DNA of 64,000 nucleotides from NCBI GenBank assembly GCA_002813895.1, contig CP024912.1, forward strand, positions 1,922,001-1,986,000, written 5' to 3'. This stretch comes from Cyanobacterium sp. HL-69 (GTDB lineage: Bacteria; Cyanobacteriota; Cyanobacteriia; Cyanobacteriales; Cyanobacteriaceae). Below the pieces are notes generated by a model that ran no database searches, was not told the origin of the DNA, and saw only the letters and a list, made by a program, of their open reading frames with translations. Positions 1 through 64,000 of this stretch are shown here, one piece after another. The first letter of the stretch is position 1. Each line of letters starts with the position of its first letter. Position numbers and translations under genes: made by a program.

Positions 1-368
1 ACATCTGAAAATCTTTTCCCCACTGGTTTATTTTCGGCGGTAATCATGGCTAATTCTAAGGCTTCAGGATATGACCATACCCAGATAGCCGCAGCATTTT
101 TTCCTGTCTCTTGTTTTAGGGTTTTTAATTGGGTAGCTACTTGCTCAATTTGTACAGGTTCATCGGTAAAGTTAGTACGAAAAAAATTCTGATAGTCTTC
201 TTTACAATCTTCATCTATTTTGATTATTTCTTGTGACCAATCTATCCTATGGTCAATATCATCCATGGCAATGAGATTATTATTACTCCATTGACTACTA
301 AAAAAAAGAATTGATAAGCAAGTAAGAATAAAGGTAAAAAAGTAAACTATTTTTCTTTTATTAAACAT
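1..368 (-). CDS. CHAT-domain-type exported protein, N-terminal part (runs off the window)
   Basis: Reading the minus strand from an ATG at 366-368 gives an open frame to the window edge (about 122 codons). It starts with a short basic stretch (MFNKRK) and a hydrophobic segment of about 18 residues, consistent with a signal peptide or membrane anchor. The later part contains 'LKTLKQETGKNAAAIWVWSYPEALELAMITAENKP', split here as LKTLKQETGKNAAAIWV then WSYPEALELAMI. This resembles the entry of cyanobacterial CHAT (caspase-like) domains, where a line about a 'tool for reading values in the future' is typical. The catalytic His and Cys lie outside the window, so peptidase activity cannot be judged. 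Family call is inference from this partial match. Confidence 0.55.
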   Translation of the reverse strand, partial: MFNKRKIVYFFTFILTCLSILFFSSQWSNNNLIAMDDIDHRIDWSQEIIKIDEDCKEDYQNFFRTNFTDEPVQIEQVATQLKTLKQETGKNAAAIWVWSYPEALELAMITAENKPVGKRFSD

Positions 369-721
369 AATTTTAATTTTTTATGGAGATCATTAATTTC
401 CAGATTATCTATTTTAAAGGTACTGTGATAATTATTTTTATATTATTTTAGTTAAGGTGAGGAGTGGAAAATTAAAAATTATGAGAACATTTAAAACCCT
501 AAATGTATATTGCAATTTAATAAAAATTCTTACTATTATTAAACAAAGCTATTTTTTTACTTAACATTATAAATGGTTCTTTATTCACTAATTGTGTGTG
601 AAAATGTTACCACAATTTAATGTTCATTATTCCTTATTTAAAGTTTTATCAATAGAATCTTTATTTTTCATCCTAAAAGTAACTAAAATATGGTGAAGAT
701 AATCTAGGAGAAATACTTGAT
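369..721. other. AT-rich divergent intergenic region
   Basis: This stretch separates the divergent CHAT-type gene and comM. It is very AT-rich and holds no convincing gene. A purine-rich AGGAGA about 12 bases before the comM ATG is a plausible ribosome binding site. I see no clear operator or terminator. Confidence 0.5.
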
Positions 722-2179
722 ATGTTAGCCAGGGTATGGAGCGCTACGGTGGTGGGCTTACCTGATGCGGCGGTGCAGGAGTCGAGGGAGAGGGTGAAGG
801 CAGCCATCAGAAATTCTGGGTTTGCGTTTCCTATGCGCAAGGTGACGATTAATCTTACCCCTGCTGATTTGAGAAAGGAAGGCCCTAGCTTTGATTTACC
901 TATTAGTGTTGGTATTTTAGCGGCCTCTGAACAAATTGATCCTCTTTTGTTGGGGGATTATCTTTTTTTGGGGGAGATGTCTTTGGATGGTAGTTTACGC
1001 CCCATCGCAGGGGTTTTACCCATGGCAGCGGTGGCAGTGAAGTTGGGCTTTAAGGGGATAGTTTTACCCAAAGCAAATGCTCAGGAAGCAGCGGTGGTGC
1101 AAGGTTTGGAGGTGTATGGTTTAAATAATTTGGATGAGGTTGCCCAGTTTTTGCAAGAGCCTGAGAAATTTAGTGCCACAAGGGTAAATATAGGGGAAGA
1201 TTTCGAGCCTCTTTTTGCTTTGATGGATAATTTGAAGGATGTGAAGGGGCAAAACCATGCCCGTAGAGCTTTGGAAATTGCGGCAGCAGGGGGACATAAT
1301 TTGATTTTTGTGGGGCCTCCTGGGTCAGGAAAAACTATGTTAGCACGGCGTTTACCGAGCATCTTACCGCCCCTAAGTTTTGGGGAGGCGTTGGAAGTTT
1401 CTCAGGTTTATTCGGTGGCAGGATTGTTAAAAAATAGTGGTTCTTTGGTGCGATCGCGCCCTTTCCGTAGTCCTCACCATTCGGCTAGTGGGGCATCCTT
1501 GGTGGGGGGTGGTAGTTATCCTAAACCGGGGGAAATTTCTTTGTCTCATCATGGGGTGTTATTTTTGGATGAGTTGACGGAGTTTAAAAGGAATGTATTA
1601 GAGTTTTTACGGCAACCCCTAGAAGATGGTTTTGTAACTATTTCCCGTGCCCGTCAGTCGGTGGAGTTTCCTGCCCAGTTTACCCTGGTGGCGAGTACCA
1701 ATCCTTGCCCTTGCGGTTATTATGGGGATTCTATTCAGCCCTGTAGTTGTTCGCCCCGTCAAAGGGAGCAATATTGGGCGAAGTTATCGGGGCCTTTGTT
1801 GGATAGGATAGATTTACAGGTGGTGGTTAGTCGTCTGAAGCCAGAGGAAATGACCAGTCAACCCCAAGGGGAAAATTCGGAGTCAGTGAGGGAGAGGGTA
1901 AAAAAAGCAAGGGCGATCGCCCAAGAGCGCTTTAAAGAAACTAAAATTAGTAGTAATGCTCAAATGCAATCCAAACATCTACGGGAACATTGTGTATTAG
2001 ACGAAACTTGTCGTACCTTGTTAGAAAATGCCATCCGTAAACTAGGACTTTCCGCAAGGGCCATGGATCGAATTTTGAAGGTATCTCGCACCATCGCCGA
2101 CTTAGCAGGAGATACCGATTTACAAAGTTATCACCTTGCCGAAGCTATCCAATATCGTACCATCGACAGAATGCAATAA
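722..2179 (+). CDS. comM: ComM/YifB-family AAA+ ATPase (Mg-chelatase-like), N-terminally shortened
   Basis: Member of the YifB/ComM family, hexameric AAA+ helicases that promote branch migration during natural transformation. Visible features are an N-terminal Lon-protease-like (S5 fold) region, a Walker A motif GPPGSGKTM near residue 198, a Walker B-like LFLDELTEF near residue 282, a zinc-type CPCGYYG...CSC cluster near residue 330, and the C-terminal Mg-chelatase lid. The protein is 485 residues; relatives are usually about 505-510. The missing part lies right after MLARVWSA, where relatives carry about 24 residues before VVGLPDAAVQESRERV. The rest of the protein is intact. The family call is firm, while function of the shortened N-terminus is uncertain. 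Confidence 0.9.
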   Translation: MLARVWSATVVGLPDAAVQESRERVKAAIRNSGFAFPMRKVTINLTPADLRKEGPSFDLPISVGILAASEQIDPLLLGDYLFLGEMSLDGSLRPIAGVLPMAAVAVKLGFKGIVLPKANAQEAAVVQGLEVYGLNNLDEVAQFLQEPEKFSATRVNIGEDFEPLFALMDNLKDVKGQNHARRALEIAAAGGHNLIFVGPPGSGKTMLARRLPSILPPLSFGEALEVSQVYSVAGLLKNSGSLVRSRPFRSPHHSASGASLVGGGSYPKPGEISLSHHGVLFLDELTEFKRNVLEFLRQPLEDGFVTISRARQSVEFPAQFTLVASTNPCPCGYYGDSIQPCSCSPRQREQYWAKLSGPLLDRIDLQVVVSRLKPEEMTSQPQGENSESVRERVKKARAIAQERFKETKISSNAQMQSKHLREHCVLDETCRTLLENAIRKLGLSARAMDRILKVSRTIADLAGDTDLQSYHLAEAIQYRTIDRMQ

Positions 2180-2182
2180 GAC

Positions 2183-2914
2183 TTAATTATCTCTATTAGG
2201 AGGTAAACTATTGAGCATTTCTTGGTATTCTCGCCATGGGGGCAAAAAAGTATCCATGAGGGCGACAAATTTTTTACCATGATTGGCTTCTAGTAGGTGC
2301 GTCATTTCATGGACAACGACATATTCTAAGCATATTTTTTGTCTCTTTGCTAGTTCAGTATTAAGGCGAATATTGCCATGGGTAACATTACAACTGCCCC
2401 ATTTTGTCTTCATTTGTTGGACAAAAAACCTGTTTACTTTTACTCCCATGATGGGTTGCCATTTTTCGATGAGGGGGGGAATAGCTTGTTTTAACTGCTC
2501 TCGATACCATTGCGCCATGATAGCTTGTTTTGTAAGGCGATCGCGCTGTGCCACTTCGTGATCGCACTCAGGAGGTATTTGTAATAAAATAGTTTTATGG
2601 CCGAGAGTTACCCTAGGTGCGTTATTTGATTCCATAATTTTCAGTAAATAACCCTCCCCCCAAAGATAATGGGTTTCCTCATCGATGTAGTGACGAGGTG
2701 CTTCCCTTGTGCGAGATTGTATGGCTTTTTGTTGTTTTTTTATCCATGGCAACTTTTTGAGGGCAAACATTCTTATGGTTTCCAGTGTCATGGTTTCTGG
2801 GGCGCAGATTAATATCTCTCCTTCGGGAGGGCGCACTTTGAGATACATATTTTTGATTTTTTTGCGCTCAAGGGCGATCGCAATGTCACCAACCTTAATA
2901 CTTTTTTTCATCAA
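2183..2914 (-). CDS. YgjP-like M48-type metallopeptidase (DUF45)
   Basis: A 243-residue protein of the YgjP/DUF45 family of predicted zinc metallopeptidases. The C-terminal half has the zinc motif HEMTH (in VVHEMTHLLEANHG) with the further His of ANHGKKF, and the family-typical MKTKWGSCN segment just before it. The gene converges on comM with only three bases between the stops. Near residues 118-130 the protein contains CDHEVAQRDRL, which is encoded by a HIP1-nested repeat (2538-2570) and is probably a sequence insertion rather than a family feature. The cellular substrate is unknown. Confidence 0.85.
   Translation of the reverse strand: MMKKSIKVGDIAIALERKKIKNMYLKVRPPEGEILICAPETMTLETIRMFALKKLPWIKKQQKAIQSRTREAPRHYIDEETHYLWGEGYLLKIMESNNAPRVTLGHKTILLQIPPECDHEVAQRDRLTKQAIMAQWYREQLKQAIPPLIEKWQPIMGVKVNRFFVQQMKTKWGSCNVTHGNIRLNTELAKRQKICLEYVVVHEMTHLLEANHGKKFVALMDTFLPPWREYQEMLNSLPPNRDN
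2538..2570 (-). repeat. HIP1-nested 33-bp dispersed element, copy 1 (inside the YgjP-like gene)
   Basis: About 33 bases beginning with GGCGATCGCGC and ending in GTGATCGCACT. It matches a second copy at 4869-4901 with three mismatches. It lies inside a coding region and is read in frame as CDHEVAQRDR. See the findings for the frame comparison with copy 2. Confidence 0.7.
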
Positions 2915-2929
2915 ACTTTAATCATATTG

Positions 2930-2946
2930 GGTGGGCTATGCCCACC
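2930..2946. repeat. Dispersed palindrome GGTGGGC-N3-GCCCACC, copy 1
   Basis: A seven-base perfect inverted repeat with a three-base loop lies between the YgjP-like and GH57 genes. The same stem with a different loop occurs at 31320-31336 and 52855-52871, always outside genes. It could act as a transcription end or processing site, but it lacks a clear T-run. Confidence 0.6.
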
Positions 2947-2958
2947 ACAAAACAACAA

Positions 2959-4548
2959 CTATACAGGACGATAAACACGATAATTAATACTAGGAAAAAT
3001 ATTATCAATGGCCTCTACCTTTTGCAACCAACCAGAATCAATTTCTCCGCTCCAAATATCCTCCTCCAACTTCTTCAACCGTAATAAATGACTTTTTGTC
3101 CGTTTTTCTGCATAGGGTACCATGGTACCAGTACGCATGATGAATGCCCAGTCAGAGGATTGAGCCAACAACAACTCCCTCGCGGCTTGGTTTAGGGCGC
3201 GCCATTCCAACTCATCCTTCGGCTCTTTAGTCGCCAAATTAATCATTTTTTCCGCCCCTTTGTGGAGGTGAGGATAAATCCAAGCATTGGTATGATTTAA
3301 CCAATATTCATGGAAACCCTTATAACCCCAACTAGACTGAGAAGGAATCGCCACCTGTTGATTTGGATGTCCTTTTAGATAATCTGCAAGGTGAATCATA
3401 TACAAAGTATCTTGGTCAAACCATGCCTTGCGGAAAAGGTAATCGATAAATTTAGGGCCTTCATACCACCAATGTCCATACAACTCCGCATCATAGGGAG
3501 AAACCACAATGGGCTCTCTTTGCATAATTCCCGCTAGGTGCTGAACCTGTTGCATTCTGTTATATAAGAAGTTTCCAGCGTGTTCGGCGGCTTTTTCATT
3601 GGCCCAATAAGGATCATAAAGCGCCTTGTCCGATAAACCTGCTTGACGACTGGTAATTTTGTGGTACTTTACCCCCACATTTTTCCGTTGTCCATTGGGC
3701 ATGATATAGGGCTTGATATAGTCGTAGTCAGCTTCCCAACCAATATCTTTGTAAAACTCTCGATAAACTGGATCCCCAGGATAACCAACTTCCGATGACC
3801 ACACCTGCTGAGAAGACTCATGATCCCTTCCAAATACTGCAACTCCCGTTTCGGTAAAAATGGGAGCATAGGTACCAAAACGAGGACGAGGACGGGCATA
3901 GAGCAAACCATGACCATCGGTAAGGAAGTAGCGTAAACCAGCATCCGCCAACATTCTTTCTAAGCCTTCAAAGTATGCACATTCGGGCAACCAAATCCCC
4001 CTAGGGCGAATGCCAAAGTTTTCTTCGTAATGTTCACAGGCTACTTCTATCTGCGCCCACACCGCTTGGGGGTACATCTTCATGAGGGGTAAATATCCGT
4101 GGGTAGCACCACAGGTAATAATTTCTAGGTTATTACTATCTTGAAATTCTTTGAAGGCACTAACTAAGTCTCCTTTGTAGTGTTCCCATACTTTGCGGGT
4201 TTCACTAAATTCTTGGGCATAGTATTCCGCAAGATATTTGATATGACCATTATCTTTATTATGATCTATTTCTTTTTGAACTAATTTTTCTAACTGAGTA
4301 AGATGTTCGTCATATCTTTCTTGGAGGAGTTTATCCCGTAGCATGGACACAAGAGGGGGTGTCATGCTCATGGTCATTTTAAAGTCAACGCCATCTCTTT
4401 TTAGTCCATTGAATACTTGTAACAGTGGTATATAAGTTTCGGTGATTGCTTCATACAACCACTCTTCTTCTAGGACGTAGTCACTTTCTGGATGGCGGAC
4501 AAAGGGTAAGTGTGCGTGTAGCACTAAGGCAAGATAGCCAAGAGCCAT
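2959..4548 (-). CDS. GH57-family 1,4-alpha-glucan branching enzyme
   Basis: A 529-residue glycoside hydrolase family 57 protein with a C-terminal DUF1957 domain. Members of this subgroup make alpha-1,6 branches in glycogen. The start LALVLHAHLPFVRHPE is the typical first beta-strand with its substrate-binding His. The predicted nucleophile is the Glu of GIWLPECAYFEG near residue 190, and the predicted acid is the Asp of VVSPYDAELYGHWW near residue 355. The C-terminal region DWAFIMRTGTMVPYAEKR is characteristic of this subgroup. The length is normal. It sits alone on the minus strand. A role in glycogen metabolism is inferred from the family. Confidence 0.88.
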   Translation of the reverse strand: MALGYLALVLHAHLPFVRHPESDYVLEEEWLYEAITETYIPLLQVFNGLKRDGVDFKMTMSMTPPLVSMLRDKLLQERYDEHLTQLEKLVQKEIDHNKDNGHIKYLAEYYAQEFSETRKVWEHYKGDLVSAFKEFQDSNNLEIITCGATHGYLPLMKMYPQAVWAQIEVACEHYEENFGIRPRGIWLPECAYFEGLERMLADAGLRYFLTDGHGLLYARPRPRFGTYAPIFTETGVAVFGRDHESSQQVWSSEVGYPGDPVYREFYKDIGWEADYDYIKPYIMPNGQRKNVGVKYHKITSRQAGLSDKALYDPYWANEKAAEHAGNFLYNRMQQVQHLAGIMQREPIVVSPYDAELYGHWWYEGPKFIDYLFRKAWFDQDTLYMIHLADYLKGHPNQQVAIPSQSSWGYKGFHEYWLNHTNAWIYPHLHKGAEKMINLATKEPKDELEWRALNQAARELLLAQSSDWAFIMRTGTMVPYAEKRTKSHLLRLKKLEEDIWSGEIDSGWLQKVEAIDNIFPSINYRVYRPV

Positions 4549-4772
4549 AATTTGTCAATCACTATTTTTTTTGTACAGTTTAACAGTTTAATTTTTTACT
4601 GTTACTAGCAATATTAAGCGACTTTGAACATTTTTATCACTAAAAATTATTCCCTCTTTTGTCTTATTTTTTGGTTTTATTGTTTTTATTTTCTGGTTTC
4701 ACCTATTTTTTTGTTGATCCCTTTTTGGTAGTTATGGGGGATCACTTATTTTTCTGCTTTCTTTTCTATGGT

Positions 4773-5063
4773 TTAAGCTCCTGCGGCGATCGTTTCGGCT
4801 CCTAGTTTTACCTCGATACCTTTGATATGTCTTACTAGCCAATGGGCTAATTCTTGATGGATTTGAAGGGCGATCGCGCAGCGCCACTTTGTGATCGCAC
4901 TTTGTTGTTCAGGATTTTCTCGGTACTTAATTTGATACTTTTTGATGGTATCTAAAAATATAGCATCGGCTAAATCATTGATGGCATGAATTAACTCTTT
5001 ATGATGAGTGTCAATGATTTTTACTCCAGTTTTCAAGGATTCGTTAAGTTCATATCTTTCCAT
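4773..5063 (-). CDS. Degenerate hemerythrin-like protein
   Basis: A 96-residue protein whose ends match bacteriohemerythrins: GVKIIDTHHKELIHAINDLADAI at the start and LAHWLVRHIKGIEVKLG near the end. Normal bacteriohemerythrins are about 130 residues and bind two irons with five His and two acids. The central HFxxEE and HxxxH helices are missing here, and the final Asp after HI is Glu. The middle contains a HIP1-nested element encoding SAITKWRCAIA. An intact diiron oxygen site is therefore unlikely. It lies upstream of two bacterioferritin genes but on the other strand. It may be a decaying gene or a repurposed remnant. Confidence 0.6.
   Translation of the reverse strand: MERYELNESLKTGVKIIDTHHKELIHAINDLADAIFLDTIKKYQIKYRENPEQQSAITKWRCAIALQIHQELAHWLVRHIKGIEVKLGAETIAAGA
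4869..4901 (-). repeat. HIP1-nested 33-bp dispersed element, copy 2 (inside the hemerythrin-like gene)
   Basis: A near-identical copy of the element at 2538-2570, with the same orientation relative to its host gene. It begins GGCGATCGCGC and ends GTGATCGCACT. It is translated in another frame than copy 1, giving SAITKWRCAIA, which argues that the DNA rather than a protein motif was copied. Confidence 0.7.
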
Positions 5064-5476
5064 GGTTGTTTTCCTAAATTTGCTCTATTTCTCAATGTTC
5101 GCAACAAAAAAAACTCGTGAACTGGTTTTAAACAATTAGGGCTAATTAGGTTTTATTGTTGTCATTTTTTTTCTGTTTTAGGACTTTGTTGGTTATCACT
5201 GATGAAATTATTTTTAGGGTCAAAATAGGATAAATTGTTTTTGGTTAAATTAAATTTTTAGCAATAATATTTTTAATATTTTTTTTATGTTTGTTTATTT
5301 CGTTTATCACCATTGACTTTTATGGATTAAATCTAAGTATTTTGTCATGGAATCATTGTCAATAACTATTGTCAATAAGCAAGATTAATTGAGAGAGGCT
5401 ATATACATCTGAAGTTTTAACCTTGCTTTTTTATTGAGAATGGTATATGATGAAATGGTAACAGAGAGGTAAAAGT
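5064..5476. other. Intergenic region upstream of the bacterioferritin genes
   Basis: An AT-rich spacer between the divergent hemerythrin-like and bacterioferritin genes. It contains a direct repeat ATTGTCAATAA at 5355-5365 and 5368-5378, which could be a pair of regulator sites. A TATATG near 5443 is a possible -10 for the bacterioferritin operon. No gene was found. Confidence 0.4.
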
Positions 5477-5941
5477 ATGCAGGGAAATCAAGATGTTAAG
5501 GCTCAACTTAATACAGTCTTAAAGATTAAATTGACTGCGATTAACCAGTTTTTTTTACATGCTAGAATGTGCAAAAATTGGGGTTTAGATCGTTTAAATG
5601 GATATGAGTATAGTTACTCAATCAAGTTGATGAAACAGGCTGACAAAATTATTGAGCGTATTTTCTTTTTGGAAGGTTTACCTAATTTACAAGATTTGGG
5701 TAGTCTTTTGATTGGGGAGGATGTACCTGAAATTTTGGCTAATGATTTAACCCTTACTAGCAATATGGCGGAAAGTTTACGAGGTGCGATCGCCCTTAGC
5801 GAAAATCAACAGGACTATGTAACTAGGGATTTATTCCGAGATTTATTAGAAGAAGCCGAAGAGCAAATTGATTGGATTGAGTCTCAACAGTGGTTAATTC
5901 AAGAGTCAGGTTTACAGAATTTCTTACAGTCTATGATGTAG
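5477..5941 (+). CDS. Bacterioferritin, heme-binding type subunit (ferroxidase ligands lost)
   Basis: A 154-residue ferritin-like protein with the Bfr pattern INQFFLHARMCKNWGL and ERIFFLEGLPNLQDLG. In active subunits the diiron ligands are E18, E51, H54, E94, E127 and H130. Here the site equivalent to E18 is Lys (KIKLT), E51 and H54 are Leu and Gln (KLMKQAD), and H130 is Gln (EEQIDW). The Met that binds heme at the dimer interface (the M of KLMKQ) is kept. This points to a structural, heme-carrying subunit. It lies 63 bases before a second bfr gene with the opposite residue pattern, so the two probably build a mixed shell. The start has a good GAGAGG ribosome site. Confidence 0.85.
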   Translation: MQGNQDVKAQLNTVLKIKLTAINQFFLHARMCKNWGLDRLNGYEYSYSIKLMKQADKIIERIFFLEGLPNLQDLGSLLIGEDVPEILANDLTLTSNMAESLRGAIALSENQQDYVTRDLFRDLLEEAEEQIDWIESQQWLIQESGLQNFLQSMM

Positions 5942-6004
5942 GTAATGGAAGCATTTAATGGTTCTATTCGTAGATAGTTTTATAAAGATAATAAAGAGGA
6001 AACA

Positions 6005-6475
6005 ATGAAAGGTAGTAAAAAAGTTATCAAAGAGTTACAAAAGTTACTTCGTAGCGAGTTGTCAGCAAGGGATCAATATTTCACCCATTCTCGTATGTAC
6101 CAAGATTGGGGCTTAAATAAACTTTATGAACGCATTGACCATGAAATGCAGGATGAAACCCAACACGCAGACATGATAATTAAGCGTATCCTATTTTTAG
6201 AAGGTTCTGTGGATCTGGGAGATCAGGCTGATTTGAATGTGGGTAAAACCGTTCCTGATATGCTCAAAAAAGATCTTGAGTTGGAGTATGAGGTCATCGG
6301 TAATCTTAAAAGTGCGATCGCCCTTTGTGAAGAACAACAGGACTACGTCACCAGAGATTTACTCCGTCAGATGTTGGATGATACCGAGCAAGATCATGCA
6401 CACTGGTTAGAACAACAGTTATGGTTAATTGATAACCTTGGTTTACCCAACTACTTACAATCCCAAATGGGTTAA
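6005..6475 (+). CDS. Bacterioferritin, ferroxidase-type subunit (heme Met lost)
   Basis: A 156-residue bacterioferritin. The diiron ligands are all visible: Glu in [11 protein letters not shown], Glu and His in QDETQHADM, Glu in LELEYEVI, and Glu plus His in [10 protein letters not shown]. The residue that should be the heme-binding Met is Thr (DETQH). It therefore complements the preceding gene, which has the Met but lacks the iron ligands. Cyanobacteria such as Synechocystis also carry two such specialised subunits. An AGAGGAAAC ribosome site precedes the ATG. The stop overlaps the end of the convergent yjbQ gene by four bases. Confidence 0.88.
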
Positions 6476-6888
6476 TTGTTAATGTGAACTGCGATTTGGC
6501 GTAAGTGCGATCGCATCCTATGTTCCCAAAGGTAGATGCCTTGCCATGTTCCCAACAACAAATTACCCTGATTAACAGGAATAGTCAGGGAAGTATTAGT
6601 TAAAACCGAGCGAATGTGGGAGGGCATATCATCTGGTCCTTCTGCACTATGATAATATTCCGTAGCACTTTCAGGAACAAGTTTATTAAAAAAATTACTC
6701 AAATCCGTCAATACATCAGGGTCAGCATTTTCTTGGATAATTAAACTAGCACTGGTATGCATGATAAACACAGTACATAATCCCGTTTTAATGCCCGACT
6801 CCCCCACCATGGAAGCCACATCACGGGTGATATTATGTAAACATTTACCGCTGGTTTTGATTTTAAGGATGTTTTGATGACAAGCCAT
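6472..6888 (-). CDS. YjbQ/UPF0047 family protein
   Basis: A 138-residue protein of the YjbQ (UPF0047) family, small barrel-like proteins linked to secondary thiamine-phosphate synthase activity. Family signatures are [20 protein letters not shown] in the middle and [17 protein letters not shown] near the end. The length is normal. It is convergent with the ferroxidase bacterioferritin and overlaps it by four bases. The physiological role in cyanobacteria is not established. Confidence 0.88.
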
Positions 6889-7049
6889 AGTATTAATTAA
6901 TTATTTGCTCAGAGTAAATAAATCTCCAAGAATAATTAATAAAGGTATTTACTCAAACAGTTTAATAGAAAAAGACCATAAAATCCATAATCATTCATTA
7001 CTCTAACATTGGTTACACAAACCTTTGGAATATTGCTCAAATAGCGAGA

Positions 7050-7055
7050 TATAAT
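7050..7055 (+). promoter_or_regulatory. Possible -10 box of lipA
   Basis: A perfect TATAAT lies about 90 bases before the lipA start. The best upstream hexamer, TTGGAA, is 19 bases away, which is long. An inverted repeat (GAGTAAATA at 6912-6920 with TATTTACTC at 6946-6954) lies further upstream. Weak but plausible. Confidence 0.35.
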
Positions 7056-7142
7056 TGTAAGCAAGAGCTTTGATTTTGCTTTGTGAAATGGAGAGTAGGA
7101 TCAGGGTTAGCAAACAATAGTTAAGACATAGCATAAAATACC

Positions 7143-8033
7143 GTGACTGTAAAACCAGAATGGCTGAGGGTAAAAGCTCCTCAAATACAAAGAGTTGGTA
7201 GCGTAAAAGATATTCTTAGGGATTTAAGTTTAAATACTGTGTGTGAGGAAGCCTCTTGCCCTAATATAGGTGAGTGTTTCAATGCTGGTACTGCCACTTT
7301 TTTGATTATGGGGCCAGCTTGTACCCGTGCTTGTCCTTATTGTGACATTGACTTTGAAAAAGTACCCAAGGAATTAGATTCCACTGAGCCTTTAAGGTTG
7401 GCAGAAGCGGTTAAACGTCTCAAACTTAACCATGTGGTAATTACTTCTGTGAATCGTGATGATTTGCCTGATGGGGGGGCTAGTCAGTTTGTGGCTTGTA
7501 TCGAGGAAACCCGTAAGTTATCTCCTAATACTACCATTGAGGTTCTAATTCCTGATTTGTGTGGTGATTGGGATGGTTTGGCAAAGATTTTAAGCGCTAA
7601 CCCAGAGGTTTTGAACCACAATACGGAGACAATACCCCGATTATATCGTAAGGTGCGCCCCCAAGGGGAATATGGGCGATCGCTCGAACTCCTTGCCCAA
7701 ACTAGAAAGTTAAACCCAAGTGTTTATACCAAGTCTGGAATTATGGTTGGCTTGGGGGAAAGTGATGAGGAAGTTAAACAAGTAATGCAGGATTTACGGG
7801 CCGTTGATTGTGATATTTTGACCATTGGGCAGTATTTACAACCTTCTTCCCATCATCTACAGGTAAAGGAATTTGTTACTCCTGAAATGTTTGATAGTTG
7901 GCGTGTTTATGGAGAGGAAATAGGATTTTTACAAGTGGTTTCAACCCCCCTCACCCGTAGCTCATATCATGCGGAGGAAGTGCGCAATTTGATGAAATTG
8001 TATCCTCGTACCATGGAAACGGTTAAGGGGTAA
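7143..8033 (+). CDS. lipA: Lipoyl synthase
   Basis: Radical-SAM enzyme that inserts two sulfurs into protein-bound octanoyl groups. The auxiliary cluster motif [12 protein letters not shown] lies near residue 34 and the radical-SAM motif CTRACPYCD near residue 60; [24 protein letters not shown] follows as in the family. The C-terminal RSSYHAEE gives the conserved Ser ligand of the auxiliary cluster. The 296-residue length is normal. Translation begins at a GTG. The next gene, an LpxB-like protein, starts 34 bases after the stop, so they may be co-transcribed. Confidence 0.95.
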
Positions 8034-8067
8034 ATGGATAATGAAAATATATTTCTAACTACTTCCT

Positions 8068-9318
8068 ATGGCACATTTTGACATCCTTATCCTATCCAAC
8101 GGCCCAGGGGAAATTGCCACTTGGGTTATACCTGTGGTGGAAGAAATCCAACGTCTTCTCGATGAAGGGTTTAAGGATGTTAGAGTGTCTGTTATTTTAT
8201 CCCCTTGCCCGAATAGTACGGGGAATGAAGCTGATGTTGCCCTTCGTTGTGACGGCATTCATCGGGTACAGTCAGCGGCTCATTTTTTCAATTTTTTACT
8301 GTTTGGTAGGACGGTAGATAATTGGGATTGGTGTAAAAATGGCTTGGTTTTGTTTTTGGGTGGTGATCAATTTTTTACGGTGGTAGCTTCCAAAAGATTG
8401 GGTTATAAAAGCATTGTTTATGCGGAATGGGATGCCCGTTGGGCTAGTCGGATTGATCATTTTGCTGTCATGAATTCATCGGTAAGGGATAAGATGCCCC
8501 CTCGTTTTCATCATAAGGTGACGGTGGTGGGAGATTTGATGGCGGATGTGCCTGATCATGGAATTAATAACACTTCGTCACAATTTCATGTTGGTTTGTT
8601 ACCCGGTTCTAAATCTAGTAAACTAACTCAAGGTGTTCCTTTTTTCAGTGCGATCGCCCATTATGTGTATAATAAAAATCCTGATATAAAATTTAGTATT
8701 CCTGTCGCTCCCACCATTTCTCCACAAATATTGGCTAGTTATGGAGATAAAAATAAAAATGAATTTGTTAATACTTTTACTGATTTAACTATAAAATTAG
8801 TAGATAATAAATCATTACAAATATCTGATAATTTAACTATCGAATTAATTACTAAATTTCCCTGTTACGAAGAAATAAAAAACTTTGATATTTGTATTAC
8901 TACAGTGGGAGCAAATACGGCTCAACTAACATCATTAGGAGTTCCTATGATAGTTTTAATTCCCACTTATCAATTAGATGCGATGAAATCTTGGGATGGT
9001 ATTTTAGGTATCTTGATGAATTTACCTTGGTTAGGAAACAACTTTGCAAAGTTAATTAACTGGCTCATAATTAAATATACTATTAAAAATAAGAGGTTAT
9101 ATGCTTGGCCTAATATTTGGGCAAAAAAAGAAATTGTCCCCGAATTAATTGGTCATTTAAAGGTAGATAACATAGGTGATCTTATTTTAGATTATTACAA
9201 CAATCCTCAAAAACTAGAGAACATAAAAAAAGATTTATCCTCTGTCACTAAAAGTAAGGGCGCTCGTAGAAAAATAGCAAACTTAGTTATTCAATACATT
9301 AACCAAAACAAAGACTAA
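8068..9318 (+). CDS. LpxB-like lipid-A-disaccharide synthase-related protein
   Basis: A 416-residue GT-B-type protein related to lipid-A-disaccharide synthase. The start MAHFDILILSNGPGEIATWV is typical of the cyanobacterial group (a TIGR03492-like family). Later features are the LLPGSKSSK loop near residue 179 and the donor-side segment CITTVGANTAQLTSLGVPM near residue 277. In this group the substrate is uncertain and may not be classical lipid A. The downstream half has more AT-rich codons than the start. It follows lipA closely. Confidence 0.8.
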   Translation: MAHFDILILSNGPGEIATWVIPVVEEIQRLLDEGFKDVRVSVILSPCPNSTGNEADVALRCDGIHRVQSAAHFFNFLLFGRTVDNWDWCKNGLVLFLGGDQFFTVVASKRLGYKSIVYAEWDARWASRIDHFAVMNSSVRDKMPPRFHHKVTVVGDLMADVPDHGINNTSSQFHVGLLPGSKSSKLTQGVPFFSAIAHYVYNKNPDIKFSIPVAPTISPQILASYGDKNKNEFVNTFTDLTIKLVDNKSLQISDNLTIELITKFPCYEEIKNFDICITTVGANTAQLTSLGVPMIVLIPTYQLDAMKSWDGILGILMNLPWLGNNFAKLINWLIIKYTIKNKRLYAWPNIWAKKEIVPELIGHLKVDNIGDLILDYYNNPQKLENIKKDLSSVTKSKGARRKIANLVIQYINQNKD

Positions 9319-9518
9319 CATTGTTTTCTTCTTGGCTTTCCTCTTTTTTGTAACAAAATTTTAAAAAATCGTTTTTTATTATTGACTTTTGATTCTCGGT
9401 ATGGGATTATCGTAATGTCTTTAATATAATAAAAATCTGTACCTTCATAAATAGTCACTAAGATTTCTATTATGGTATAAGCATACCATGAATCGGGTGC
9501 ATAATTATCAAAAGACAA
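9315..9518 (-). CDS. Hypothetical small protein
   Basis: A 67-codon frame with a TTG start and no good ribosome site. The product begins MSFDNYAPDSWYAYT and ends in a strongly basic tail KRGKPRRKQC. It overlaps the end of the LpxB-like gene by four bases. I recognise no family. The composition is protein-like, but the gene could be spurious. Confidence 0.3.
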   Translation of the reverse strand: MSFDNYAPDSWYAYTIIEILVTIYEGTDFYYIKDITIIPYRESKVNNKKRFFKILLQKRGKPRRKQC

Positions 9519-9540
9519 GGATTTTTTTTAAAATAAAAGA

Positions 9541-10668
9541 TTATTCCCATAATCGGCGCCCTTGGCTACCCTTAAAGCGAGAGTGAGTATCCCGTAGTAA
9601 ATCTGGAATAGATAAATTTTCGGGGCATCTAGGTAAACAATCCCCACAATCGGTACATTTATCACCCTTGTTTCCCCAAAACCAATGACCTGCATTTTCA
9701 AACATTTGGTAACGATAACTAGCAAAATCCGTCATATCCAAACCAACACCCAAATTTCTGAGACGTAATACCTCTGGGATATTGATATTCTCAGGACAGG
9801 GTAAACACTGATAACATTGGGAACATTTTTGAGTGGTTAAGGTGCGCTGTAAATTTTGTTCTATATTATTAAAACTTCTTTTCTCCTCATCGGTTAAAGG
9901 ATAATCATTGTCTGCAACTTCTAAAGGAGTTAATAACTCTTGTGGATTAGCAGCCCCAAGGCTAAGGGTTGTAATAGCTGGGTTATCTAGTAAAAATCGA
10001 TAATTTAACTCTAGGGGAGTAAAAGGTTGACATAAATCTTTCAGTTTTTGGGGTGGTTGATACAACATCCCTCCTTTATCTGCGGGGGAAATAATAAAGA
10101 TGCCTAAGTCTTTCTTTTTTGCTAATTCAATAATGGGATAGTTTCGCTGAAAAAAATAATAGTAATGAAGGTTAACAAAGTCGAATAAACCTGTTTGGAT
10201 AGTTTTTGTTATTATCTCTAAACTTCCATGGGTAGAAAAGCCTAAATATTTTATTTTGCCTTCTTTTTTAGCATCTAATAACCTATTGATATAACTGTCA
10301 GGCTCTAGTAATTGTTGATAGTGTTTTTCTGTATTAATGCCGTGGATAGCTAAACAGTCAATATAGTTTGTTTGTAAATTATTAAGAGATTCTTCTATGG
10401 AAGACTTATCTATATTTTGGCAATCTGATGGGGTTAACTTGGTAGTAACAATAATATCTTGACGACTAATGTTAGAAGTCTTTAAAAAGTTTCCAAAATA
10501 TTGTTCACTTTTACCATAAGCCCTTGCCGTTTCAAAGTGATTTATTCCTAATGCTATGGCTTTATTAACTGTTTCAAATAATTGTTTTTCGGAGTAGCAA
10601 CAACGCATTAATCCTAAAGAAAAAACCGATATATTTAAGTTAGTTTTGCCAAACCTTCTATATTTCAT
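9541..10668 (-). CDS. Aldo/keto reductase with C-terminal 4Fe-4S domain
   Basis: A 375-residue fusion of an aldo/keto reductase barrel and a ferredoxin-like tail. The barrel shows the catalytic Tyr in HFETARAYGKSE (with Glu where the classical enzymes have Asp), Lys in VTTKLTPS and His in LAIHGI. The tail has CSQCYQCLPCPENINIP near residue 281 and CTDCGDCLPRCPENLSIP near residue 341, typical of cluster-binding cysteines. Such fusions are common in cyanobacteria. The substrate is unknown. Confidence 0.9.
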   Translation of the reverse strand: MKYRRFGKTNLNISVFSLGLMRCCYSEKQLFETVNKAIALGINHFETARAYGKSEQYFGNFLKTSNISRQDIIVTTKLTPSDCQNIDKSSIEESLNNLQTNYIDCLAIHGINTEKHYQQLLEPDSYINRLLDAKKEGKIKYLGFSTHGSLEIITKTIQTGLFDFVNLHYYYFFQRNYPIIELAKKKDLGIFIISPADKGGMLYQPPQKLKDLCQPFTPLELNYRFLLDNPAITTLSLGAANPQELLTPLEVADNDYPLTDEEKRSFNNIEQNLQRTLTTQKCSQCYQCLPCPENINIPEVLRLRNLGVGLDMTDFASYRYQMFENAGHWFWGNKGDKCTDCGDCLPRCPENLSIPDLLRDTHSRFKGSQGRRLWE

Positions 10669-10754
10669 TGATTAATAAGACTAAATAGACTTTAAAGAAA
10701 AGTTATGGAAGGAAAAATATATAGCAATTATTATGGTTACGGGTTACAAAATAA

Positions 10755-10789
10755 TCCCCCTAAATCCCCCACAAATTCGGGGGACTTGA
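10755..10789. repeat. Cyanobacterial CCCTAAATCCCCC-type hairpin repeat
   Basis: CCCCCTAAATCCCCC followed after eight bases by GGGGGACTTGA forms a five-base G/C stem. A related sequence lies at 35308-35337. This resembles the many interspersed repeats found between cyanobacterial genes. Confidence 0.55.
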
Positions 10790-10947
10790 GAATAATAAAT
10801 GTATCTCATAATTCTAAAAAACGCTATAATCAATAAAATAAAATTAAAAAAAATTGCGATAGATAACCTGTTAAATTTGTATGACTATCAATCATGTAAC
10901 AAGGGGTTTTAATCCCTTGCTTTCAATCCTAATTATGGAATATCTAT

Positions 10948-11298
10948 CTAAAAAGTAGAGCCATTCCAATCCCACATTGAACCTTTAGCATCGGCAAATT
11001 CAATATAAATACGGTTTAAATCAATGTGTAATTGTTGATTTATTTCATTACAAAAATCTTGACTCATTGCTTTAGTTTGATTAGGCGACATAGTACCAAC
11101 ACTCTTTATTTCTACATAACAAACAGGCTCAAATGTTCCTCCAAAAGTCATATTTGTATTTTGTTCAAAAGCTGTCATTACGTAAGATTCTGGTTTACTT
11201 AAATGTTTTGCCAGTTTAGCTGATAAAGTAGTCAATAATTTTTGTATTTGGTTTTCTTCGATGTTACTTATGGATGATTGAACTTTGATTAATGGCAT
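10948..11298 (-). CDS. MIF/phenylpyruvate tautomerase family protein
   Basis: A 116-residue protein of the macrophage migration inhibitory factor family. After removal of Met the N-terminal Pro (MPLIKVQSSI) would be the catalytic base. The segments YVMTAFEQNTNMTFGGTFEPV and RIYIEFADAKGSMWDWNGSTF match the trimer-forming family. The length is normal. It is a single gene. The physiological substrate in cyanobacteria is unknown. Confidence 0.88.
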   Translation of the reverse strand: MPLIKVQSSISNIEENQIQKLLTTLSAKLAKHLSKPESYVMTAFEQNTNMTFGGTFEPVCYVEIKSVGTMSPNQTKAMSQDFCNEINQQLHIDLNRIYIEFADAKGSMWDWNGSTF

Positions 11299-11474
11299 AA
11301 TTATTAAAAACTGTTTTACTTTTTATATCTTATCCTTATAATTGCTTTTTAAAGATAACTCATCGTTGAATAATTTATGTAATCCTGTTTGAATATTACT
11401 ATTTATTTCTTTGCTTTATGGTCAATGTTTGATTGTTTAGTATCTTTAGTAACTTTCACTTTTGTAAGAGAAAA

Positions 11475-13565
11475 TTATAATTTATGATGAATTGGGGAAG
11501 CAAGATAAGTTAAACCTAAAAGAATACCCATTTGCTCATTACCATTTACATCTAAATCACTGTGACATAAAAAGATTTTATCAGTGGCACGGGATAATAA
11601 ATCATGGATAACTCGATCAATTCTTTCCTTTTCTTGTTTTTCTTGATATTCTATGGTTAAGGGTTTTTTATTCCACCCCCTCAGAAAAAGAGGAGAAGCG
11701 AACAATTCAGCGGCGCCTCCTTTACTCCAAAGATTTGAACTTATATCAAGCCAAAATTGCCAAGGATGACTTTGGTTAGAAGTACGATATTGATAAATGG
11801 TAGCGAGGGTAATTCCTTTTTGTTTTTTCTCTTGCAATAAAGGGTTAATAGGATAAGGGTTGGCGGTAATGGTGCCTTTTCGCAGGAGAATGATAAATTC
11901 TGTTAGACATTGGATAGTTTGTTTTTCTTTGCCTAATCGGTTTTGAATTGCCCAGAAGTGGGAAGCGGTTTGTTTAAATTCTCGTAGGTTGTTTATCTGG
12001 GTGTAGGTAAGAGATTTAATGTCATGGAAATATTGTTGATTGATTTTATCGATGACGGCGAGGGGAGACAGTTTTTTGGCTTTGGTTTCTTGTTTGAGTT
12101 GATTAACCCAGTCTCTAATTTTGTTGTAGGCGATAAAGGTTTTGTAACCAAGACGCTCTCCTGATGTAAAATTATCGATAGATAAGAGAAGGGGTGATTC
12201 TATATCAATGTGATAGCAATAATCGGCTAATAGTCCAGCCCTAATGGGATCAATGTCGGGTTGTAAGCCCCATTCCGTGCTACATTTGGGGGATAATACT
12301 GTTAACATCTCCGCTATCATATCCCTTTCAATTAGTCTCCCATTGCCCCCAAAAATCAATCCTAGGAGGGTTAAATGCGATCGCACTAGGGGGGAGGCGA
12401 TAAGGGGACGTTTCTCCTGTAAAGGCTCTACAGGGATGTTGTTTTCTTGGAAAAAATGAAGAAAATTAAAACGGGCAACTTCATCTAAACCAGGGGCAAT
12501 AATGGCAACATCTGCGGGGTTAATTTTTCCTTGTTGAATATTATCAATTATAAAATCTGCTACTTCCTGAATTAATTGTGCTCTTGCCCTAGTTTTTATA
12601 GAAAAAACATTTTCATAATTATCTCCATCGGGAGTATTTTCTTCCATTAAGAGTTTGACAGAAGATTCTAGTTTCTTCAACCCATTATCAATAGGGAATA
12701 CGGTTAAAAATTCCTGCTCACAATCTTGGGCAATAGTTTTTAAATAATCTGGATCTGCATTTAATCCTAAACGCACTTTTCCTTTATTATTATAAGTAAA
12801 AGCACATCTATAATTATTGGAGAGAAAAAACTTAAATAAGTCTCCCATGGTAGCAGGAAAATTGTCTAAATCATCAGCAAAAACAGCACCATATCTATTC
12901 AATAAACTCTTTTGATACTCCAGATTAGGTAAAAGATAACGCCAGTAAAGTTCATAAATAATCCCATAGCTTAATAAACCATTGTCTAAACACCATAAAC
13001 GCCATTGTAATAAGAGTTTATCAATGGTTTGCCATAAGTCACCATTTATATTATCTAGTAAAAATATTTCTCCCTTTTCTAAATTACTAGAAATATCTTC
13101 TGGAGGAATTCCCGCCATTCCAGCTAGTTGTAATAAGTCTAGTAAACGACGGACAAAAATAGACTCATTGCCAAATAAAGATAGTATATCTACGGTAATA
13201 TATTCACGCCATAATTGTGATGCTAATTCTTGCTCGGTTTCAGGATATAAACGAATGGGAAATAAACTTTTTATATTTAACTGTTTTGCTATTAAAGGAA
13301 AAAATAACTCCACTTCATTCATCATAAAAGCTGAAGGGGTTTTTATCTCAATAGTACAATTGAGTGTTTCAGTGTGACTAAAAATTAACTCCTGTAAATT
13401 AATTCTTTTGTCTCTATTGAAAGCCAAAATAAGAGGTGGTTTTAGTAAGGGTGTAGATTGTTGTTTACTTTCTTTTTTTATCCATTGTGTCAGTTGACTA
13501 ACCAATGCTGTGGTTTTGCCACCACGACTATTTCCTTCTATCCAAAGAGCATTATTTTGTGTCAT
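11475..13565 (-). CDS. UvrD/RecB-like helicase-family protein (cyanobacterial 'recombinase')
   Basis: A 696-residue protein with traces of superfamily 1 helicase motifs. Walker A is GNSRGGKTTAL at residue 11, the Walker B-like segment is VFADDLDNFPA near residue 229, and the later part contains NPADVAIIAPGLDEVARF. Near the end VIHDLLSRATDKIFLCHS resembles helicase motif VI. Divergent members of this type occur in many cyanobacteria. It starts 17 bases after menD ends, so the two are probably co-transcribed. A repair or recombination role is inferred from the fold only. Confidence 0.65.
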   Translation of the reverse strand: MTQNNALWIEGNSRGGKTTALVSQLTQWIKKESKQQSTPLLKPPLILAFNRDKRINLQELIFSHTETLNCTIEIKTPSAFMMNEVELFFPLIAKQLNIKSLFPIRLYPETEQELASQLWREYITVDILSLFGNESIFVRRLLDLLQLAGMAGIPPEDISSNLEKGEIFLLDNINGDLWQTIDKLLLQWRLWCLDNGLLSYGIIYELYWRYLLPNLEYQKSLLNRYGAVFADDLDNFPATMGDLFKFFLSNNYRCAFTYNNKGKVRLGLNADPDYLKTIAQDCEQEFLTVFPIDNGLKKLESSVKLLMEENTPDGDNYENVFSIKTRARAQLIQEVADFIIDNIQQGKINPADVAIIAPGLDEVARFNFLHFFQENNIPVEPLQEKRPLIASPLVRSHLTLLGLIFGGNGRLIERDMIAEMLTVLSPKCSTEWGLQPDIDPIRAGLLADYCYHIDIESPLLLSIDNFTSGERLGYKTFIAYNKIRDWVNQLKQETKAKKLSPLAVIDKINQQYFHDIKSLTYTQINNLREFKQTASHFWAIQNRLGKEKQTIQCLTEFIILLRKGTITANPYPINPLLQEKKQKGITLATIYQYRTSNQSHPWQFWLDISSNLWSKGGAAELFASPLFLRGWNKKPLTIEYQEKQEKERIDRVIHDLLSRATDKIFLCHSDLDVNGNEQMGILLGLTYLASPIHHKL

Positions 13566-13582
13566 TAATTTTAAAAAATCTT

Positions 13583-15340
13583 CTAACTTTGACTAAGTTG
13601 TGACAAATTATTTTTCAACCACCATGAATCATATTTACGATTGGTTTTAATTTCTAATAAGGTAATTCCTTGAGAGGGTAAATTTTGAATACTATTTATT
13701 AGTTGTGACCAGTTTTCGATTAGTTTATATTTTACACCATAGGTTTTACTTAAATTTTCAAAATCTATTTGTTGGGGCGTAGCAAAATATTCTTCAAAAA
13801 TGTTTTCAAATTCGGCAATGGGTAACATTTCAAAAATCCCTCCTCCATCATTATTCACTAAGATAATGGTTAGATTTCCTGATAAGTTTTTGCTCATTAA
13901 AAATCCGTTGGTATCATGTAACAATGCCAAGTCACCTGTTAATAATACTGCTTGTTTCTTTTCTTGGGCAATGCCTAGGGCGGTGGATAAAGTGCCATCA
14001 ATACCGTTAGCGCCACGACTAAAGTAAACATCTCTTTCGGCTTGATTAGTTTGCCAAAAATATTCAGCATATCTCACGGACATACTGTTGGCGATGAAAA
14101 TAGGTATCTGGGGAGGTAAGTTTTGAGATAACAGCCATGATATTTTACCTTCAAATAATTCTTCATGGTTATCCATGATAGTAGTAAGGTTTTGTTTAAT
14201 TTTTTGGTCAATTGTTAACCATTTACTGAGGTAGTCTTGAGGTTTTTTTTCTGAGATATGGGATAAAGTTTGTTTAATATTTTTTACTAACTCAATAATA
14301 CTAATTCTGATGGGCTGACTGTTGCTATGAATAGCATCTAAGTTGTCGTCAGTGGGGGTAATAATATAGGTTAATGTTTTGTTTTCTGTTAGCCATCTTC
14401 TTAATTCTTTACTGGTAGGATATTCTCCTATTAAGATAACTATTTCTGGTTTTAATATGTCTCGATATTCTTGATTTCTTAAAATAGTGTCGTAGGTAGA
14501 AATTAAGTTTTTATTATGGTGAGAGTAGTTTCTGATGGGGGATAGGGCTTCTGATAATACGGGAAAATTTAATTTTTGAGATAAAAGTGCGATCGCACTG
14601 GTGTACAATACAGAGTTATCAGGGCAATCTACCCCCGCAATAATTATTCCTTTTTGATACTTTTGCCATTGAGAGAAAATTGCTTCATAATCTCCACTAT
14701 AGTTAATTTTAAAAGAGTGATGATTTATATTTTTAAGTAAAATTTTATTCTCAATTGCTTCTTTTTCTGATTCAGTATAATTTAGTTGTTTAATAGGTGC
14801 TAAAGGTTCCCGAAAAGGCACATTAAAATGGACAACTCCCCTCATAGGATAGATAGTTTTTCCCCATCCATGAATAATATTTTGTCGAAGATAAAAAAGC
14901 ATTTCTAAATCCATTGATGGTAATGATAATTCTGTTTGCCATCGGGGATAATTACCATATAAATTCACTTGATTAATAGTTTGCCCTGCGTGACATTCTC
15001 TTAGTTCTGGAGGGCGATCGCCTGTTAAAATAATTAAAGGAATATGACTATATTTAGCTTCAATTACCGCAGGAAAAAAATTAGCTCCCGCCGTGCCAGA
15101 AGTACAAACTAATGCCGTGGGTTTACGGCTACTTTTGGCAATACCAAGGGCAAAAAAACTTGCCGAACGCTCATCCAAAACAGAAATTGTTTTTATGGTA
15201 GGATGTTGAGCAAAGGCAATGGTTAAAGGAGTAGAACGAGAACCGGGGCATATGACAGCATTTTCTAATCCTAATTTAGCAAAAGTATCAACTATTAAAG
15301 AACTCCAAACAGTATTGATATTACGAAAATCTAAACTCAT
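13583..15340 (-). CDS. menD: 2-succinyl-5-enolpyruvyl-6-hydroxy-3-cyclohexene-1-carboxylate synthase
   Basis: Thiamine-diphosphate enzyme of menaquinone/phylloquinone synthesis, needed for the photosystem I quinone. The N-terminal part has VICPGSRSTPLTIAFA near residue 33 and the catalytic Glu region LDERSASFFALGIAK. The cofactor-binding part is GDLALLHDTNGFLM followed by VNNDGGGIFEMLP near residue 490. The 585-residue length is normal. The gene precedes the UvrD-like gene by 17 bases. The start ATG is well placed at the beginning of the conserved domain. Confidence 0.95.
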   Translation of the reverse strand: MSLDFRNINTVWSSLIVDTFAKLGLENAVICPGSRSTPLTIAFAQHPTIKTISVLDERSASFFALGIAKSSRKPTALVCTSGTAGANFFPAVIEAKYSHIPLIILTGDRPPELRECHAGQTINQVNLYGNYPRWQTELSLPSMDLEMLFYLRQNIIHGWGKTIYPMRGVVHFNVPFREPLAPIKQLNYTESEKEAIENKILLKNINHHSFKINYSGDYEAIFSQWQKYQKGIIIAGVDCPDNSVLYTSAIALLSQKLNFPVLSEALSPIRNYSHHNKNLISTYDTILRNQEYRDILKPEIVILIGEYPTSKELRRWLTENKTLTYIITPTDDNLDAIHSNSQPIRISIIELVKNIKQTLSHISEKKPQDYLSKWLTIDQKIKQNLTTIMDNHEELFEGKISWLLSQNLPPQIPIFIANSMSVRYAEYFWQTNQAERDVYFSRGANGIDGTLSTALGIAQEKKQAVLLTGDLALLHDTNGFLMSKNLSGNLTIILVNNDGGGIFEMLPIAEFENIFEEYFATPQQIDFENLSKTYGVKYKLIENWSQLINSIQNLPSQGITLLEIKTNRKYDSWWLKNNLSQLSQS

Positions 15341-15460
15341 TATTTAAAATAAATTTATCCTATTTATTAATAATTTATTTTACCATATATATTGTATTAG
15401 CAATAACTATTTAAATTTTATTGTTCTAAGAAAAACTGATCACAAAAAATATTTTTAACT

Positions 15461-15754
15461 ATGCAAAGTTATCTTCAAGATAATATTCTTTATATCAAGA
15501 AAAAAGATCTTCCTGAATATAAAAAAAATGCTTCTATTGTGAGAAATAATTATTTCTGGGCTTTAAAATCTATTAGTGGGTATTCTCCCCCTTCTAAAGA
15601 CTGGGAATTTGAAGAAGAAGTATGGTTTGCCCTCTCTCGAATGTTACTATTTTTCACTAATTCAGGTTATCTTGGCTATAGTGAGACTATTTTAGAGTTT
15701 TCTGAAGATACTATTATCCCCGATGTCTTACGACAAGTATCTAGCAAATTATAA
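15461..15754 (+). CDS. Hypothetical protein, 97 residues
   Basis: A small, probably soluble protein. The middle NNYFWALKSISGYSPPSKDWEFEEEVWFAL is rich in aromatic residues and has an acidic cluster. There is no signal peptide or membrane segment. I do not recognise a family. The frame is open from a good ATG, is not opposite another gene, and the codon use matches its neighbours, so it is probably real. Confidence 0.6.
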   Translation: MQSYLQDNILYIKKKDLPEYKKNASIVRNNYFWALKSISGYSPPSKDWEFEEEVWFALSRMLLFFTNSGYLGYSETILEFSEDTIIPDVLRQVSSKL

Positions 15755-15940
15755 ATTGGGGGTTACTAAATTTAGTTTAATGGGGAATAGGCAATAGTAA
15801 CAGTATTTTAAATATAATTCAACAATATTCCATAATTAAGTAACTTCATAAATTAGGGGATTTAGAAAGCAAAATTTGAGCTATTTAGATAATCTAATCT
15901 TTTATTTTAATAAGTAGCTAGGCAAACACGAAATAAATTT

Positions 15941-15977
15941 AATTATCCATATCAATTATCCATTATTAATTATTTAT
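15941..15977. repeat. Degenerate tandem heptamers before the methyltransferase gene
   Basis: About five units related to TCAATTA/TCCATTA lie directly before the ATG at 15979. The last unit merges with the start codon region. They belong to the heptamer families listed in the findings. Confidence 0.6.
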
Positions 15978-15978
15978 C

Positions 15979-16602
15979 ATGGCAACTTTTTTACGTCCTC
16001 TCAGTTATAAACATCAGTGGCTGTATGATACTATCTCTCGTTTAGCCGCTTTACCCGTAGGAGGAGAGAAAAGATTTCGTAATTTAGCCCTGCAAAATAT
16101 TACCCTAGAAAAAAATACAAAAATCCTAGACTTATGTTGTGGTAAAGGGCAGACTACTAAATTTTTGGTGCAACATTCCCACGAAGTGACAGGGTTAGAT
16201 ATATCTCCTTTTGCCCTAGAGGAAGCGAAAAAAAATGTACCTCAAGCAGAATATGTGGAGGGTTTCGCCCAAGAAATGCCTTTTAGTGCGAATAAATTTG
16301 ATATTGTTCATACTAGCGTAGCTTTACATGAAATGAACACGGAAGAGTTAACGCAGATTTTTGCAGAGGTTTATCGAGTTTTGAAACCTAACGGAATTTT
16401 TACTTTTATTGATTTACATAAGCCCCATAATCTTCTTTTTATCCCCGGATTAAATATTTTTATGTGGTTGTTTGAAACTGAAACGGCATGGCAATTAATC
16501 AAGACTGATTTACCGCAAATGTTACGGAGTCAAGGTTTTAAAGTTATTACTAAAAAGTTTTATGGTGGTGGTAGTTTACAGGTAATTCAGGCTCAAAAAT
16601 AA
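15979..16602 (+). CDS. Class I SAM-dependent methyltransferase
   Basis: A 207-residue methyltransferase of the ubiE-like fold. Motif I is ILDLCCGKGQTTKFL near residue 49, followed by the acidic end of strand 2 in VTGLDIS. The family-typical FDIVHTSVALHEM and VLKPNGIFTFIDLH follow. The substrate cannot be read from sequence. A CHAD-domain gene starts 24 bases downstream, so the two may form an operon. Confidence 0.85.
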   Translation: MATFLRPLSYKHQWLYDTISRLAALPVGGEKRFRNLALQNITLEKNTKILDLCCGKGQTTKFLVQHSHEVTGLDISPFALEEAKKNVPQAEYVEGFAQEMPFSANKFDIVHTSVALHEMNTEELTQIFAEVYRVLKPNGIFTFIDLHKPHNLLFIPGLNIFMWLFETETAWQLIKTDLPQMLRSQGFKVITKKFYGGGSLQVIQAQK

Positions 16603-16626
16603 GCTAATAAAAAGGAGTTATTATTT

Positions 16627-17589
16627 ATGGATATTAATACTAGAAGTCCTCAAACTTTCGCTGATTATGCCTATAGTGCGATCGCCCTTAGTACGAAAAA
16701 AATAATTAAAAATGAAAAGGGAGTTTTAGCTGATGAAGATCCAGAATATGTACATCAAATGAGGGTAGGATTAAGAAAATTAAGAAGTGTGTTAATAGGC
16801 TTTTCTCCCGCTTTAGATTTACCGAAGATAGTAGAGGAAAAAAGCATAGGCAAAATCGCTCAAATTTTAGGAAAAAAAAGAGACAATGATGTTTTAAAAG
16901 AAAATTTACTTAAATACTATTATGACTTTCTTAATGACTCTGAAAAAGAAATTTGTCAACAGTTTATTGAAAAATTAGAGGAGAAAAATAAAGGCTGTCA
17001 AAAAAACATCATCAAAACATTAAAGGGGAAAGAATATATAGAAATAAAGGTTTCCCTAAAACAATGGTTAAAAAAACCTCAGTTTAATCTAGTGGCTTCC
17101 GTACCCATCGAGAGGGTTGCCAACCATCTTATTTCCCCCCAAGTAAGTCATTTATTATTACAATCAGGATGGTTAGTTGGTACTCAAATAAATGAAAAAA
17201 ATCAAATTATTGTAAAAGAAAACTATAACCTTGAAGAAGTAGATAGTTTATTACTATACCATGAAGAAATTATCCATAATTTACGGAAAGAAGCAAAAAA
17301 AACTCGTTATCAAATGGAACTATTAACTAACTGTTATGGACAGTCCTATGATGATTTTTTGCAGTTGGTAGTACAAGCACAAGAAATTTTAGGTAATATT
17401 CAAGATAATACAGTTTTAATCGGCACAATAAAAAAAATAATTGGTAAAAATTGGAGGAAAAAACTACCTAGTTTAAATAATTTAATTATCAATAATCAAC
17501 GGCAGCAATGGATGAATTGGCAGAAAATACAAAGGATATTTTTGTTAGAGATGAAAACCTTAAATTTGCACGAAATATTTAGTTTATAA
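16627..17589 (+). CDS. CHAD-domain protein
   Basis: A 320-residue helical protein. The start of the domain shows the CHAD signature VHQMRVGLRKLRSVLIGF near residue 42 with its basic and His residues, and a second conserved helix HNLRKEAKKTRYQMEL near residue 217. CHAD domains bind polyphosphate and are found with polyphosphate metabolism. There is no attached CYTH domain here. An AAGGAG ribosome site precedes the ATG. It follows the methyltransferase gene closely. Confidence 0.88.
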   Translation: MDINTRSPQTFADYAYSAIALSTKKIIKNEKGVLADEDPEYVHQMRVGLRKLRSVLIGFSPALDLPKIVEEKSIGKIAQILGKKRDNDVLKENLLKYYYDFLNDSEKEICQQFIEKLEEKNKGCQKNIIKTLKGKEYIEIKVSLKQWLKKPQFNLVASVPIERVANHLISPQVSHLLLQSGWLVGTQINEKNQIIVKENYNLEEVDSLLLYHEEIIHNLRKEAKKTRYQMELLTNCYGQSYDDFLQLVVQAQEILGNIQDNTVLIGTIKKIIGKNWRKKLPSLNNLIINNQRQQWMNWQKIQRIFLLEMKTLNLHEIFSL

Positions 17590-17686
17590 TTACTGCTCCT
17601 ATGGTAAATAATAGGTGTTAATAATTAAGAATGAATAAATAATATTTATTTCTTTTTGCTTTTTACTAACTATTTATTATCAATAA

Positions 17687-17707
17687 TCCATTATCCATTA
17701 TCCATTA
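17687..17707. repeat. Three perfect TCCATTA heptamers
   Basis: TCCATTA occurs three times in direct tandem, flanked by diverged units, about 75 bases before the bciB start. It is the cleanest array of the heptamer family in this window. Confidence 0.85.
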
Positions 17708-17780
17708 TCATTTCTTGCTTTGCCCTTGGTTGGTTAAAATAAAGAGAAAAGCCATAAGATAACTAAATTTAATAAACTAA

Positions 17781-18977
17781 ATGTCTGCAACTACAAGCCA
17801 TAAAAAAGCCAAAGCCCTCAAAGCAGGTAGTCGTCGCCCCGCTAAAGAGTTGTGTAGTGAGTGTGGGTTGTGTGATACCTACTATATCCATTATGTAAAA
17901 GAAGCCTGTGCTTTTATTCATCAACAAATTGCGGAGTTAGAAACCCAAGCCCATGGGTGCTCTCGGGATTTAGATAATGAAAATGAAGTTTATTTTGGGG
18001 TGCATCAACAGATGATTACAGCCCAGAAAAAAGAACCCATCGAAGGGGCGCAATGGACAGGAATTGTAAGTGCGATCGCCTGTGAAATGTTAACCCAAGG
18101 GCTAGTAGAAGGGGTTGTATGCGTCCAAAATAGCGAAACAGATCGTTTTCAACCTAAACCCATAATTGCCACCACTACAGAGGAAATTTTGGGGGCGAGG
18201 GTAAATAAACCCACCCTTTCTCCTAATCTATCCGTATTAGAACAAATCGAACGCTCAGGGATGAAACGGCTATTGGTGATTGGGGTAGGCTGTCAAATTC
18301 AAGCCTTGCGAGAAGTAGAAGATAAGTTAGGTTTAGAAAAACTCTACGTTTTGGGTACACCCTGCGTTGATAACGTTACCCGTGCGGGATTACAAAAATT
18401 TTTAGATACCACCAGCGATTCTCCTGATACCGTGGTAGCTTACGAGTTTATGCAAGATTTTCGGGTACATTTTAAACATGAAGATGGACGGGTGGAAAAA
18501 GTACCTTTCTTTGGTTTAAAGACTAATCAGTTAAAAGATGTGTTTGCCCCTTCTTGTATGACTTGTTTTGATTATGTCAATTCCTTAGCCGATTTGGTGG
18601 TAGGTTATATGGGTTCGCCTTTTGGTTGGCAATGGATTGTGGTAAGGAATGATACGGGGCAGGAGATGTTAGATTTAGTGCAAGAGCAACTAAAAACTCA
18701 ACCTGTGATGTCTAAAGGCGATCGCACTCAGGCCGTCCAAAACAGCATACCAGCCTATGATAAAGGGGTTACATTACCCATGTGGGCAGCAAAATTAATG
18801 GGGGTAGTAATCGAAAAAGTAGGCCCCCAAGGCTTGGAATATGCCAGATTTTCCATTGATTCCCACTTCACCCGCAACTATTTATACGTCAAGCGTAACT
18901 ATCCTGAAAAACTAGAAGCCCACGTACCTAATTATGCAAAAAAAATTGTATCTCAATATAAATTACCTAAAGATTGA
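17781..18977 (+). CDS. bciB: BciB-type divinyl chlorophyllide 8-vinyl reductase (ferredoxin-dependent)
   Basis: A 398-residue protein of the coenzyme F420 hydrogenase/dehydrogenase beta-subunit family. The cyanobacterial member (Synechocystis Slr1923) reduces the 8-vinyl group in chlorophyll synthesis. The N-terminal cluster motif is LCSECGLCDTYYIHYVKEAC near residue 24, and a second Cys-rich part is APSCMTCFDYVNSLADLVVGYMG near residue 254. An FAD-binding C-terminal half follows. Because the 7-hydroxymethyl-chlorophyll reductase is a close relative, substrate assignment rests on family knowledge. Confidence 0.85.
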   Translation: MSATTSHKKAKALKAGSRRPAKELCSECGLCDTYYIHYVKEACAFIHQQIAELETQAHGCSRDLDNENEVYFGVHQQMITAQKKEPIEGAQWTGIVSAIACEMLTQGLVEGVVCVQNSETDRFQPKPIIATTTEEILGARVNKPTLSPNLSVLEQIERSGMKRLLVIGVGCQIQALREVEDKLGLEKLYVLGTPCVDNVTRAGLQKFLDTTSDSPDTVVAYEFMQDFRVHFKHEDGRVEKVPFFGLKTNQLKDVFAPSCMTCFDYVNSLADLVVGYMGSPFGWQWIVVRNDTGQEMLDLVQEQLKTQPVMSKGDRTQAVQNSIPAYDKGVTLPMWAAKLMGVVIEKVGPQGLEYARFSIDSHFTRNYLYVKRNYPEKLEAHVPNYAKKIVSQYKLPKD

Positions 18978-19120
18978 GAAATTCAAATTTACCATGTAGA
19001 ATTGCAGAAATATAGCATTTTTTAGATAAATCGTCATAGAATGATGATGCTTCAACGATAACGATAAATGGAGCGTGAACAAAAGATAACAAGGCTAAAC
19101 AAGACACATTGAAGATAGAT

Positions 19121-19162
19121 TTAATTGTCCATTATCCATTGTCAATTGTTCACCGTCCATTG
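19121..19162. repeat. Six degenerate heptamers before gmd
   Basis: In phase units are TTAATTG, TCCATTA, TCCATTG, TCAATTG, TTCACCG and TCCATTG, ending 29 bases before the gmd start. Confidence 0.75.
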
Positions 19163-19191
19163 CTTGATAATTAACTATTGATATAAATAAG

Positions 19192-20262
19192 ATGGAAAAC
19201 CGCACCAAGGCACTAATTACAGGAATAACAGGGCAGGATGGCTCCTATTTAGCAGAATTACTCCTAAGCAAAGGCTATGAAGTCCATGGCATTATCCGCC
19301 GTACCTCCACATTTAATACTGACAGAATCGATCATATTTATCAAGATCCTCATCAGCCCGATGCTCAATTGTTTCTCCATTACGGAGACTTAACCGATGG
19401 TACTACTTTAAGGCGAATTTTAGAAGAAGTACAACCCGACGAGGTTTATAACCTTGGGGCGCAATCCCACGTTAGAGTTAGTTTTGATGCCCCAGAATTT
19501 ACCGTAGATACCGTAGCCATGGGTACCCTCCGACTTTTAGAAGCCATCCGAGACTATCAAAATTATCATGATACCCAAGTAAAATATTATCAAGCAGGGT
19601 CATCAGAAATGTTTGGTAAAGTGGTAGAAGTTCCTCAAAAAGAAACCACTCCCTTTTATCCCCGTAGCCCCTACGCCTGTGCCAAAGTTTACGCCCATTG
19701 GCAAACCGTTAACCATCGGGAATCGTATAATATGTTTGCCTGTAACGGCATTCTTTTTAACCATGAAAGCCCCCGCCGTGGAGAAACCTTTGTAACTCGT
19801 AAAATTACAAGGGCGATCGCCCGTATCGTCGCAGGGCAACAAAAAGAACTATTTTTAGGAAACCTAGACTCCAAAAGAGATTGGGGCTACGCAAAAGACT
19901 ATGTTGTGGCTATGTGGTTAATGTTGCAACAGGAAAAACCCGATGATTACGTCATCGCCACAGGAGAAACCCACTCCGTCAAAGAATTTTTAGAACTAGC
20001 CTTCAACTACGTTAACTTGAAATGGGAAGACTATGTACGCTTTGACGAACGTTATTTACGCCCCGCCGAAGTTGACTTATTAATCGGAGATCCTACAAAA
20101 TCAAAAGAAGTCTTGGGGTGGAAACCCTCCGTTACCTTCCCCGAATTAGTCGCCCTCATGGTTGATGCTGACTTAGAAGCCTTCGGTTTAAAAACCCAAA
20201 CAGGAGTACCCGTAAAAGATCAAGCCTATATCCGTCATGGCGTTTTACACAACGTTAATTAA
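19192..20262 (+). CDS. gmd: GDP-mannose 4,6-dehydratase
   Basis: Short-chain dehydrogenase that converts GDP-mannose to GDP-4-keto-6-deoxymannose. The NADP-binding loop is [18 protein letters not shown] at residue 11, followed by [16 protein letters not shown]. Catalytic parts are the Ser/Glu pair of [10 protein letters not shown] near residue 137 and the YACAK of [14 protein letters not shown]. The 356-residue length is normal. fcl follows 54 bases later, so the pair makes GDP-L-fucose for cell-surface sugars. Confidence 0.96.
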
Positions 20263-20274
20263 ATTTTATTGATG

Positions 20275-20309
20275 TCAATTATCAATTATCCATTATCAAC
20301 TATCAATTA
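20275..20309. repeat. Five tandem heptamers between gmd and fcl
   Basis: In phase units are TCAATTA, TCAATTA, TCCATTA, TCAACTA and TCAATTA. They fill most of the spacer between the two sugar-nucleotide genes and end eight bases before the fcl ATG, so they replace any normal ribosome site. Confidence 0.85.
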
Positions 20310-20316
20310 ACTCCCC

Positions 20317-21249
20317 ATGATTGAATTAACCAACAAAAAAATATTAGTAACCGGAGGCTCCGGATTTCTTGGAAAACAGGTAGTAGCCGAACTACTAAAA
20401 GCAGGGGCTACCATGGATCATATCACCATTCCTCGCTCCAAAGATTGTGACCTCACCATCTGGGAAAACTGCCAAAAAGCCGTAGAAAATCAGGACATCG
20501 TAATTCACCTCGCCGCCCATGTAGGGGGTATTGGTTTAAACCAAGCCAAACCAGCAGAACTGTTTTACGATAACCTCATGATGGGGACGCAACTTATCCA
20601 CGCTTCCTATCAAGCAGGGGTAGAAAAATTTACCTGCGTTGGCACCATCTGTGCCTACCCTAAGTTTACCCCCGTACCTTTTAAGGAGGAAGACTTATGG
20701 AATGGTTATCCCGAAGAAACCAACGCCCCCTATGGTATCGCTAAAAAAGCCCTTTTAGTACAACTAGAGTCCTACCGCCAACAATATAACTTTAACGGTA
20801 TTTACCTACTGCCCGTTAACCTCTATGGCCCCGAGGATAACTTTAACCCCGAAAGTTCTCATGTAATACCAGCCCTAATTAAAAAAGTCCATGAAGCCTT
20901 ACAAAAAGGAGAAAAAGTAATTCCCGTTTGGGGTGATGGTAGCCCTACCCGTGAATTTTTATACTCCAATGATGCAGCGAGGGGTATTGTCATGGCAACT
21001 CAGTTATATAATTCCCCTGAGCCAATTAATTTGGGTACTAATTTTGAAATTTCCATCAAAGATTTAATTGAGTTAATCTGTGATTTGATGGGTTTTGAAG
21101 GGGAGTTGGAGTGGCAAACCGATAAACCCAATGGGCAACCCCGCCGATGTTTAGATACTTCTAAGGCAAAGGAGACTTTTGGTTTCACTGCTAATATGGA
21201 ACTACGTCAGGGGTTGAAAAATACCATTGATTGGTATGTTAGTAATTGA
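20317..21249 (+). CDS. fcl: GDP-L-fucose synthase
   Basis: NADP-dependent epimerase/reductase that completes GDP-L-fucose synthesis. The nucleotide-binding motif is VTGGSGFLGKQVV at residue 10. The catalytic Ser region is VGTICAYPKFTPVPFKEEDLW and the YxxxK motif is APYGIAKKALLVQ. NLYGPEDNFNPESSHVIPALI is a family signature. The length is normal. The TTGAGAA heptamers begin right after the stop. Confidence 0.95.
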   Translation: MIELTNKKILVTGGSGFLGKQVVAELLKAGATMDHITIPRSKDCDLTIWENCQKAVENQDIVIHLAAHVGGIGLNQAKPAELFYDNLMMGTQLIHASYQAGVEKFTCVGTICAYPKFTPVPFKEEDLWNGYPEETNAPYGIAKKALLVQLESYRQQYNFNGIYLLPVNLYGPEDNFNPESSHVIPALIKKVHEALQKGEKVIPVWGDGSPTREFLYSNDAARGIVMATQLYNSPEPINLGTNFEISIKDLIELICDLMGFEGELEWQTDKPNGQPRRCLDTSKAKETFGFTANMELRQGLKNTIDWYVSN

Positions 21250-21313
21250 TAATTGAGAATTGAGAATTGTAGAGTTTGAATCTTTTACAGTAGTATCGGT
21301 TGCCCTCATACTT

Positions 21314-21430
21314 CTAATATCAAGTCCGCTTGATCACTTACAAATTATTAGTGTTAAAATCTTAGTTCAATTTATTGAACGAAATAATATTAGCCGTGTA
21401 ATTCATTACACGGTGGGGTGACAGGGAAGA
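21314..21430 (+). promoter_or_regulatory. Hairpin-rich leader of ruvB
   Basis: Four short inverted repeats follow one another: ATCAAG/CTTGAT (21319-21334), GTTCAA/TTGAAC (21365-21380), CCGTGTAAT/ATTACACGG (21394-21413, nine-base stem with two central bases) and ACAG/CTGT near 21421-21435. A TAAAAT at 21355-21360 could be the -10 box, which would put the second palindrome at the transcription start. It may be an operator cluster or a structured 5' RNA. Confidence 0.5.
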
Positions 21431-21470
21431 CTGTATCTCCATCAGAAAAACCTCAATCTTAATCAAAATA

Positions 21471-22547
21471 ATGGCAATAAAAAGATCATCATCTCAGGAT
21501 AAAAAAGAGCGTTTACCCCTTCAGCGTAAGAGTAAATTTCAAGCTCCTTCCTCGGAGGATATGGATATTTTATTGCCTCAACAAATTGCGGAAGATGGGG
21601 AGCAAAATGAGGATAAGATTAGACCTCAAAAATTGGCTGATTATATTGGCCAGAAAGATTTAAAAGGGGTGCTAAACATTGCGATCGCAGCGGCGAAACA
21701 ACGCCAAGATCCCTTAGATCATATCCTATTATATGGTCCCCCCGGACTGGGTAAAACCACCATGTCCCTAATTTTAGCTTCGGAAATGGGGGTAAACTGC
21801 AAAATTACCGCAGCCCCAGCCCTCGAGCGCCCTCGGGATATTATCGGCTTATTAGTCTCTTTACAAGCAGGGGATATTTTATTTATCGATGAAATTCATC
21901 GTCTCAATCGGGTAACGGAGGAATTACTGTACCCTGCCATGGAAGATAACAGGTTAGATGTAACCATCGGGAAAGGGCAATCGGCAAAAATTCGTAGTAT
22001 TCCCCTAAAACCCTTCACCCTCATCGGTGCCACCACCAAAATCGGTTCATTAACTTCCCCCCTGCGCGATCGTTTTGGCTTGATTCAAAGGTTACAATTC
22101 TATCAACTCGATGAATTAACGGAAATCGTCAAAAGATCTGCCCAAATATTCGATGTTAATATTGATGAACAAGGGGCGCAAGAAATTGCCCGTCGCTCGA
22201 GGGGTACTCCCCGCATCACTAATCGTCTTTTGCGCAGGGTGAGGGATTTTGCTCAGGTAAAAGGTGTTAAAAAAATTGACCAAAACACCGCCAGTGAAGC
22301 CCTTGACCTTCATAATGTTGATCGCCTAGGGCTAGATTGGACAGATAGACTGGTACTTTCCACCATCATAGAACAGTTTAACGGTGGCCCAGTAGGGCTA
22401 GATGCGATCGCCTCTGCCACAGGAGAAGACGCAAAAACCATCGAAGAAGTTTACGAACCCTACCTATTACAAATCGGCTTTATCAACCGTACCCACCGAG
22501 GAAGAATCGCCACGGAAAAAGCCCAAGAACATTTATTACAAATATAG
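21471..22547 (+). CDS. ruvB: Holliday junction branch migration ATPase RuvB
   Basis: AAA+ motor of the RuvAB complex. Walker A is [15 protein letters not shown] near residue 90, Walker B is [24 protein letters not shown] near residue 139, and sensor regions [23 protein letters not shown] and [21 protein letters not shown] follow. The winged-helix C-terminus [27 protein letters not shown] is complete. The N-terminus carries about 35 extra charged residues, as in several cyanobacteria. A hairpin-rich leader precedes it. Confidence 0.97.
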
Positions 22548-22693
22548 TCAAGCACAATTCAGGATTTTACTGGCGTGGATGATGGGATTGAATTTGAACC
22601 CCATCCCAAAGACTTCCCTAATTGAAAACCCATAGAGCTTAACATTACTTTACAATAGAGATTAAAGGAATAAAAAAAATCTGAGCATCAATA

Positions 22694-23587
22694 ATGTTGA
22701 ACTATCAAACATGGCAATGGCGGGGTTATAACATCGGCTACCAATCCTACGGAAAAAAAGAAGGCCCTGCGGTGGTGTTAGTCCATGGCTTTGGAGCAAA
22801 CTGTGGTCATTGGCGCAAAAATATCCCCGTCTTAGGGGAAGACTTTAATTGCTATGCCTTAGATTTAATAGGCTTTGGGGCATCCGCAAAACCCGAACCC
22901 GATGACGATATTAGCTACACTTTCGACACATGGGCGCAACAGGTAGCAGATTTTTGTAAAGAAATAGTCGGTAGCCCCGTATATCTGGTGGGTAACTCCA
23001 TCGGTTGTGTGGTGATAATGCAAACCGCCGTAGATTTTCCTGACCTAGTATTGGGCATTGCCGCCCTAAATTGTTCCCTCCGATTGTTACATGAGAGCAA
23101 AAGAAAAAGTCTTCCTTGGGTGCGTAATGTAGGGGCAACAGCCATGCAAAAAGTATTAAAAAATAGAGCCATTGGTAATTTTTTCTTTCAACAAATCGCC
23201 AAGCCCAAAGTTATTCGCAGAATTTTATCCCAAGCCTATCGCCGTAGTGATGCCATTACCGATGATTTAATTGAGTTAATCTATCAACCCTCTCAAGATG
23301 TAGGTGCGGCGGCGGTATTTCTTGCTTTTACGGGATACTCAGGGGGGCCATTGGCGGAGGAATTATTACCTATTTTGCCCTGCCCTGCGATCATTTTATG
23401 GGGTACAGAAGATCCATGGGAACCCATTGAGATGGCGAAAGAATGGGCTAATTTTGCCACAGTGAAACGGTTTATTCCCCTCGAAGGTTTAGGGCATTGC
23501 CCCCAAGATGAAGCCCCAGAGGTGGTAAATCCTATTTTGAAAAATTGGATTATAGATAGCGAAAAATTACAACCGTTACAGGTTTAA
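22694..23587 (+). CDS. Alpha/beta hydrolase
   Basis: A 297-residue alpha/beta-hydrolase. The oxyanion region is VLVHGFGANCGHWRKNIPVL near residue 28. The nucleophile elbow is LVGNSIGCVV near residue 98. The acid is Asp in ILWGTEDPWEP and the base His in LEGLGHCPQDEAPEV near the end. Such proteins are common in cyanobacteria and some relatives are linked to pigment metabolism. The substrate is unknown. It is followed by a Rieske oxygenase 96 bases later. Confidence 0.88.
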   Translation: MLNYQTWQWRGYNIGYQSYGKKEGPAVVLVHGFGANCGHWRKNIPVLGEDFNCYALDLIGFGASAKPEPDDDISYTFDTWAQQVADFCKEIVGSPVYLVGNSIGCVVIMQTAVDFPDLVLGIAALNCSLRLLHESKRKSLPWVRNVGATAMQKVLKNRAIGNFFFQQIAKPKVIRRILSQAYRRSDAITDDLIELIYQPSQDVGAAAVFLAFTGYSGGPLAEELLPILPCPAIILWGTEDPWEPIEMAKEWANFATVKRFIPLEGLGHCPQDEAPEVVNPILKNWIIDSEKLQPLQV

Positions 23588-23683
23588 TTATCCATGGTGA
23601 GAGTTAGACTATTTTTTCTTAGTTTGTCGATTTTTGGTTTTGTAATATATTATATTTAGGGTTATTACTGAGTTACTAAGGTT

Positions 23684-24739
23684 ATGGGACAATTAGAATA
23701 CAAGCCAAATGTGCGCACTTGCGGAATAAATTTAAATCATTGGTATGTGGTAGCTAGATGTGTAGAAGTTACTGACAAACCTGTTAGTGTAACCCTTTGG
23801 CATAATGAAATTGTCCTTTTCCGAGATAGCCAAGGAAAAATTAATGCTTTGGAAGATCGTTGTCCTCATCGTCAGGTAAAATTGAGTGCGGGGAAGGTGG
23901 TGAGTGATAGTGTGGAATGTGCTTATCATGGGTGGCGATTTGATGAGGGAGGAAGTTGCTCTTTTGTACCTTACCTTGAAGAAAAGCAAAAGTTACCTAG
24001 TTGCAAAATTAAAAGTTATCCTGTCCAAGAGTTGGATGGTTTTATCTGGTTATTCCCGGGGGATGGAAATAGTGATGCGGTTAGCCCCATGGGTTTACCT
24101 GAGTGGGAGCATTTAAATTATATTGCTAGTGTGGCCCAAGTTGATTGCCCGGGGCATTATTCTTATTTAATTGAGAATTTGATGGATATGCACCATGGAC
24201 ATCTACACGACAACTATCAGGCGTGGGCTTCAGCTACTCTGAATAAAATTGATGTGAGTGATACGAGGGTGGATGTGTTATATGATGCCCAGAGTTATTA
24301 TCGCATTGACAAAATTTGGTCTATTTCTCAGCTGTTTTTCCCTTCATTACGGAAGTTACACCCCGAACCTTTGAGGGTTAGTTATGTTTATCCCCATTGG
24401 AGTTCTAGTTTAGGGCAAGATTTTAGAATCTATTGTCTTTTTTGTCCTGTGAATGAAACTACGACGAAGGCTTATTTGATTCATTTTACTTCTTTGGAGT
24501 CTTTTTGGCGTTTACATAAGTTGCCTGTGTGGTTTAGACGGTTTATAAAAGATAGTCTTTTTAATGCGGCTAAGGGTTTATTACAGGGGTTAATTGTTCA
24601 GGATGTGGAAATGATTATCCAAGAGCAAAAGGCTTTTAATGAGAATCCTTTACAGCGTAATTATGAGTTAAATCGTGCGATCGCCAAGGTGCAACAGTTG
24701 ATCATCACTCAGTTTACAAAGACGATTGACAATAACTAA
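23684..24739 (+). CDS. Rieske-type aromatic ring-hydroxylating oxygenase, alpha subunit
   Basis: A 351-residue oxygenase. The Rieske [2Fe-2S] motif is [13 protein letters not shown] followed by CAYHGWRF near residues 61-80. The mononuclear iron site is the [16 protein letters not shown] segment near residue 169, with the expected Asp and two His. This layout resembles the chlorophyllide-a-oxygenase/VanA type. The substrate is unknown. It is convergent with pyrF, overlapping by four bases. Confidence 0.88.
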
Positions 24740-25473
24740 TTATTATCTTTTCCCTGTTCCCTATTCCCCTTTCCTTCGATTTCCTCGATGATTTTCGCCC
24801 ATGCCTGGGAGGGATTTTCAGCTTGGGTAATGGGACGCCCAATTACTAAATAATCAGCTCCAGAGGCGATCGCCCTTGCGGGGGTCATAATACGCTCTTG
24901 ATCGCCTTTTACTGCCCATGCAGGACGCACCCCAGGGCATACGAGAATAAAATCATCTCCGCATACTTCCTTTAACTTTGATGCTTCTTGGGGAGAACAT
25001 ACCGCCCCATCCATACCTGATTCTTTGGCCAGTAAAGCATTATTTAAGGCATATTCAGGCAGTTCTATGGGAACTTTGAGGTCAAAGGCGAGTTGACGAC
25101 TACTAATGCTCGTCAGAACGGTAATTGCGAGAAGTTTTGGGTGACCCTGCCCCCCTTCCAAAATGACTTCCTTCGCTGCTTTGAGGGCTTCCCGTCCTGC
25201 GGTGGCGTGGATGGTGAGTAAGTCCACATCATATTTTAAAACTGATTTTGTGGCGTTTTTGACGGTGTTGGGAATGTCATGAAATTTGAGATCGAGAAAT
25301 ATTTTTTTACCTTCATCCTTGAGGAATTGTAATACTTCGCCCCCCGTAGCAACAAACAACTCTAACCCGACTTTCCAAAAATTGACCTCGGGTAAACTAC
25401 GGATAAGGGAGATCGCACTTTGTGCATCGGGAACATCTAAAGGAACAATAATTTTATCGCTAGGACTTTCCAT
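24736..25473 (-). CDS. pyrF: Orotidine 5'-phosphate decarboxylase
   Basis: Final enzyme of UMP synthesis. The catalytic array is [16 protein letters not shown] near residue 58 with its Lys and Asp residues; the phosphate-binding end is VCPGVRPAW and [15 protein letters not shown] use the ATG at 25471-25473, since the longer frame would start at TTG. The C-terminal tail [12 protein letters not shown] is unusual: it is encoded by tandem GGGAANA heptamers. It overlaps the Rieske gene end by four bases. Confidence 0.95.
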
Positions 25474-25629
25474 ATACAAACCAACTAAAACTAGACCATT
25501 TTACCAGAAATTGAGAGATAGGAGGATGGAGACATAACGGCAATAAAAGTAAATAATTGTTGGCGTTGTTTAATGACAGTGTGAAATGTTATTGAATCAC
25601 AATCAACATTCAATATTTAAAATATTATT

Positions 25630-25668
25630 ACTATTCCCCGTTCCCTGTTCCCTATTCCCTTGCCTAAA
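25630..25668. repeat. TTCCCTR heptamers before leuC
   Basis: Units TTCCCCG-like, TTCCCTG, TTCCCTA and TTCCCTT follow each other about 60 bases before leuC. They are the same type as those encoding the PyrF tail. Confidence 0.7.
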
Positions 25669-25724
25669 ATATCGCTTGTCAAGGATAATAGATATATTAA
25701 GAGCAGTTCGTAAAAATAATTATT

Positions 25725-27125
25725 ATGAGTAAAGGAACACTATTCGATAAAGTTTGGGATTTGCACACCGTTGGAACATTACCCTCTGGACAAACTCAAT
25801 TATTTATCGGTTTACATTTAATTCATGAAGTAACCAGCCCCCAAGCCTTTGCAATGTTGAGAGAAAGGGGTTTGAAAGTCTTATTTCCCGATCGCACCGT
25901 CGCCACAGTAGATCACATCGTACCCACCGAAAGCCAAGCGCGCCCTTTTGCTGATACCCTCGCCGAAGAAATGATCCAAGCCTTGGAAAATAACACCAAG
26001 GAAAACGGCATCAGATTTTACAACACCAACTCAGGAAATCAAGGTATCGTCCACGTAATTGCCCCCGAACAAGGTTTAACCCAACCCGGCATGACCATTG
26101 CCTGTGGTGATTCCCATACCTCCACCCATGGAGCCTTCGGTGCGATCGCCTTTGGTATTGGTACATCCCAAGTCAGAGACGTATTAGCCTCCCAAACCCT
26201 CTCCCTCACCAAACTAAAAGTAAAAAAAATTGAAGTCAATGGCACCCTACCCCAAGGAGTTTACGCCAAAGACGTAATCCTTCATATCATCCGTAAACTA
26301 GGAGTAAATGGCGGTGTAGGCTATGCCTACGAATACGCAGGAACAACCTTCGAACAGATGAGCATGGAAGAAAGAATGACAGTCTGTAATATGTCCATTG
26401 AAGGGGGCGCCCGTTGCGGTTATGTAAATCCGGACCAAACCACCTTTGACTATCTCAAAGATCGTGATTTTGCACCCAAAGGAGAAGCATGGGATCAAGC
26501 TGTGCAATGGTGGCAAAGTCTGCGTAGTGATGACGATGCCCAATATGATGATGTAGTTACCTTTGATGCCTCCCAAATCGAACCCACCGTCACATGGGGT
26601 ATCACCCCCAGCCAAGGCATAGGTATTAATGAATCTATGCCCAACCTCGACATCCTCTCCGAAAATGATAGGGAAATTGCAGTTCAAGCCTTTGAATACA
26701 TGCAATTACAACCGGGGCAACCCATTAAAGGTACTCCCATCGATGTATGCTTTATTGGCAGTTGCACCAATGGCCGAATAACTGATTTAAGGGAAGCAGC
26801 CAAATTTGCTCAAGGTCATCACGTCGCCGAAAACGTTAAAGCCTTTGTGGTTCCTGGTTCTGAAAGGGTTAAAAAAGTAGCCGAAGCCGAAGGATTAGAC
26901 AAAATTTTTGTAGAAGCAGGTTTTGAATGGCGCGAACCTGGTTGCTCTATGTGTTTAGCCATGAATCCCGACAAACTACAAGGGGATCAAATTAGTGCAT
27001 CTTCTTCTAATCGTAACTTTAAAGGTCGTCAAGGGTCAGCCCAAGGGAGAACTTTGTTAATGAGCCCTGCCATGGTGGTAGCTGCCGCTGTTCATGGTAA
27101 AGTTGCCGATGTTAGAGAATTGTAA
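25725..27125 (+). CDS. leuC: 3-isopropylmalate dehydratase large subunit
   Basis: Aconitase-family enzyme of leucine synthesis. Cluster cysteines are visible in [15 protein letters not shown] near residue 346 and in [15 protein letters not shown] near residue 407. The active-site segments [14 protein letters not shown] and [21 protein letters not shown] are intact. The 466-residue length is normal. leuD is not adjacent. The start ATG lies about 56 bases after the heptamer array. Confidence 0.97.
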
Positions 27126-27260
27126 ATATAAATAGGGGGTGGGCATGGGGATAGTTTTTTCGTTTAAAAATAATCCCCTAGAGAAAATAACAAACAGTGT
27201 TGAGATTTTCAATAAATGAGCGATAATAGTAACTAAGTACTGAATTACTAACTCAAAACC

Positions 27261-27713
27261 ATGAATAGTTGCGTTTTAATGGCAAAAATAATTCGTAGCC
27301 CCCAACTACGATACACTCAAGAAAGTCAACTAGCTATCAGTGAAATGATGGTCGAGTTTGAAAATATCTCTCCCAATAATCCCCCATCAACCCTTAAAGT
27401 AATTGCTTGGGGAAATTTAGCCACCGACATTGAGCAAAAATATAAAGAAGGCGATGAAGTAGTCCTAGCTGGGCGCCTAAAAATGGATTTAGTAGAAAGA
27501 CAAGGATATAAAGAAAAAATTGCCGAGTTAACTATCTCTCAAATTCACCCTGTAGGAAGTAATGATCCTTCTTCCCATGATAATGTTGTCACGATTGAGG
27601 GCAATAATAATTATGATGATCACGGAGCCATTCTTGAGGAAGATCATAGCACTGAAGATTTACAAGAAAGCTATGGCAACGATGACACAAATTTAGATAC
27701 TATTCCTTTCTAA
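27261..27713 (+). CDS. ssb: Single-stranded DNA-binding protein
   Basis: A 150-residue OB-fold protein. The body has LAISEMMVEFENIS and VIAWGNLATDIEQKYKEGDEVVLAGRLKMDLVER, as in bacterial SSB. An acidic disordered tail ends in DTIPF, close to the classical DDIPF tip that recruits repair partners. The start ATG gives the typical MNSCVLMAKIIRSPQLRY entry of the cyanobacterial type. It is convergent with psbA, sharing the hairpin at 27760-27793. Confidence 0.9.
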   Translation: MNSCVLMAKIIRSPQLRYTQESQLAISEMMVEFENISPNNPPSTLKVIAWGNLATDIEQKYKEGDEVVLAGRLKMDLVERQGYKEKIAELTISQIHPVGSNDPSSHDNVVTIEGNNNYDDHGAILEEDHSTEDLQESYGNDDTNLDTIPF

Positions 27714-27759
27714 TAACCTTAAAATCGCCTCTGACCCTTGGGCATTTTAACACCTACGC

Positions 27760-27793
27760 AAAAAGCACCCCCCAACTAAGGAGAGTGCTTTTT
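27760..27793. terminator. Bidirectional terminator between ssb and psbA
   Basis: AAAAAGCAC and GTGCTTTTT form a nine-base stem around a 16-base loop. The A-run on one side and T-run on the other suit termination on both strands. It lies between the convergent ends of ssb and psbA. Confidence 0.85.
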
Positions 27794-27831
27794 AGTTATT
27801 ATTTAGTTGTTAAACTAACTTCCGTTAGATA

Positions 27832-28899
27832 TTAACCGTTGATTACAGGAGCAGAAACTGCTTCAGCAGAGGCTAAGTCTAAGGGGAAGTTGTGAGCATT
27901 ACGTTCGTGCATTACTTCGATACCGATGTTGGCACGGTTTAATACGTCTGCCCAAGTTCCAATGACGTGACCTTGGCTATCTAAGATAGACTGGTTGAAG
28001 TTGAAACCATTTAAGTTGAATGCCATGGTGGATACACCCATTGCGGTGAACCAAATACCAATTACAGGCCATGCACCTAAGAGGAAGTGTAACGCGCGGC
28101 TGTTGTTGAAGGATGCATATTGGAAGATTAAACGACCAAAGTATCCGTGAGCAGCTACGATGTTGTAGGTTTCTTCTTCTTGACCGAATTTATAACCGTA
28201 GTTTAAAGACTCGGTTTCGGTGGTTTCACGTACCAAAGAAGAGGTTACGAGAGAACCGTGCATTGCGGAGAATAAAGATCCACCAAATACACCAGCTACA
28301 CCTAACATGTGGAAGGGGTGCATTAAGATGTTATGCTCTGCTTGGAACACGAACATGAAGTTGAAGGTTCCAGAGATTCCCAAAGGCATACCATCAGAGA
28401 AAGATCCTTGACCGATAGGGTATACTAAGAATACTGCAGTGGCAGCAGATACAGGTGCAGAGTATGCAACACATATCCAAGGACGCATTCCTAGACGGTA
28501 GGATAGTTCCCACTGACGACCCATGTAACAGAAGATTCCGATTAAGAAATGGAATACTACTAATTGGTAAGGGCCACCATTGTACAACCACTCATCTAAA
28601 GATGCTGCTTCCCAAATAGGGTAGAAGTGTAGACCGATAGCGTTGGAGCTAGGTACTACTGCACCAGAGATGATGTTGTTTCCGTATAATAAAGAACCTG
28701 CTACAGGCTCACGGATTCCGTCGATGTCCACAGGGGGAGCAGCTACGAAAGCGATTAGGAAACAAGTGGTTGCAGTTAGTAAACAAGGGATCATTAACAC
28801 ACCGAACCAACCTACATAGAGGCGGTTATTGGTAGAGGTGATCCACTGACAAAACTGCTCCCATGCGGAAGACTGTTGTTGTTGTAAAGTGGTAGTCAT
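27832..28899 (-). CDS. psbA: Photosystem II D1 protein
   Basis: Reaction-centre D1 protein with five membrane helices. It resembles Synechocystis PsbA2 throughout. Q130 is present ([11 protein letters not shown]), the type usual in standard-light forms. The Mn-cluster ligand region [12 protein letters not shown] is intact and marks the processing site after LDLA. The protein is 355 residues rather than 360: one residue shorter at the N-terminus, and with a 12-residue removable tail instead of the usual 16. A strong promoter is visible upstream and a terminator hairpin downstream. The start codon has no obvious Shine-Dalgarno match. Confidence 0.98.
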
Positions 28900-29215
28900 G
28901 TTTATTATGATTGCGTTATGAATTTTTCTAGGTACTTTGTGAAGTTGTTTGCCTCACATTTATATATTAACGAATATGTAAAGTTTTGTCAAGGACTTTT
29001 CTGAAAAAAAAAGTTAAACTATTGTTACTTATCGTTACATTTGCTTACTAAGAAGTAACCTTAAGTCTTTGTAAGGAAGTGGTTGTGGAGATTATGTATA
29101 TATTCTCACCCAGAGAAAAAAAGGAAATAGATATGTAAAGAAGATTAGAAAAAGACTATCCCGTGAAAAGCCAATGTGTAATAAGATATTGATCATCACC
29201 ATGACACACTAAGCT
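28900..29215. other. Divergent intergenic region between psbA and dxr
   Basis: The psbA half carries the promoter at 28964-28992. The rest contains a small inverted repeat CCTTA/TAAGG (29058-29075) and no gene. I see no clear dxr promoter. Confidence 0.5.
28964..28992 (-). promoter_or_regulatory. psbA promoter
   Basis: On the minus strand a perfect TTGACA (28992-28987) is followed after exactly 17 bases by TAATAT (28969-28964). The transcript would start about 55-60 bases before the psbA ATG. The match to the sigma-70 type consensus is the best in the window and fits a highly expressed gene. Confidence 0.85.
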
Positions 29216-30385
29216 ATGAAATCAATTTCTATATTAGGATCAACAGGATCTATCGGTACTCAAACCTTAGATATTGTTAGGGAAAATCCTCAACAGTTTC
29301 GGGTAATTGGATTGGCAGCTGGTAGTAATTTAACTCTCCTTGCCCAACAAATTAAGGAATTTAGACCAGAAATTGTTGCTATTCGAAATGAGGATAATTT
29401 ATCTTCCTTAAAAGAATTGTTAAGCAATCTTGATTATCAGCCGATACTATTGGGGGGGAGTGATGGTATCTGTGAGGTGGCAAGGTATGGAAGTGCGCAA
29501 AGTGTGGTCACGGGTATTGTGGGGTGTGCTGGACTGTTGCCCACCATCGCAGCTATCAAGGCTGGAAAAGATATTGCCCTTGCGAATAAGGAAACGTTGA
29601 TTGCTGGGGGACCTGTGGTGTTACCCCTGATTGAAGAGTACGGGGTGAAGTTGTTTCCTGCGGATTCGGAACATTCCGCAATTTTTCAATGTTTGCAGGG
29701 AGTACCTGACAAGGGTTTAAAAAAGATTATCTTAACGGCTTCTGGGGGTTCTTTTCGTGATTTGCCAGTGGAAAAGTTGGCTTCAGTAACGGTTAAGGAT
29801 GCGCTTAAACATCCTAATTGGTCTATGGGTCAAAAAATTACTATTGATTCTGCGACTCTTATGAATAAAGGGTTAGAGGTGATTGAGGCTCATTATCTTT
29901 TTGGTCTGGACTATGACGACATTGATATTGTCATTCATCCTCAAAGTATTATTCATTCGATGATTGAGTTACAGGATACGTCGGTTTTAGCTCAGTTGGG
30001 ATGGGCTGATATGCGTTTACCTTTACTTTATGCGCTTTCTTATCCCGATCGCCTTTATACTAATTGGGAGTCTTTGGACTTAGTAAAAGTAGGTAGTCTT
30101 ACTTTCCGTGAACCTGATCATCACAAATATCCTTGTATGCAATTGGCTTACTCCGCTGGTAGGGCGGGGGGTTGTTTACCTGCGGTATTAAATGCGGCTA
30201 ATGAACAGGCGGTGGCTCTTTTCCTCGAAGAAAAAATTGCTTTCCTTGATATTCCACGTTTGATTGAGACTGTGTGCGATCGCTTTTCGCCCCAGAATAA
30301 AGCTCAACCTTCCCTAGATGATATAATTGAAGCGGATCAATGGGCAAGAAGAGAAGTGTTACAATCTCTCACAGTGTTAGCTTAA
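29216..30385 (+). CDS. dxr: 1-deoxy-D-xylulose 5-phosphate reductoisomerase
   Basis: Second enzyme of the MEP isoprenoid pathway, supplying carotenoid and chlorophyll side chains. The NADPH loop is [17 protein letters not shown] at residue 4. The metal and substrate site shows [12 protein letters not shown] near residue 122 and [14 protein letters not shown] near residue 146. The C-terminal segment [14 protein letters not shown] and [10 protein letters not shown] are typical. The 389-residue length is normal. The next gene begins 18 bases after the stop. Confidence 0.97.
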
Positions 30386-30403
30386 AACGAGAAACGATAA
30401 ATT

Positions 30404-31276
30404 ATGGTATGGAATTTCGAGCCAAAAATATTATTACAGGGTATCAACGAACCCGAAGCCTTATCCTACGTCAAAGCCACCCAGTGGAAAAATACTAATC
30501 AGTTAGTGGGAGTGCCATCAGACTATATTGGCGATTCATACCATGATATACCCCTATTTGACCTTGTCAGCGAAGCTGTAGAGCATCTTGGGGGTATCAA
30601 CACCAGTATTATTTTCAATCATCCCTTCCTTGTGTTAGATGCCGCCCTCGAAGCCATAGACGCTGGTATCAAGCAAATTATTATCAACGCTGGAGGAATT
30701 CCTCCCCTTGACTTATTCAAGTTAAAACAAAAAGCCCAACAAAAACAAGTACAACTTTTAGGCACTAATGGGGCAGGAATATTAATAACCGATAAAGCCA
30801 GTTATGGAGTCCTCAATCCTCAACTATATTTCCCTGGCAACATTGGAATTATTAACTATGGAGATAGTAAAATAAGTTTTGAATTAGCTTTGCTATACCA
30901 AGAAAATAATCAAGGAGTATCTACAGTAATAAACTTAGGAAACTGCACTTTTCAAGAGGTTGATTGGGAGATGTTACTTGCAATCTTTCATGATGATCAA
31001 GATACCGAGAAAATTATTATCAATATCAATAATATCCTTTCTATCAATTACGAAAAACTCGCCCATAGTATTCTGAATTATCAAGAAAAACCTGTTTTTC
31101 TATATAACCTAGATTCTCATGATCTTAATGCTATTATGAGCGGACCTCAACCGAGAATTATTACTGATCAAATCCCTTTACATCTTAATCAGGTTCAATC
31201 ACCCCAAGAAATTATTAATTATTGGCAGGAATTGGGTTTAAAAGTTATTTCTAACCCCCTCGATATTTTTTCATAA
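30404..31276 (+). CDS. SucD-like CoA-binding protein lacking the phospho-histidine
   Basis: A 290-residue protein resembling the alpha subunit of succinyl-CoA synthetase over most of its length: an N-terminal CoA-binding Rossmann part (ILLQGINEPEALSYV, VEHLGGINTSIIFNHPFLVLDAALEAIDAGIKQIIIN) and LLGTNGAGILITDKASYGVLNP. In true SucD the C-terminal part has a GHAGA motif with the phosphorylated His. Here that region reads LDSHDLNAIMSGPQP and the His motif is gone. Catalysis as a CoA ligase is therefore unlikely. It lies 18 bases after dxr and is probably co-transcribed. Confidence 0.7.
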   Translation: MVWNFEPKILLQGINEPEALSYVKATQWKNTNQLVGVPSDYIGDSYHDIPLFDLVSEAVEHLGGINTSIIFNHPFLVLDAALEAIDAGIKQIIINAGGIPPLDLFKLKQKAQQKQVQLLGTNGAGILITDKASYGVLNPQLYFPGNIGIINYGDSKISFELALLYQENNQGVSTVINLGNCTFQEVDWEMLLAIFHDDQDTEKIIININNILSINYEKLAHSILNYQEKPVFLYNLDSHDLNAIMSGPQPRIITDQIPLHLNQVQSPQEIINYWQELGLKVISNPLDIFS

Positions 31277-31319
31277 AGTCGTCAACTTTAATTTGAAACA
31301 AATATTACAAAATTTGTAG

Positions 31320-31336
31320 GGTGGGCATTGCCCACC
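31320..31336. repeat. Dispersed palindrome GGTGGGC-N3-GCCCACC, copy 2
   Basis: Same seven-base stem as at 2930 and 52855, here with loop ATT. It lies between the convergent ends of the SucD-like and beta-helix genes. Confidence 0.6.
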
Positions 31337-31362
31337 ATGGGCTAACTAAGTTTTTTTAAAAA

Positions 31363-33162
31363 TTAAATAAAGAAAGAGAAAAATGCCTGACCAATACCAT
31401 TATTCGTATTAACAGGAACGATAGTATTAGCAGTTTCTAGGGAAGGAGCAATATTTTCTGGTTCAACATTATCTGCCCCAAACTCAAAACTACCAATGTC
31501 CACATTACCATTAACAATACGGGTTAATCCTCTTTGATCCCTTAATATTTCTTCAAAGATGGACACTTGCTCAATGGAAGTGTTATTTCCTGTATTAATA
31601 GCTGGACTACCTTCCAATAAAGGGTAAAAACCTGCTCCATCAAAAGTACCCAAAAGAGGATCAACAGGATTATTGATACCCCCTGCGATGTTGCCATTAA
31701 CTCCATTAACAATTAAGCCGTTACCGTTGCCCACAAGGTTAGAGCTACTATTTACGCTGAAGAATCCTTCAATATCGGGACTGCCTGTATTTCTGGCAAC
31801 AATACTATTTCTGATTAGAATCCCCTCTAAGTCACCGTTAGACAAAATACCAGAACCTAATTCGGCATCATTATCAACGATGGTAGAATTGACTATTATT
31901 ACTTCTCCCGGGCCACCTTCATTTACTAGATCAATTAAGATTCCACCGCCCCCAGCAAAAGCATCATTGTTAGGATTAGTCGGATTTACGGCTTTGAAAC
32001 CTGCGAGTAAGGCTCTGTTTTGGGCAATGGTAGTATTGAGAATTGTAAGGCTTCCTCCGCTGTGCCAGATGCCACCACCCCCTTCTACTTGGTCAACGTA
32101 AAAGGTTCTAACATTGGCATCGTTACCAATAATGGCACTATTATTAATGGTCATCGCCCCATTATTAAAAATACCTCCTCCATTAACTTCTGATTGGTTA
32201 TTTCTGATGATGGAGTTGTTAATTTGTACTGTGCCGAGGAGATTGGCGATCGCACCGCCGTTCACATTTGCAGGGGAAGATTCACCATCCCAACCAGCGG
32301 TATTTTCTTGGAGAATGCTATTATTAACGGTCAGTTCGCCATTTTGCAAAACCCGAATCGCTCCACCAAGGAAAGAATCAGGATCTAAACTTTGTTCAAT
32401 GGGGCCTCCCTCCGCAAAAGTTCCTTGGGTTAAACCCCCTTGAAGGGTGACGTTCTCTAAGATCAGATTACCCCCTTCTTTGATGTCAAAAATGCGATCG
32501 CCCAAAGCACTAGCATCAATAATTGTATTACTAGGATCTTCCCCCACAATGGTTACACGGGTATTAATATCTAAATCACCAGTTCTGAGGACTGTATTAT
32601 CAAATAATCCTAAAACACTATCAGGGGCTGCTTCCTCCTCACCATTACCATTATCACCATTATCAGTATCATCCTGATTTTCTCCACCATTATCACCGCC
32701 GCCATTTTCTCCCTCATCGACAGTTTCTTCTTGTTCTTCCTCCTGCCCGTCATCTCCTTCTACTCCTTCTGTCTCTGCGGGAGTACCAACTTGCTCTTGG
32801 AAACGAAAATCTTCTCTACCCTCAATGGTCAAATTATAAGTTCCTGCTGCCAGTTGAATGATATATTGTCTAGCAGGATCTCTATGGGCAATAATGATTG
32901 CATCTCGCAAAGACAAGCCATTACTGGCATTACCATCATTTTGATCTTCAAATACATCTACCACTAGGGTAATGGGTTCTAATGCCGTCTCCCCATTATT
33001 CATCTCATTAAGAATAATGGAATTATTATTTACAAACTCACTAAATCCCTCATCATCAAAGGAATCACCTAAGCCCTCCACCATACCGTTATTCGCCCCA
33101 AAAGAACTGACGATACGATCAAATTCAGCTACCCTCGCACCAAAATCAATACGCTCTAACAT
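31363..33162 (-). CDS. Parallel beta-helix surface protein (choice-of-anchor Q type)
   Basis: A 599-residue protein dominated by Asn/Ile-rich repeats such as NNSIIRNNQSEVNGGGIFN and NNSAIIGN, typical of right-handed parallel beta-helices. The end, DQRGLTRIVNGNVDIGSFEFGAD, matches the choice-of-anchor Q ending of exported bacterial proteins. Around residues 120-180 is a very acidic low-complexity linker rich in E, D, G and N. There is no N-terminal signal peptide, so export by a leaderless route is possible. Ligand unknown. It neighbours two DUF4214 proteins on the same strand. Confidence 0.75.
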   Translation of the reverse strand: MLERIDFGARVAEFDRIVSSFGANNGMVEGLGDSFDDEGFSEFVNNNSIILNEMNNGETALEPITLVVDVFEDQNDGNASNGLSLRDAIIIAHRDPARQYIIQLAAGTYNLTIEGREDFRFQEQVGTPAETEGVEGDDGQEEEQEETVDEGENGGGDNGGENQDDTDNGDNGNGEEEAAPDSVLGLFDNTVLRTGDLDINTRVTIVGEDPSNTIIDASALGDRIFDIKEGGNLILENVTLQGGLTQGTFAEGGPIEQSLDPDSFLGGAIRVLQNGELTVNNSILQENTAGWDGESSPANVNGGAIANLLGTVQINNSIIRNNQSEVNGGGIFNNGAMTINNSAIIGNDANVRTFYVDQVEGGGGIWHSGGSLTILNTTIAQNRALLAGFKAVNPTNPNNDAFAGGGGILIDLVNEGGPGEVIIVNSTIVDNDAELGSGILSNGDLEGILIRNSIVARNTGSPDIEGFFSVNSSSNLVGNGNGLIVNGVNGNIAGGINNPVDPLLGTFDGAGFYPLLEGSPAINTGNNTSIEQVSIFEEILRDQRGLTRIVNGNVDIGSFEFGADNVEPENIAPSLETANTIVPVNTNNGIGQAFFSFFI

Positions 33163-33311
33163 ATGATTTATCCCCTATTTATTATATTGATTGATTTATC
33201 TCATGATACCCTTTCTTCTCTATGGAGACTAACAAACATAGAATAAAAAAGCCTCATCTTTTGTATCGAAACGATGGGCAATTTAGTTTTAATTAAGACC
33301 TAAATTGACAT

Positions 33312-33337
33312 AAAAAAACCCCCCGATGTCGGAGGGT
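33312..33337 (-). terminator. Terminator of the first DUF4214 gene
   Basis: Read on the minus strand, ACCCTCCGA and TCGGGGGGT form a nine-base stem with one G-T pair around two loop bases, followed by seven T. It lies 25 bases after the stop of the gene ending at 33363. Confidence 0.88.
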
Positions 33338-33362
33338 AATAAAAAGATGTTTCGCAAATAAA

Positions 33363-34835
33363 TTATGCTAAACCAGCTAAGAATACATTAACTTGAGCTT
33401 GAGAAGCAACGCTTCCGCCAATAGGTTCTAAGAAACCACGACCAGCTTCAGTGGTGTAGTTATCTAGGAAAGAAGAATTAGAACCTAAACCAGTGGTAAC
33501 TAAATCAGCAGATGCAATTTTGTTATTGAGAGTAACTCGGTCAGTACCAGTAGCACCCAAAGCAATTTCGATGGCAGCGGTACTAGCGCTTACGCTACCT
33601 GAGTTGATTTGTTCAGTCCAAAAGTTTCTTCCTGCGGTGTCAGCAGTTCTGTTGAAGGTTTGCTGATAAATTTCCTCTACAACACCTAGGGTAGTGAAGT
33701 TGGCAAAGATGCTATTTGCTTCAGTAGAAGTACCAAAATCAGTGGTGAAGTTGTTGTAGAAGTCAAGAGCTGCACCAGTTAGTACATCTCCACTGTTAGG
33801 GGTGTAACTGAAATTTTGAGCTGCAATAGCATCTTCCCAGAAATCTAAACCAGAGGGATCCGCAGGTCTTCCATAGTATGCAACGTAAAGAAGCTGAGCG
33901 TTATCAGAATTCAAGGTTAAAGGACCACCAAACTCAGGATCTGCCAAAGAAGGTTGTCTAGAGTCAGTGAACTCACGTAAAGCGATGTTTAAACCTTCAC
34001 CATCAATGCCTAAATCATAGGATTTAATAGTAGGTATATTGTTAGCATCATTTTGATTAGCCGTAGAATCAATTACTTGAAGTACAAAACCATCATCTAA
34101 ATCAAGATTTCCAAAGTTTGCGTTGGTTATTTGAATAGCGTTCAATCCACTGGTAATTAGTTCTCCAGTTGTTGCATTGAACAATCTTAAGTTAGCTCCA
34201 TTGGCGGTAAGGTCTAAATTTTCACCAGTATCCAATGCTCCAGACAAATCTAAGCGATACTGATCAACTAAAAGAGTGTCTAAAGGATTAAGAACATTGC
34301 TAGTTTTGAAACTATCAGTTGGTGTGAAAGAACCAACAATGTTTACAGAGTCAGTACCAGTGCCATTACTAACTGGGGATAATCCTGTATTAAATTGATT
34401 AACACTGGCAATTATTCCATTCCCTGGAACAGCTGCAGGTGAAACAGTTAAACTATATTGATAGTTACTTGCATCAAAGTCAAATGCACCAGGATTTAAA
34501 GCAATAGGTCCTGCAGGAAAAGCCGTAAACTTGACTCTATAGGTTTCCTCTGCATCAAATGCTGTAGCAGTGTTGAAAACTAAACCACCGTTGCTTCCAG
34601 CATTTCCAGTCGAACCAGTAACAAATTCACCAGTTTTAGCATTAAAAATAGTGATGTTTGCACTACTTAAAGCACTAGGAACAGAAGCGGCAAAGGTAAA
34701 GTTCAAGTTAGTTATGTCTTCATCACCTACGGTGAATTCAAACTCATCGAAAACGCTAGTAGATGTAGGTGCAAGTCCTGGATTATAGAAAAAATCGTTA
34801 CTGTTGAAAACTCCAGTAAAGTTAAATGTACTCAT
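33363..34835 (-). CDS. DUF4214-domain surface-type protein (paralog 1)
   Basis: A 490-residue protein. The N-terminal 300 residues form beta-sandwich-like repeats (VFNSNDFFYNPGLAPTS; VGSFTPTDSFKTSNVL), each with DEFEF or DQYRL elements as in pre-peptidase-type domains. Near residue 320 the DUF4214 domain begins with LLYVAYYGRPADPSGLDFWED, and its second unit is YQQTFNRTADTAGRNFW. There is no signal peptide or membrane segment. Acidic composition and few cysteines suit export. Its paralog lies 663 bases upstream. A consensus-like promoter and a strong terminator frame it. Confidence 0.82.
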   Translation of the reverse strand: MSTFNFTGVFNSNDFFYNPGLAPTSTSVFDEFEFTVGDEDITNLNFTFAASVPSALSSANITIFNAKTGEFVTGSTGNAGSNGGLVFNTATAFDAEETYRVKFTAFPAGPIALNPGAFDFDASNYQYSLTVSPAAVPGNGIIASVNQFNTGLSPVSNGTGTDSVNIVGSFTPTDSFKTSNVLNPLDTLLVDQYRLDLSGALDTGENLDLTANGANLRLFNATTGELITSGLNAIQITNANFGNLDLDDGFVLQVIDSTANQNDANNIPTIKSYDLGIDGEGLNIALREFTDSRQPSLADPEFGGPLTLNSDNAQLLYVAYYGRPADPSGLDFWEDAIAAQNFSYTPNSGDVLTGAALDFYNNFTTDFGTSTEANSIFANFTTLGVVEEIYQQTFNRTADTAGRNFWTEQINSGSVSASTAAIEIALGATGTDRVTLNNKIASADLVTTGLGSNSSFLDNYTTEAGRGFLEPIGGSVASQAQVNVFLAGLA

Positions 34836-34898
34836 ATTTTTTTATCCTGAAAGAAGGTGATGTTTTTGTATTTTTGGTCAATAAAATTATTCTGATTA

Positions 34899-34928
34899 AT
34901 ACTACCATAGCATTTTAAAACTTGTCAA
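34899..34928 (-). promoter_or_regulatory. Promoter of the first DUF4214 gene
   Basis: On the minus strand TTGACA (34928-34923) is followed after 18 bases by TAGTAT (34904-34899). The leader to the ATG would be about 55 bases and includes an AGAAGG-type purine stretch near the ATAAAAAA leading to the start. Confidence 0.65.
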
Positions 34929-35307
34929 TATTTCCTCAGAATGGAGTTAAAACTTATTATAATGCCCTAAATTAAAATATTTAATCTAATTTAGAAGTAC
35001 ATTTTATCTTCATATCTTGACTTTTTTATGAGTAAGATAGAAAGGCTTTTTATTACTTTATTTTTAAGTATTTTAGTTTAACTCCTCACACACTCTTATA
35101 TAAAGAGATGTTCTATTACGATTAAGATTATAGCGATAATAACGGAAAATGAAACACTTTTTCCAAAAAAATCTACTTTTTTGATTTTTACGATTATTCC
35201 CTACATTAAAAAGAAGTGGATCCCTATCCGTAAAAGTAAAATCGTAAAGCTAAAGTCTAATCCCCTACAACAAGACGTTAAAGACCGAGGTTTCGTTCCC
35301 TTCGATC

Positions 35308-35337
35308 TCCCTAAATCCCCCTTATTAAGGGGACTTG
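35308..35337. repeat. CCCTAAATCCCCC-type hairpin repeat, second copy
   Basis: CCCTAAATCCCCCTTA is followed by TTAAGGGGACTT, forming a perfect stem AATCCCC-like arm. It resembles the repeat at 10755. Such elements are common between cyanobacterial genes. Confidence 0.6.
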
Positions 35338-35427
35338 CCATATTTAGTTCTCTTGTGAGCGTAAAATACAGTTTAAGGAATAAATCAAAACTTTTACCCC
35401 TTCATTATTTTAAAAGCCTTATCTTAC

Positions 35428-35456
35428 TCCCCCCCTATCAAGGGGGGCAGGGGGGA
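35428..35456. repeat. G/C-run hairpin (CCCCCC-TATCAA-GGGGGG)
   Basis: Six or seven C, a six-base loop, six G, then a further CAGGGGGG. On the minus strand it follows the end of the second DUF4214 gene, so it might stop transcription, although no T-run follows. Confidence 0.55.
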
Positions 35457-35498
35457 TCTCTAACGCTGAAACTTGAGTAAGGGGCAAGGGAGATCCGA

Positions 35499-37124
35499 TT
35501 ACACCACAGGAAGACTATTAATAGAAGTATTAACCTGTCCTTGGGTAGCTACCGATAAACCAACAGAATCAAGGAAATTACGCCCCACTGTGACCGCATC
35601 AGCACCACTATAACGAGAAGTAACCCCCTGATTTACCAAGCTATTAGTAAATAGGTTTGAACTATCGATCTTGTTTTGTATGATAGTTAAATCTCCACTG
35701 GTGGCACCCAAAGCAATTTCCAAAGCTGCGGCTGGTAAAGAAACATCCCCATTATTAATGGCATTGAGCCAGAAATTTAACCCCTCAGAATCCGCAGGAC
35801 GATTAAAGTTTTGTTGGTAAATTTGGTTAATACGAGCAACGGTATTTAAACCACCAAACAACTGCCCCGACTCCGTGGAGTTACCAAAATCATTAACAAA
35901 TTGATTGTAAGCATTTCTGGCAGACTCAGAAAAATTGGCTAAAACATCGCCACTACGGGGAGAATAACTAATACCACTGTTACCCAATACATTAGACCAA
36001 AAAGTACGTCCTGAAGGATCAGCTGGCCTGCCATAATAGGCTACATAGGCAATTTCTGCGTTACTGCTATCAAGGGTAAGAAAATTTTCTCCTCCCCCAG
36101 CGCTAGGAGTCCTTTCTTCCAAAGAAAGATTACGTCCAGAGGAAAAAACATTGACATTGTAAGCAAGGGTACGACTGGGATTAACATTACCAATTTCTGC
36201 GCCTCCCTCCACTTCAAAACCGGCTACTTTTAACCGTAAATCATCCCCATTAGTAATCAGAGTGTTAACTGTCGCCGCAGGGATAGTAATAAGGGTACTA
36301 TCATTATCAGCAACAAAATCATTACCGAAGCCAAAAGCAGTATAAGCAGTCTGCCCCAAAATCTCTCCAGTACTATCATTTAGTATGGCGATATAAGGAC
36401 CACTGTTATTGTTCCCTAGGGCATTTCCTCCAACACCAGTAATAGTAACAACCACATCGGAGGCACTACCCGGATTATCAAAAGAAAAACGATATTCATC
36501 AGCAAAACCCACTCGACCATTACCGATTCCAGCAATGTCTCCAGCTTCGCCATCGGTAAAACCAACTATTTTTTCATTACCAGCATTACTACTTTGTCTT
36601 GCCACAAAAAGAGTGTCAGTAATTTCCAAAATTTTGGTAGTACCAACACTATTTAATCCAGAGGAAATAGTAGTAAAGTCACTATTTTTGGCTTGAAAAG
36701 TTTGAAACTGTGGTACTCCAACTTGAGGTAAGGTCGCTTGGAGGGTATAGTTAGGGGTAGGAGTAAACCCAAATAGATTAGGTAAAGCCCCTGCCGCACC
36801 CCGTCCAACTACCTGTAAGCGATAGTTGGTTCCTCCATTTAGAGGTGTACCACTGATGGTAGCATTGCCCCCCGCAGAAGTGACAGAGCTAACCACTTGA
36901 TTAGTGTTAGTGTTCACCAAGATTAACTTAAAGTCCGCGGAGTTGGTTAAGCTCGGAGATGAAACCGTTAGGGTAGGACTTGCGTTACCTGTTAAGCTGA
37001 ACTCAAATTCATCCACAGGGCGCCCGCTAGGACGACGAAAATTGACAAAGTCAGAGAATCGGTTAAAGCTACGAAGGAAATCCGTAGAGCTAAAACTTCC
37101 TTGTAAAATTACATTTTGTGTCAT
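35499..37124 (-). CDS. DUF4214-domain surface-type protein (paralog 2)
   Basis: Same architecture as the gene at 33363: beta-sandwich N-terminal part (VILQGSFSSTDFLRSFNRFSDF, FRRPSGRPVDEFEFSL) and a C-terminal DUF4214 part (IAYVAYYGRPADPSGRTFW; YQQNFNRPADSEGLNFW; ALEIALGATSGDLTI). I choose the ATG at 37122-37124 (MTQNVILQG), because the longer frame begins at GTG and the shorter form aligns with paralog 1. There is no signal peptide. The middle of the protein is more diverged than the DUF4214 end. Confidence 0.82.
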   Translation of the reverse strand: MTQNVILQGSFSSTDFLRSFNRFSDFVNFRRPSGRPVDEFEFSLTGNASPTLTVSSPSLTNSADFKLILVNTNTNQVVSSVTSAGGNATISGTPLNGGTNYRLQVVGRGAAGALPNLFGFTPTPNYTLQATLPQVGVPQFQTFQAKNSDFTTISSGLNSVGTTKILEITDTLFVARQSSNAGNEKIVGFTDGEAGDIAGIGNGRVGFADEYRFSFDNPGSASDVVVTITGVGGNALGNNNSGPYIAILNDSTGEILGQTAYTAFGFGNDFVADNDSTLITIPAATVNTLITNGDDLRLKVAGFEVEGGAEIGNVNPSRTLAYNVNVFSSGRNLSLEERTPSAGGGENFLTLDSSNAEIAYVAYYGRPADPSGRTFWSNVLGNSGISYSPRSGDVLANFSESARNAYNQFVNDFGNSTESGQLFGGLNTVARINQIYQQNFNRPADSEGLNFWLNAINNGDVSLPAAALEIALGATSGDLTIIQNKIDSSNLFTNSLVNQGVTSRYSGADAVTVGRNFLDSVGLSVATQGQVNTSINSLPVV

Positions 37125-37247
37125 TTTTTTATGTATAGTGTTTTCTGTCACTGACGAAATTTTAAAGTTTCCGTTCCAAATAAAATTAATTCTTAATAAA
37201 ACTTTTTAATGTGGCTTTCTTGGTTGTGATAAAAGGGATTTAGTGCG

Positions 37248-37637
37248 TTATGCCAAAGTTTTTGGACAATAACCTAAACCTTGAGAAAACTGTAGGCGAA
37301 ATGCTTCTATTTCGGCGGTGTTGGGAATACCATGGGAAACGATCGCCACTTGATAATCAACCATTACTTTCACAGGGGTTTCTCCCATATCTAGGCTACA
37401 AAATACCAAGTTCATTTTGACTTTGGGATGATAAATATATCCTATTTCTTCAAGAAAAGCCCTCAAATTGCCGTATTGCAATTGAGTTAAAAAGTAGGGT
37501 GCCTTGAGACGAATTACCCAACCATTAATCTGATTCACCACAGTTAATTCTGATTCCTTAAATAAAGGCGTTTTTATCAAAAAGTTAATTAGCCTAATTA
37601 CTAAACTAGCGTTATCAATAAAATAGACATATTCCAT
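37248..37637 (-). CDS. Hypothetical protein, about 129 residues
   Basis: I place the start at the ATG 37635-37637 because a GAGGGGAAAACC ribosome site precedes it; a longer frame reaches 37718. The product begins MEYVYFIDNASLVIRLINFL and contains YFLTQLQYGNLRAFLEEIGY and VKMNLVFCSLDMGETPVKVM. It looks like a compact alpha/beta protein without export signals. I do not recognise the family, although the sequence looks conserved rather than random. Confidence 0.6.
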   Translation of the reverse strand: MEYVYFIDNASLVIRLINFLIKTPLFKESELTVVNQINGWVIRLKAPYFLTQLQYGNLRAFLEEIGYIYHPKVKMNLVFCSLDMGETPVKVMVDYQVAIVSHGIPNTAEIEAFRLQFSQGLGYCPKTLA

Positions 37638-37840
37638 GGTTTTCCCCTCAATTCCCTTTGTCTTTATCTTTTCTTTATATTCCCAGATCAAGGTTCCTTT
37701 ACATAAGGGGTAAACCACCCTTTATCGGCAATAATGTATGGGGAATATTACCCAATTGAGATTCTCGTTTAAAGCCGATTTGATGCTTACAAAAAAAAAT
37801 CCCCCCCAAAAGGAGAGGAAACAAAAGAACGAAATTAGCA

Positions 37841-40111
37841 CTATAACTGAGCGTGGAAAGTACGGTTAATAACGTCTAGCTGTTGCTCACGGGTAAGTTT
37901 AATAAAGTTCACCGCATAACCTGATACCCTGATGGTAAGCTGAGGATATTGTTCAGGATGATCCATGGCATCAAGGAGAGTTTCTCGGTTAAGGACGTTA
38001 ATGTTGATATGGTGTCCTGTATCGTGGAAATAACCATCTAGCATTCCAGCGAGGTTACTAATCCTCATATCCGCTGTTTTACCCAGCGCCTCGGGTACGA
38101 TAGAGAAGGTATAGGAAATCCCATCTTGCGCATCTTCGTAGGGTAGTTTCGCCACAGAAGCCATAGATGCGATCGCACCATTAGTATCCCTGCCGTGCAT
38201 GGGGTTTGCCCCAGGGGCAAAAGGTTCACCAGCTTTTCTGCCATCGGGAGTGCTACCCGTTTTTTTACCATACACCACATTAGAAGTAATAGTTAACACC
38301 GACTGAGTAGGAATGGCATGACGATAGGTTTTGTTTTTGCGTACCTTATTCATAAAGGCCGTCATAATATTAGCAGTGATGGTATCCACCCGATCATCAT
38401 TATTACCAAACTTAGGATAATCGCCTTCCACCTCATAATCTATAGCCAAACCAGCTTCATTACGGATAACTTTTACCCTGCTGTATTTCATTGCCGAGAA
38501 AGCATCACCCACCACCGACAAACCAGCAATACCACAAGCCATGGTGCGGTAAACATCTCGATCATGGAGTGCCATTTCAATACGTTCGTAAGAATACTTA
38601 TCGTGCATATAGTGGATAACATTCAAAGTATTAACGTATAACTTGGCTAACCAGTCGATGAGCAGATCAAATTTTGCCGATACCTCATCATAATCAAGAT
38701 ATTCCGTCGTGATAGGCGCATAGGCAGGGGCAACCTGCATGGCAGTATTTTCATCCTTACCACCATTGATGGCATATAACAAGGCTTTGGCAAGGTTTAC
38801 CCTTGCACCGAAAAACTGCATCTGTTTACCAATACGCATGGCTGACACACAACAGGCGATACCGTAATCATCTCCATACTCAGGGCGCATCAAGTCATCG
38901 TTTTCATATTGAATGGAACTGGTATCAATAGAAACCTTAGCACAATAGCGTTTGAAGGCTAGGGGTAGTTTTTCTGACCATAAAATGGTTAAATTAGGTT
39001 CAGGCGCAGGACCTAAATTATAAAGGGTATGGAGGAAGCGGAAACTGGTTTTTGTCACCAAGGGGCGCCCGTCTAAACCCATACCGCCGATAACTTCCGT
39101 TACCCACACTGGATCTGCGGCGAATAATTGGTTATACTCAGGAGCGCGTAGAAACCTTACCATGCGCAATTTGATCACAAATTGATCAAGCAATTCTTGG
39201 GCTTCGGTTTCCGTAATCAATCCCTTGTCTAAATCCCTTTGAATATAAATGTCGAGGAAGTTGGCAGTGCGCCCCAAGGACATAGCCGCCCCATTTTGTT
39301 CCTTAACAGCGGCTAAATAGCCAAAATAGAGCCATTGCACCGCTTCGGTGGCGTTAGTGGCGGGGTTACTGATGTCAAAACCGTAACTACTTGCCATCTC
39401 TTTTAATTCCTGGAGGGCTTTGATTTGCTCGGTAATTTCTTCCCGTAGGCGAATGGTATCTTCATCCATCAAGTCCATTTCAAGGGAGAGGAGTTGATTT
39501 TGTTTGTCTTCCATGAGGAAGTCCACGCCATACAATGCCACTCGGCGATAATCCCCGATAATTCTGCCTCTACCGTAGGCATCAGGTAAACCTGTGATAA
39601 TACCTGATTTACGGGCTTTTCTCATCTCGGTGGTGTACGCAGAGAAAACCCCATCGTTATGGGTTTTACGATATTTGTTGAATATATCATGGATTAAGGG
39701 ATCTATGCTGTATCCATAAGCCTCGAGGGATTTTTCCACTACCCTAATACCACCATTGGGCATGATGGCACGTTTAAGGGGTTTATCGGTTTGTAAGCCG
39801 ACTATTTTTTCTAAGTCTTTGTTGATGTAACCAGCTCCGTAGGCGTTGATACTGGAGGGAATTTTGGTTTCGGCATCCAATACTCCTTTTTCTCTTTCTT
39901 GTTTCATCAACAATTTAACCTCCGTCCACAGGTTATGGGTGGTGGGGGTGGCATCGCTGAGGAAAGATTCGTCGTCGGCGTAGGGGGTATAATTTCTTTG
40001 TATAAAATCTCTGACATTAACTTCTTGTTGCCATTTTCCGCTCTCAAATTCTTCCCAGATAGGGAATTTTGCTGTAGGGTTGGAGGCGGTTTTGTCTGTG
40101 ATCATTACCAT
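37841..40111 (-). CDS. pflB: Formate C-acetyltransferase (pyruvate formate-lyase)
   Basis: Glycyl-radical enzyme that splits pyruvate into formate and acetyl-CoA under anoxic conditions. The active Cys pair is in [15 protein letters not shown] near residue 418. The radical Gly is in [18 protein letters not shown] near the C-terminus. The 756-residue length is typical. Such a gene is present in only some cyanobacteria and suggests dark anoxic fermentation. The activase gene pflA is not within this window. The start is ATG at 40109-40111; another ATG follows at 40105. A strong AAGGAGG lies unusually far upstream, separated by a hairpin. Confidence 0.97.
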
Positions 40112-40121
40112 ATGTTGCGAT

Positions 40122-40155
40122 CTAGCTTTTGTCTATTGGTAGCTAGTCCTCCTTA
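40122..40155 (-). promoter_or_regulatory. Shine-Dalgarno and hairpin in the pflB leader
   Basis: On the minus strand TAAGGAGGA (40155-40147) is directly followed by CTAGCT (40146-40141), a 13-base loop and AGCTAG (40127-40122), then ten bases and the ATG. Unfolded, the ribosome site is too far from the start, about 35 bases. Folding of the six-base stem would bring it to about 10-11 bases. Confidence 0.5.
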
Positions 40156-40160
40156 CTACT

Positions 40161-40205
40161 ATTATACTCTTTGGCTCTAAGGGCGATCGTTTCGTTTTGT
40201 TAATG
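40161..40205 (-). promoter_or_regulatory. pflB promoter with shared upstream block
   Basis: On the minus strand TATAAT (40166-40161) is preceded, after 15 bases, by a block TTAACAAAA, one variable base, then GAAACGATCGCC. The same block and spacing stand before the secreted-protein gene at 40271-40747. There is no TTGACA-like -35, which suggests an activator. Confidence 0.5.
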
Positions 40206-40270
40206 GTGTAATGTTTTTTTGATAAGATATTGAACACTTAAACCTAATACCTAAAAATTTACTGCACTCC

Positions 40271-40747
40271 TTATCTACTGCTTAGTTCTGATATTTGTAG
40301 TACAGCATTTGGGGTTAAATCTGAATTATACGTGCCTATCCATATATCATATTGACCCGATTCTGGATTATTAAAGCGTATGGAAGGGTTATGACTTCTA
40401 GAGTTGCCACTATCATCATCACAAAACCATTGACCATCTGGATTATTAATGACTAGGGTTGTATCGTATGCTGAATCTACTGAGATAATCAGAGGTTGTG
40501 AACCAGGGGTAAAATTGATACGATAATCTGGAGCCTGAGAAATGTTTCCAACGCATGAGCCTCCGATGGACTCACTAGCATCAATGCTTCCTCCAGCTTG
40601 TACAGTTATGGTGTGCGGATCTGGTAAAAATCCTCCAGAGAGTCTGGCCGAGCCATAAGTCGGATCAGAATCGTAGTCTTGGGCTGACACTCCTAGTGTA
40701 ATGCTACCTAAAAGAGTTGCGCTAATAAACAGGACTTTACTAAACAT
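40271..40747 (-). CDS. Small secreted protein with pre-peptidase-like beta domain
   Basis: I choose the ATG at 40745-40747, giving MFSKVLFISATLLGSITLGVSAQ, a clear signal peptide with cleavage after Ala. The mature part is about 135 residues with four Cys or fewer, and motifs IDASESIGGSCVGNISQAPDYRI and YDTTLVINNPDGQWFCDDDSG, resembling secreted beta-sandwich domains attached to peptidases. No catalytic domain is present. It shares a promoter block with pflB and lies just upstream of it on the same strand. Confidence 0.75.
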   Translation of the reverse strand: MFSKVLFISATLLGSITLGVSAQDYDSDPTYGSARLSGGFLPDPHTITVQAGGSIDASESIGGSCVGNISQAPDYRINFTPGSQPLIISVDSAYDTTLVINNPDGQWFCDDDSGNSRSHNPSIRFNNPESGQYDIWIGTYNSDLTPNAVLQISELSSR

Positions 40748-40777
40748 ATGTTTAATTTTTTTTAACGAGAATATCAA

Positions 40778-41185
40778 GAATTTATTGGAAGATAGTCTTT
40801 CTCTAAACTCTTGCTACGGTAATTGTACTGTGTCGTGATAAAGGCGATCGTTTCTTTTTGTTAACCAATTTGAGTTAATCCGTATATAATTATTTTAGGG
40901 TAACAAACATCTGTTTTATGGCAGTTATTTTTCCCCATTTCACTCCGCTGAAAAGTATTGATTTTGATAACATTAAAAGCTGTCATACTTACGTGTAATT
41001 ACTGACAGTATGATGTCACAATACTTGATTATTAAGAATACATTTACCAAATTATTCCAAGTTACTATACCGTGATTTTGTTTACATAGAACTTTATCAT
41101 TTAGCAAACTAAAAATTATATGAAATGTATATTAATATCAAAAAATAACTACAATCAAATCGTAAACAACAACTAATGTAATGAG
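40778..41185. other. Intergenic region between the secreted protein and PEP-CTERM genes
   Basis: It holds the shared promoter block at 40822-40866 for the minus-strand gene and an inverted repeat TCATACT/AGTATGA at 40983-40989 and 41007-41013, which could be an operator for either gene. The remainder is AT-rich with no gene. Confidence 0.5.
40822..40866 (-). promoter_or_regulatory. Promoter of the secreted-protein gene, matching the pflB promoter
   Basis: On the minus strand TACAAT (40827-40822) is preceded after 15 bases by GAAACGATCGCC with TTAACAAAA before it, the same block found before pflB. The next bases CC-TTA and the CA-A-AGTA stretch leading to the -10 are also shared. Confidence 0.5.
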
Positions 41186-41836
41186 ATGAAGAAACAAATC
41201 GTATTAATATCAGCTTTAACAGCATCCCTGTTAACTTTTTTTCCCAGCCAAAAAAGCTCTGCTTCGGTACTGACCTTTGACATAAATGGAATACAGAATG
41301 GCGCCCTTATTTCCCAAGACTATGGTGATAATATTAATTCAACCAATAATGGGATATTCAACTATGAAGAAGGAAATGGTTTTACTCCCAATATTACAGT
41401 TTCTAATAATCTTAGTTTTTGGCAAGAGGGCTATGGTGACTTGAATGGTGTTGGCTATTCAAGTGACGGCGAAGGTTTAGTCTCTTTTACACCGGATACT
41501 GGGTATAGGGTTCGCCTTAATAGCTTTGACATAGCAAGTTATGCCCCTGATCAAAATGACCAAATCTTACAGATATTAGACGGAAATGACAATATATTAT
41601 TAGACTTAGGGCCACTTTCTTTTCAAAATGTTGAAACTCAAACTTTTACAAATCTCAACATTGTTAGTGGAGGTATTTTAAAAATTAGATTCGGAAATAA
41701 TGATTTTATCGGTATAGATAATATTGATTTTGATCAGGTACTAGAGATTCCAGAGCCTTCTTCTATGGTAGGGATTTTATTTTTAGGCGGATTAGGCTTA
41801 GCTTCTATGAAGAAAAAAGAAAAAATTCGGGGATAA
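41186..41836 (+). CDS. PEP-CTERM sorting-domain protein
   Basis: A 216-residue exported protein. The N-terminal 27 residues, MKKQIVLISALTASLLTFFP, form a signal peptide. The C-terminus IPEPSSMVGILFLGGLGLASMKKKEK has the PEP motif, a hydrophobic helix and basic residues recognised by exosortase. The middle is beta-rich, with SFTPDTGYRVRLNSFDIASY. This suggests a surface or matrix protein in strains with an exosortase elsewhere. The partner is unknown. Confidence 0.88.
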   Translation: MKKQIVLISALTASLLTFFPSQKSSASVLTFDINGIQNGALISQDYGDNINSTNNGIFNYEEGNGFTPNITVSNNLSFWQEGYGDLNGVGYSSDGEGLVSFTPDTGYRVRLNSFDIASYAPDQNDQILQILDGNDNILLDLGPLSFQNVETQTFTNLNIVSGGILKIRFGNNDFIGIDNIDFDQVLEIPEPSSMVGILFLGGLGLASMKKKEKIRG

Positions 41837-42186
41837 CTAATTTTCTGTTATCTATTCCGATTAGGATAAAAAGTATTAGAGATATTGCAAAAGCAATGTT
41901 TTAAATAATTTCATATCAAACGTTATCCTTTGTTTTAAAAAATTCCCTAAAAACTGTTTTGGGAATCTTCTGCAATCAACATACCTAAGTATATTATAAA
42001 GATAAAGTCGTCTTTTATTAAGTACTCTTACGTAATTATCCTCACGATGTAAGGAAATCTTAATTTAACGAGTCATAGCACATAAAATACTGGTTCGATT
42101 GACCATATAGATAAAGTAATCTAATTTATTTCCTCGGTTCATTGGTTGAGATACAATGGTGAAATAATAATTAAGTCATTAGATTA
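41837..42186. other. Intergenic region before glcD
   Basis: An inverted repeat ATTCCC (41942-41947) with GGGAAT (41961-41966), extended by AAAA/TTTT inside, could end the PEP-CTERM transcript although it lacks a T-run. The rest is AT-rich with no gene. Confidence 0.45.
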
Positions 42187-43653
42187 ATGGTTTTCAGTGT
42201 TACCCGCAATAAATGGCAACTGATAATTAAGCAGTTGGAAAAAGTTTTAGGGAAAAAAGGGGTAATTAAACGCAAAGAAGAATTACTCACCTATGAGTGT
42301 GATGGTTTGCCTCAATATCGGCAACGCCCTGCTGTTGTTACTTTACCAAGGACAACGGAGGAGGTAAGTGCGATCGCCCGTATCTGTCACGAGAACGACA
42401 TCCCATGGATAGCAAGGGGTGCAGGGACAGGATTATCAGGGGGAGCATTGCCCGTCGAAGACTGCGTTTTAATCGTTACCGCCCGTATGGCAAAAGTATT
42501 AGACATCGACTACGAAAACCAAAAAATCGTCGTACAACCCGGCATCATCAATAATTGGGTCACTCAAACCGTCACGGGTGCAGGGTTTTATTATGCTCCT
42601 GACCCCTCTAGCCAGATCATTTGTTCTATTGGAGGCAATGTGGCCGAAAACTCAGGGGGTGTCCACTGTCTCAAATATGGCACAACGACTAATCATGTCT
42701 TGGGCTTAACCATCGTCACCCCAGAAGGGGACATCGTCAAAATCGGAGGAAAAGTCCCAGAAACCCCTGGATATGACCTCACAGGCTTATTTGTTGGCTC
42801 AGAAGGTACTTTGGGTATTGCCACAGAAATCACCCTAAAAATCCTTAAAACTCCTGATTCTATCTCCGTAGTTTTAGCAGATTTTAATAGCATTGAAGAA
42901 GCAGGAAAAGCCGTTGCCGAAATTATCCGCTCAGGAATTATCCCTGCAGGAATGGAAATGATGGACAATTTTAGCATCAATGCCGTGGAAGATATTGTGG
43001 CTACTCAATGTTATCCTCGGGATGCCCAAGCCATCTTGTTAGTGGAGTTAGACGGTTTAGAAGTAGAAGTCAAAAACTACAAGGAAAAAGTAGGAGAAAT
43101 TTGTTTACAGTGCGGTGCGAGAAATATTACCTCCGCCGAAGATGCCCCCACCCGTCTAAAATTATGGAAAGGCAGAAAAGCCGCCTTCGCCTCCATGGGC
43201 AAAATTAGCCCTAATTATTTCGTACAAGATGGAGTTGTGCCGCGATCGCAATTAGCCTCGGTATTAAGCGAAATAAGTGCCTTAGGGGAACAATATGGCT
43301 ACCGTATCGCCAATGTTTTCCACGCAGGAGACGGAAATTTACATCCTCTTATTTTATATAACCAAGCCGAAGAAGGAAGTTTTGAAAAAGTAGAAGAATT
43401 AGGGGGAGAAATTCTTAAACTTTGTGTAAAAGTAGGTGGTAGCATATCAGGAGAGCATGGCATCGGTAGCGATAAAAAATGTTACATGGCAGATATGTTC
43501 AGTGAGCCAGACTTAGAAACCATGCAATACGTCAGAAGTGCTTTCAATCCCAAAGGATTAGCCAACCCTGAAAAAATCTTTCCCACCCCTCGCACCTGCG
43601 GAGAATCTGCCAATGCTCAAAAAGCTGAATTTAAAGGTAGTCAAGCATTTTAA
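42187..43653 (+). CDS. glcD: FAD-linked oxidase, GlcD-type glycolate dehydrogenase subunit
   Basis: A 488-residue flavoprotein that probably oxidises glycolate from photorespiration (a related D-lactate role is possible). The FAD-binding part has WIARGAGTGLSGGALPVEDC near residue 75 and PDPSSQIICSIGGNVAENSGGVHCLKYG near residue 139. The C-terminal domain has NVFHAGDGNLHPLI and GGSISGEHGIGSDKK, with the substrate-contacting His and Arg residues of the family. The length is normal. No glcE or glcF is adjacent. Confidence 0.9.
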   Translation: MVFSVTRNKWQLIIKQLEKVLGKKGVIKRKEELLTYECDGLPQYRQRPAVVTLPRTTEEVSAIARICHENDIPWIARGAGTGLSGGALPVEDCVLIVTARMAKVLDIDYENQKIVVQPGIINNWVTQTVTGAGFYYAPDPSSQIICSIGGNVAENSGGVHCLKYGTTTNHVLGLTIVTPEGDIVKIGGKVPETPGYDLTGLFVGSEGTLGIATEITLKILKTPDSISVVLADFNSIEEAGKAVAEIIRSGIIPAGMEMMDNFSINAVEDIVATQCYPRDAQAILLVELDGLEVEVKNYKEKVGEICLQCGARNITSAEDAPTRLKLWKGRKAAFASMGKISPNYFVQDGVVPRSQLASVLSEISALGEQYGYRIANVFHAGDGNLHPLILYNQAEEGSFEKVEELGGEILKLCVKVGGSISGEHGIGSDKKCYMADMFSEPDLETMQYVRSAFNPKGLANPEKIFPTPRTCGESANAQKAEFKGSQAF

Positions 43654-43968
43654 GAACTAACATTACGTACTCATTTATAAGTTAGGTTTTATCTTTAACA
43701 AGGGGCCTCTCGCCCCTTGCCCAATTCCTAGCCCCCTCCCCAACTCCTAGCCCCCTCCCCAACACGTGTACGAACATAGCGTGAGCATCCAACATTTTTA
43801 CCACCTCAAACTAATTATATTTTTGCGTAACATCAGTCAATAAAAGGCGAGGCATGGGGAATGGGCAATGGTTAAATATCTGATTTGTTAATTATTTAAC
43901 AGTTTTGAATTATCAAGTCCTTGATTTTGGTAAAATTTAAGGACATAAGATATTTTTCATATAAAAAA
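43654..43968. other. Repeat-bearing region between glcD and the CBS gene
   Basis: A hairpin CAAGGGGC/GCCCCTTG (43699-43719) is followed by two near-identical 19-base units (43725-43743 and 43744-43762), then degenerate GGGAATG/GGCAATG heptamers near 43855. No gene is supported. Confidence 0.6.
43725..43762. repeat. Two tandem 19-base C-rich units
   Basis: Units NTCCTAGCCCCCTCCCCAA repeat twice, differing at one base, just after a hairpin. This is a common type of intergenic repeat in cyanobacteria and has no assigned role here. Confidence 0.7.
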
Positions 43969-44430
43969 ATGAATAAAACTGTTGCTGATATAATGACTCC
44001 CTCACCCATCACCGTCAATCCTGATACTCCCCTCAACGAAGCCATTACGATTTTGGCTGAAAAAAAATTAAGTGGTTTGCCGGTGGTTGACAAGGATAAT
44101 AAACTGGTGGGAGTAATCTCTGAGAGTGATTTAATGTGGCAGGAGACGGGGGTTGAGCCACCGCCATATATTATGATTTTGGATAGTGTTATTTACCTAC
44201 AAAATCCTAATCGTTATGAAAAAGATGTACACAAAGCTTTGGGGCAAAGTGTGGGGGAAGTAATGACCAACAAGCCGATTACTGTTAAGGTTGATGACAC
44301 TGTAAAAAAAGCGGCTCAAATTTTCCATGAGAAAAAAATAAGTCGTTTACCTGTGGTTGATGGTGATGGTAATGTAGTGGGCATTGTTACCCAAGGGGAT
44401 ATTATTCAAGCTATGGCTTTGGATCATTAA
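43969..44430 (+). CDS. Tandem CBS-domain protein
   Basis: I choose the ATG at 43969, giving MNKTVADIMTPSPITVNP, because the longer frame begins at TTG. The 153-residue product is a pair of CBS domains: the first has LSGLPVVDKDNKLVGVISESDLM, the second VGEVMTNKPITVKVDD and ISRLPVVDGDGNVVGIVTQGDII. Such stand-alone pairs sense adenine nucleotides. The regulated partner is unknown. Confidence 0.85.
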   Translation: MNKTVADIMTPSPITVNPDTPLNEAITILAEKKLSGLPVVDKDNKLVGVISESDLMWQETGVEPPPYIMILDSVIYLQNPNRYEKDVHKALGQSVGEVMTNKPITVKVDDTVKKAAQIFHEKKISRLPVVDGDGNVVGIVTQGDIIQAMALDH

Positions 44431-44719
44431 TAATTCATTATCCCTGTTTTTCTAACAGTTTTTCTATTTATCAAAACTTATTTTCAGATATTATTTAAAT
44501 TTAACAAATAATTTTAAAACAAAAGCAGAATATAACATTGAGTCAATTTTACTAAATTTATCAGTATTTATTCACAATAATTCTTAGAGCGAGTTTCACG
44601 TAAATTTTATGTATTAGAAAAATTACATTATGGAAGTTTTTTGGAAACTTAAAAAAAGTGTAAATTAATTCTAATATTGATTATCAATTTAAAATTTATC
44701 AACCATAACAAAAAAGTAT

Positions 44720-45388
44720 ATGACTAGCACACCAGAATCAGTTAAAAAACTCCTTTACTCAGAGGATTTTGGCGATCGCATTCGGGGCATTAACGAATTA
44801 AGAAACCTATCTCCCGATGATGCCTTTGAATTGATTATCCCCGTGATTGCCGATGACAATGTCAGGGTAAGATATGCCGCTGTATCACAACTCGACACCC
44901 TTGGAGGAGCGGATTTAGCCAAGAGTAAAGAAGTATTGTTAGACCGATTATATAATGATCCTGAGTCCGACGTTCGGGCGGCGGCAGCTGATGCTATTGC
45001 GGGGCTAAAAATGACAGAGGCTTATCCAGACTTGGAAAAAGTATATAACAGCACCGATGACTGGTTAATTCAATTTAGTATTGTGGCAGCCCTCGGAGAA
45101 TTGGGGGATAGTAGAGGATTTCTACTCCTAGAAAAAGCTCTAAATTCTGATAATGCTTTGCTTCAAACGGCTTCTATCAGTGCCTTAGGAGAGTTAGGGG
45201 ATAATCGGGCTATTGATTTACTTTTACCCTTTGTGGATAACGATGATTGGCAAATACGCCACCGTCTCGCCCAAGCCCTCGGCAGACTGGGGGGTGAAAA
45301 AGCTCAAGGTGCTTTACAAAAATTAACAAATGACAAGTCCGACGCAGTGGCAGAAGAAGCAAAAAATTATGTAACTGATAATGGATAA
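44720..45388 (+). CDS. nblB: HEAT-repeat protein, NblB-like
   Basis: A 222-residue protein with five or six HEAT-type repeats, for example VRVRYAAVSQLDTLGG, SDVRAAAADAIAGL, LQTASISALGELGDNRAIDLL and WQIRHRLAQALGRLGG. The size and repeats match cyanobacterial NblB (phycobilisome degradation factor, chlorophyll-binding in Synechocystis). The gene symbol rests on recognition without a search; it could be another PBS-lyase-type HEAT protein. There is no lyase partner nearby. Confidence 0.65.
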   Translation: MTSTPESVKKLLYSEDFGDRIRGINELRNLSPDDAFELIIPVIADDNVRVRYAAVSQLDTLGGADLAKSKEVLLDRLYNDPESDVRAAAADAIAGLKMTEAYPDLEKVYNSTDDWLIQFSIVAALGELGDSRGFLLLEKALNSDNALLQTASISALGELGDNRAIDLLLPFVDNDDWQIRHRLAQALGRLGGEKAQGALQKLTNDKSDAVAEEAKNYVTDNG

Positions 45389-45512
45389 CAGTTGTGAAGG
45401 TTAAGTGTTAGGTTTTTGGTGTTAAAAGTGGATAATTTATTAATCTTCCCCATTTGACTTTTTGGTTTGCTAATATTAAGATTCATTAAGTCAAAATGGA
45501 GATTTATAAACA

Positions 45513-46607
45513 GTGAACAAAAAATTTCTGAGTCAATTAACCCTTTCCCTTGTAATTGGTAGTACGGGATTATTTGGTTTAATGTCTTCCGTAGAGGCAC
45601 AACAGAAGACAAGTAAACAGCTTACTTTTCAACAAAAAGAACAACTTTACGAACTACTAACCCAAGGTAAGGAGTATATTGATAGCGGAGATTTAAACAA
45701 CGCGCTCAATGCTTATCGCCAAGCCTCTAGTATTGATGAAACTAATGCCCGTATTTTTTCAGGAATGGGCTTTTTATATGCTAGTAATGGGGATTATTCC
45801 TCTTCTGCCCAAGCCTATCGTCAGGCGGTTTCCCTAGAGCCTGATAATGCTCGTTTTTATGGTGCTTTGGGTTATACCCTTGCCAGAAGTGGTGATGATG
45901 AAGAAGCCATGAGGGCTTACACTAGGGCGGTGGAGTTAGAGCCTCAAAATGCGGAATATCATTTGGCATTGGGGGTAATTTCCCTCAGAAATGGACAACA
46001 TCAGGCGGTGGAAAGACATTATCAACAAATTGTTTCTTTGAATGCCACGGATGAAACTGCCTATGATGTCATGGCAACTTCTTTGTATCAACAGGGAAAG
46101 TATGAAAGTGCGATCGCACTTTTAACCGAAGCCATCAGTAAATTTCCTCATAATACAGATTTACAAGTAAAATTAGCCACAGCTTATTTTCAACAGGGCG
46201 ATGCCGCTGAAGGTTTGAACAAATTAGAAAGTTTACACGTCAGTAACCTCAGTGATGCCAATGTCATCTTGAAAATGGCAATGTTATACGAACAAAATGA
46301 AGACTGGGAAATGGCTTTAAGCGGTTATAGAAAAGCCTCTAGTGTCGATCCTAATTCTGTGGTTGCCCATGGTAGTATAGCTAGGGTGTTGGAAAAACAA
46401 GGTAATAACATTATGGCCATTGTGGCTTATCGTCAATTTATCGAAGTTGCCCCCCAAAATCCTTATGGTTATCATCGCTTAGGAATGCTTCTCAAAGAAA
46501 GAAGTAGAAATGAAGAAGCCGAAGCCATGCTCAAGAAAGCAGAAGAAATTTATCAACAAAGGGGTGATTTAGCTTCAGCCCAAGAAGTTAATGAAGTTTT
46601 AAAATAA
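45513..46607 (+). CDS. Exported TPR protein
   Basis: A 364-residue protein starting at GTG, with a signal peptide MNKKFLSQLTLSLVIG ending near VEAQ. About eight TPR units follow, for example GDLNNALNAYRQASSIDETN, GDYSSSAQAYRQAVSLEPDN and GQHQAVERHYQQIVSLN. It is likely a periplasmic or membrane-associated scaffold. Partners are unknown. The gene lies before uppP by 88 bases. Confidence 0.85.
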   Translation: MNKKFLSQLTLSLVIGSTGLFGLMSSVEAQQKTSKQLTFQQKEQLYELLTQGKEYIDSGDLNNALNAYRQASSIDETNARIFSGMGFLYASNGDYSSSAQAYRQAVSLEPDNARFYGALGYTLARSGDDEEAMRAYTRAVELEPQNAEYHLALGVISLRNGQHQAVERHYQQIVSLNATDETAYDVMATSLYQQGKYESAIALLTEAISKFPHNTDLQVKLATAYFQQGDAAEGLNKLESLHVSNLSDANVILKMAMLYEQNEDWEMALSGYRKASSVDPNSVVAHGSIARVLEKQGNNIMAIVAYRQFIEVAPQNPYGYHRLGMLLKERSRNEEAEAMLKKAEEIYQQRGDLASAQEVNEVLK

Positions 46608-46695
46608 CAAAAGAGGTTTTGATATAAACTGACCATGACTTCTTAGTTTGACTTTGCCTTGTTTTTTCTTCCATAACTTAATCATTAATTACTAA

Positions 46696-47646
46696 ATGTT
46701 TACAAAGTCTCAATCATCGATTTTTACTTGGGTTTCTGGTGTTTTAGGTGGCTTAATGCTAGTGGTATTAAGTCAGGGGGCTAGTGTGGCTCAAAATTCG
46801 GTGGTTGAGACAAATACCCCATCATTAAACTTTATTCAGGCGGTTTTTTTGGGGTTTGTGCAAGGGGCAACGGAATTTTTGCCCATCAGTAGCTCTGCTC
46901 ACTTAAAAGTTGTGCCAATGGCTTTGGGATGGGGGGATCCAGGGGTTGCTTTTACTGCTATCATCCAACTAGGTAGTATCTTGGCCGTCATTTGGTACTT
47001 TTGGCAGGATTTAAAAAATTTAACCATGGGCATGATTAAGGCATGGCGTACCAAAAATTATGATACCCATGAATTTAAAATTGGTACTGGTATCATCGTC
47101 GGTACTATTCCTATCTGTGTGGTAGGTTTAGCTATTAAGGCTTTTGTGGATGATTTTGATGGCTCTGCGGTGAGGGGTTTGAGTGCGATCGCCCTTGCGT
47201 CTATAATTATGTCTATCCTCCTTGCCATGGCTGAAAAATTTTGTCACCCCAAAAGAACTTTTGATGACTTATCTATCAAAGATGGTATCTTGATGGGGTT
47301 AGCAGAAACCTTGGCCCTAATACCGGGTGTATCTCGCTCAGGTTCGACTATTACCGCTGGATTGTTTATAAATTTAGAACGCTCGACGGCGGCTAGATTT
47401 TCTTTTTTACTAGGTATTCCAGCCATTACCATCGCTGGTTTAGTGGAATTAAAAGATGTTTTAGCCCTAAATTTGACCAACGAATCCATTATGCCCTTAG
47501 TTGTCGGCACTATTTCTTCCGCCATCTTTTCTTATCTTGCCATTGCTTGGTTAATTCGCTTTTTACAAAAACAGAAAACTTGGATTTTTGTCTGGTATCG
47601 TCTCGTATTTGGTTTAATTATCCTAGGAGTAATCTTTTTTAATTAA
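46696..47646 (+). CDS. uppP: Undecaprenyl-diphosphatase
   Basis: Membrane enzyme that recycles undecaprenyl diphosphate for peptidoglycan synthesis. The catalytic motifs GATEFLPISSSAHLKVVP near residue 56 and PGVSRSGSTITAGLFINL near residue 214 are intact, along with eight membrane segments. The 316-residue length exceeds the usual 270 because of an N-terminal hydrophobic stretch of about 40 residues, as in several cyanobacteria. nurA begins 38 bases downstream behind heptamer repeats. Confidence 0.95.
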   Translation: MFTKSQSSIFTWVSGVLGGLMLVVLSQGASVAQNSVVETNTPSLNFIQAVFLGFVQGATEFLPISSSAHLKVVPMALGWGDPGVAFTAIIQLGSILAVIWYFWQDLKNLTMGMIKAWRTKNYDTHEFKIGTGIIVGTIPICVVGLAIKAFVDDFDGSAVRGLSAIALASIIMSILLAMAEKFCHPKRTFDDLSIKDGILMGLAETLALIPGVSRSGSTITAGLFINLERSTAARFSFLLGIPAITIAGLVELKDVLALNLTNESIMPLVVGTISSAIFSYLAIAWLIRFLQKQKTWIFVWYRLVFGLIILGVIFFN

Positions 47647-47648
47647 TC

Positions 47649-47676
47649 TCCATTGCCCATTCCCTATTCCCCATTG
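47649..47676. repeat. Four heptamers between uppP and nurA
   Basis: In phase units are TCCATTG, CCCATTC, CCTATTC and CCCATTG. They end nine bases before the nurA ATG. They mix the two heptamer types seen elsewhere. Confidence 0.75.
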
Positions 47677-47684
47677 CCCTGAAA

Positions 47685-48881
47685 ATGCTTGACATAGCCA
47701 AATTAGCCAGACAAATGCCCCAAATAGGGCAACAGATGCAAAAAGATGCCCAAGCTAGTTTAAAAAGATTGGAAATGGCTCAAGGACTTTTTTCTGAGGC
47801 AAATAAACATCAGGATGAGTTAATTAAAGCACAGGAAGTATGGGGCGATCGCATGATATTCTCCCCTGGCACCCCCGTAGAATCCTTAGACACTGCCATC
47901 GATATACCAGATGCACCCCCTAGCCATAGCGTTTTTTCCAGTGATGGCTCCCAAATAGCCCCCTCCCACCACGAAATTATCTATTGTTATCTAATCAATA
48001 TAGGTAGAATAATGCTCCATTATGGGCAAAATTTTCATCCCCTATTAGATAGTATTCCCGAAATTTATTATAAAACCGAAGACCTCTACGGCTCCAGAAA
48101 ATGGGGCATCCGCACCGAAGAATGGATGGGCTACCTTCGCACCATGCAAGAAGTGCAAGTATTAACCGAGATGGCTTGTACATGGGTAAACCCTCCCGGC
48201 GCCCATTTTAATATTCCCAATTTAGCCATGACAGATGGCTCATTGGTTTACTGGTTTTTGGATAATTTACCCACCGAGGCAAGGGAAGAAATTTTAAACC
48301 CCGTTATCGAATCTTGGGAGCAATTACGGCAAAGTAAAATCCCCCTCGTGGGATACATCAGCGCATCCCGTAGCATAGAGGTAATTAGTTTTTTACGCCT
48401 CATGGCTTGTCCCTATGAAGTACCTAATTGTAATAATTTTTGCTCCTTGGATAATGAAAAAAATCCTTGCCAAAAAGTAGAACCCTTAAGGGATACCAGC
48501 CTATGGAATAAGATTTTGCAACCCCGCCAAAGAAGCGCTATTTTCCGCAGTAATTCCCGTATCTTGGATTGTTACCCCGAAAGTCAAAAAACCCATTTTT
48601 GCTACCTTCATGGCGGTGTAGAGGTGGCTAGGGTGGAATTTCCTCAATGGATAGCCGAGGATTCAGAGTTGCTAAATCAAGCCCTGAGTATTACCCTTAC
48701 CCAAATCGACAAAGGTTTTGGTTATCCCGTTGCCCTCGCTGAAGCCCATAATTTGGCGGTGATAAAAGGGGGCGATCGCACTCAGTTCTTTTCCCTCATT
48801 GAGGGTCAAATGTTAAGATATGGGGTGCGAAATGTGGGTGTTTCTTATAAAGAAGCCCGTAAACGGGGCAGTATAGCTTAG
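47685..48881 (+). CDS. NurA-domain nuclease-like protein
   Basis: A 398-residue protein of the NurA superfamily, double-strand-break repair nucleases. The metal site is suggested by VFSSDGSQIAPSHHE near residue 86, with the DGS motif, and ALVDGS-like LAMTDGSLVYWF near residue 180. Near the C-terminus GYPVALAEAHNLAVIKGGDRTQFFS fits. The stop codon TAG spans the edge of the IS element at 48881. No HerA partner is adjacent. Confidence 0.8.
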   Translation: MLDIAKLARQMPQIGQQMQKDAQASLKRLEMAQGLFSEANKHQDELIKAQEVWGDRMIFSPGTPVESLDTAIDIPDAPPSHSVFSSDGSQIAPSHHEIIYCYLINIGRIMLHYGQNFHPLLDSIPEIYYKTEDLYGSRKWGIRTEEWMGYLRTMQEVQVLTEMACTWVNPPGAHFNIPNLAMTDGSLVYWFLDNLPTEAREEILNPVIESWEQLRQSKIPLVGYISASRSIEVISFLRLMACPYEVPNCNNFCSLDNEKNPCQKVEPLRDTSLWNKILQPRQRSAIFRSNSRILDCYPESQKTHFCYLHGGVEVARVEFPQWIAEDSELLNQALSITLTQIDKGFGYPVALAEAHNLAVIKGGDRTQFFSLIEGQMLRYGVRNVGVSYKEARKRGSIA

Positions 48882-49728
48882 GGCGTGTCATCAATTAAGC
48901 CATATAACGACTGCGGCTAGATAAATAGCACCAAGAAAATTTATTTTTCGTTTATCATACCTAGTGGCTATGGCTCTATATTGTTTTAATCGGGCAAAAA
49001 AGTTCTCAATCAAATGTCTTGCTTGATATAAATACTTATCATATTCTCGTTGTTCTTTTCTATTTCTTTTTGGTGGAATAACCGCTATTTTATCCTGCTT
49101 CTTTAGCTTTTCCAGAACTCTTTCATCCGCATCATAACCTTTGTCCCCTAACAAAATATCTGCCTTTATTTCTTTTAGTAAAACATCTGCACCGTCCAAA
49201 TCACATTTTTGTCCTCCGGTGAGGAAAAAACCTGTAGGATTACCTAATGCGTCAACCGTAGTATGAATTTTTGTACTTAAACCTCCTTTACTTCGACCTA
49301 TTGCTTCCTCGTTTTTATCCCCCCTTTTGCACCAGCACTATGCTGGTGTGCTCTTACTATGGTTGAATCAATCATGGCATATTCATCGTCACTATCTCCT
49401 GCCAAAATTTGAAAAACCTTTTCCCAGACACCTTTTTTATTCCAACGACTAAAACGAGTATGAACCACTCGAAAATCACCAAATCGACTAGGTAAATCTC
49501 GCCAAGGAATACCAGCTCGATACCTGTACAATACCGCTTCGACAAAAAGTCGATTATCTTTGGCGGTGACTCCCACTGTACCAAATCGACCCGGTAATAA
49601 ATCTTTAATTTTTTCCCATTGATCGTCTCTCAAACCATACCTGCGCATCTCTACCATATCCTCACTTTTGTCACAATTACTATCATCCTTATTTTATCTG
49701 TTATTCTCTTCTATTTGATGACACGCCC
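48881..49728 (-). mobile_element. IS5-family insertion sequence (848 bp)
   Basis: Terminal inverted repeats GGGCGTGTCATCAA (48881-48894) and TTGATGACACGCCC (49715-49728) are perfect over 14 bases. TA flanks the element on both sides (48879-48880 and 49729-49730), consistent with a target duplication of two or three bases. It carries one transposase split over two frames. The end of the element lies in the nurA stop codon. The intact ends and reading frames suggest recent insertion. Confidence 0.92.
48891..49657 (-). CDS. IS5-family transposase, two frames joined by -1 frameshift
   Basis: The first frame (49657-49298) encodes the N-terminal part MVEMRRYGLRDDQWEKIKDL and the first DDE region EYAMIDSTIVRAHQHSAG. 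The second frame continues from AKGGDKNEEAIGRSKGG through LLGDKGYDADE to RHLIENFFARLKQYRAIATRYDK, giving the other DDE residues. The frames join at a run of four A then six G, where a -1 slip is needed, as in the IS427/IS1031 group. The stop lies inside the terminal repeat. Confidence 0.9.
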
Positions 49729-49784
49729 TAGGGGGAATGGGGAATAGGCAATGGGCAATGGTTTTCTAATTTTGAAACATCATA

Positions 49785-50579
49785 TTAATCCGCATAACTT
49801 TTTCTTTGTTGTCTTTGATATTCTGCCAAAAAAAGGCTAGTGGCGATCGCCACATTAAGAGATTCCACATTGTTAAGTAGAGGAATTTTAACCTTCTCCG
49901 TTGCCAAAGCAGCCAAATCAGAAGACAACCCCTGAGACTCATTACCCATTAACAAAATTGTCGGCAAAGAAAAATCGACCTCCCAAGGAGTCTTATCCCC
50001 CTCCAAAGAAGTAGCAATAACTTGATAACCCTTATTTTTGTAACCTTCCACAAGAGTTATTAAATCATCCTCCGCCCTCGCATTGATGCGAAACCATTCC
50101 CCCACAGAAGCCCTCATCACCTTGGTATTATCCAAATCCACACTATCCCCACTCAACCACAACATATCCACACCCATGGCCACGCTAGTACGAATTATAG
50201 TGCCTAAATTGCCGGGGTCTTGTAACCGTTCTACCACCATGCCCAACTTGATATTTTCAGGATCTTTACTTTGGCGATGATGACGAGGGGCAGTAGCCAA
50301 AACTCCATCAGGAGTTACCGTAGTAGCCACAGATTTCATCACCTCATCACTAACAATTTCCACCCTTTGGGCTTGAGTCTGTAAACTTTGGGCGAGAAGA
50401 TAATTTTTGTTTTGCCATATAGGGGTAAACAATAAAGTTTCAAGGGGGTATTGCACCTGAGAGGCAACCTCCAATAAATTTGTCCCTTCCAGTAAACAAA
50501 GATTTTGTCGATGTCTTTCCGATGGGCGTTGTAACTTGCGTATTTCTTTTATTAGGGGGTTTTTTAGACTACTTAACAC
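49785..50579 (-). CDS. SpoU/TrmH-family RNA 2'-O-methyltransferase
   Basis: A 264-residue SPOUT-fold methyltransferase with a substrate-binding N-terminus. Family motifs are VVERLQDPGNLGTIIRTSVAMGVD near residue 112, ILLMGNESQGLS near residue 212 and VKIPLLNNVESLNVAIATSLFLAEYQRQ near the end; these form the knotted SAM site. The substrate RNA is unknown, rRNA or tRNA. Length normal. The IS element lies between this gene and nurA. Confidence 0.92.
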   Translation of the reverse strand: MLSSLKNPLIKEIRKLQRPSERHRQNLCLLEGTNLLEVASQVQYPLETLLFTPIWQNKNYLLAQSLQTQAQRVEIVSDEVMKSVATTVTPDGVLATAPRHHRQSKDPENIKLGMVVERLQDPGNLGTIIRTSVAMGVDMLWLSGDSVDLDNTKVMRASVGEWFRINARAEDDLITLVEGYKNKGYQVIATSLEGDKTPWEVDFSLPTILLMGNESQGLSSDLAALATEKVKIPLLNNVESLNVAIATSLFLAEYQRQQRKSYAD

Positions 50580-50833
50580 GGTTTTTTTTGAGAATGGAGA
50601 ATAGGGAATGATTTAATATAAAAGTTTCCTTCTCCTGGGGGAGAGGGGTTAGGGGTGAGGGTATAATAAGTTTTGACAAGAAACAGCCCATCAGTGGTCC
50701 TCATCAATTATTAATCAACTAACGTGCTCAAAAATAAGTCCATAACTATGGCGAATTAGTAGAAGATTGATGCCACACCATGATAATCTTAAAAGTGTCA
50801 AATTTTATTATAAATTAAAGTTTACGAAAGTAA

Positions 50834-52300
<1,467 letters not shown>

Positions 52301-52348
52301 GGACAATTAACAAAGCACCCTTAGATTAATTCTTTGGGGTGATGATGG

Positions 52349-52388
52349 AAGGAAAGACAGGAAAATATTAATTTTGTCTTTCCTTTTT
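52349..52388 (+). terminator. Terminator-like hairpin between atpD and atpC
   Basis: AAGGAAAGACA (52349-52359) and TGTCTTTCCTT (52375-52385) form a perfect eleven-base stem with a 15-base loop, followed by four more T. It lies in the spacer of an operon whose products are needed in 3:1 ratio, so it could reduce transcription into atpC or protect the atpD mRNA end. Confidence 0.85.
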
Positions 52389-52432
52389 TCGAGAAAAATA
52401 AAATTATAAGTATTAAATTTTTAGTTTCAATT

Positions 52433-52837
52433 ATGACTTTAACAGTAAGAGTAATTACCCCAGATAAGACTGTTTGGGATCAAGATGCTCAAGAGGTAAT
52501 CTTGCCTAGTGGTAGCGGACAGTTAGGCATTTTAACTAATCACGCTCCTCTTCTCACTAACCTTGACATCGGAGTTTTGAGAGTGCGCACCGAGAAAGAT
52601 TGGAAATCCATCGCCGTAATGGGTGGGTTTGCTGAGGTGGAAAATAATGAGGTCAAAATTCTTGTTAATGGTGCTGAGTTAGGAGAATCCATCGACAAGG
52701 AAACTGCTAAAAGTGACTTGGAAACTGCTGAAAATGAGTTAAAATCTGCAAATTCTGGTAGCGATCGCCAAGCACAAATCAAAGCAAATTCTCAGTATAA
52801 AAAAGCTAGAGCTAGACTTCAGGCAACCAACAGTTAA
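52433..52837 (+). CDS. atpC: ATP synthase F1 epsilon subunit
   Basis: A 134-residue subunit with an N-terminal beta-barrel ([48 protein letters not shown]) and a C-terminal helical hairpin ([22 protein letters not shown]). It regulates and connects the rotor of the ATP synthase. Length normal. It lies downstream of atpD behind the hairpin. Confidence 0.96.
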
Positions 52838-52854
52838 TAAACTTTTAAAGGTAG

Positions 52855-52871
52855 GGTGGGCAATGCCCACC
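52855..52871. repeat. Dispersed palindrome GGTGGGC-N3-GCCCACC, copy 3
   Basis: The same stem as copies 1 and 2, with loop AAT, between the convergent ends of atpC and the phosphopantetheinyl transferase gene. Confidence 0.6.
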
Positions 52872-52896
52872 GCAATCATTGATAATTAACAATTAC

Positions 52897-53577
52897 TTAT
52901 TGTTTTTCAAACTCTTTGATCCTCAACTTCTCAGCTAATTCATATTTACTTTTCACCGCCACAGAAACTAAATAATTATTATCAATTTTTAGGTTTTTTA
53001 TCTGCCATTCTGTTTCTATATCCTCAGAAATAATTTCTATATCTTCACTTAGAAAATTATAACTTAATTCAATGGTATCCAATCCCCCAGACAATCCCTC
53101 TCCAGTGGCTTTTAAATAGGCTTCCTTCGCAGTCCAAAGGGTATAAAATAGTTTTGCTTCATTTTCTTGATTTACTTGCTTTATTAACTGGAATTCACTG
53201 GGGCAAAAAAAACGTTGAGCAAGTTGTTTAAACTTTACTTGTTTACTAATATTTTCTATATCTACCCCTATTAATTGATTAGAAATTCCGTACACTATCC
53301 AATGATCAGTATGGGATAAATTGAAATGTAGGTTAGGATAATCTCTTAAAAATGGTTTTCCTTTTTGATTATAATTAAAGACAATTTTGTCTGGATTTAT
53401 GTTGAGATAAATACTTAAAATAATTCTTAACTTTGCCCTACTAATACAAGTGCGATCGCCCTGTAACTTATTCTTAAAACGTTGGATTTTATCTAATTCA
53501 TCTGGTGATAAAAGAGATTTGAAATAAGCTAAATCACACAAAAACTTATTAGTATTAACTGAATAAATATCTAACAT
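52897..53577 (-). CDS. 4'-phosphopantetheinyl transferase
   Basis: Sfp/HetI-type enzyme that activates carrier proteins. The Mg-binding and catalytic motifs are LIGVDIENISKQVKF near residue 100 and YTLWTAKEAYLKATGEGLS near residue 150. The ATG at 53575-53577 is preferred over the TTG of a ten-residue longer frame. The about 226-residue length is normal. No polyketide or peptide synthase is close, so it likely serves the general acyl carrier protein. Confidence 0.9.
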   Translation of the reverse strand: MLDIYSVNTNKFLCDLAYFKSLLSPDELDKIQRFKNKLQGDRTCISRAKLRIILSIYLNINPDKIVFNYNQKGKPFLRDYPNLHFNLSHTDHWIVYGISNQLIGVDIENISKQVKFKQLAQRFFCPSEFQLIKQVNQENEAKLFYTLWTAKEAYLKATGEGLSGGLDTIELSYNFLSEDIEIISEDIETEWQIKNLKIDNNYLVSVAVKSKYELAEKLRIKEFEKQ

Positions 53578-53746
53578 ATTAAAAATAATCAAGCTGGAAT
53601 AAATCAATAAAACGAATGTTCAAGTCACTATTACTTAATATCAATAAACTTTTAAGCATAAATAGTAATTTAAGGTTTACTTATATACTTTTGTTTATAA
53701 AACAATAATTTTAAAACACATTTGTTACTTACTTAAAAATTTAGAT

Positions 53747-53752
53747 TATAAT
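53747..53752 (+). promoter_or_regulatory. Possible -10 of the secreted paralog pair
   Basis: A perfect TATAAT lies 53 bases before the ATG at 53805. The nearest -35-like TTGTTA is 19 bases upstream, so this is a weak match. Confidence 0.35.
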
Positions 53753-53804
53753 ACCTCTAAAAATGAAATTAAAGTAAATAATTTTTAATTATTGAATCAA
53801 TGCC

Positions 53805-54209
53805 ATGTCTAAATTTGCAACGACCATTTTTATCAGTAGCCTATTTTCACTATTTCTAGTCAGTACCCCCACTCTGGCTCAACAAAAATATCCTCTTATT
53901 TGTCGGTCTGGGGGACGTATTTCCATTAGAACACTGGCTGATGGAAGTGGAGAAATTCAAGGACTGAAACAAGGGCGAACCGCTGTCAACAGGAACAATC
54001 CAAACTCTTCTCTAGCTCCAGGGGAATGTGGATGGGAAGACAGAGCGATGAATAGTAACGAACCCACTACAATTTGTTACAGCAATGTTGCTGCTTTTAA
54101 CATAACACCCATAACAACAATTATTGAAAATTTAAACTATCGTGGTGCTGGGGTTGCCAGATACCTTGTACACAACGACACAAGTAACCGCTGCATGAGA
54201 GTTAATTAG
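53805..54209 (+). CDS. Secreted four-cysteine protein, paralog A
   Basis: A 134-residue protein with a signal peptide MSKFATTIFISSLFSLFLV ending near LAQQ. The mature part has the pattern LICRSGG, then LAPGECGWEDRAMNSNEPTTIC and a final RCMRV, so four Cys likely form two disulfides. The next gene has the same order of motifs. I do not recognise a named family, and no enzyme motif is visible. It is probably periplasmic or exported. Confidence 0.75.
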   Translation: MSKFATTIFISSLFSLFLVSTPTLAQQKYPLICRSGGRISIRTLADGSGEIQGLKQGRTAVNRNNPNSSLAPGECGWEDRAMNSNEPTTICYSNVAAFNITPITTIIENLNYRGAGVARYLVHNDTSNRCMRVN

Positions 54210-54242
54210 TTACCTATCAAACCATTTTTACAAAAAAACACC

Positions 54243-54755
54243 ATGTTCCAAAACTATTTGCAAAAGTTTAGTCTTACTCTTCTTTTAAGTGTAATGACTG
54301 CTCCTCTCAACATTACTTTATCCCATGCCCAACCTCAAAGCTATGAATTAATTTGTCGAGGTGGAGGTGCTTGGCTAGTAACGACGGGGGATTTGAATAC
54401 CGTGACAGAAAGGGGAAGACAATATGTATATGCTCCTGTTCGTGCTAGATTTGCCCCCGGTAATCCTAATATTGATCGCAACAGTGCTGATTTTGTTAAT
54501 GCTTCTCCTAATGTAAAAGCTTTTCTGGTGCAACAAGCCCTAGCACCGGGAGAATGTTCATGGATTGACCGAGGAATGCGAAATGGTGAGCCATCAATTC
54601 TGTGTGATGTTACGGGGAAAAGTAGTGATGTGAATGCGATTCGTTACATTAATTTTATTTCTCGAAGTGAAGCCAGAGCTCGTTTGATGGTTTATAACGA
54701 TAATGGTCAATGTCTCAGGGTTACGAGTTATGAAAATTTAGGAAGTGGCTTTTGA
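54243..54755 (+). CDS. Secreted four-cysteine protein, paralog B
   Basis: A 170-residue relative of the preceding gene, 34 bases downstream. It starts with signal peptide MFQNYLQKFSLTLLLSVMT ending near SHAQ. It shares ELICRGGG, LAPGECSWIDRGMRNGEPSILC and QCLRV with paralog A, and has about 35 extra residues in the middle (VYAPVRARFAPGNPNIDRNS). Local duplication is likely. Function unknown. Confidence 0.75.
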   Translation: MFQNYLQKFSLTLLLSVMTAPLNITLSHAQPQSYELICRGGGAWLVTTGDLNTVTERGRQYVYAPVRARFAPGNPNIDRNSADFVNASPNVKAFLVQQALAPGECSWIDRGMRNGEPSILCDVTGKSSDVNAIRYINFISRSEARARLMVYNDNGQCLRVTSYENLGSGF

Positions 54756-54784
54756 TACTAAATCCCGTTTCAATAATATACTAA

Positions 54785-54815
54785 TTAGGGCGGGGAACAG
54801 GGAACGGGGAACAGA
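54785..54815. repeat. TTCCCYG heptamers, minus-strand sense
   Basis: The sequence GGGGAACAGGGAACGGGGAACAG reads as TTCCCCG, TTCCCTG, TTCCCCG units on the minus strand (written here as GGGGAACA, GGGAAC and GGGGAACAG). It matches the type before leuC. Confidence 0.6.
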
Positions 54816-54941
54816 TAGTAATTGTTTATTGTCAATTGTTACACGGTGAATAATAGTAAACTCTACTAATCGGATTTGGTATGATATTACTTTTTTTGCC
54901 GAAAAACAAGATCTACACATTCTCTAAACTTTTCCTTTCAT

Positions 54942-54968
54942 AAAAAATCCCCTCTAATAAAGGAGGGG
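54942..54968 (-). terminator. Terminator of the PAP-like operon
   Basis: On the minus strand CCCCTC (54968-54963) and GAGGGG (54954-54949) pair around an eight-base loop, followed by A and six T. It lies 26 bases after the last gene of the operon. Confidence 0.85.
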
Positions 54969-54994
54969 TAAGAAAAGATAATAGTTCTTAATAA

Positions 54995-55762
54995 TTAAGA
55001 AAACAACTTTGTGCCGATCAACATTTTGCCATTGCTACCATTACCATGGGAACCTATTTCATGGACATTTTTACTCATTTCTCTGGCTTGGTGATAACTG
55101 TCGATTTCACCTTTTTCAAAATATAACAAAGATGCCTTGCGTAAATCATCCACCGCTTTTTGCTTCGCTCCAGAATCTAAGTATAAAATACCTCTCTTGT
55201 GATAGGCTTCGGCATAATCACCATCTTTTTTGATAGCTTCAGTATAATCGGCGATCGCCCCTGAGATATTACCCAATTTACTATGACTGTTGCCCCTTTC
55301 ATAGAAGAAACTAGCCGAATCAGGCTTAACCCGTAACTCTTGGGATAAAATTTCTACCTGTCGTAAATTACTAACAATCTCTTTTATCTCCTTAGTTTCC
55401 CCATTCAAAGCACTAACATTTTGGTCTAAACTATCCTTAACATTGTTTAAACGCTCATTAAAGCCTAGTTTCAAATCCTCTATCTGATTACCAAAATCAG
55501 CCTTACCCATCACCATCGCCTCCTTCAATTCCCCATGATTAGCTTCCACCATAGTATATAGAGACTCTATTTTTTGTTGTTGAGCATTAAAAGCGCCAAT
55601 CAATCTTTCCTCCGACTGCTTACGGCTAAAAACATTACAACCAACCCCCACCGTAGAAGCCACCGATAAAGGAATGATTTGACCAGTAACCGCAGAGGCG
55701 ATCGCCCCTAAAGCTGTGACACCCAAACCCACATAACCGAGCATATCAACTTGCTTATCCAT
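54995..55762 (-). CDS. Membrane-anchored TPR protein (Slr0151-like)
   Basis: A 255-residue protein, last gene of the operon. Residues 8-45 form two hydrophobic stretches (MLGYVGLGVTALGAIASAV; IIPLSVASTVGVGCNVF), followed by a coiled-coil-like part around residues 60-125 and two TPR units (SFFYERGNSHSKLGNISGAI; AEAYHKRGILYLDSGAKQKA). Position and layout match Slr0151, a Synechocystis TPR protein of photosystem II repair, which is longer. Assignment rests on synteny. Confidence 0.65.
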   Translation of the reverse strand: MDKQVDMLGYVGLGVTALGAIASAVTGQIIPLSVASTVGVGCNVFSRKQSEERLIGAFNAQQQKIESLYTMVEANHGELKEAMVMGKADFGNQIEDLKLGFNERLNNVKDSLDQNVSALNGETKEIKEIVSNLRQVEILSQELRVKPDSASFFYERGNSHSKLGNISGAIADYTEAIKKDGDYAEAYHKRGILYLDSGAKQKAVDDLRKASLLYFEKGEIDSYHQAREMSKNVHEIGSHGNGSNGKMLIGTKLFS

Positions 55763-55796
55763 AATCTTAAAAACCTTATTTCAAATAAAAAATAAA

Positions 55797-56249
55797 TTAA
55801 ACCAACACCGCACAATTAAGCTCAAAAACAGGAATAGCCAACTTAGCCTCCTCAGGAGTCAAAAACTCACTAATCACCTTGAGAAGTAGATCATAAGTGT
55901 CAATATTATCATCCTCAAACTTATAAGCCTTAGAAATAGTTTGAAACCAGAGCAACATATTAGTACGTAAACGCTCCATATCATCAAACAACAAAGCCGC
56001 CGCCGAATAACGCAACAAATCAACCATATCACGCTTACAAGTTACATAATAATCCTTAAACTCAGGATTACGTTTTTGCTTACCCACCTTCACCGCCTCC
56101 ATAATCTCATCCGCCCCATCCCTAATTTTCATATAGGCACTCATGCGTAAATCTTTGGTCTCAAAATAATTGTCCAAAAATCTTAACTCGTAATCCTGTG
56201 CATAACGTCCATCAGCCTCAAGAGTCAAATCCGCAAATTGTTTTAACAT
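55797..56249 (-). CDS. Phycobiliprotein-like protein (Slr0149-like)
   Basis: A 150-residue globin-fold protein. LEADGRYAQDYELRFLDNYF is followed by YYVTCKRDMVDLLRYSAAALLFDD, matching the bilin-binding CxRDM helix of phycobiliproteins with its Cys in place, and SEFLTPEEAKLAIPVFE. A second Cys lies at the end (ELNCAVLV). It is shorter than normal phycobiliproteins at the N-terminus. It is the next-to-last gene of the operon. Bilin binding is possible but unproven. Confidence 0.7.
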   Translation of the reverse strand: MLKQFADLTLEADGRYAQDYELRFLDNYFETKDLRMSAYMKIRDGADEIMEAVKVGKQKRNPEFKDYYVTCKRDMVDLLRYSAAALLFDDMERLRTNMLLWFQTISKAYKFEDDNIDTYDLLLKVISEFLTPEEAKLAIPVFELNCAVLV

Positions 56250-56273
56250 AATAGCAACTCCTTTTGTTTTAAT

Positions 56274-56816
56274 CTAAATAACATCTTCAGTTTGGGCAAG
56301 ATACTGATCAACCTCACCCTTAGTATTTTGTAGCTGAGAAATCATCGAACGAGTAATCAACTTACCCTCCTCCACCAAGATTTTGCCAGAAATAGGGTGA
56401 AGGATATTTTTCTGAGCGCGTCTGCCAATCAAAGCATCCACATCATCAATTTGGCTCAAATACATCCCCGAAGGTAACTCAACCACCACCCCTTCGCCGA
56501 TAACCCTAGCCTGACAAGCAAGACGAGAATTTGTCTTACAAGTAGTAATCACCTCCAGAGTTCTTTTTTCCCGACGATTGAGGGGCGATAAACTGTCCAT
56601 ACCCTCCTTAATGTAAACGTGACAAGTGGAACACATTCCCCGTCCCCCACACTCTTGCATCACATCCAAATCATTTTTTAGCAAACCAGATAACACATTA
56701 TCATTAGTTTGAATTGCTGTTTCTGTGCCGATAGGATCTAACTTGATTGTTTTTGCCACAACTTTTAAATAAACCTCTAAAAACTCAATTACAAATATCT
56801 TTTTATCTTGACTCAC
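56274..56816 (-). CDS. [2Fe-2S] ferredoxin-like protein (Slr0148-like)
   Basis: Up to 180 residues. The cluster motif is CGGRGMCSTCHVYIKEG, with a fourth Cys in RLACQARVIG; the Cys spacing is the adrenodoxin-like form rather than plant-type PetF. The C-terminal third (ALIGRRAQKNILHPISGKIL) is an extension. The open frame begins at GTG 56816, but a GTG at 56757-56759 (giving AKTIKLDPIGTETA) starts where the domain begins and may be the true start. It is in the middle of the operon. Confidence 0.8.
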   Translation of the reverse strand: MSQDKKIFVIEFLEVYLKVVAKTIKLDPIGTETAIQTNDNVLSGLLKNDLDVMQECGGRGMCSTCHVYIKEGMDSLSPLNRREKRTLEVITTCKTNSRLACQARVIGEGVVVELPSGMYLSQIDDVDALIGRRAQKNILHPISGKILVEEGKLITRSMISQLQNTKGEVDQYLAQTEDVI

Positions 56817-56826
56817 AGAAAAAAGA

Positions 56827-57501
56827 TTATAAACTGGTCATCTCACTACGAGAAAGCCGTTCCATAATAGTAGGGTGATCATGTCCTTCCTCTAACCATC
56901 CTTCCGTTAGTTTGATTCTTTCTGCCAAACCAATGACAAAATAATTAGCCTCAGCCCCCATAGACTCACAGCTAGTTTGTACACAGCCCAAATCTTGCCC
57001 CGTCAACTGACTAAAGAAAGAGCTTAAAATTCCCGCTTCGGGTTGACAAGAAAAATGTTTATCTTTAGGGGCTGCTGCCGCAAAAGGAGAATTAACAGTT
57101 TTCACCACAATAAAACCTTGGGGATAATAATCAAAATCAAATTCTGCTACCCCCCAACCATGGGTTTTCCAACATTGTTTGAGGCAACTAATAAACTCCG
57201 CCATCTCCATCTGAGAAAGGGGACGCTCATAATATTCGCTCACCTCACCAATAAAGCGACGGTAAAAACTTTTGCCCCACCAACGACCACAGTTATGGAG
57301 AACTACACTAGAAGCCTGTCCAATTTCCTCCTCCAAACCGTCATAAATACCCTGTAAGAGTACCTCTGGCAGCGCAATTAAACGAGAACCTTGGCGGGTT
57401 TCCAATAACCCTAATTCAAAGTCACCTTGTACATAGGCATCAGGGGAAAAGTAATTACCTTTTAACGGTTTTTTTTCGACTAAATCTGCAATAGAAATCA
57501 T
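56827..57501 (-). CDS. V4R-domain protein (Slr0147-like)
   Basis: I choose the ATG 57499-57501 (MISIADLVEKKPL) because GGGAGA stands well before it; an in-frame ATG exists at 57516. The V4R (4-vinyl reductase) domain covers most of the protein, with GIYDGLEEEIGQASSVVLHNCGRWWGKSFYRR and the end CVQTSCESMGAEANYFVIG. In the other V4R protein of the operon this end has a third Cys; here it is Tyr. Such domains bind small molecules, perhaps tetrapyrroles. Confidence 0.78.
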   Translation of the reverse strand: MISIADLVEKKPLKGNYFSPDAYVQGDFELGLLETRQGSRLIALPEVLLQGIYDGLEEEIGQASSVVLHNCGRWWGKSFYRRFIGEVSEYYERPLSQMEMAEFISCLKQCWKTHGWGVAEFDFDYYPQGFIVVKTVNSPFAAAAPKDKHFSCQPEAGILSSFFSQLTGQDLGCVQTSCESMGAEANYFVIGLAERIKLTEGWLEEGHDHPTIMERLSRSEMTSL

Positions 57502-57533
57502 TAATTTATCTCCCATATCTAAAAAGTATTGTT

Positions 57534-58007
57534 TTAAGCCCTGACGGTATCTTTGACCAGATATTCCTTAGCTTGATTTAAGAATGGCTCTAAATCATTC
57601 ATCTGAGAAGCATTAAGGAAATTTTTTAATTGTGCAACTAACAGGGAATGAACAGCGGAGTCAATAGATTGAGACTCTCTAGCTTCGACAACGTCGGTTA
57701 GCCATTCCAAAAGGCGACGTTCCAGAAATTCAGGGTTATTAAGTAACATTGCCATGGCGCTATATCTAGTAATCAATAGCCAATGTTGCAAAGAAGTTTC
57801 CAGGGCTTTTTCTTGACTATCAGAAAATTTGGCTACCAATTTATCCGCTACTGTCTGGAAAATCTCAATTTCTTGATCCCTAAGAAGGCGATAGATTGCC
57901 ATTTTATTTTGAAGATTGTTGATGCAATTAGAAAAAGTTTCTAAATCATCGCTTTGTAAATAGTTGTACTCTGCTTCGTGGATCAGTTGTTGTAATTCTG
58001 GGTACAT
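57534..58007 (-). CDS. Phycobiliprotein-like protein without bilin Cys (Slr0146-like)
   Basis: A 157-residue helical protein. The segment TSLQHWLLITRYSAMAMLLNNPEFLERRLLEWL aligns with the phycobiliprotein core helix, but the bilin-binding Cys and the RD pair are absent (LQHW replaces CxRD). The only Cys is near the N-terminus in SNCINN. It may keep the fold for protein contacts only. It precedes the V4R gene by 18 bases. Confidence 0.65.
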   Translation of the reverse strand: MYPELQQLIHEAEYNYLQSDDLETFSNCINNLQNKMAIYRLLRDQEIEIFQTVADKLVAKFSDSQEKALETSLQHWLLITRYSAMAMLLNNPEFLERRLLEWLTDVVEARESQSIDSAVHSLLVAQLKNFLNASQMNDLEPFLNQAKEYLVKDTVRA

Positions 58008-58021
58008 AGTTTTATCCTTAG

Positions 58022-58453
58022 TTAAAATAGATCAGATAAATCATTCATTTTCAATTCCGAGAAGGTAGAAGTCGGGTTGTTTTGTCTTTTCTCTATAATT
58101 GGCTTTTGGGCAATACTTGTCTTAGTCTCTTGTATTTGCTCTCCTGCCCAAGGGAATCTTTGGAAAAAATCTCCTACTTTCATTTGTAAAGAAAGGTTGG
58201 TAATAGTCGATAAATCATCATTGTTAGTGTTGAGGTGGGAAGTATAGGCAACCATTTTTTTGATGCCCTTCCAGTTATGGTGAGTGAAAAATTCTTCTAC
58301 TCTTAAATTAAGGTTTGGAATAAAGTCATCTGCATTAATTAATTCTTGAGTGGTGATTACAGATGAGGGTTGATTTCTCTTAATACCACGCCAATTGGCG
58401 TTGGAGAAGAATTGCTCAACACTGATGTCAGAAAATGTTGGTGTTAAGCTCAT
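58022..58453 (-). CDS. Triple-motif protein with FF...W repeats (Slr0145-like)
   Basis: A 143-residue protein carrying three copies of a short motif: ISVEQFFSNANWRGIKRNQ, LRVEEFFTHHNWKGIKKMV and MKVGDFFQRFPWAGEQIQE. Spacers are polar and probably flexible. The motif (V-x-x-F-F-x4-W-x-G) probably serves as a binding peptide for the same partner. The family is not named to my knowledge. It lies 58 bases after the first V4R gene and 14 before the next. Confidence 0.7.
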   Translation of the reverse strand: MSLTPTFSDISVEQFFSNANWRGIKRNQPSSVITTQELINADDFIPNLNLRVEEFFTHHNWKGIKKMVAYTSHLNTNNDDLSTITNLSLQMKVGDFFQRFPWAGEQIQETKTSIAQKPIIEKRQNNPTSTFSELKMNDLSDLF

Positions 58454-58511
58454 GTAATTTTCCTGTTAGTTTGAGTGATTGGATATGTGAAGGGTTTATT
58501 TCAAAGGTTAA

Positions 58512-59228
58512 TTACTTAAGATATTCGCCATTAACTAATTTTTTCTGAATATCTTTTGCCCCAGCCCCTTCGTTGTGCCAGAAAGTAGCTGCATCAATGC
58601 GATCTTGTTTTCCTAGCAAAAACTTACAATAGGTTTCACCCATGGAATAACATTGAATTTCGATGCAGTTTAATTGTTTATTAATAAAACGGCTAAAAAA
58701 TCCAGCCATCAATCCAGCGTAGATGTGACATACGGGTTTACCCACGTCTCCGAGAGTACGGGCTACCGCAGAATCAAAGATATTAACGAACATAAAACCA
58801 TTTTTTTGCTCACTTAAATCCACATCCCAGTTTCCCCAACCTTGGGTAGTAAAAGGCCACCACCAAGCTTCCAAAACATAAAGTAAGTTCATATCATGAA
58901 CATCTTTGGGATATTCATATTCTTTTTGAAACCAATTGCAGAAAAAGTCAGCATCACGGACACCCCAAGCCTTACCAATGTTGTACATTACAACGCTAGA
59001 TGCGGGTCCTACTTCTTCTTCTAAACCTTCTATTAAACCAACGATAAAATCTTCGGTTACTAAAACATTACGAGATTCGTTCCAATCGGTAATATCTCCG
59101 TTAACGGTATCAAAGTGGAAAAAGTCTTCGATGGTATAGTGATCGTGTTTTTTAGGGTATTGATTTTTCCAGAGATTTTTGGAAATTTTTTCAACGATGC
59201 GATTAGGTTTTGTAGGGGTAAAAGTCAT
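58512..59228 (-). CDS. V4R-domain protein (Slr0144-like), first gene of the operon
   Basis: A 238-residue V4R protein. Typical segments are VGLIEGLEEEVGPASSVVMYNIGKAWGVRDADFF near residue 64 and NCIEIQCYSMGETYCKFLLG near residue 195, with three Cys of the domain. A high aromatic content (WWWPFTTQGWGNWDVDL) stands in the middle. It starts the minus-strand series. In Synechocystis the equivalent operon slr0144-slr0152 is linked to photosystem II assembly under high light. Confidence 0.78.
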   Translation of the reverse strand: MTFTPTKPNRIVEKISKNLWKNQYPKKHDHYTIEDFFHFDTVNGDITDWNESRNVLVTEDFIVGLIEGLEEEVGPASSVVMYNIGKAWGVRDADFFCNWFQKEYEYPKDVHDMNLLYVLEAWWWPFTTQGWGNWDVDLSEQKNGFMFVNIFDSAVARTLGDVGKPVCHIYAGLMAGFFSRFINKQLNCIEIQCYSMGETYCKFLLGKQDRIDAATFWHNEGAGAKDIQKKLVNGEYLK

Positions 59229-59409
59229 AGATATTATTGTCCTTTATTAACTCTAAATGTTTGTTTTGTACAATTTTAAAACTATCTCAAAACCAACCTA
59301 AATACAGTGTAACTATGTTTTTTTATTGGTAGGTGGTTTTTACACATTTCTATACAATAATTAGATTTTTGTGATGTTTGTTTAAGAAAGATAAAGTTGT
59401 TAACTATAA

Positions 59410-60237
59410 TTATTTTTTTAGTAAGGATTGAATAGTTAAACTTTTTTCTTCAATTATGTTGGGTAAATCCTGAACAATAAGGGAACATTTTCCCACAAAA
59501 GAGCTATTCCATTTTTCTAACCATTTAAGTTGTATGGTAGTTGCTTGATGGTTAAGGGAGCCAGTAAAAGTTACTTTACAATTTTTATCCATGGAGAATT
59601 GTTCTAGCCACTCTACATCTGGTCTTGATTGTTCAAAGTTTTTGGAGGTAATCATTCCCCCAAGGTAACGACTGGTAATTTTTGCTATTTCTTCAAAGTT
59701 GATGACTACGTCGGCAATGGTAATTTTGTGAGCCACAGTTCCCTCAAAGGAAGATATCACAGTCATTTTTAAACTTTCAGGGTCAAAGCCTTTATCAAAT
59801 CTAGTGGAATTATCATATACTGCTCCCCTAAAGTCGGCTCCTCCGATGTGAGTCCCATTGAGGAATGCACCGCACAAGTCAGCTTTGACAAAGTTTGCTT
59901 TGGTTACAAAGCTACCTGTCAGATAGGCTTCTTTTATGTTTGCTTTGCTCAAATCTGCTTTAATTAGATAGGCTTTGATAAAGTATGCTCCTTGTAAGTT
60001 AGCTCCTTTTAATTTTGTACCTGTTAAGTTGGCTTCGTTAAAGTAACAGTCTCGTAAGTCGGCTCTACTTAAATCTGCTCCTCTTAGGTCTGCATAGCTA
60101 AAGTCAGAGCCTCTAAAATTAGCTCCTTTTAAATCTGCATTTCTTAGGTCAATTCTTCTTAGTTGTAGTTTGGGGAAATCTCTTTCTCCCCAGTTATATT
60201 TGGCTTGTATATCTGCATTTACTGTCATTGCCACCAT
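59410..60237 (-). CDS. Pentapeptide-repeat protein
   Basis: A 275-residue protein. Residues 25-125 are A(D/N)LXX repeats (RIDLRNADLKGANFRGSDFS, YADLRGADLSRADLRDCYFN, ADFRGAVYD), a right-handed quadrilateral beta-helix. The last 110 residues form a separate domain (HKITIADVVINFEEIAKIT; CKVTFTGSLNHQATTIQLK). An AGGAGTC ribosome site lies before the ATG. It precedes the PAP-like operon by 181 bases and may share its control. The function is unknown. Confidence 0.85.
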   Translation of the reverse strand: MVAMTVNADIQAKYNWGERDFPKLQLRRIDLRNADLKGANFRGSDFSYADLRGADLSRADLRDCYFNEANLTGTKLKGANLQGAYFIKAYLIKADLSKANIKEAYLTGSFVTKANFVKADLCGAFLNGTHIGGADFRGAVYDNSTRFDKGFDPESLKMTVISSFEGTVAHKITIADVVINFEEIAKITSRYLGGMITSKNFEQSRPDVEWLEQFSMDKNCKVTFTGSLNHQATTIQLKWLEKWNSSFVGKCSLIVQDLPNIIEEKSLTIQSLLKK

Positions 60238-60990
60238 CTACTTGACTCCTAGTTTGAGGAACATTTTTCTTTTGCTTTTGACTTGTATTACTTTCTATTT
60301 ATGACTGAAATTATATTTTTTATTTGTATTAATAATTACTTTTATAACATTTTTATTTATAGAAGGCTATGAATATAATTTGTTTTTTACATTTATTAAT
60401 TTAACTAAATAATTATTTGAATTTGCTTTGTAATAGTTCAGTATTCTTACTGATCCCATGGGAGTAGTTCTGTTTATTATATATTTTTGGTGTAAAGATA
60501 ACTGTTTATATTTAAAAATTATGTAAAAGAAAAGTTTGGGAGAGCATTAAAGTTCTTTGGGAGGATGAAGGGAGATATATTATAGTAATAAATATCAAGT
60601 TATTTTTAAGTGAAAAAGATTATTCATTAAAAATACTTATTATTTGTTGCCAATATAAATATATTTAATGGTACATATTTTATTTTTTTACCTTGATAGA
60701 AGTAAGTTTGACGGCATGTCTTTATTCGTTTTAGATTATTTTGGGGAGATAAATATTAAAAATTTTAATGTTTTTTTGTAGGGAGATGGATAGAAAAAGA
60801 GAGTAATATATTTTCTCAGTTAAGATAAGTTTTTGTGGTTTTTAGTCTATTTTCCCTAGATATTAAGGATATTGTATTTTTTGATACAGAAACAATGATG
60901 GTAAACATATGAATATCTATTAGTCATTGAATTAAATCATAAAGTCTTCTTCTTAAGTAGGCAAAAAATTAGATAAACTTTCATTAAACT
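60238..60990. other. Large AT-rich divergent regulatory region before amt
   Basis: No gene is visible in 753 bases. It is nearly 80% A+T by eye. An NtcA site lies at 60874-60887. Other inverted repeats are weak. Some of this length may hold the promoter of the pentapeptide gene on the opposite strand. Confidence 0.6.
60874..60887 (+). promoter_or_regulatory. NtcA binding site of the ammonium transporter gene
   Basis: GTA-N8-TAC (GTATTTTTTGATAC) is a perfect match to the NtcA consensus. A TATGAAT lies about 20 bases downstream as a possible -10, close to the spacing of NtcA-activated promoters. The site lies 104 bases before the amt ATG. Confidence 0.8.
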
Positions 60991-62466
60991 ATGGTGATAA
61001 TGTCAAAGAGAGCAAAGAAAAAAATGTCTGGGTCATACGATCAAGATAGTTTTATACTAAATTCTATCGGATGGTTACGTAGTAAGTTGCCTTCTTATTG
61101 GTTTGCTTGTATTCCCTTAAGTGCGTTAATTGTGGTTGTGTGGAATACTGCAAGTCAAGCTCAAGGTTTGGATGGTCCTGAAACTTTAGAAGAAGTTAAG
61201 GTCATTTTAGATACTATTTTCTTACTTGTTTGTTCCATTTTGGTTATTTTCATGAATGCCGGTTTCGGAATGTTAGAAACTGGTTTTTGTCGTCAGAAAA
61301 ACGCTGTTAACATTCTTGCCAAAAACTTAATTGTCTTTGCGGTTGCTACTATCGTTTATTGGGCGATTGGTTACGGCTTTATGTATGGAGATGGTAATGG
61401 TTTCATTGGTACTCAAGGTTTCTTCTTTAATGGGGATGGAACGCCTTATGGGGATGATAATTATCCTGCGGCAGTTCCTGCGGCTATTAACTTTTTGTTC
61501 CAAGTAGCTTTTGCGGCAACTGCTGCGACTATTGTATCTGGTGCGGTAGCTGAAAGAATCAAGTTTGATGCTTTCTTAATCTTCAGTGTTCTGTTGGTGG
61601 GTATTTCTTATCCTATCACTGGTCATTGGACTTGGAATGGTGGTTGGTTAGCGGAAATGGGTTTTTCTGATTTTGCTGGTTCTACCATTGTTCACTCTGT
61701 GGGTGGTTGGGCTGCATTAATGGGGGCGGCTATTCTTGGTCCTCGTCAGGGCAAGTATTCTTCTGATGGTCGGGTGAATGCGATTCCCGGTCATAATATG
61801 AGTATTGCTACTTTGGGCTGTTTGATTCTTTGGATTGGCTGGTTTGGTTTTAATCCCGGCTCTGAGTTGGCTGCTACGGCTAATGTTCCTTATATTGCTT
61901 TGACTACCAATTTGGCTGCGGCTGCTGGTGGTATAACTGCCACTGCAACTTCTTGGATTAAGGATGGTAAGCCAGATTTATCCATGATCATCAATGGTAT
62001 TCTTGCTGGTTTGGTGGGTATTACTGCTGGTTGTGCGACAGTAGGTTACTTTAGTGCGGTAATTATCGGTGCGATCGCTGGTATTCTTGTAGTATTCTCT
62101 GTGGCCTTTTTTGACAAGGTTCTAAAAATCGATGACCCTGTGGGCGCTACTTCTGTTCACTTAGCTTGTGGTATTTGGGGAACATTGGCTGTGGGTATCT
62201 TTGGTACTGGGGAAGAAAGCATTGTTACTCAACTCATTGGTATTCTTACTATCGGTGGTTTTACCGTTGTAGCTAGTGCTATTTTCTGGTATGCCCTAAA
62301 AGCTACTGTGGGTATCAGAGTTCATGAAGAGGACGAAATTAAAGGTCTTGATATTAGTGAACATGGTATGGAGGCTTACAGTGGATTTGTGAAGGAAGCG
62401 GATATTCTTTCTGGTGGTTTCACAAGTTCTATGACTAGCGAGGTTTCTTCTAGCACTGAAGGTTAA
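60991..62466 (+). CDS. amt: Ammonium transporter
   Basis: Amt/MEP/Rh-family channel, about 11 membrane segments after a hydrophilic N-terminus and a signal-like hydrophobic stretch. Typical parts are [26 protein letters not shown] near residue 87, the [16 protein letters not shown] and [28 protein letters not shown] segments with the pore Trp/His, and the second pore His in [15 protein letters not shown]. The 491-residue length is typical of cyanobacterial Amt1. An alternative ATG is nine bases downstream. Confidence 0.97.
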
Positions 62467-62585
62467 TCTTGTTCTAGTATCTTACTCCTATTTGTAATTT
62501 GTTTCCTCTTCTGAGTTTTCGGGGGGGGAAATTTTTTTTGCGGTGGTTTGGATAAACTAATTAATAAGTTTATGTTGCATTTTTT

Positions 62586-63251
62586 ATGACTAAAAAAGCT
62601 ATTGTTTTATTATCAGGAGGTTTAGATTCTGCCACAAGCGGTGCGATCGCCCTTAAGGAAGGTTATGAAGTAATTGCCCTATCATTTCGTTATGGACAAA
62701 AACACTTCAAGGAATTAGAAGCCTCTGGCAATGTGGCTAAATCCTTGGGTATCAAAGAACATCACATCATCGATGTTAACCTTTCTATGTGGGGGGGATC
62801 ATCTCTGACGGACGCTACCATGAATATCCCTGAAGATGGGATAAAAGCGGACGAAATTCCCTCTACCTATGTCCCAGGGCGTAATACGGTGTTTATCTCC
62901 ATTGCCCTTTCCCTAGCCGAAGCCAAGGGGGCTCAAGCTATTTATTTGGGAATTAATGCGGTGGACTATTCTGGTTATCCCGACTGTCGCCCCGAATATT
63001 TAGACGCTTTCCAAAATCTTGCCAATTTGTCCTCTAAGGTCGGAATAGAAGGAAAAGCACCTCAATTAATAGCTCCCCTTGTAATGTTGTCGAAAGTAGA
63101 AATAGTACAAAGGGCGATCGCCCTTAACGTGCCCATCGAAAAAACTTGGTCATGTTATCAAGGAGGAGAGAAACCTTGCGGAGTATGTGATTCTTGCCGT
63201 ATTAGAAACAAAGCTCTGATAGATGCAGGTTATCCCGAATTGGTGGGGTAA
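62586..63251 (+). CDS. queC: 7-cyano-7-deazaguanine synthase
   Basis: ATP-dependent enzyme of queuosine/preQ0 synthesis. The PP-loop is [16 protein letters not shown] at residue 7, and the zinc cluster is [18 protein letters not shown] near the C-terminus. [17 protein letters not shown] and [20 protein letters not shown] are conserved. Length normal. The peroxiredoxin gene follows after 77 bases. Confidence 0.96.
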
Positions 63252-63328
63252 ACCAGAAAAGAATTATTAAGTAATGTAAAGTTATAATAAACATGTAGCA
63301 AATTAATCAAAAGATAGGAATAATAATT

Positions 63329-63763
63329 ATGGCTCTTAGCGTAGGCACAAAAGCCCCTGACTTTACCACCAAAGATGATCAAGGAAATACTGTCTCCCTA
63401 AAGGATTTTGCGGGTAAAATAGTAGTAATGTACTTCTATCCCAAAGATGATACCCCCGGTTGTACCAAACAAGCCCAAAGTTTCCGTGACAACTACGAAG
63501 AATATCAAAACAAAGACATGGTAGTTTTGGGTGTGAGTGTGGATGACGAAGCCTCTCACAAAGCCTTTAAAGAAAAGTATGGTTTACCTTTCCAGCTTTT
63601 GGTTGACAGTGATAAAGCTATTACCAAAGCCTATGACGTGGATGGCGGTGGTTATGCCAAACGTGTTACCTACATTATCAACGGTGAAGGTGTTATCACC
63701 CATGTAGATAGCAGTGTACAAACTAGCACCCATGCCCAAGATGTTTTAAAAACCATTGGTTAA
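63329..63763 (+). CDS. Peroxiredoxin, BCP/PrxQ type
   Basis: A 144-residue thiol peroxidase. The peroxidatic Cys is in DDTPGCTKQAQSFRDNY near residue 44. The common resolving Cys five residues later is Gln or Ala here, so it may be a one-Cys form. VLGVSVDDEASHKAFKEKYGLPF and KRVTYIINGEGVITHV are typical. It probably detoxifies peroxides from photosynthesis. Confidence 0.93.
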   Translation: MALSVGTKAPDFTTKDDQGNTVSLKDFAGKIVVMYFYPKDDTPGCTKQAQSFRDNYEEYQNKDMVVLGVSVDDEASHKAFKEKYGLPFQLLVDSDKAITKAYDVDGGGYAKRVTYIINGEGVITHVDSSVQTSTHAQDVLKTIG

Positions 63764-63796
63764 TTTCTCTTTTTGATAAAAGTATCGTAACCCTTT

Positions 63797-64000
63797 CTAA
63801 TGGGCAATAATAGGCGGTGGGAGATGGCTCAGATGACTGGTATCAGCTTTTAATTCCCATTGCCATTTATCGTCAATATACCTAAGTTTACTTAGGCTAC
63901 ACAGGGGAATAGTGATGGGTTGATGTTCATGTCCTAATAAAGCCCCAATCATCCCTTGGATGGCGACACTATGCCCCACTATTAAGGGATTATGGTAGTT
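63797..64000 (-). CDS. Histidine phosphatase family protein, C-terminal part (runs off the window)
   Basis: The last 67 residues before the stop contain PLIVGHSVAIQGMIGALLGH, the second His motif of the phosphoglycerate-mutase-like family, and end HLPPPIIAH. The frame continues beyond the window edge; the N-terminal RHG motif is not seen. The substrate cannot be judged. Confidence 0.7.
   Translation of the reverse strand, partial: NYHNPLIVGHSVAIQGMIGALLGHEHQPITIPLCSLSKLRYIDDKWQWELKADTSHLSHLPPPIIAH

Follow-up and report, generated by a model that had tools for sequence, protein, structure and literature searches.

A run of seven genes on the reverse strand of Cyanobacterium sp. HL-69 raises the question of which known system it represents and what two V4R proteins, two globins, a ferredoxin, a TPR protein and a small protein of no known family might do together. 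The window analysed was a stretch of 64,000 nucleotides (contig CP024912.1, positions 1,922,001 to 1,986,000). Within it, the ORF list and Pfam searches placed seven ORFs at 54995–59228 in the order V4RA, TRI, BBAG1, V4RB, FES, BBAG2 and TPR, with the respective families V4R, none, Phycobilisome, V4R, Fer2, Phycobilisome and TPR. The genes and their order are therefore as the original prediction had them. The identical order was found again in many related genomes, so the arrangement is not due to chance, and families and order together also support the earlier reading as a pap-type operon. It is very likely that this is the cyanobacterial pap/BBAG operon, which is already known, the HL-69 example being an ordinary copy of a poorly understood system (Rockwell et al., 2023).

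The pap operon of Synechocystis (slr0144–slr0152) has in common with this locus the order V4R, small protein, globin, V4R, Fdx5-type ferredoxin, globin and TPR, with the gene identities taken partly from the literature. Unlike in Synechocystis, no homolog of slr0150 (Fdx4) or slr0152 (SpkG) was detected among the ORFs at the HL-69 locus. The operon also resembles the cyanobacterial clusters of BBAG and pre-PcyA genes (Rockwell, Martin and Lagarias, 2023), which combine a pair of V4R proteins with an Fe-S protein and one or two globins; here too there are two different V4R proteins, an adjacent [2Fe-2S] protein and a globin that is related to the antenna phycobiliproteins but distinct from them. 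However, the pre-PcyA clusters carry a heme oxygenase and a bilin reductase, both lacking from the HL-69 operon and encoded far away (C1:254312 for PcyA and C1:333519 for heme oxygenase, with the operon near C1:1977000). The ancestry of the operon is a bacterial gene cluster making bile pigments. A link between pap and the assembly of photosystem II (PSII) goes back to 2008 (Wegener et al., cited in a later paper), with no settled molecular role. In published work, loss of slr0151 leads to lower PSII and impaired D1 replacement, the cluster is down-regulated when iron is depleted and during oxidative stress, and the entire operon is reported to be up-regulated when lumenal PSII proteins are lost.

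V4RA was detected in only 56 of the 386 sampled genomes of the phylum, and the function is therefore dispensable. The analysis covered 67 core loci; one place (G092) among the 386-genome matches was left unfetched and another set of matches was fetched in part. The near-identical L134 was left out of the count, L144 was included on a weak 26-bit BBAG1 match just reaching the Pfam Phycobilisome cut-off, and L060, whose locus runs into a contig end, was treated as non-core along with L143, as both are without V4RA. Across the 67 loci, V4RA-TRI-BBAG1-V4RB forms a constant core, with V4RA accompanied by V4RB every time, while FES and BBAG2 form a movable second module. Both lie downstream of the core in 33 loci, 31 of which also have the TPR gene. 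Overall the TPR gene is near the core in 37 of the 67 loci and lacking in 30, and neither FES nor BBAG2 is nearby in nine, absence here meaning absence from the fetched stretch, which is short for some contigs. In some genomes FES and BBAG2 are separated from the core, which makes one fixed complex less likely. The L142 locus, which belongs to a distantly related member of the phylum, has the uninterrupted order FES-V4RA-TRI-globin-V4RB-heme oxygenase, and a gene for a bilin reductase lies 5 kb upstream of it. A literature search found no printed account of the constant core, of the movable module or of the presence of TRI in all core loci and in L142.

V4RA (58512..59228, slr0144 type; Pfam V4R, 2.5e-21) is the most conserved protein of the operon, the conservation means being taken over 23 of the 27 loci that come from outside the family of HL-69 itself and have FES and BBAG2 downstream (L112, L136, L138 and L146 omitted). 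Alignment with PoxR and MopR placed the zinc-site positions at C167, E190, C193 and C201, which are present in 21/21 rows including the distant L142. Four cysteines are invariant in 20/20 rows, and the protein has a tryptophan-rich segment (WWWPF..QGWG.W). The set of three Cys and one Glu that serves zinc in the MopR and DmpR sensor domains is present in V4RA only. In V4RB (56827..57516, slr0147 position; Pfam V4R, 4.3e-15) the same positions are occupied by C157, Q180, C183 and N191, with two ligands lost. This protein has six conserved cysteines (three in 21/21 rows and three in 19/21), the further ones outside the site being C76, C111, C115 and C178. The predicted contrast of three cysteines against two thus applies to the canonical zinc-site residues (C167, C193 and C201 against C157 and C183) but not to the proteins as a whole, and V4RB was rejected as a simply degenerate copy, as it keeps conserved cysteines of its own. 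The single-chain structure models were modest (pLDDT 69 and 72). For V4RA the best structural matches were phenol-sensor V4R domains; for both proteins such domains came first, followed by BcsD and TRAPP-type proteins among others. The fold is thus shared with the sensor domains of MopR, PoxR and DmpR. However, the output domains of these regulators are absent from the operon proteins, and V4RA has Y117 and F147 where the alignment places the His/Trp dyad by which MopR anchors phenol.

The two globins had been described as phycobiliprotein-like; BBAG is the better name, as a tree of 143 globins separated the six antenna phycobiliproteins of the genome from the BBAGs with 100/100 support, in agreement with the printed account, and the scores are far below the apcB cut-off. 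As predicted, BBAG2 (55797..56249, slr0149 position; Pfam Phycobilisome, 7.1e-11) has a CKRD motif (C71), while BBAG1 (57534..58007, slr0146 position; Pfam Phycobilisome, 9.3e-07), assigned by alignment and tree, has SLQH in place of CxRD. Calling this bilin Cys retained is doubtful, however, as its position toggles: of 78 BBAG2-type proteins, 45 have Cys there, 32 have Trp and one has Phe, with at least six Cys/Trp switches on a quick tree without bootstraps (Phe row not counted; three divergent globins, L142_34, L063_17 and L068_65, omitted). The Asp of the motif is kept in 77 of the 78 rows. This residue, not the Cys, is the constant feature, so that any binding need not be covalent. Loss of BBAG2 where the core locus lacks it was rejected by a whole-genome search of 14 genomes: 11 had a strong match elsewhere than at the core, and G008, G146 and G126 had only weak ones. 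These 11 are among the 12 same-order or same-class genomes without BBAG2 beside the core; both globins therefore tend to be kept, as expected earlier. An FES gene adjoins the relocated BBAG2 in three of the 11. All eleven relocated copies have Trp, which indicates that covalent bilin attachment is not essential everywhere, and BBAG2 with Trp may be without any bilin binding. The proposed pairing of an intact with a degenerate member holds in that each family has one member with the canonical site and one without; it fails in that V4RB is not simply degenerate and the BBAG2 Cys is not fixed. In other bacteria, bilin binding has been demonstrated for BBAG-1, BBAG-2 and BBAG-3 proteins, the one tested BBAG-1 being photoinactive and the BBAG-2 proteins photoinert, and BBAG functions are described as still to be established, with no ligand given for a cyanobacterial BBAG in the parts of that paper available to us (Rockwell et al., 2023).

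TRI (58022..58453, slr0145 position; no Pfam family) contains three copies of a motif x-V-x-x-F-F-x4-W-x-G and a C-terminal tail NDLSDLF. The earlier description as a triple-motif protein is correct for this copy, but the number is not fixed: relatives have one to four copies recognisable by a motif expression, and L103 has none. TRI was found in 67/67 core loci examined, in one case split by an intron, and also in the heme oxygenase-bearing L142 cluster. Among the 65 loci measured, 52 have the first start codon of TRI overlapping the stop codon of V4RA. TRI is thus a constant part of the operon, probably an old one, and has been little noticed so far. For L135, L137, L139, L140 and L141, the protein that occupies the position of TRI was rejected as a proven homolog and is a possible counterpart only, because L135 and L141 gave a single motif hit apiece and L137, L139 and L140 gave no hit. 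Occurrence of the motif in other proteins of the genome was likewise rejected: of 21 DNA matches to FFxxxNW, only two (both within TRI) lay in the context of the motif, and the reversed control pattern occurred at least as often. An EDFF-like segment is common to the TRI motif and the N-terminal arm of V4RA. In a 6-mer comparison with TRI this arm lay above the 95% level of the background in 54% of 79 rows, a weak signal as the rows are homologous and not independent; the same test gave 3% of 75 rows for V4RB and 9% of 69 for FES.

FES (56274..56816, slr0148 position, Fdx5 type; Pfam Fer2, 1.6e-09) is a [2Fe-2S] ferredoxin with C56, C62, C65 and C101 in 21/21 rows and a conserved C-terminal tail, its match to NCBIfam fdx_isc being below the cut-off. 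The last gene encodes a TPR protein (54995..55762, slr0151 type; TPR families) with a hydrophobic N-terminal segment as judged by eye. The original prediction called the operon reduced, without the petF-like gene and the SpkG kinase. By the ORF list both are absent from the locus, but the genome keeps an SpkG-like kinase in a 595-aa frame about 51 kb from the operon, with a kinase domain 47% identical to the operon-linked kinase of a relative. For the small ferredoxin encoded in the operon of a relative, the best match in the HL-69 genome shows 52% identity, a level also seen for unlinked ferredoxins in the other genomes searched, which leaves it at most a candidate Fdx4 homolog. When locus genes were labelled from short sequence patterns and then by Pfam, a second small ferredoxin was near only 12 of the 67 core loci (Fer2 confirmed in 12/12) and a kinase directly followed TPR in only four (kinase domain confirmed in all four), so that "reduced" is an overstatement.

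The analysis shows which genes are present, how they are ordered and related, how far they are conserved and which residue patterns they have; from this we infer, as a reading that is quite possible while short of probable, that this pap/BBAG operon encodes a V4R/globin scaffold holding a tetrapyrrole near PSII, with TRI as a multivalent linker. V4RA and V4RB would form a dimer of V4R folds, by analogy with the self-dimers of MopR and DmpR, with a structural zinc kept in V4RA and its tryptophan-rich segment possibly lining a pocket. BBAG1 and BBAG2, as non-antenna globins, would be the second half of the complex and would hold the tetrapyrrole, be it a bilin or a precursor or degradation product of chlorophyll. 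TRI, usually translated directly after V4RA, may tether several V4R/globin units through its one to four short aromatic motifs. The Fdx5-type ferredoxin might pass electrons to the bound ligand or report redox state, and the TPR protein would bring the assembly to PSII. Such a complex would have been inherited from a heme oxygenase/bilin reductase cluster and re-used in PSII assembly and repair. Points in favor of this scaffold are the zinc-site alignment, the sensor-domain structural matches, the BBAG tree, the kept Asp, TRI in 67/67 loci, the L142 cluster, the bilin-binding BBAGs of other bacteria, the slr0151 phenotype and the regulation of the operon. Points against it are the two zinc ligands missing from V4RB, the lack of a bilin motif in BBAG1, the lost MopR dyad, the modest models, the 56/386 distribution, the separation of FES and BBAG2 in some genomes, the possibly non-binding Trp BBAG2 and a PSII role that perhaps comes from slr0150–slr0152. 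A bolder version, which we regard as improbable, would have TRI as the string of a beads-on-a-string assembly: probably disordered and translation-coupled, its one to four aromatic motifs would dock on V4R/globin units by imitating the V4RA arm, in a device carried from the bilin-making cluster into PSII biogenesis, with a globin pocket working with or without covalent bilin, and thus a tetrapyrrole-carrying scaffold of a new type. The V4RB model resembles BcsD (E about 3e-05), a structural analogy only with the BcsD-BcsH beads-on-a-string filament. In that filament BcsH is the small partner that threads the BcsD beads.

The scaffold has to be weighed against a serious, if unlikely, alternative in which the V4R/globin/ferredoxin part has no direct PSII role, the phenotypes coming only from the TPR protein, Fdx4 and SpkG while the core performs, for example, heme or bilin turnover. 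That the PSII role may come from the neighbors slr0150–slr0152 was raised by Rockwell et al. (2023), and the frequent occurrence of the core without FES and BBAG2 or without TPR, as well as its pairing in L142 with heme oxygenase and bilin reductase, points the same way. On the other hand, TPR accompanies nearly all core loci that have FES and BBAG2 downstream (31/33), and the up-regulation in mutants of lumenal PSII proteins covers the whole operon. A sensor in place of a handling complex is rather unlikely: V4RA and V4RB would sense a small aromatic or a tetrapyrrole as DmpR and MopR do, with the Cys-bearing BBAG as a light or redox antenna, the ferredoxin reporting redox and an output through SpkG-type phosphorylation. 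The closest solved structures are indeed the sensor domains of DmpR, MopR and PoxR, an SpkG-like kinase remains in this genome, and a review states that Fd5 phosphorylation in Synechocystis did not occur without SpkG. Against this, Pfam detected neither an output domain nor a DNA-binding domain among the operon proteins, a kinase rarely follows TPR, and the photoinactive or photoinert behavior of the tested BBAGs does not fit an antenna.

A chromophore-loading factor (lyase or chaperone) for phycobilisomes, to which the relationship of the globins to phycobiliproteins and the one CxRD motif might point, is highly improbable: Pfam found no lyase domain in the seven proteins and BBAG2 is without the Cys in 33 of 78 rows. 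Phycobilisomes are present in Nostoc punctiforme. A further point against the loading factor is that the BBAG cluster is absent from that cyanobacterium according to Rockwell et al. (2023). The patterns described make the role of pap directly testable: only one of the V4R proteins has a zinc site, BBAG2 switches naturally between Cys and Trp, four genes form a constant core, and a small motif protein is also present in a heme oxygenase-bearing cluster. If the core does hold a tetrapyrrole, the origin of bilin metabolism would be linked to PSII biogenesis.

The predicted terminator after the TPR gene corresponds to a plausible hairpin followed by a T run (54949..54965, reverse strand) about 30 bases past the stop, but six such sites were found against 4.4 expected by chance, so that sites of this kind are not enriched over shuffles. 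Directly upstream of the operon, on the same strand, lies a gene for a pentapeptide-repeat protein (59410..60237), a possible neighbor of the transcription unit; a pentapeptide-repeat-like gene occupies the same upstream position in 10 of the 67 core loci.

Open reading frames at 54995-59228, all seven on the - strand, together with Pfam bore out the genes and the order of the original prediction. They encode a V4R protein (V4RA, slr0144-type), a small multi-motif protein (TRI, slr0145-type), a non-antenna globin related to phycobiliproteins (BBAG1, slr0146-type), a second V4R protein (V4RB, slr0147-type), a ferredoxin (FES, slr0148-type), a second globin (BBAG2, slr0149-type) and a TPR protein (slr0151-type), with Pfam giving V4R, none, Phycobilisome, V4R, Fer2, Phycobilisome and TPR, respectively. 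The slr0144-slr0151 genes have been described as an eight-gene operon, termed pap for the stabilising effect of its products on photosystem II intermediates (Rast et al., 2016, PMC4853703). Clusters of Fe-S, V4R and globin genes are reported to derive from ancestral clusters that carried pre-PcyA bilin reductases and, in most cases, heme oxygenase; their globins were named BBAGs, bilin binding was demonstrated for those of other bacteria, and BBAG functions were stated to be not yet known (Rockwell et al., 2023, PMC10151467). As pap and BBAG clusters have already been published, the operon is a member of a published kind; what had been observed from the DNA was right as a whole, while its interpretation was partly right, the system itself being already known. 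In other reports, slr0148 and slr0150 are designated Fdx5 and Fdx4 (PMC7363133), Slr0147, Slr0149 and Slr0151 were decreased in copper- or iron-poor cells (PMC8141849), an Acaryochloris gene annotated apcA is slr0149-like (PMC6002478), and Slr0144 with a second V4R protein is the subject of a 2026 preprint (PMC13174344).

To place the operon among its relatives, gene order was scored in a first set of 80 loci, in which 78 V4RA genes were found. BBAG1 lay downstream of 67 of these (in L144 on a weak match), and V4RB followed V4RA and BBAG1 in all 67 of these core loci. TRI was detected by script in 65; the remaining two also carry it, the overlap with V4RA in L120 having exceeded the script limit and the L106 gene being interrupted (region 4900-7830) by an insertion that encodes a reverse transcriptase of group II intron type. 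The 629-aa ORF of this insertion has matches to the families of reverse transcriptases, group II intron maturases and HNH proteins. A second set of 80 loci, sharing members with the first, contained BBAG1 in 74 loci and TRI in 73 of those, L212 being without it. FES and BBAG2 were both downstream of the core in 33/67 loci, both nearby on the opposite strand in 10 and both upstream in five; FES alone was nearby in eight, neither was found in nine, and two loci had another arrangement. Of the 11 genomes whose BBAG2 is separate from the core, three have FES next to it. The constant V4RA-TRI-BBAG1-V4RB order and the variable placement of FES and BBAG2 thus point to a fixed core joined by a movable FES-BBAG2 module. 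Searches with V4RA gave matches in 56/386 sampled genomes of the phylum, and with BBAG2 in 64/120 sampled genomes of the order, some of the latter being other globins of the family.

TPR was near the core in 37/67 loci. A petF-type gene and spkG are indeed missing from the operon, as predicted, but the special reduction read into this did not hold: their absence is common, since a second small ferredoxin is near the core in 12/67 loci and a same-strand kinase within 9 kb in 7/67 (directly after TPR in four of the seven). In this 3.3 Mb genome (completeness 99.99%), an SpkG-like kinase was located at C1:2032201, ~51 kb from the operon, as a 595-aa frame (47% identity, 272 bits vs 88 bits for the next-best kinase).

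The TRI protein of the window consists of a 14-residue motif repeated three times and a conserved tail. Relatives have one to four recognisable copies; L103 has zero by that expression, though its tail fits. No Pfam family covers TRI, and slr0145 was mentioned by one paper of the literature searched, within a list. A 12-column matrix was built from 141 distinct motif instances, leaving aside the L142 and L134 proteins; it scored two hits in each of these two proteins, equalled in 0/1000 shuffles of either, and none of the 1721 remaining locus ORFs between 80 and 300 aa had two or more hits. The V4RA stop is overlapped by four bases with the first TRI start codon in 52/65 measured loci, and in the window the two are 58 bases apart.

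Apart from V4RA and V4RB, the whole genome gave no V4R match. Over 23 loci outside the family, mean identity to the window protein was highest for V4RA (69%), followed by FES (62%), V4RB (58%), BBAG2 (43%), BBAG1 (42%), TPR (31%) and TRI (28%). The V4RA profile detects PoxR (0.0029) and MopR (0.0088) through their sensor domains, whereas that of V4RB gave no match to sensor V4R domains at 0.1. Foldseek ranked PoxR, MopR and DmpR first for both the modest V4RA model (pLDDT 69) and the V4RB model (pLDDT 72), followed for V4RB by BcsD, the vinyl-4-reductase-family protein MJ1460 and TRAPP-type subunits. Sensor V4R domains bind zinc by three Cys and one Glu (PMC10715001), which line up with V4RA C167, E190, C193 and C201; these are invariant in 21/21 rows, including that of the distant locus L142, where C188 is not kept. 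V4RB has C157, Q180, C183 and N191 at these positions, with further Cys at C76 and C115 (21/21 rows) and at C111 and C178 (19/21). The predicted pairing of an intact and a degenerate V4R protein therefore stands as an intact and a changed zinc site, but not as plain decay, since V4RB keeps Cys of its own.

Phylogenetic analysis of 143 globins set this genome's six phycobiliproteins apart (support 100/100) and grouped BBAG1 (66 rows, 98/94) and BBAG2 (60 rows, 100/100) as clades. No aligned BBAG1 row has the bilin-Cys motif C-x-R-D; six keep the Cys, with His replacing Asp. Across 78 BBAG2-type rows, a set without three divergent globins, 45 have Cys at the attachment position, 32 have Trp and one has Phe, and 77 retain the Asp three residues beyond. 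In a second, overlapping set this position is Cys in 37/57, Trp in 14 and another residue in six. A rapid tree calculated with the attachment column excluded shows at least six Cys/Trp changes, of which well-supported branches require at least four. Trp and Cys codons are one base apart, with TGG in L101, TGC in its close relative L100 and TGT in the window. Within the 71-row BBAG2 group the earliest branches have Trp, and the Cys of the window BBAG2 may therefore have been regained; repeated loss of Cys would be the alternative, in keeping with the Cys of the seven outgroup rows. Given the Cys/Trp pattern, covalent bilin attachment at this position is dispensable in many lineages.

A link to bilin synthesis was found in L142, a locus of G126 from another class of the phylum, presumably non-photosynthetic. 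Here FES, V4RA, TRI, a globin lacking the Cys, V4RB (a 150-bit profile match not detected by Pfam) and heme oxygenase form a run, FES lying 30 bases before V4RA and the remaining genes having overlapping ends. Another globin lies upstream on the other strand, as does a ferredoxin-dependent bilin reductase, with other genes between. This one locus repeats the published bilin-cluster ancestry and adds TRI to that cluster. V4R matches were present in 2/18 genomes of this class, G126 itself and G146 (24% identical). Near the heme oxygenase, a 130-aa protein (L142 11859-12251, +) without a Pfam family ends in LSEFNWD, which resembles part of the TRI motif.

Three points, the constancy and likely age of TRI, the layout in two modules and the switch between Cys and Trp, did not appear in the literature passages searched; BBAG motifs are shown in the supplement of Rockwell et al. 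(2023). On the gene content, order, residue patterns and relationship observed, V4RA and V4RB would dimerise, a tetrapyrrole would be held in the globins, the ferredoxin could serve as electron donor and TRI may act as linker. The idea of a string is prompted, though not established, by two resemblances, one between V4RB and BcsD and the other between the TRI motif and the N-terminal arm of V4RA.

Several further arrangements should also be noted. Five genomes of one family (L125, L126, L127, L128 and L145) have a second mini-cluster, V4RA-BBAG2-BBAG2, which lacks TRI, V4RB and ferredoxin and in which both globins have CRRD. In L135, L137, L139, L140 and L141, divergent clusters of the order FES-V4RA-globin-V4RB contain a single Cys-bearing globin, and a different protein occupies the TRI position; most of these proteins have FL.GL-type segments, and 4/5 have an acidic tail. 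L134 and L144 (7384-8049, -) each have a second, very divergent globin-like ORF that separates TRI from the Cys-bearing globin; the one in L144 barely reaches the Pfam Phycobilisome cut-off. In Crocosphaera watsonii WH 8501 (L205 9223-9603) the V4RA frame found is just 126 aa, with no core gene found beside it. Downstream of the window operon, adjoining genes on the other strand (53805-54209 and 54243-54755, +) encode small proteins without a Pfam family at cut-off; they have signal-like starts and common LICR.GG and APGEC segments and are probably paralogues. The next gene upstream of V4RA has the same orientation and encodes a pentapeptide-repeat protein (59410-60237, -), and a similar gene is upstream in 10/67 core loci, five of them from the window's own family.
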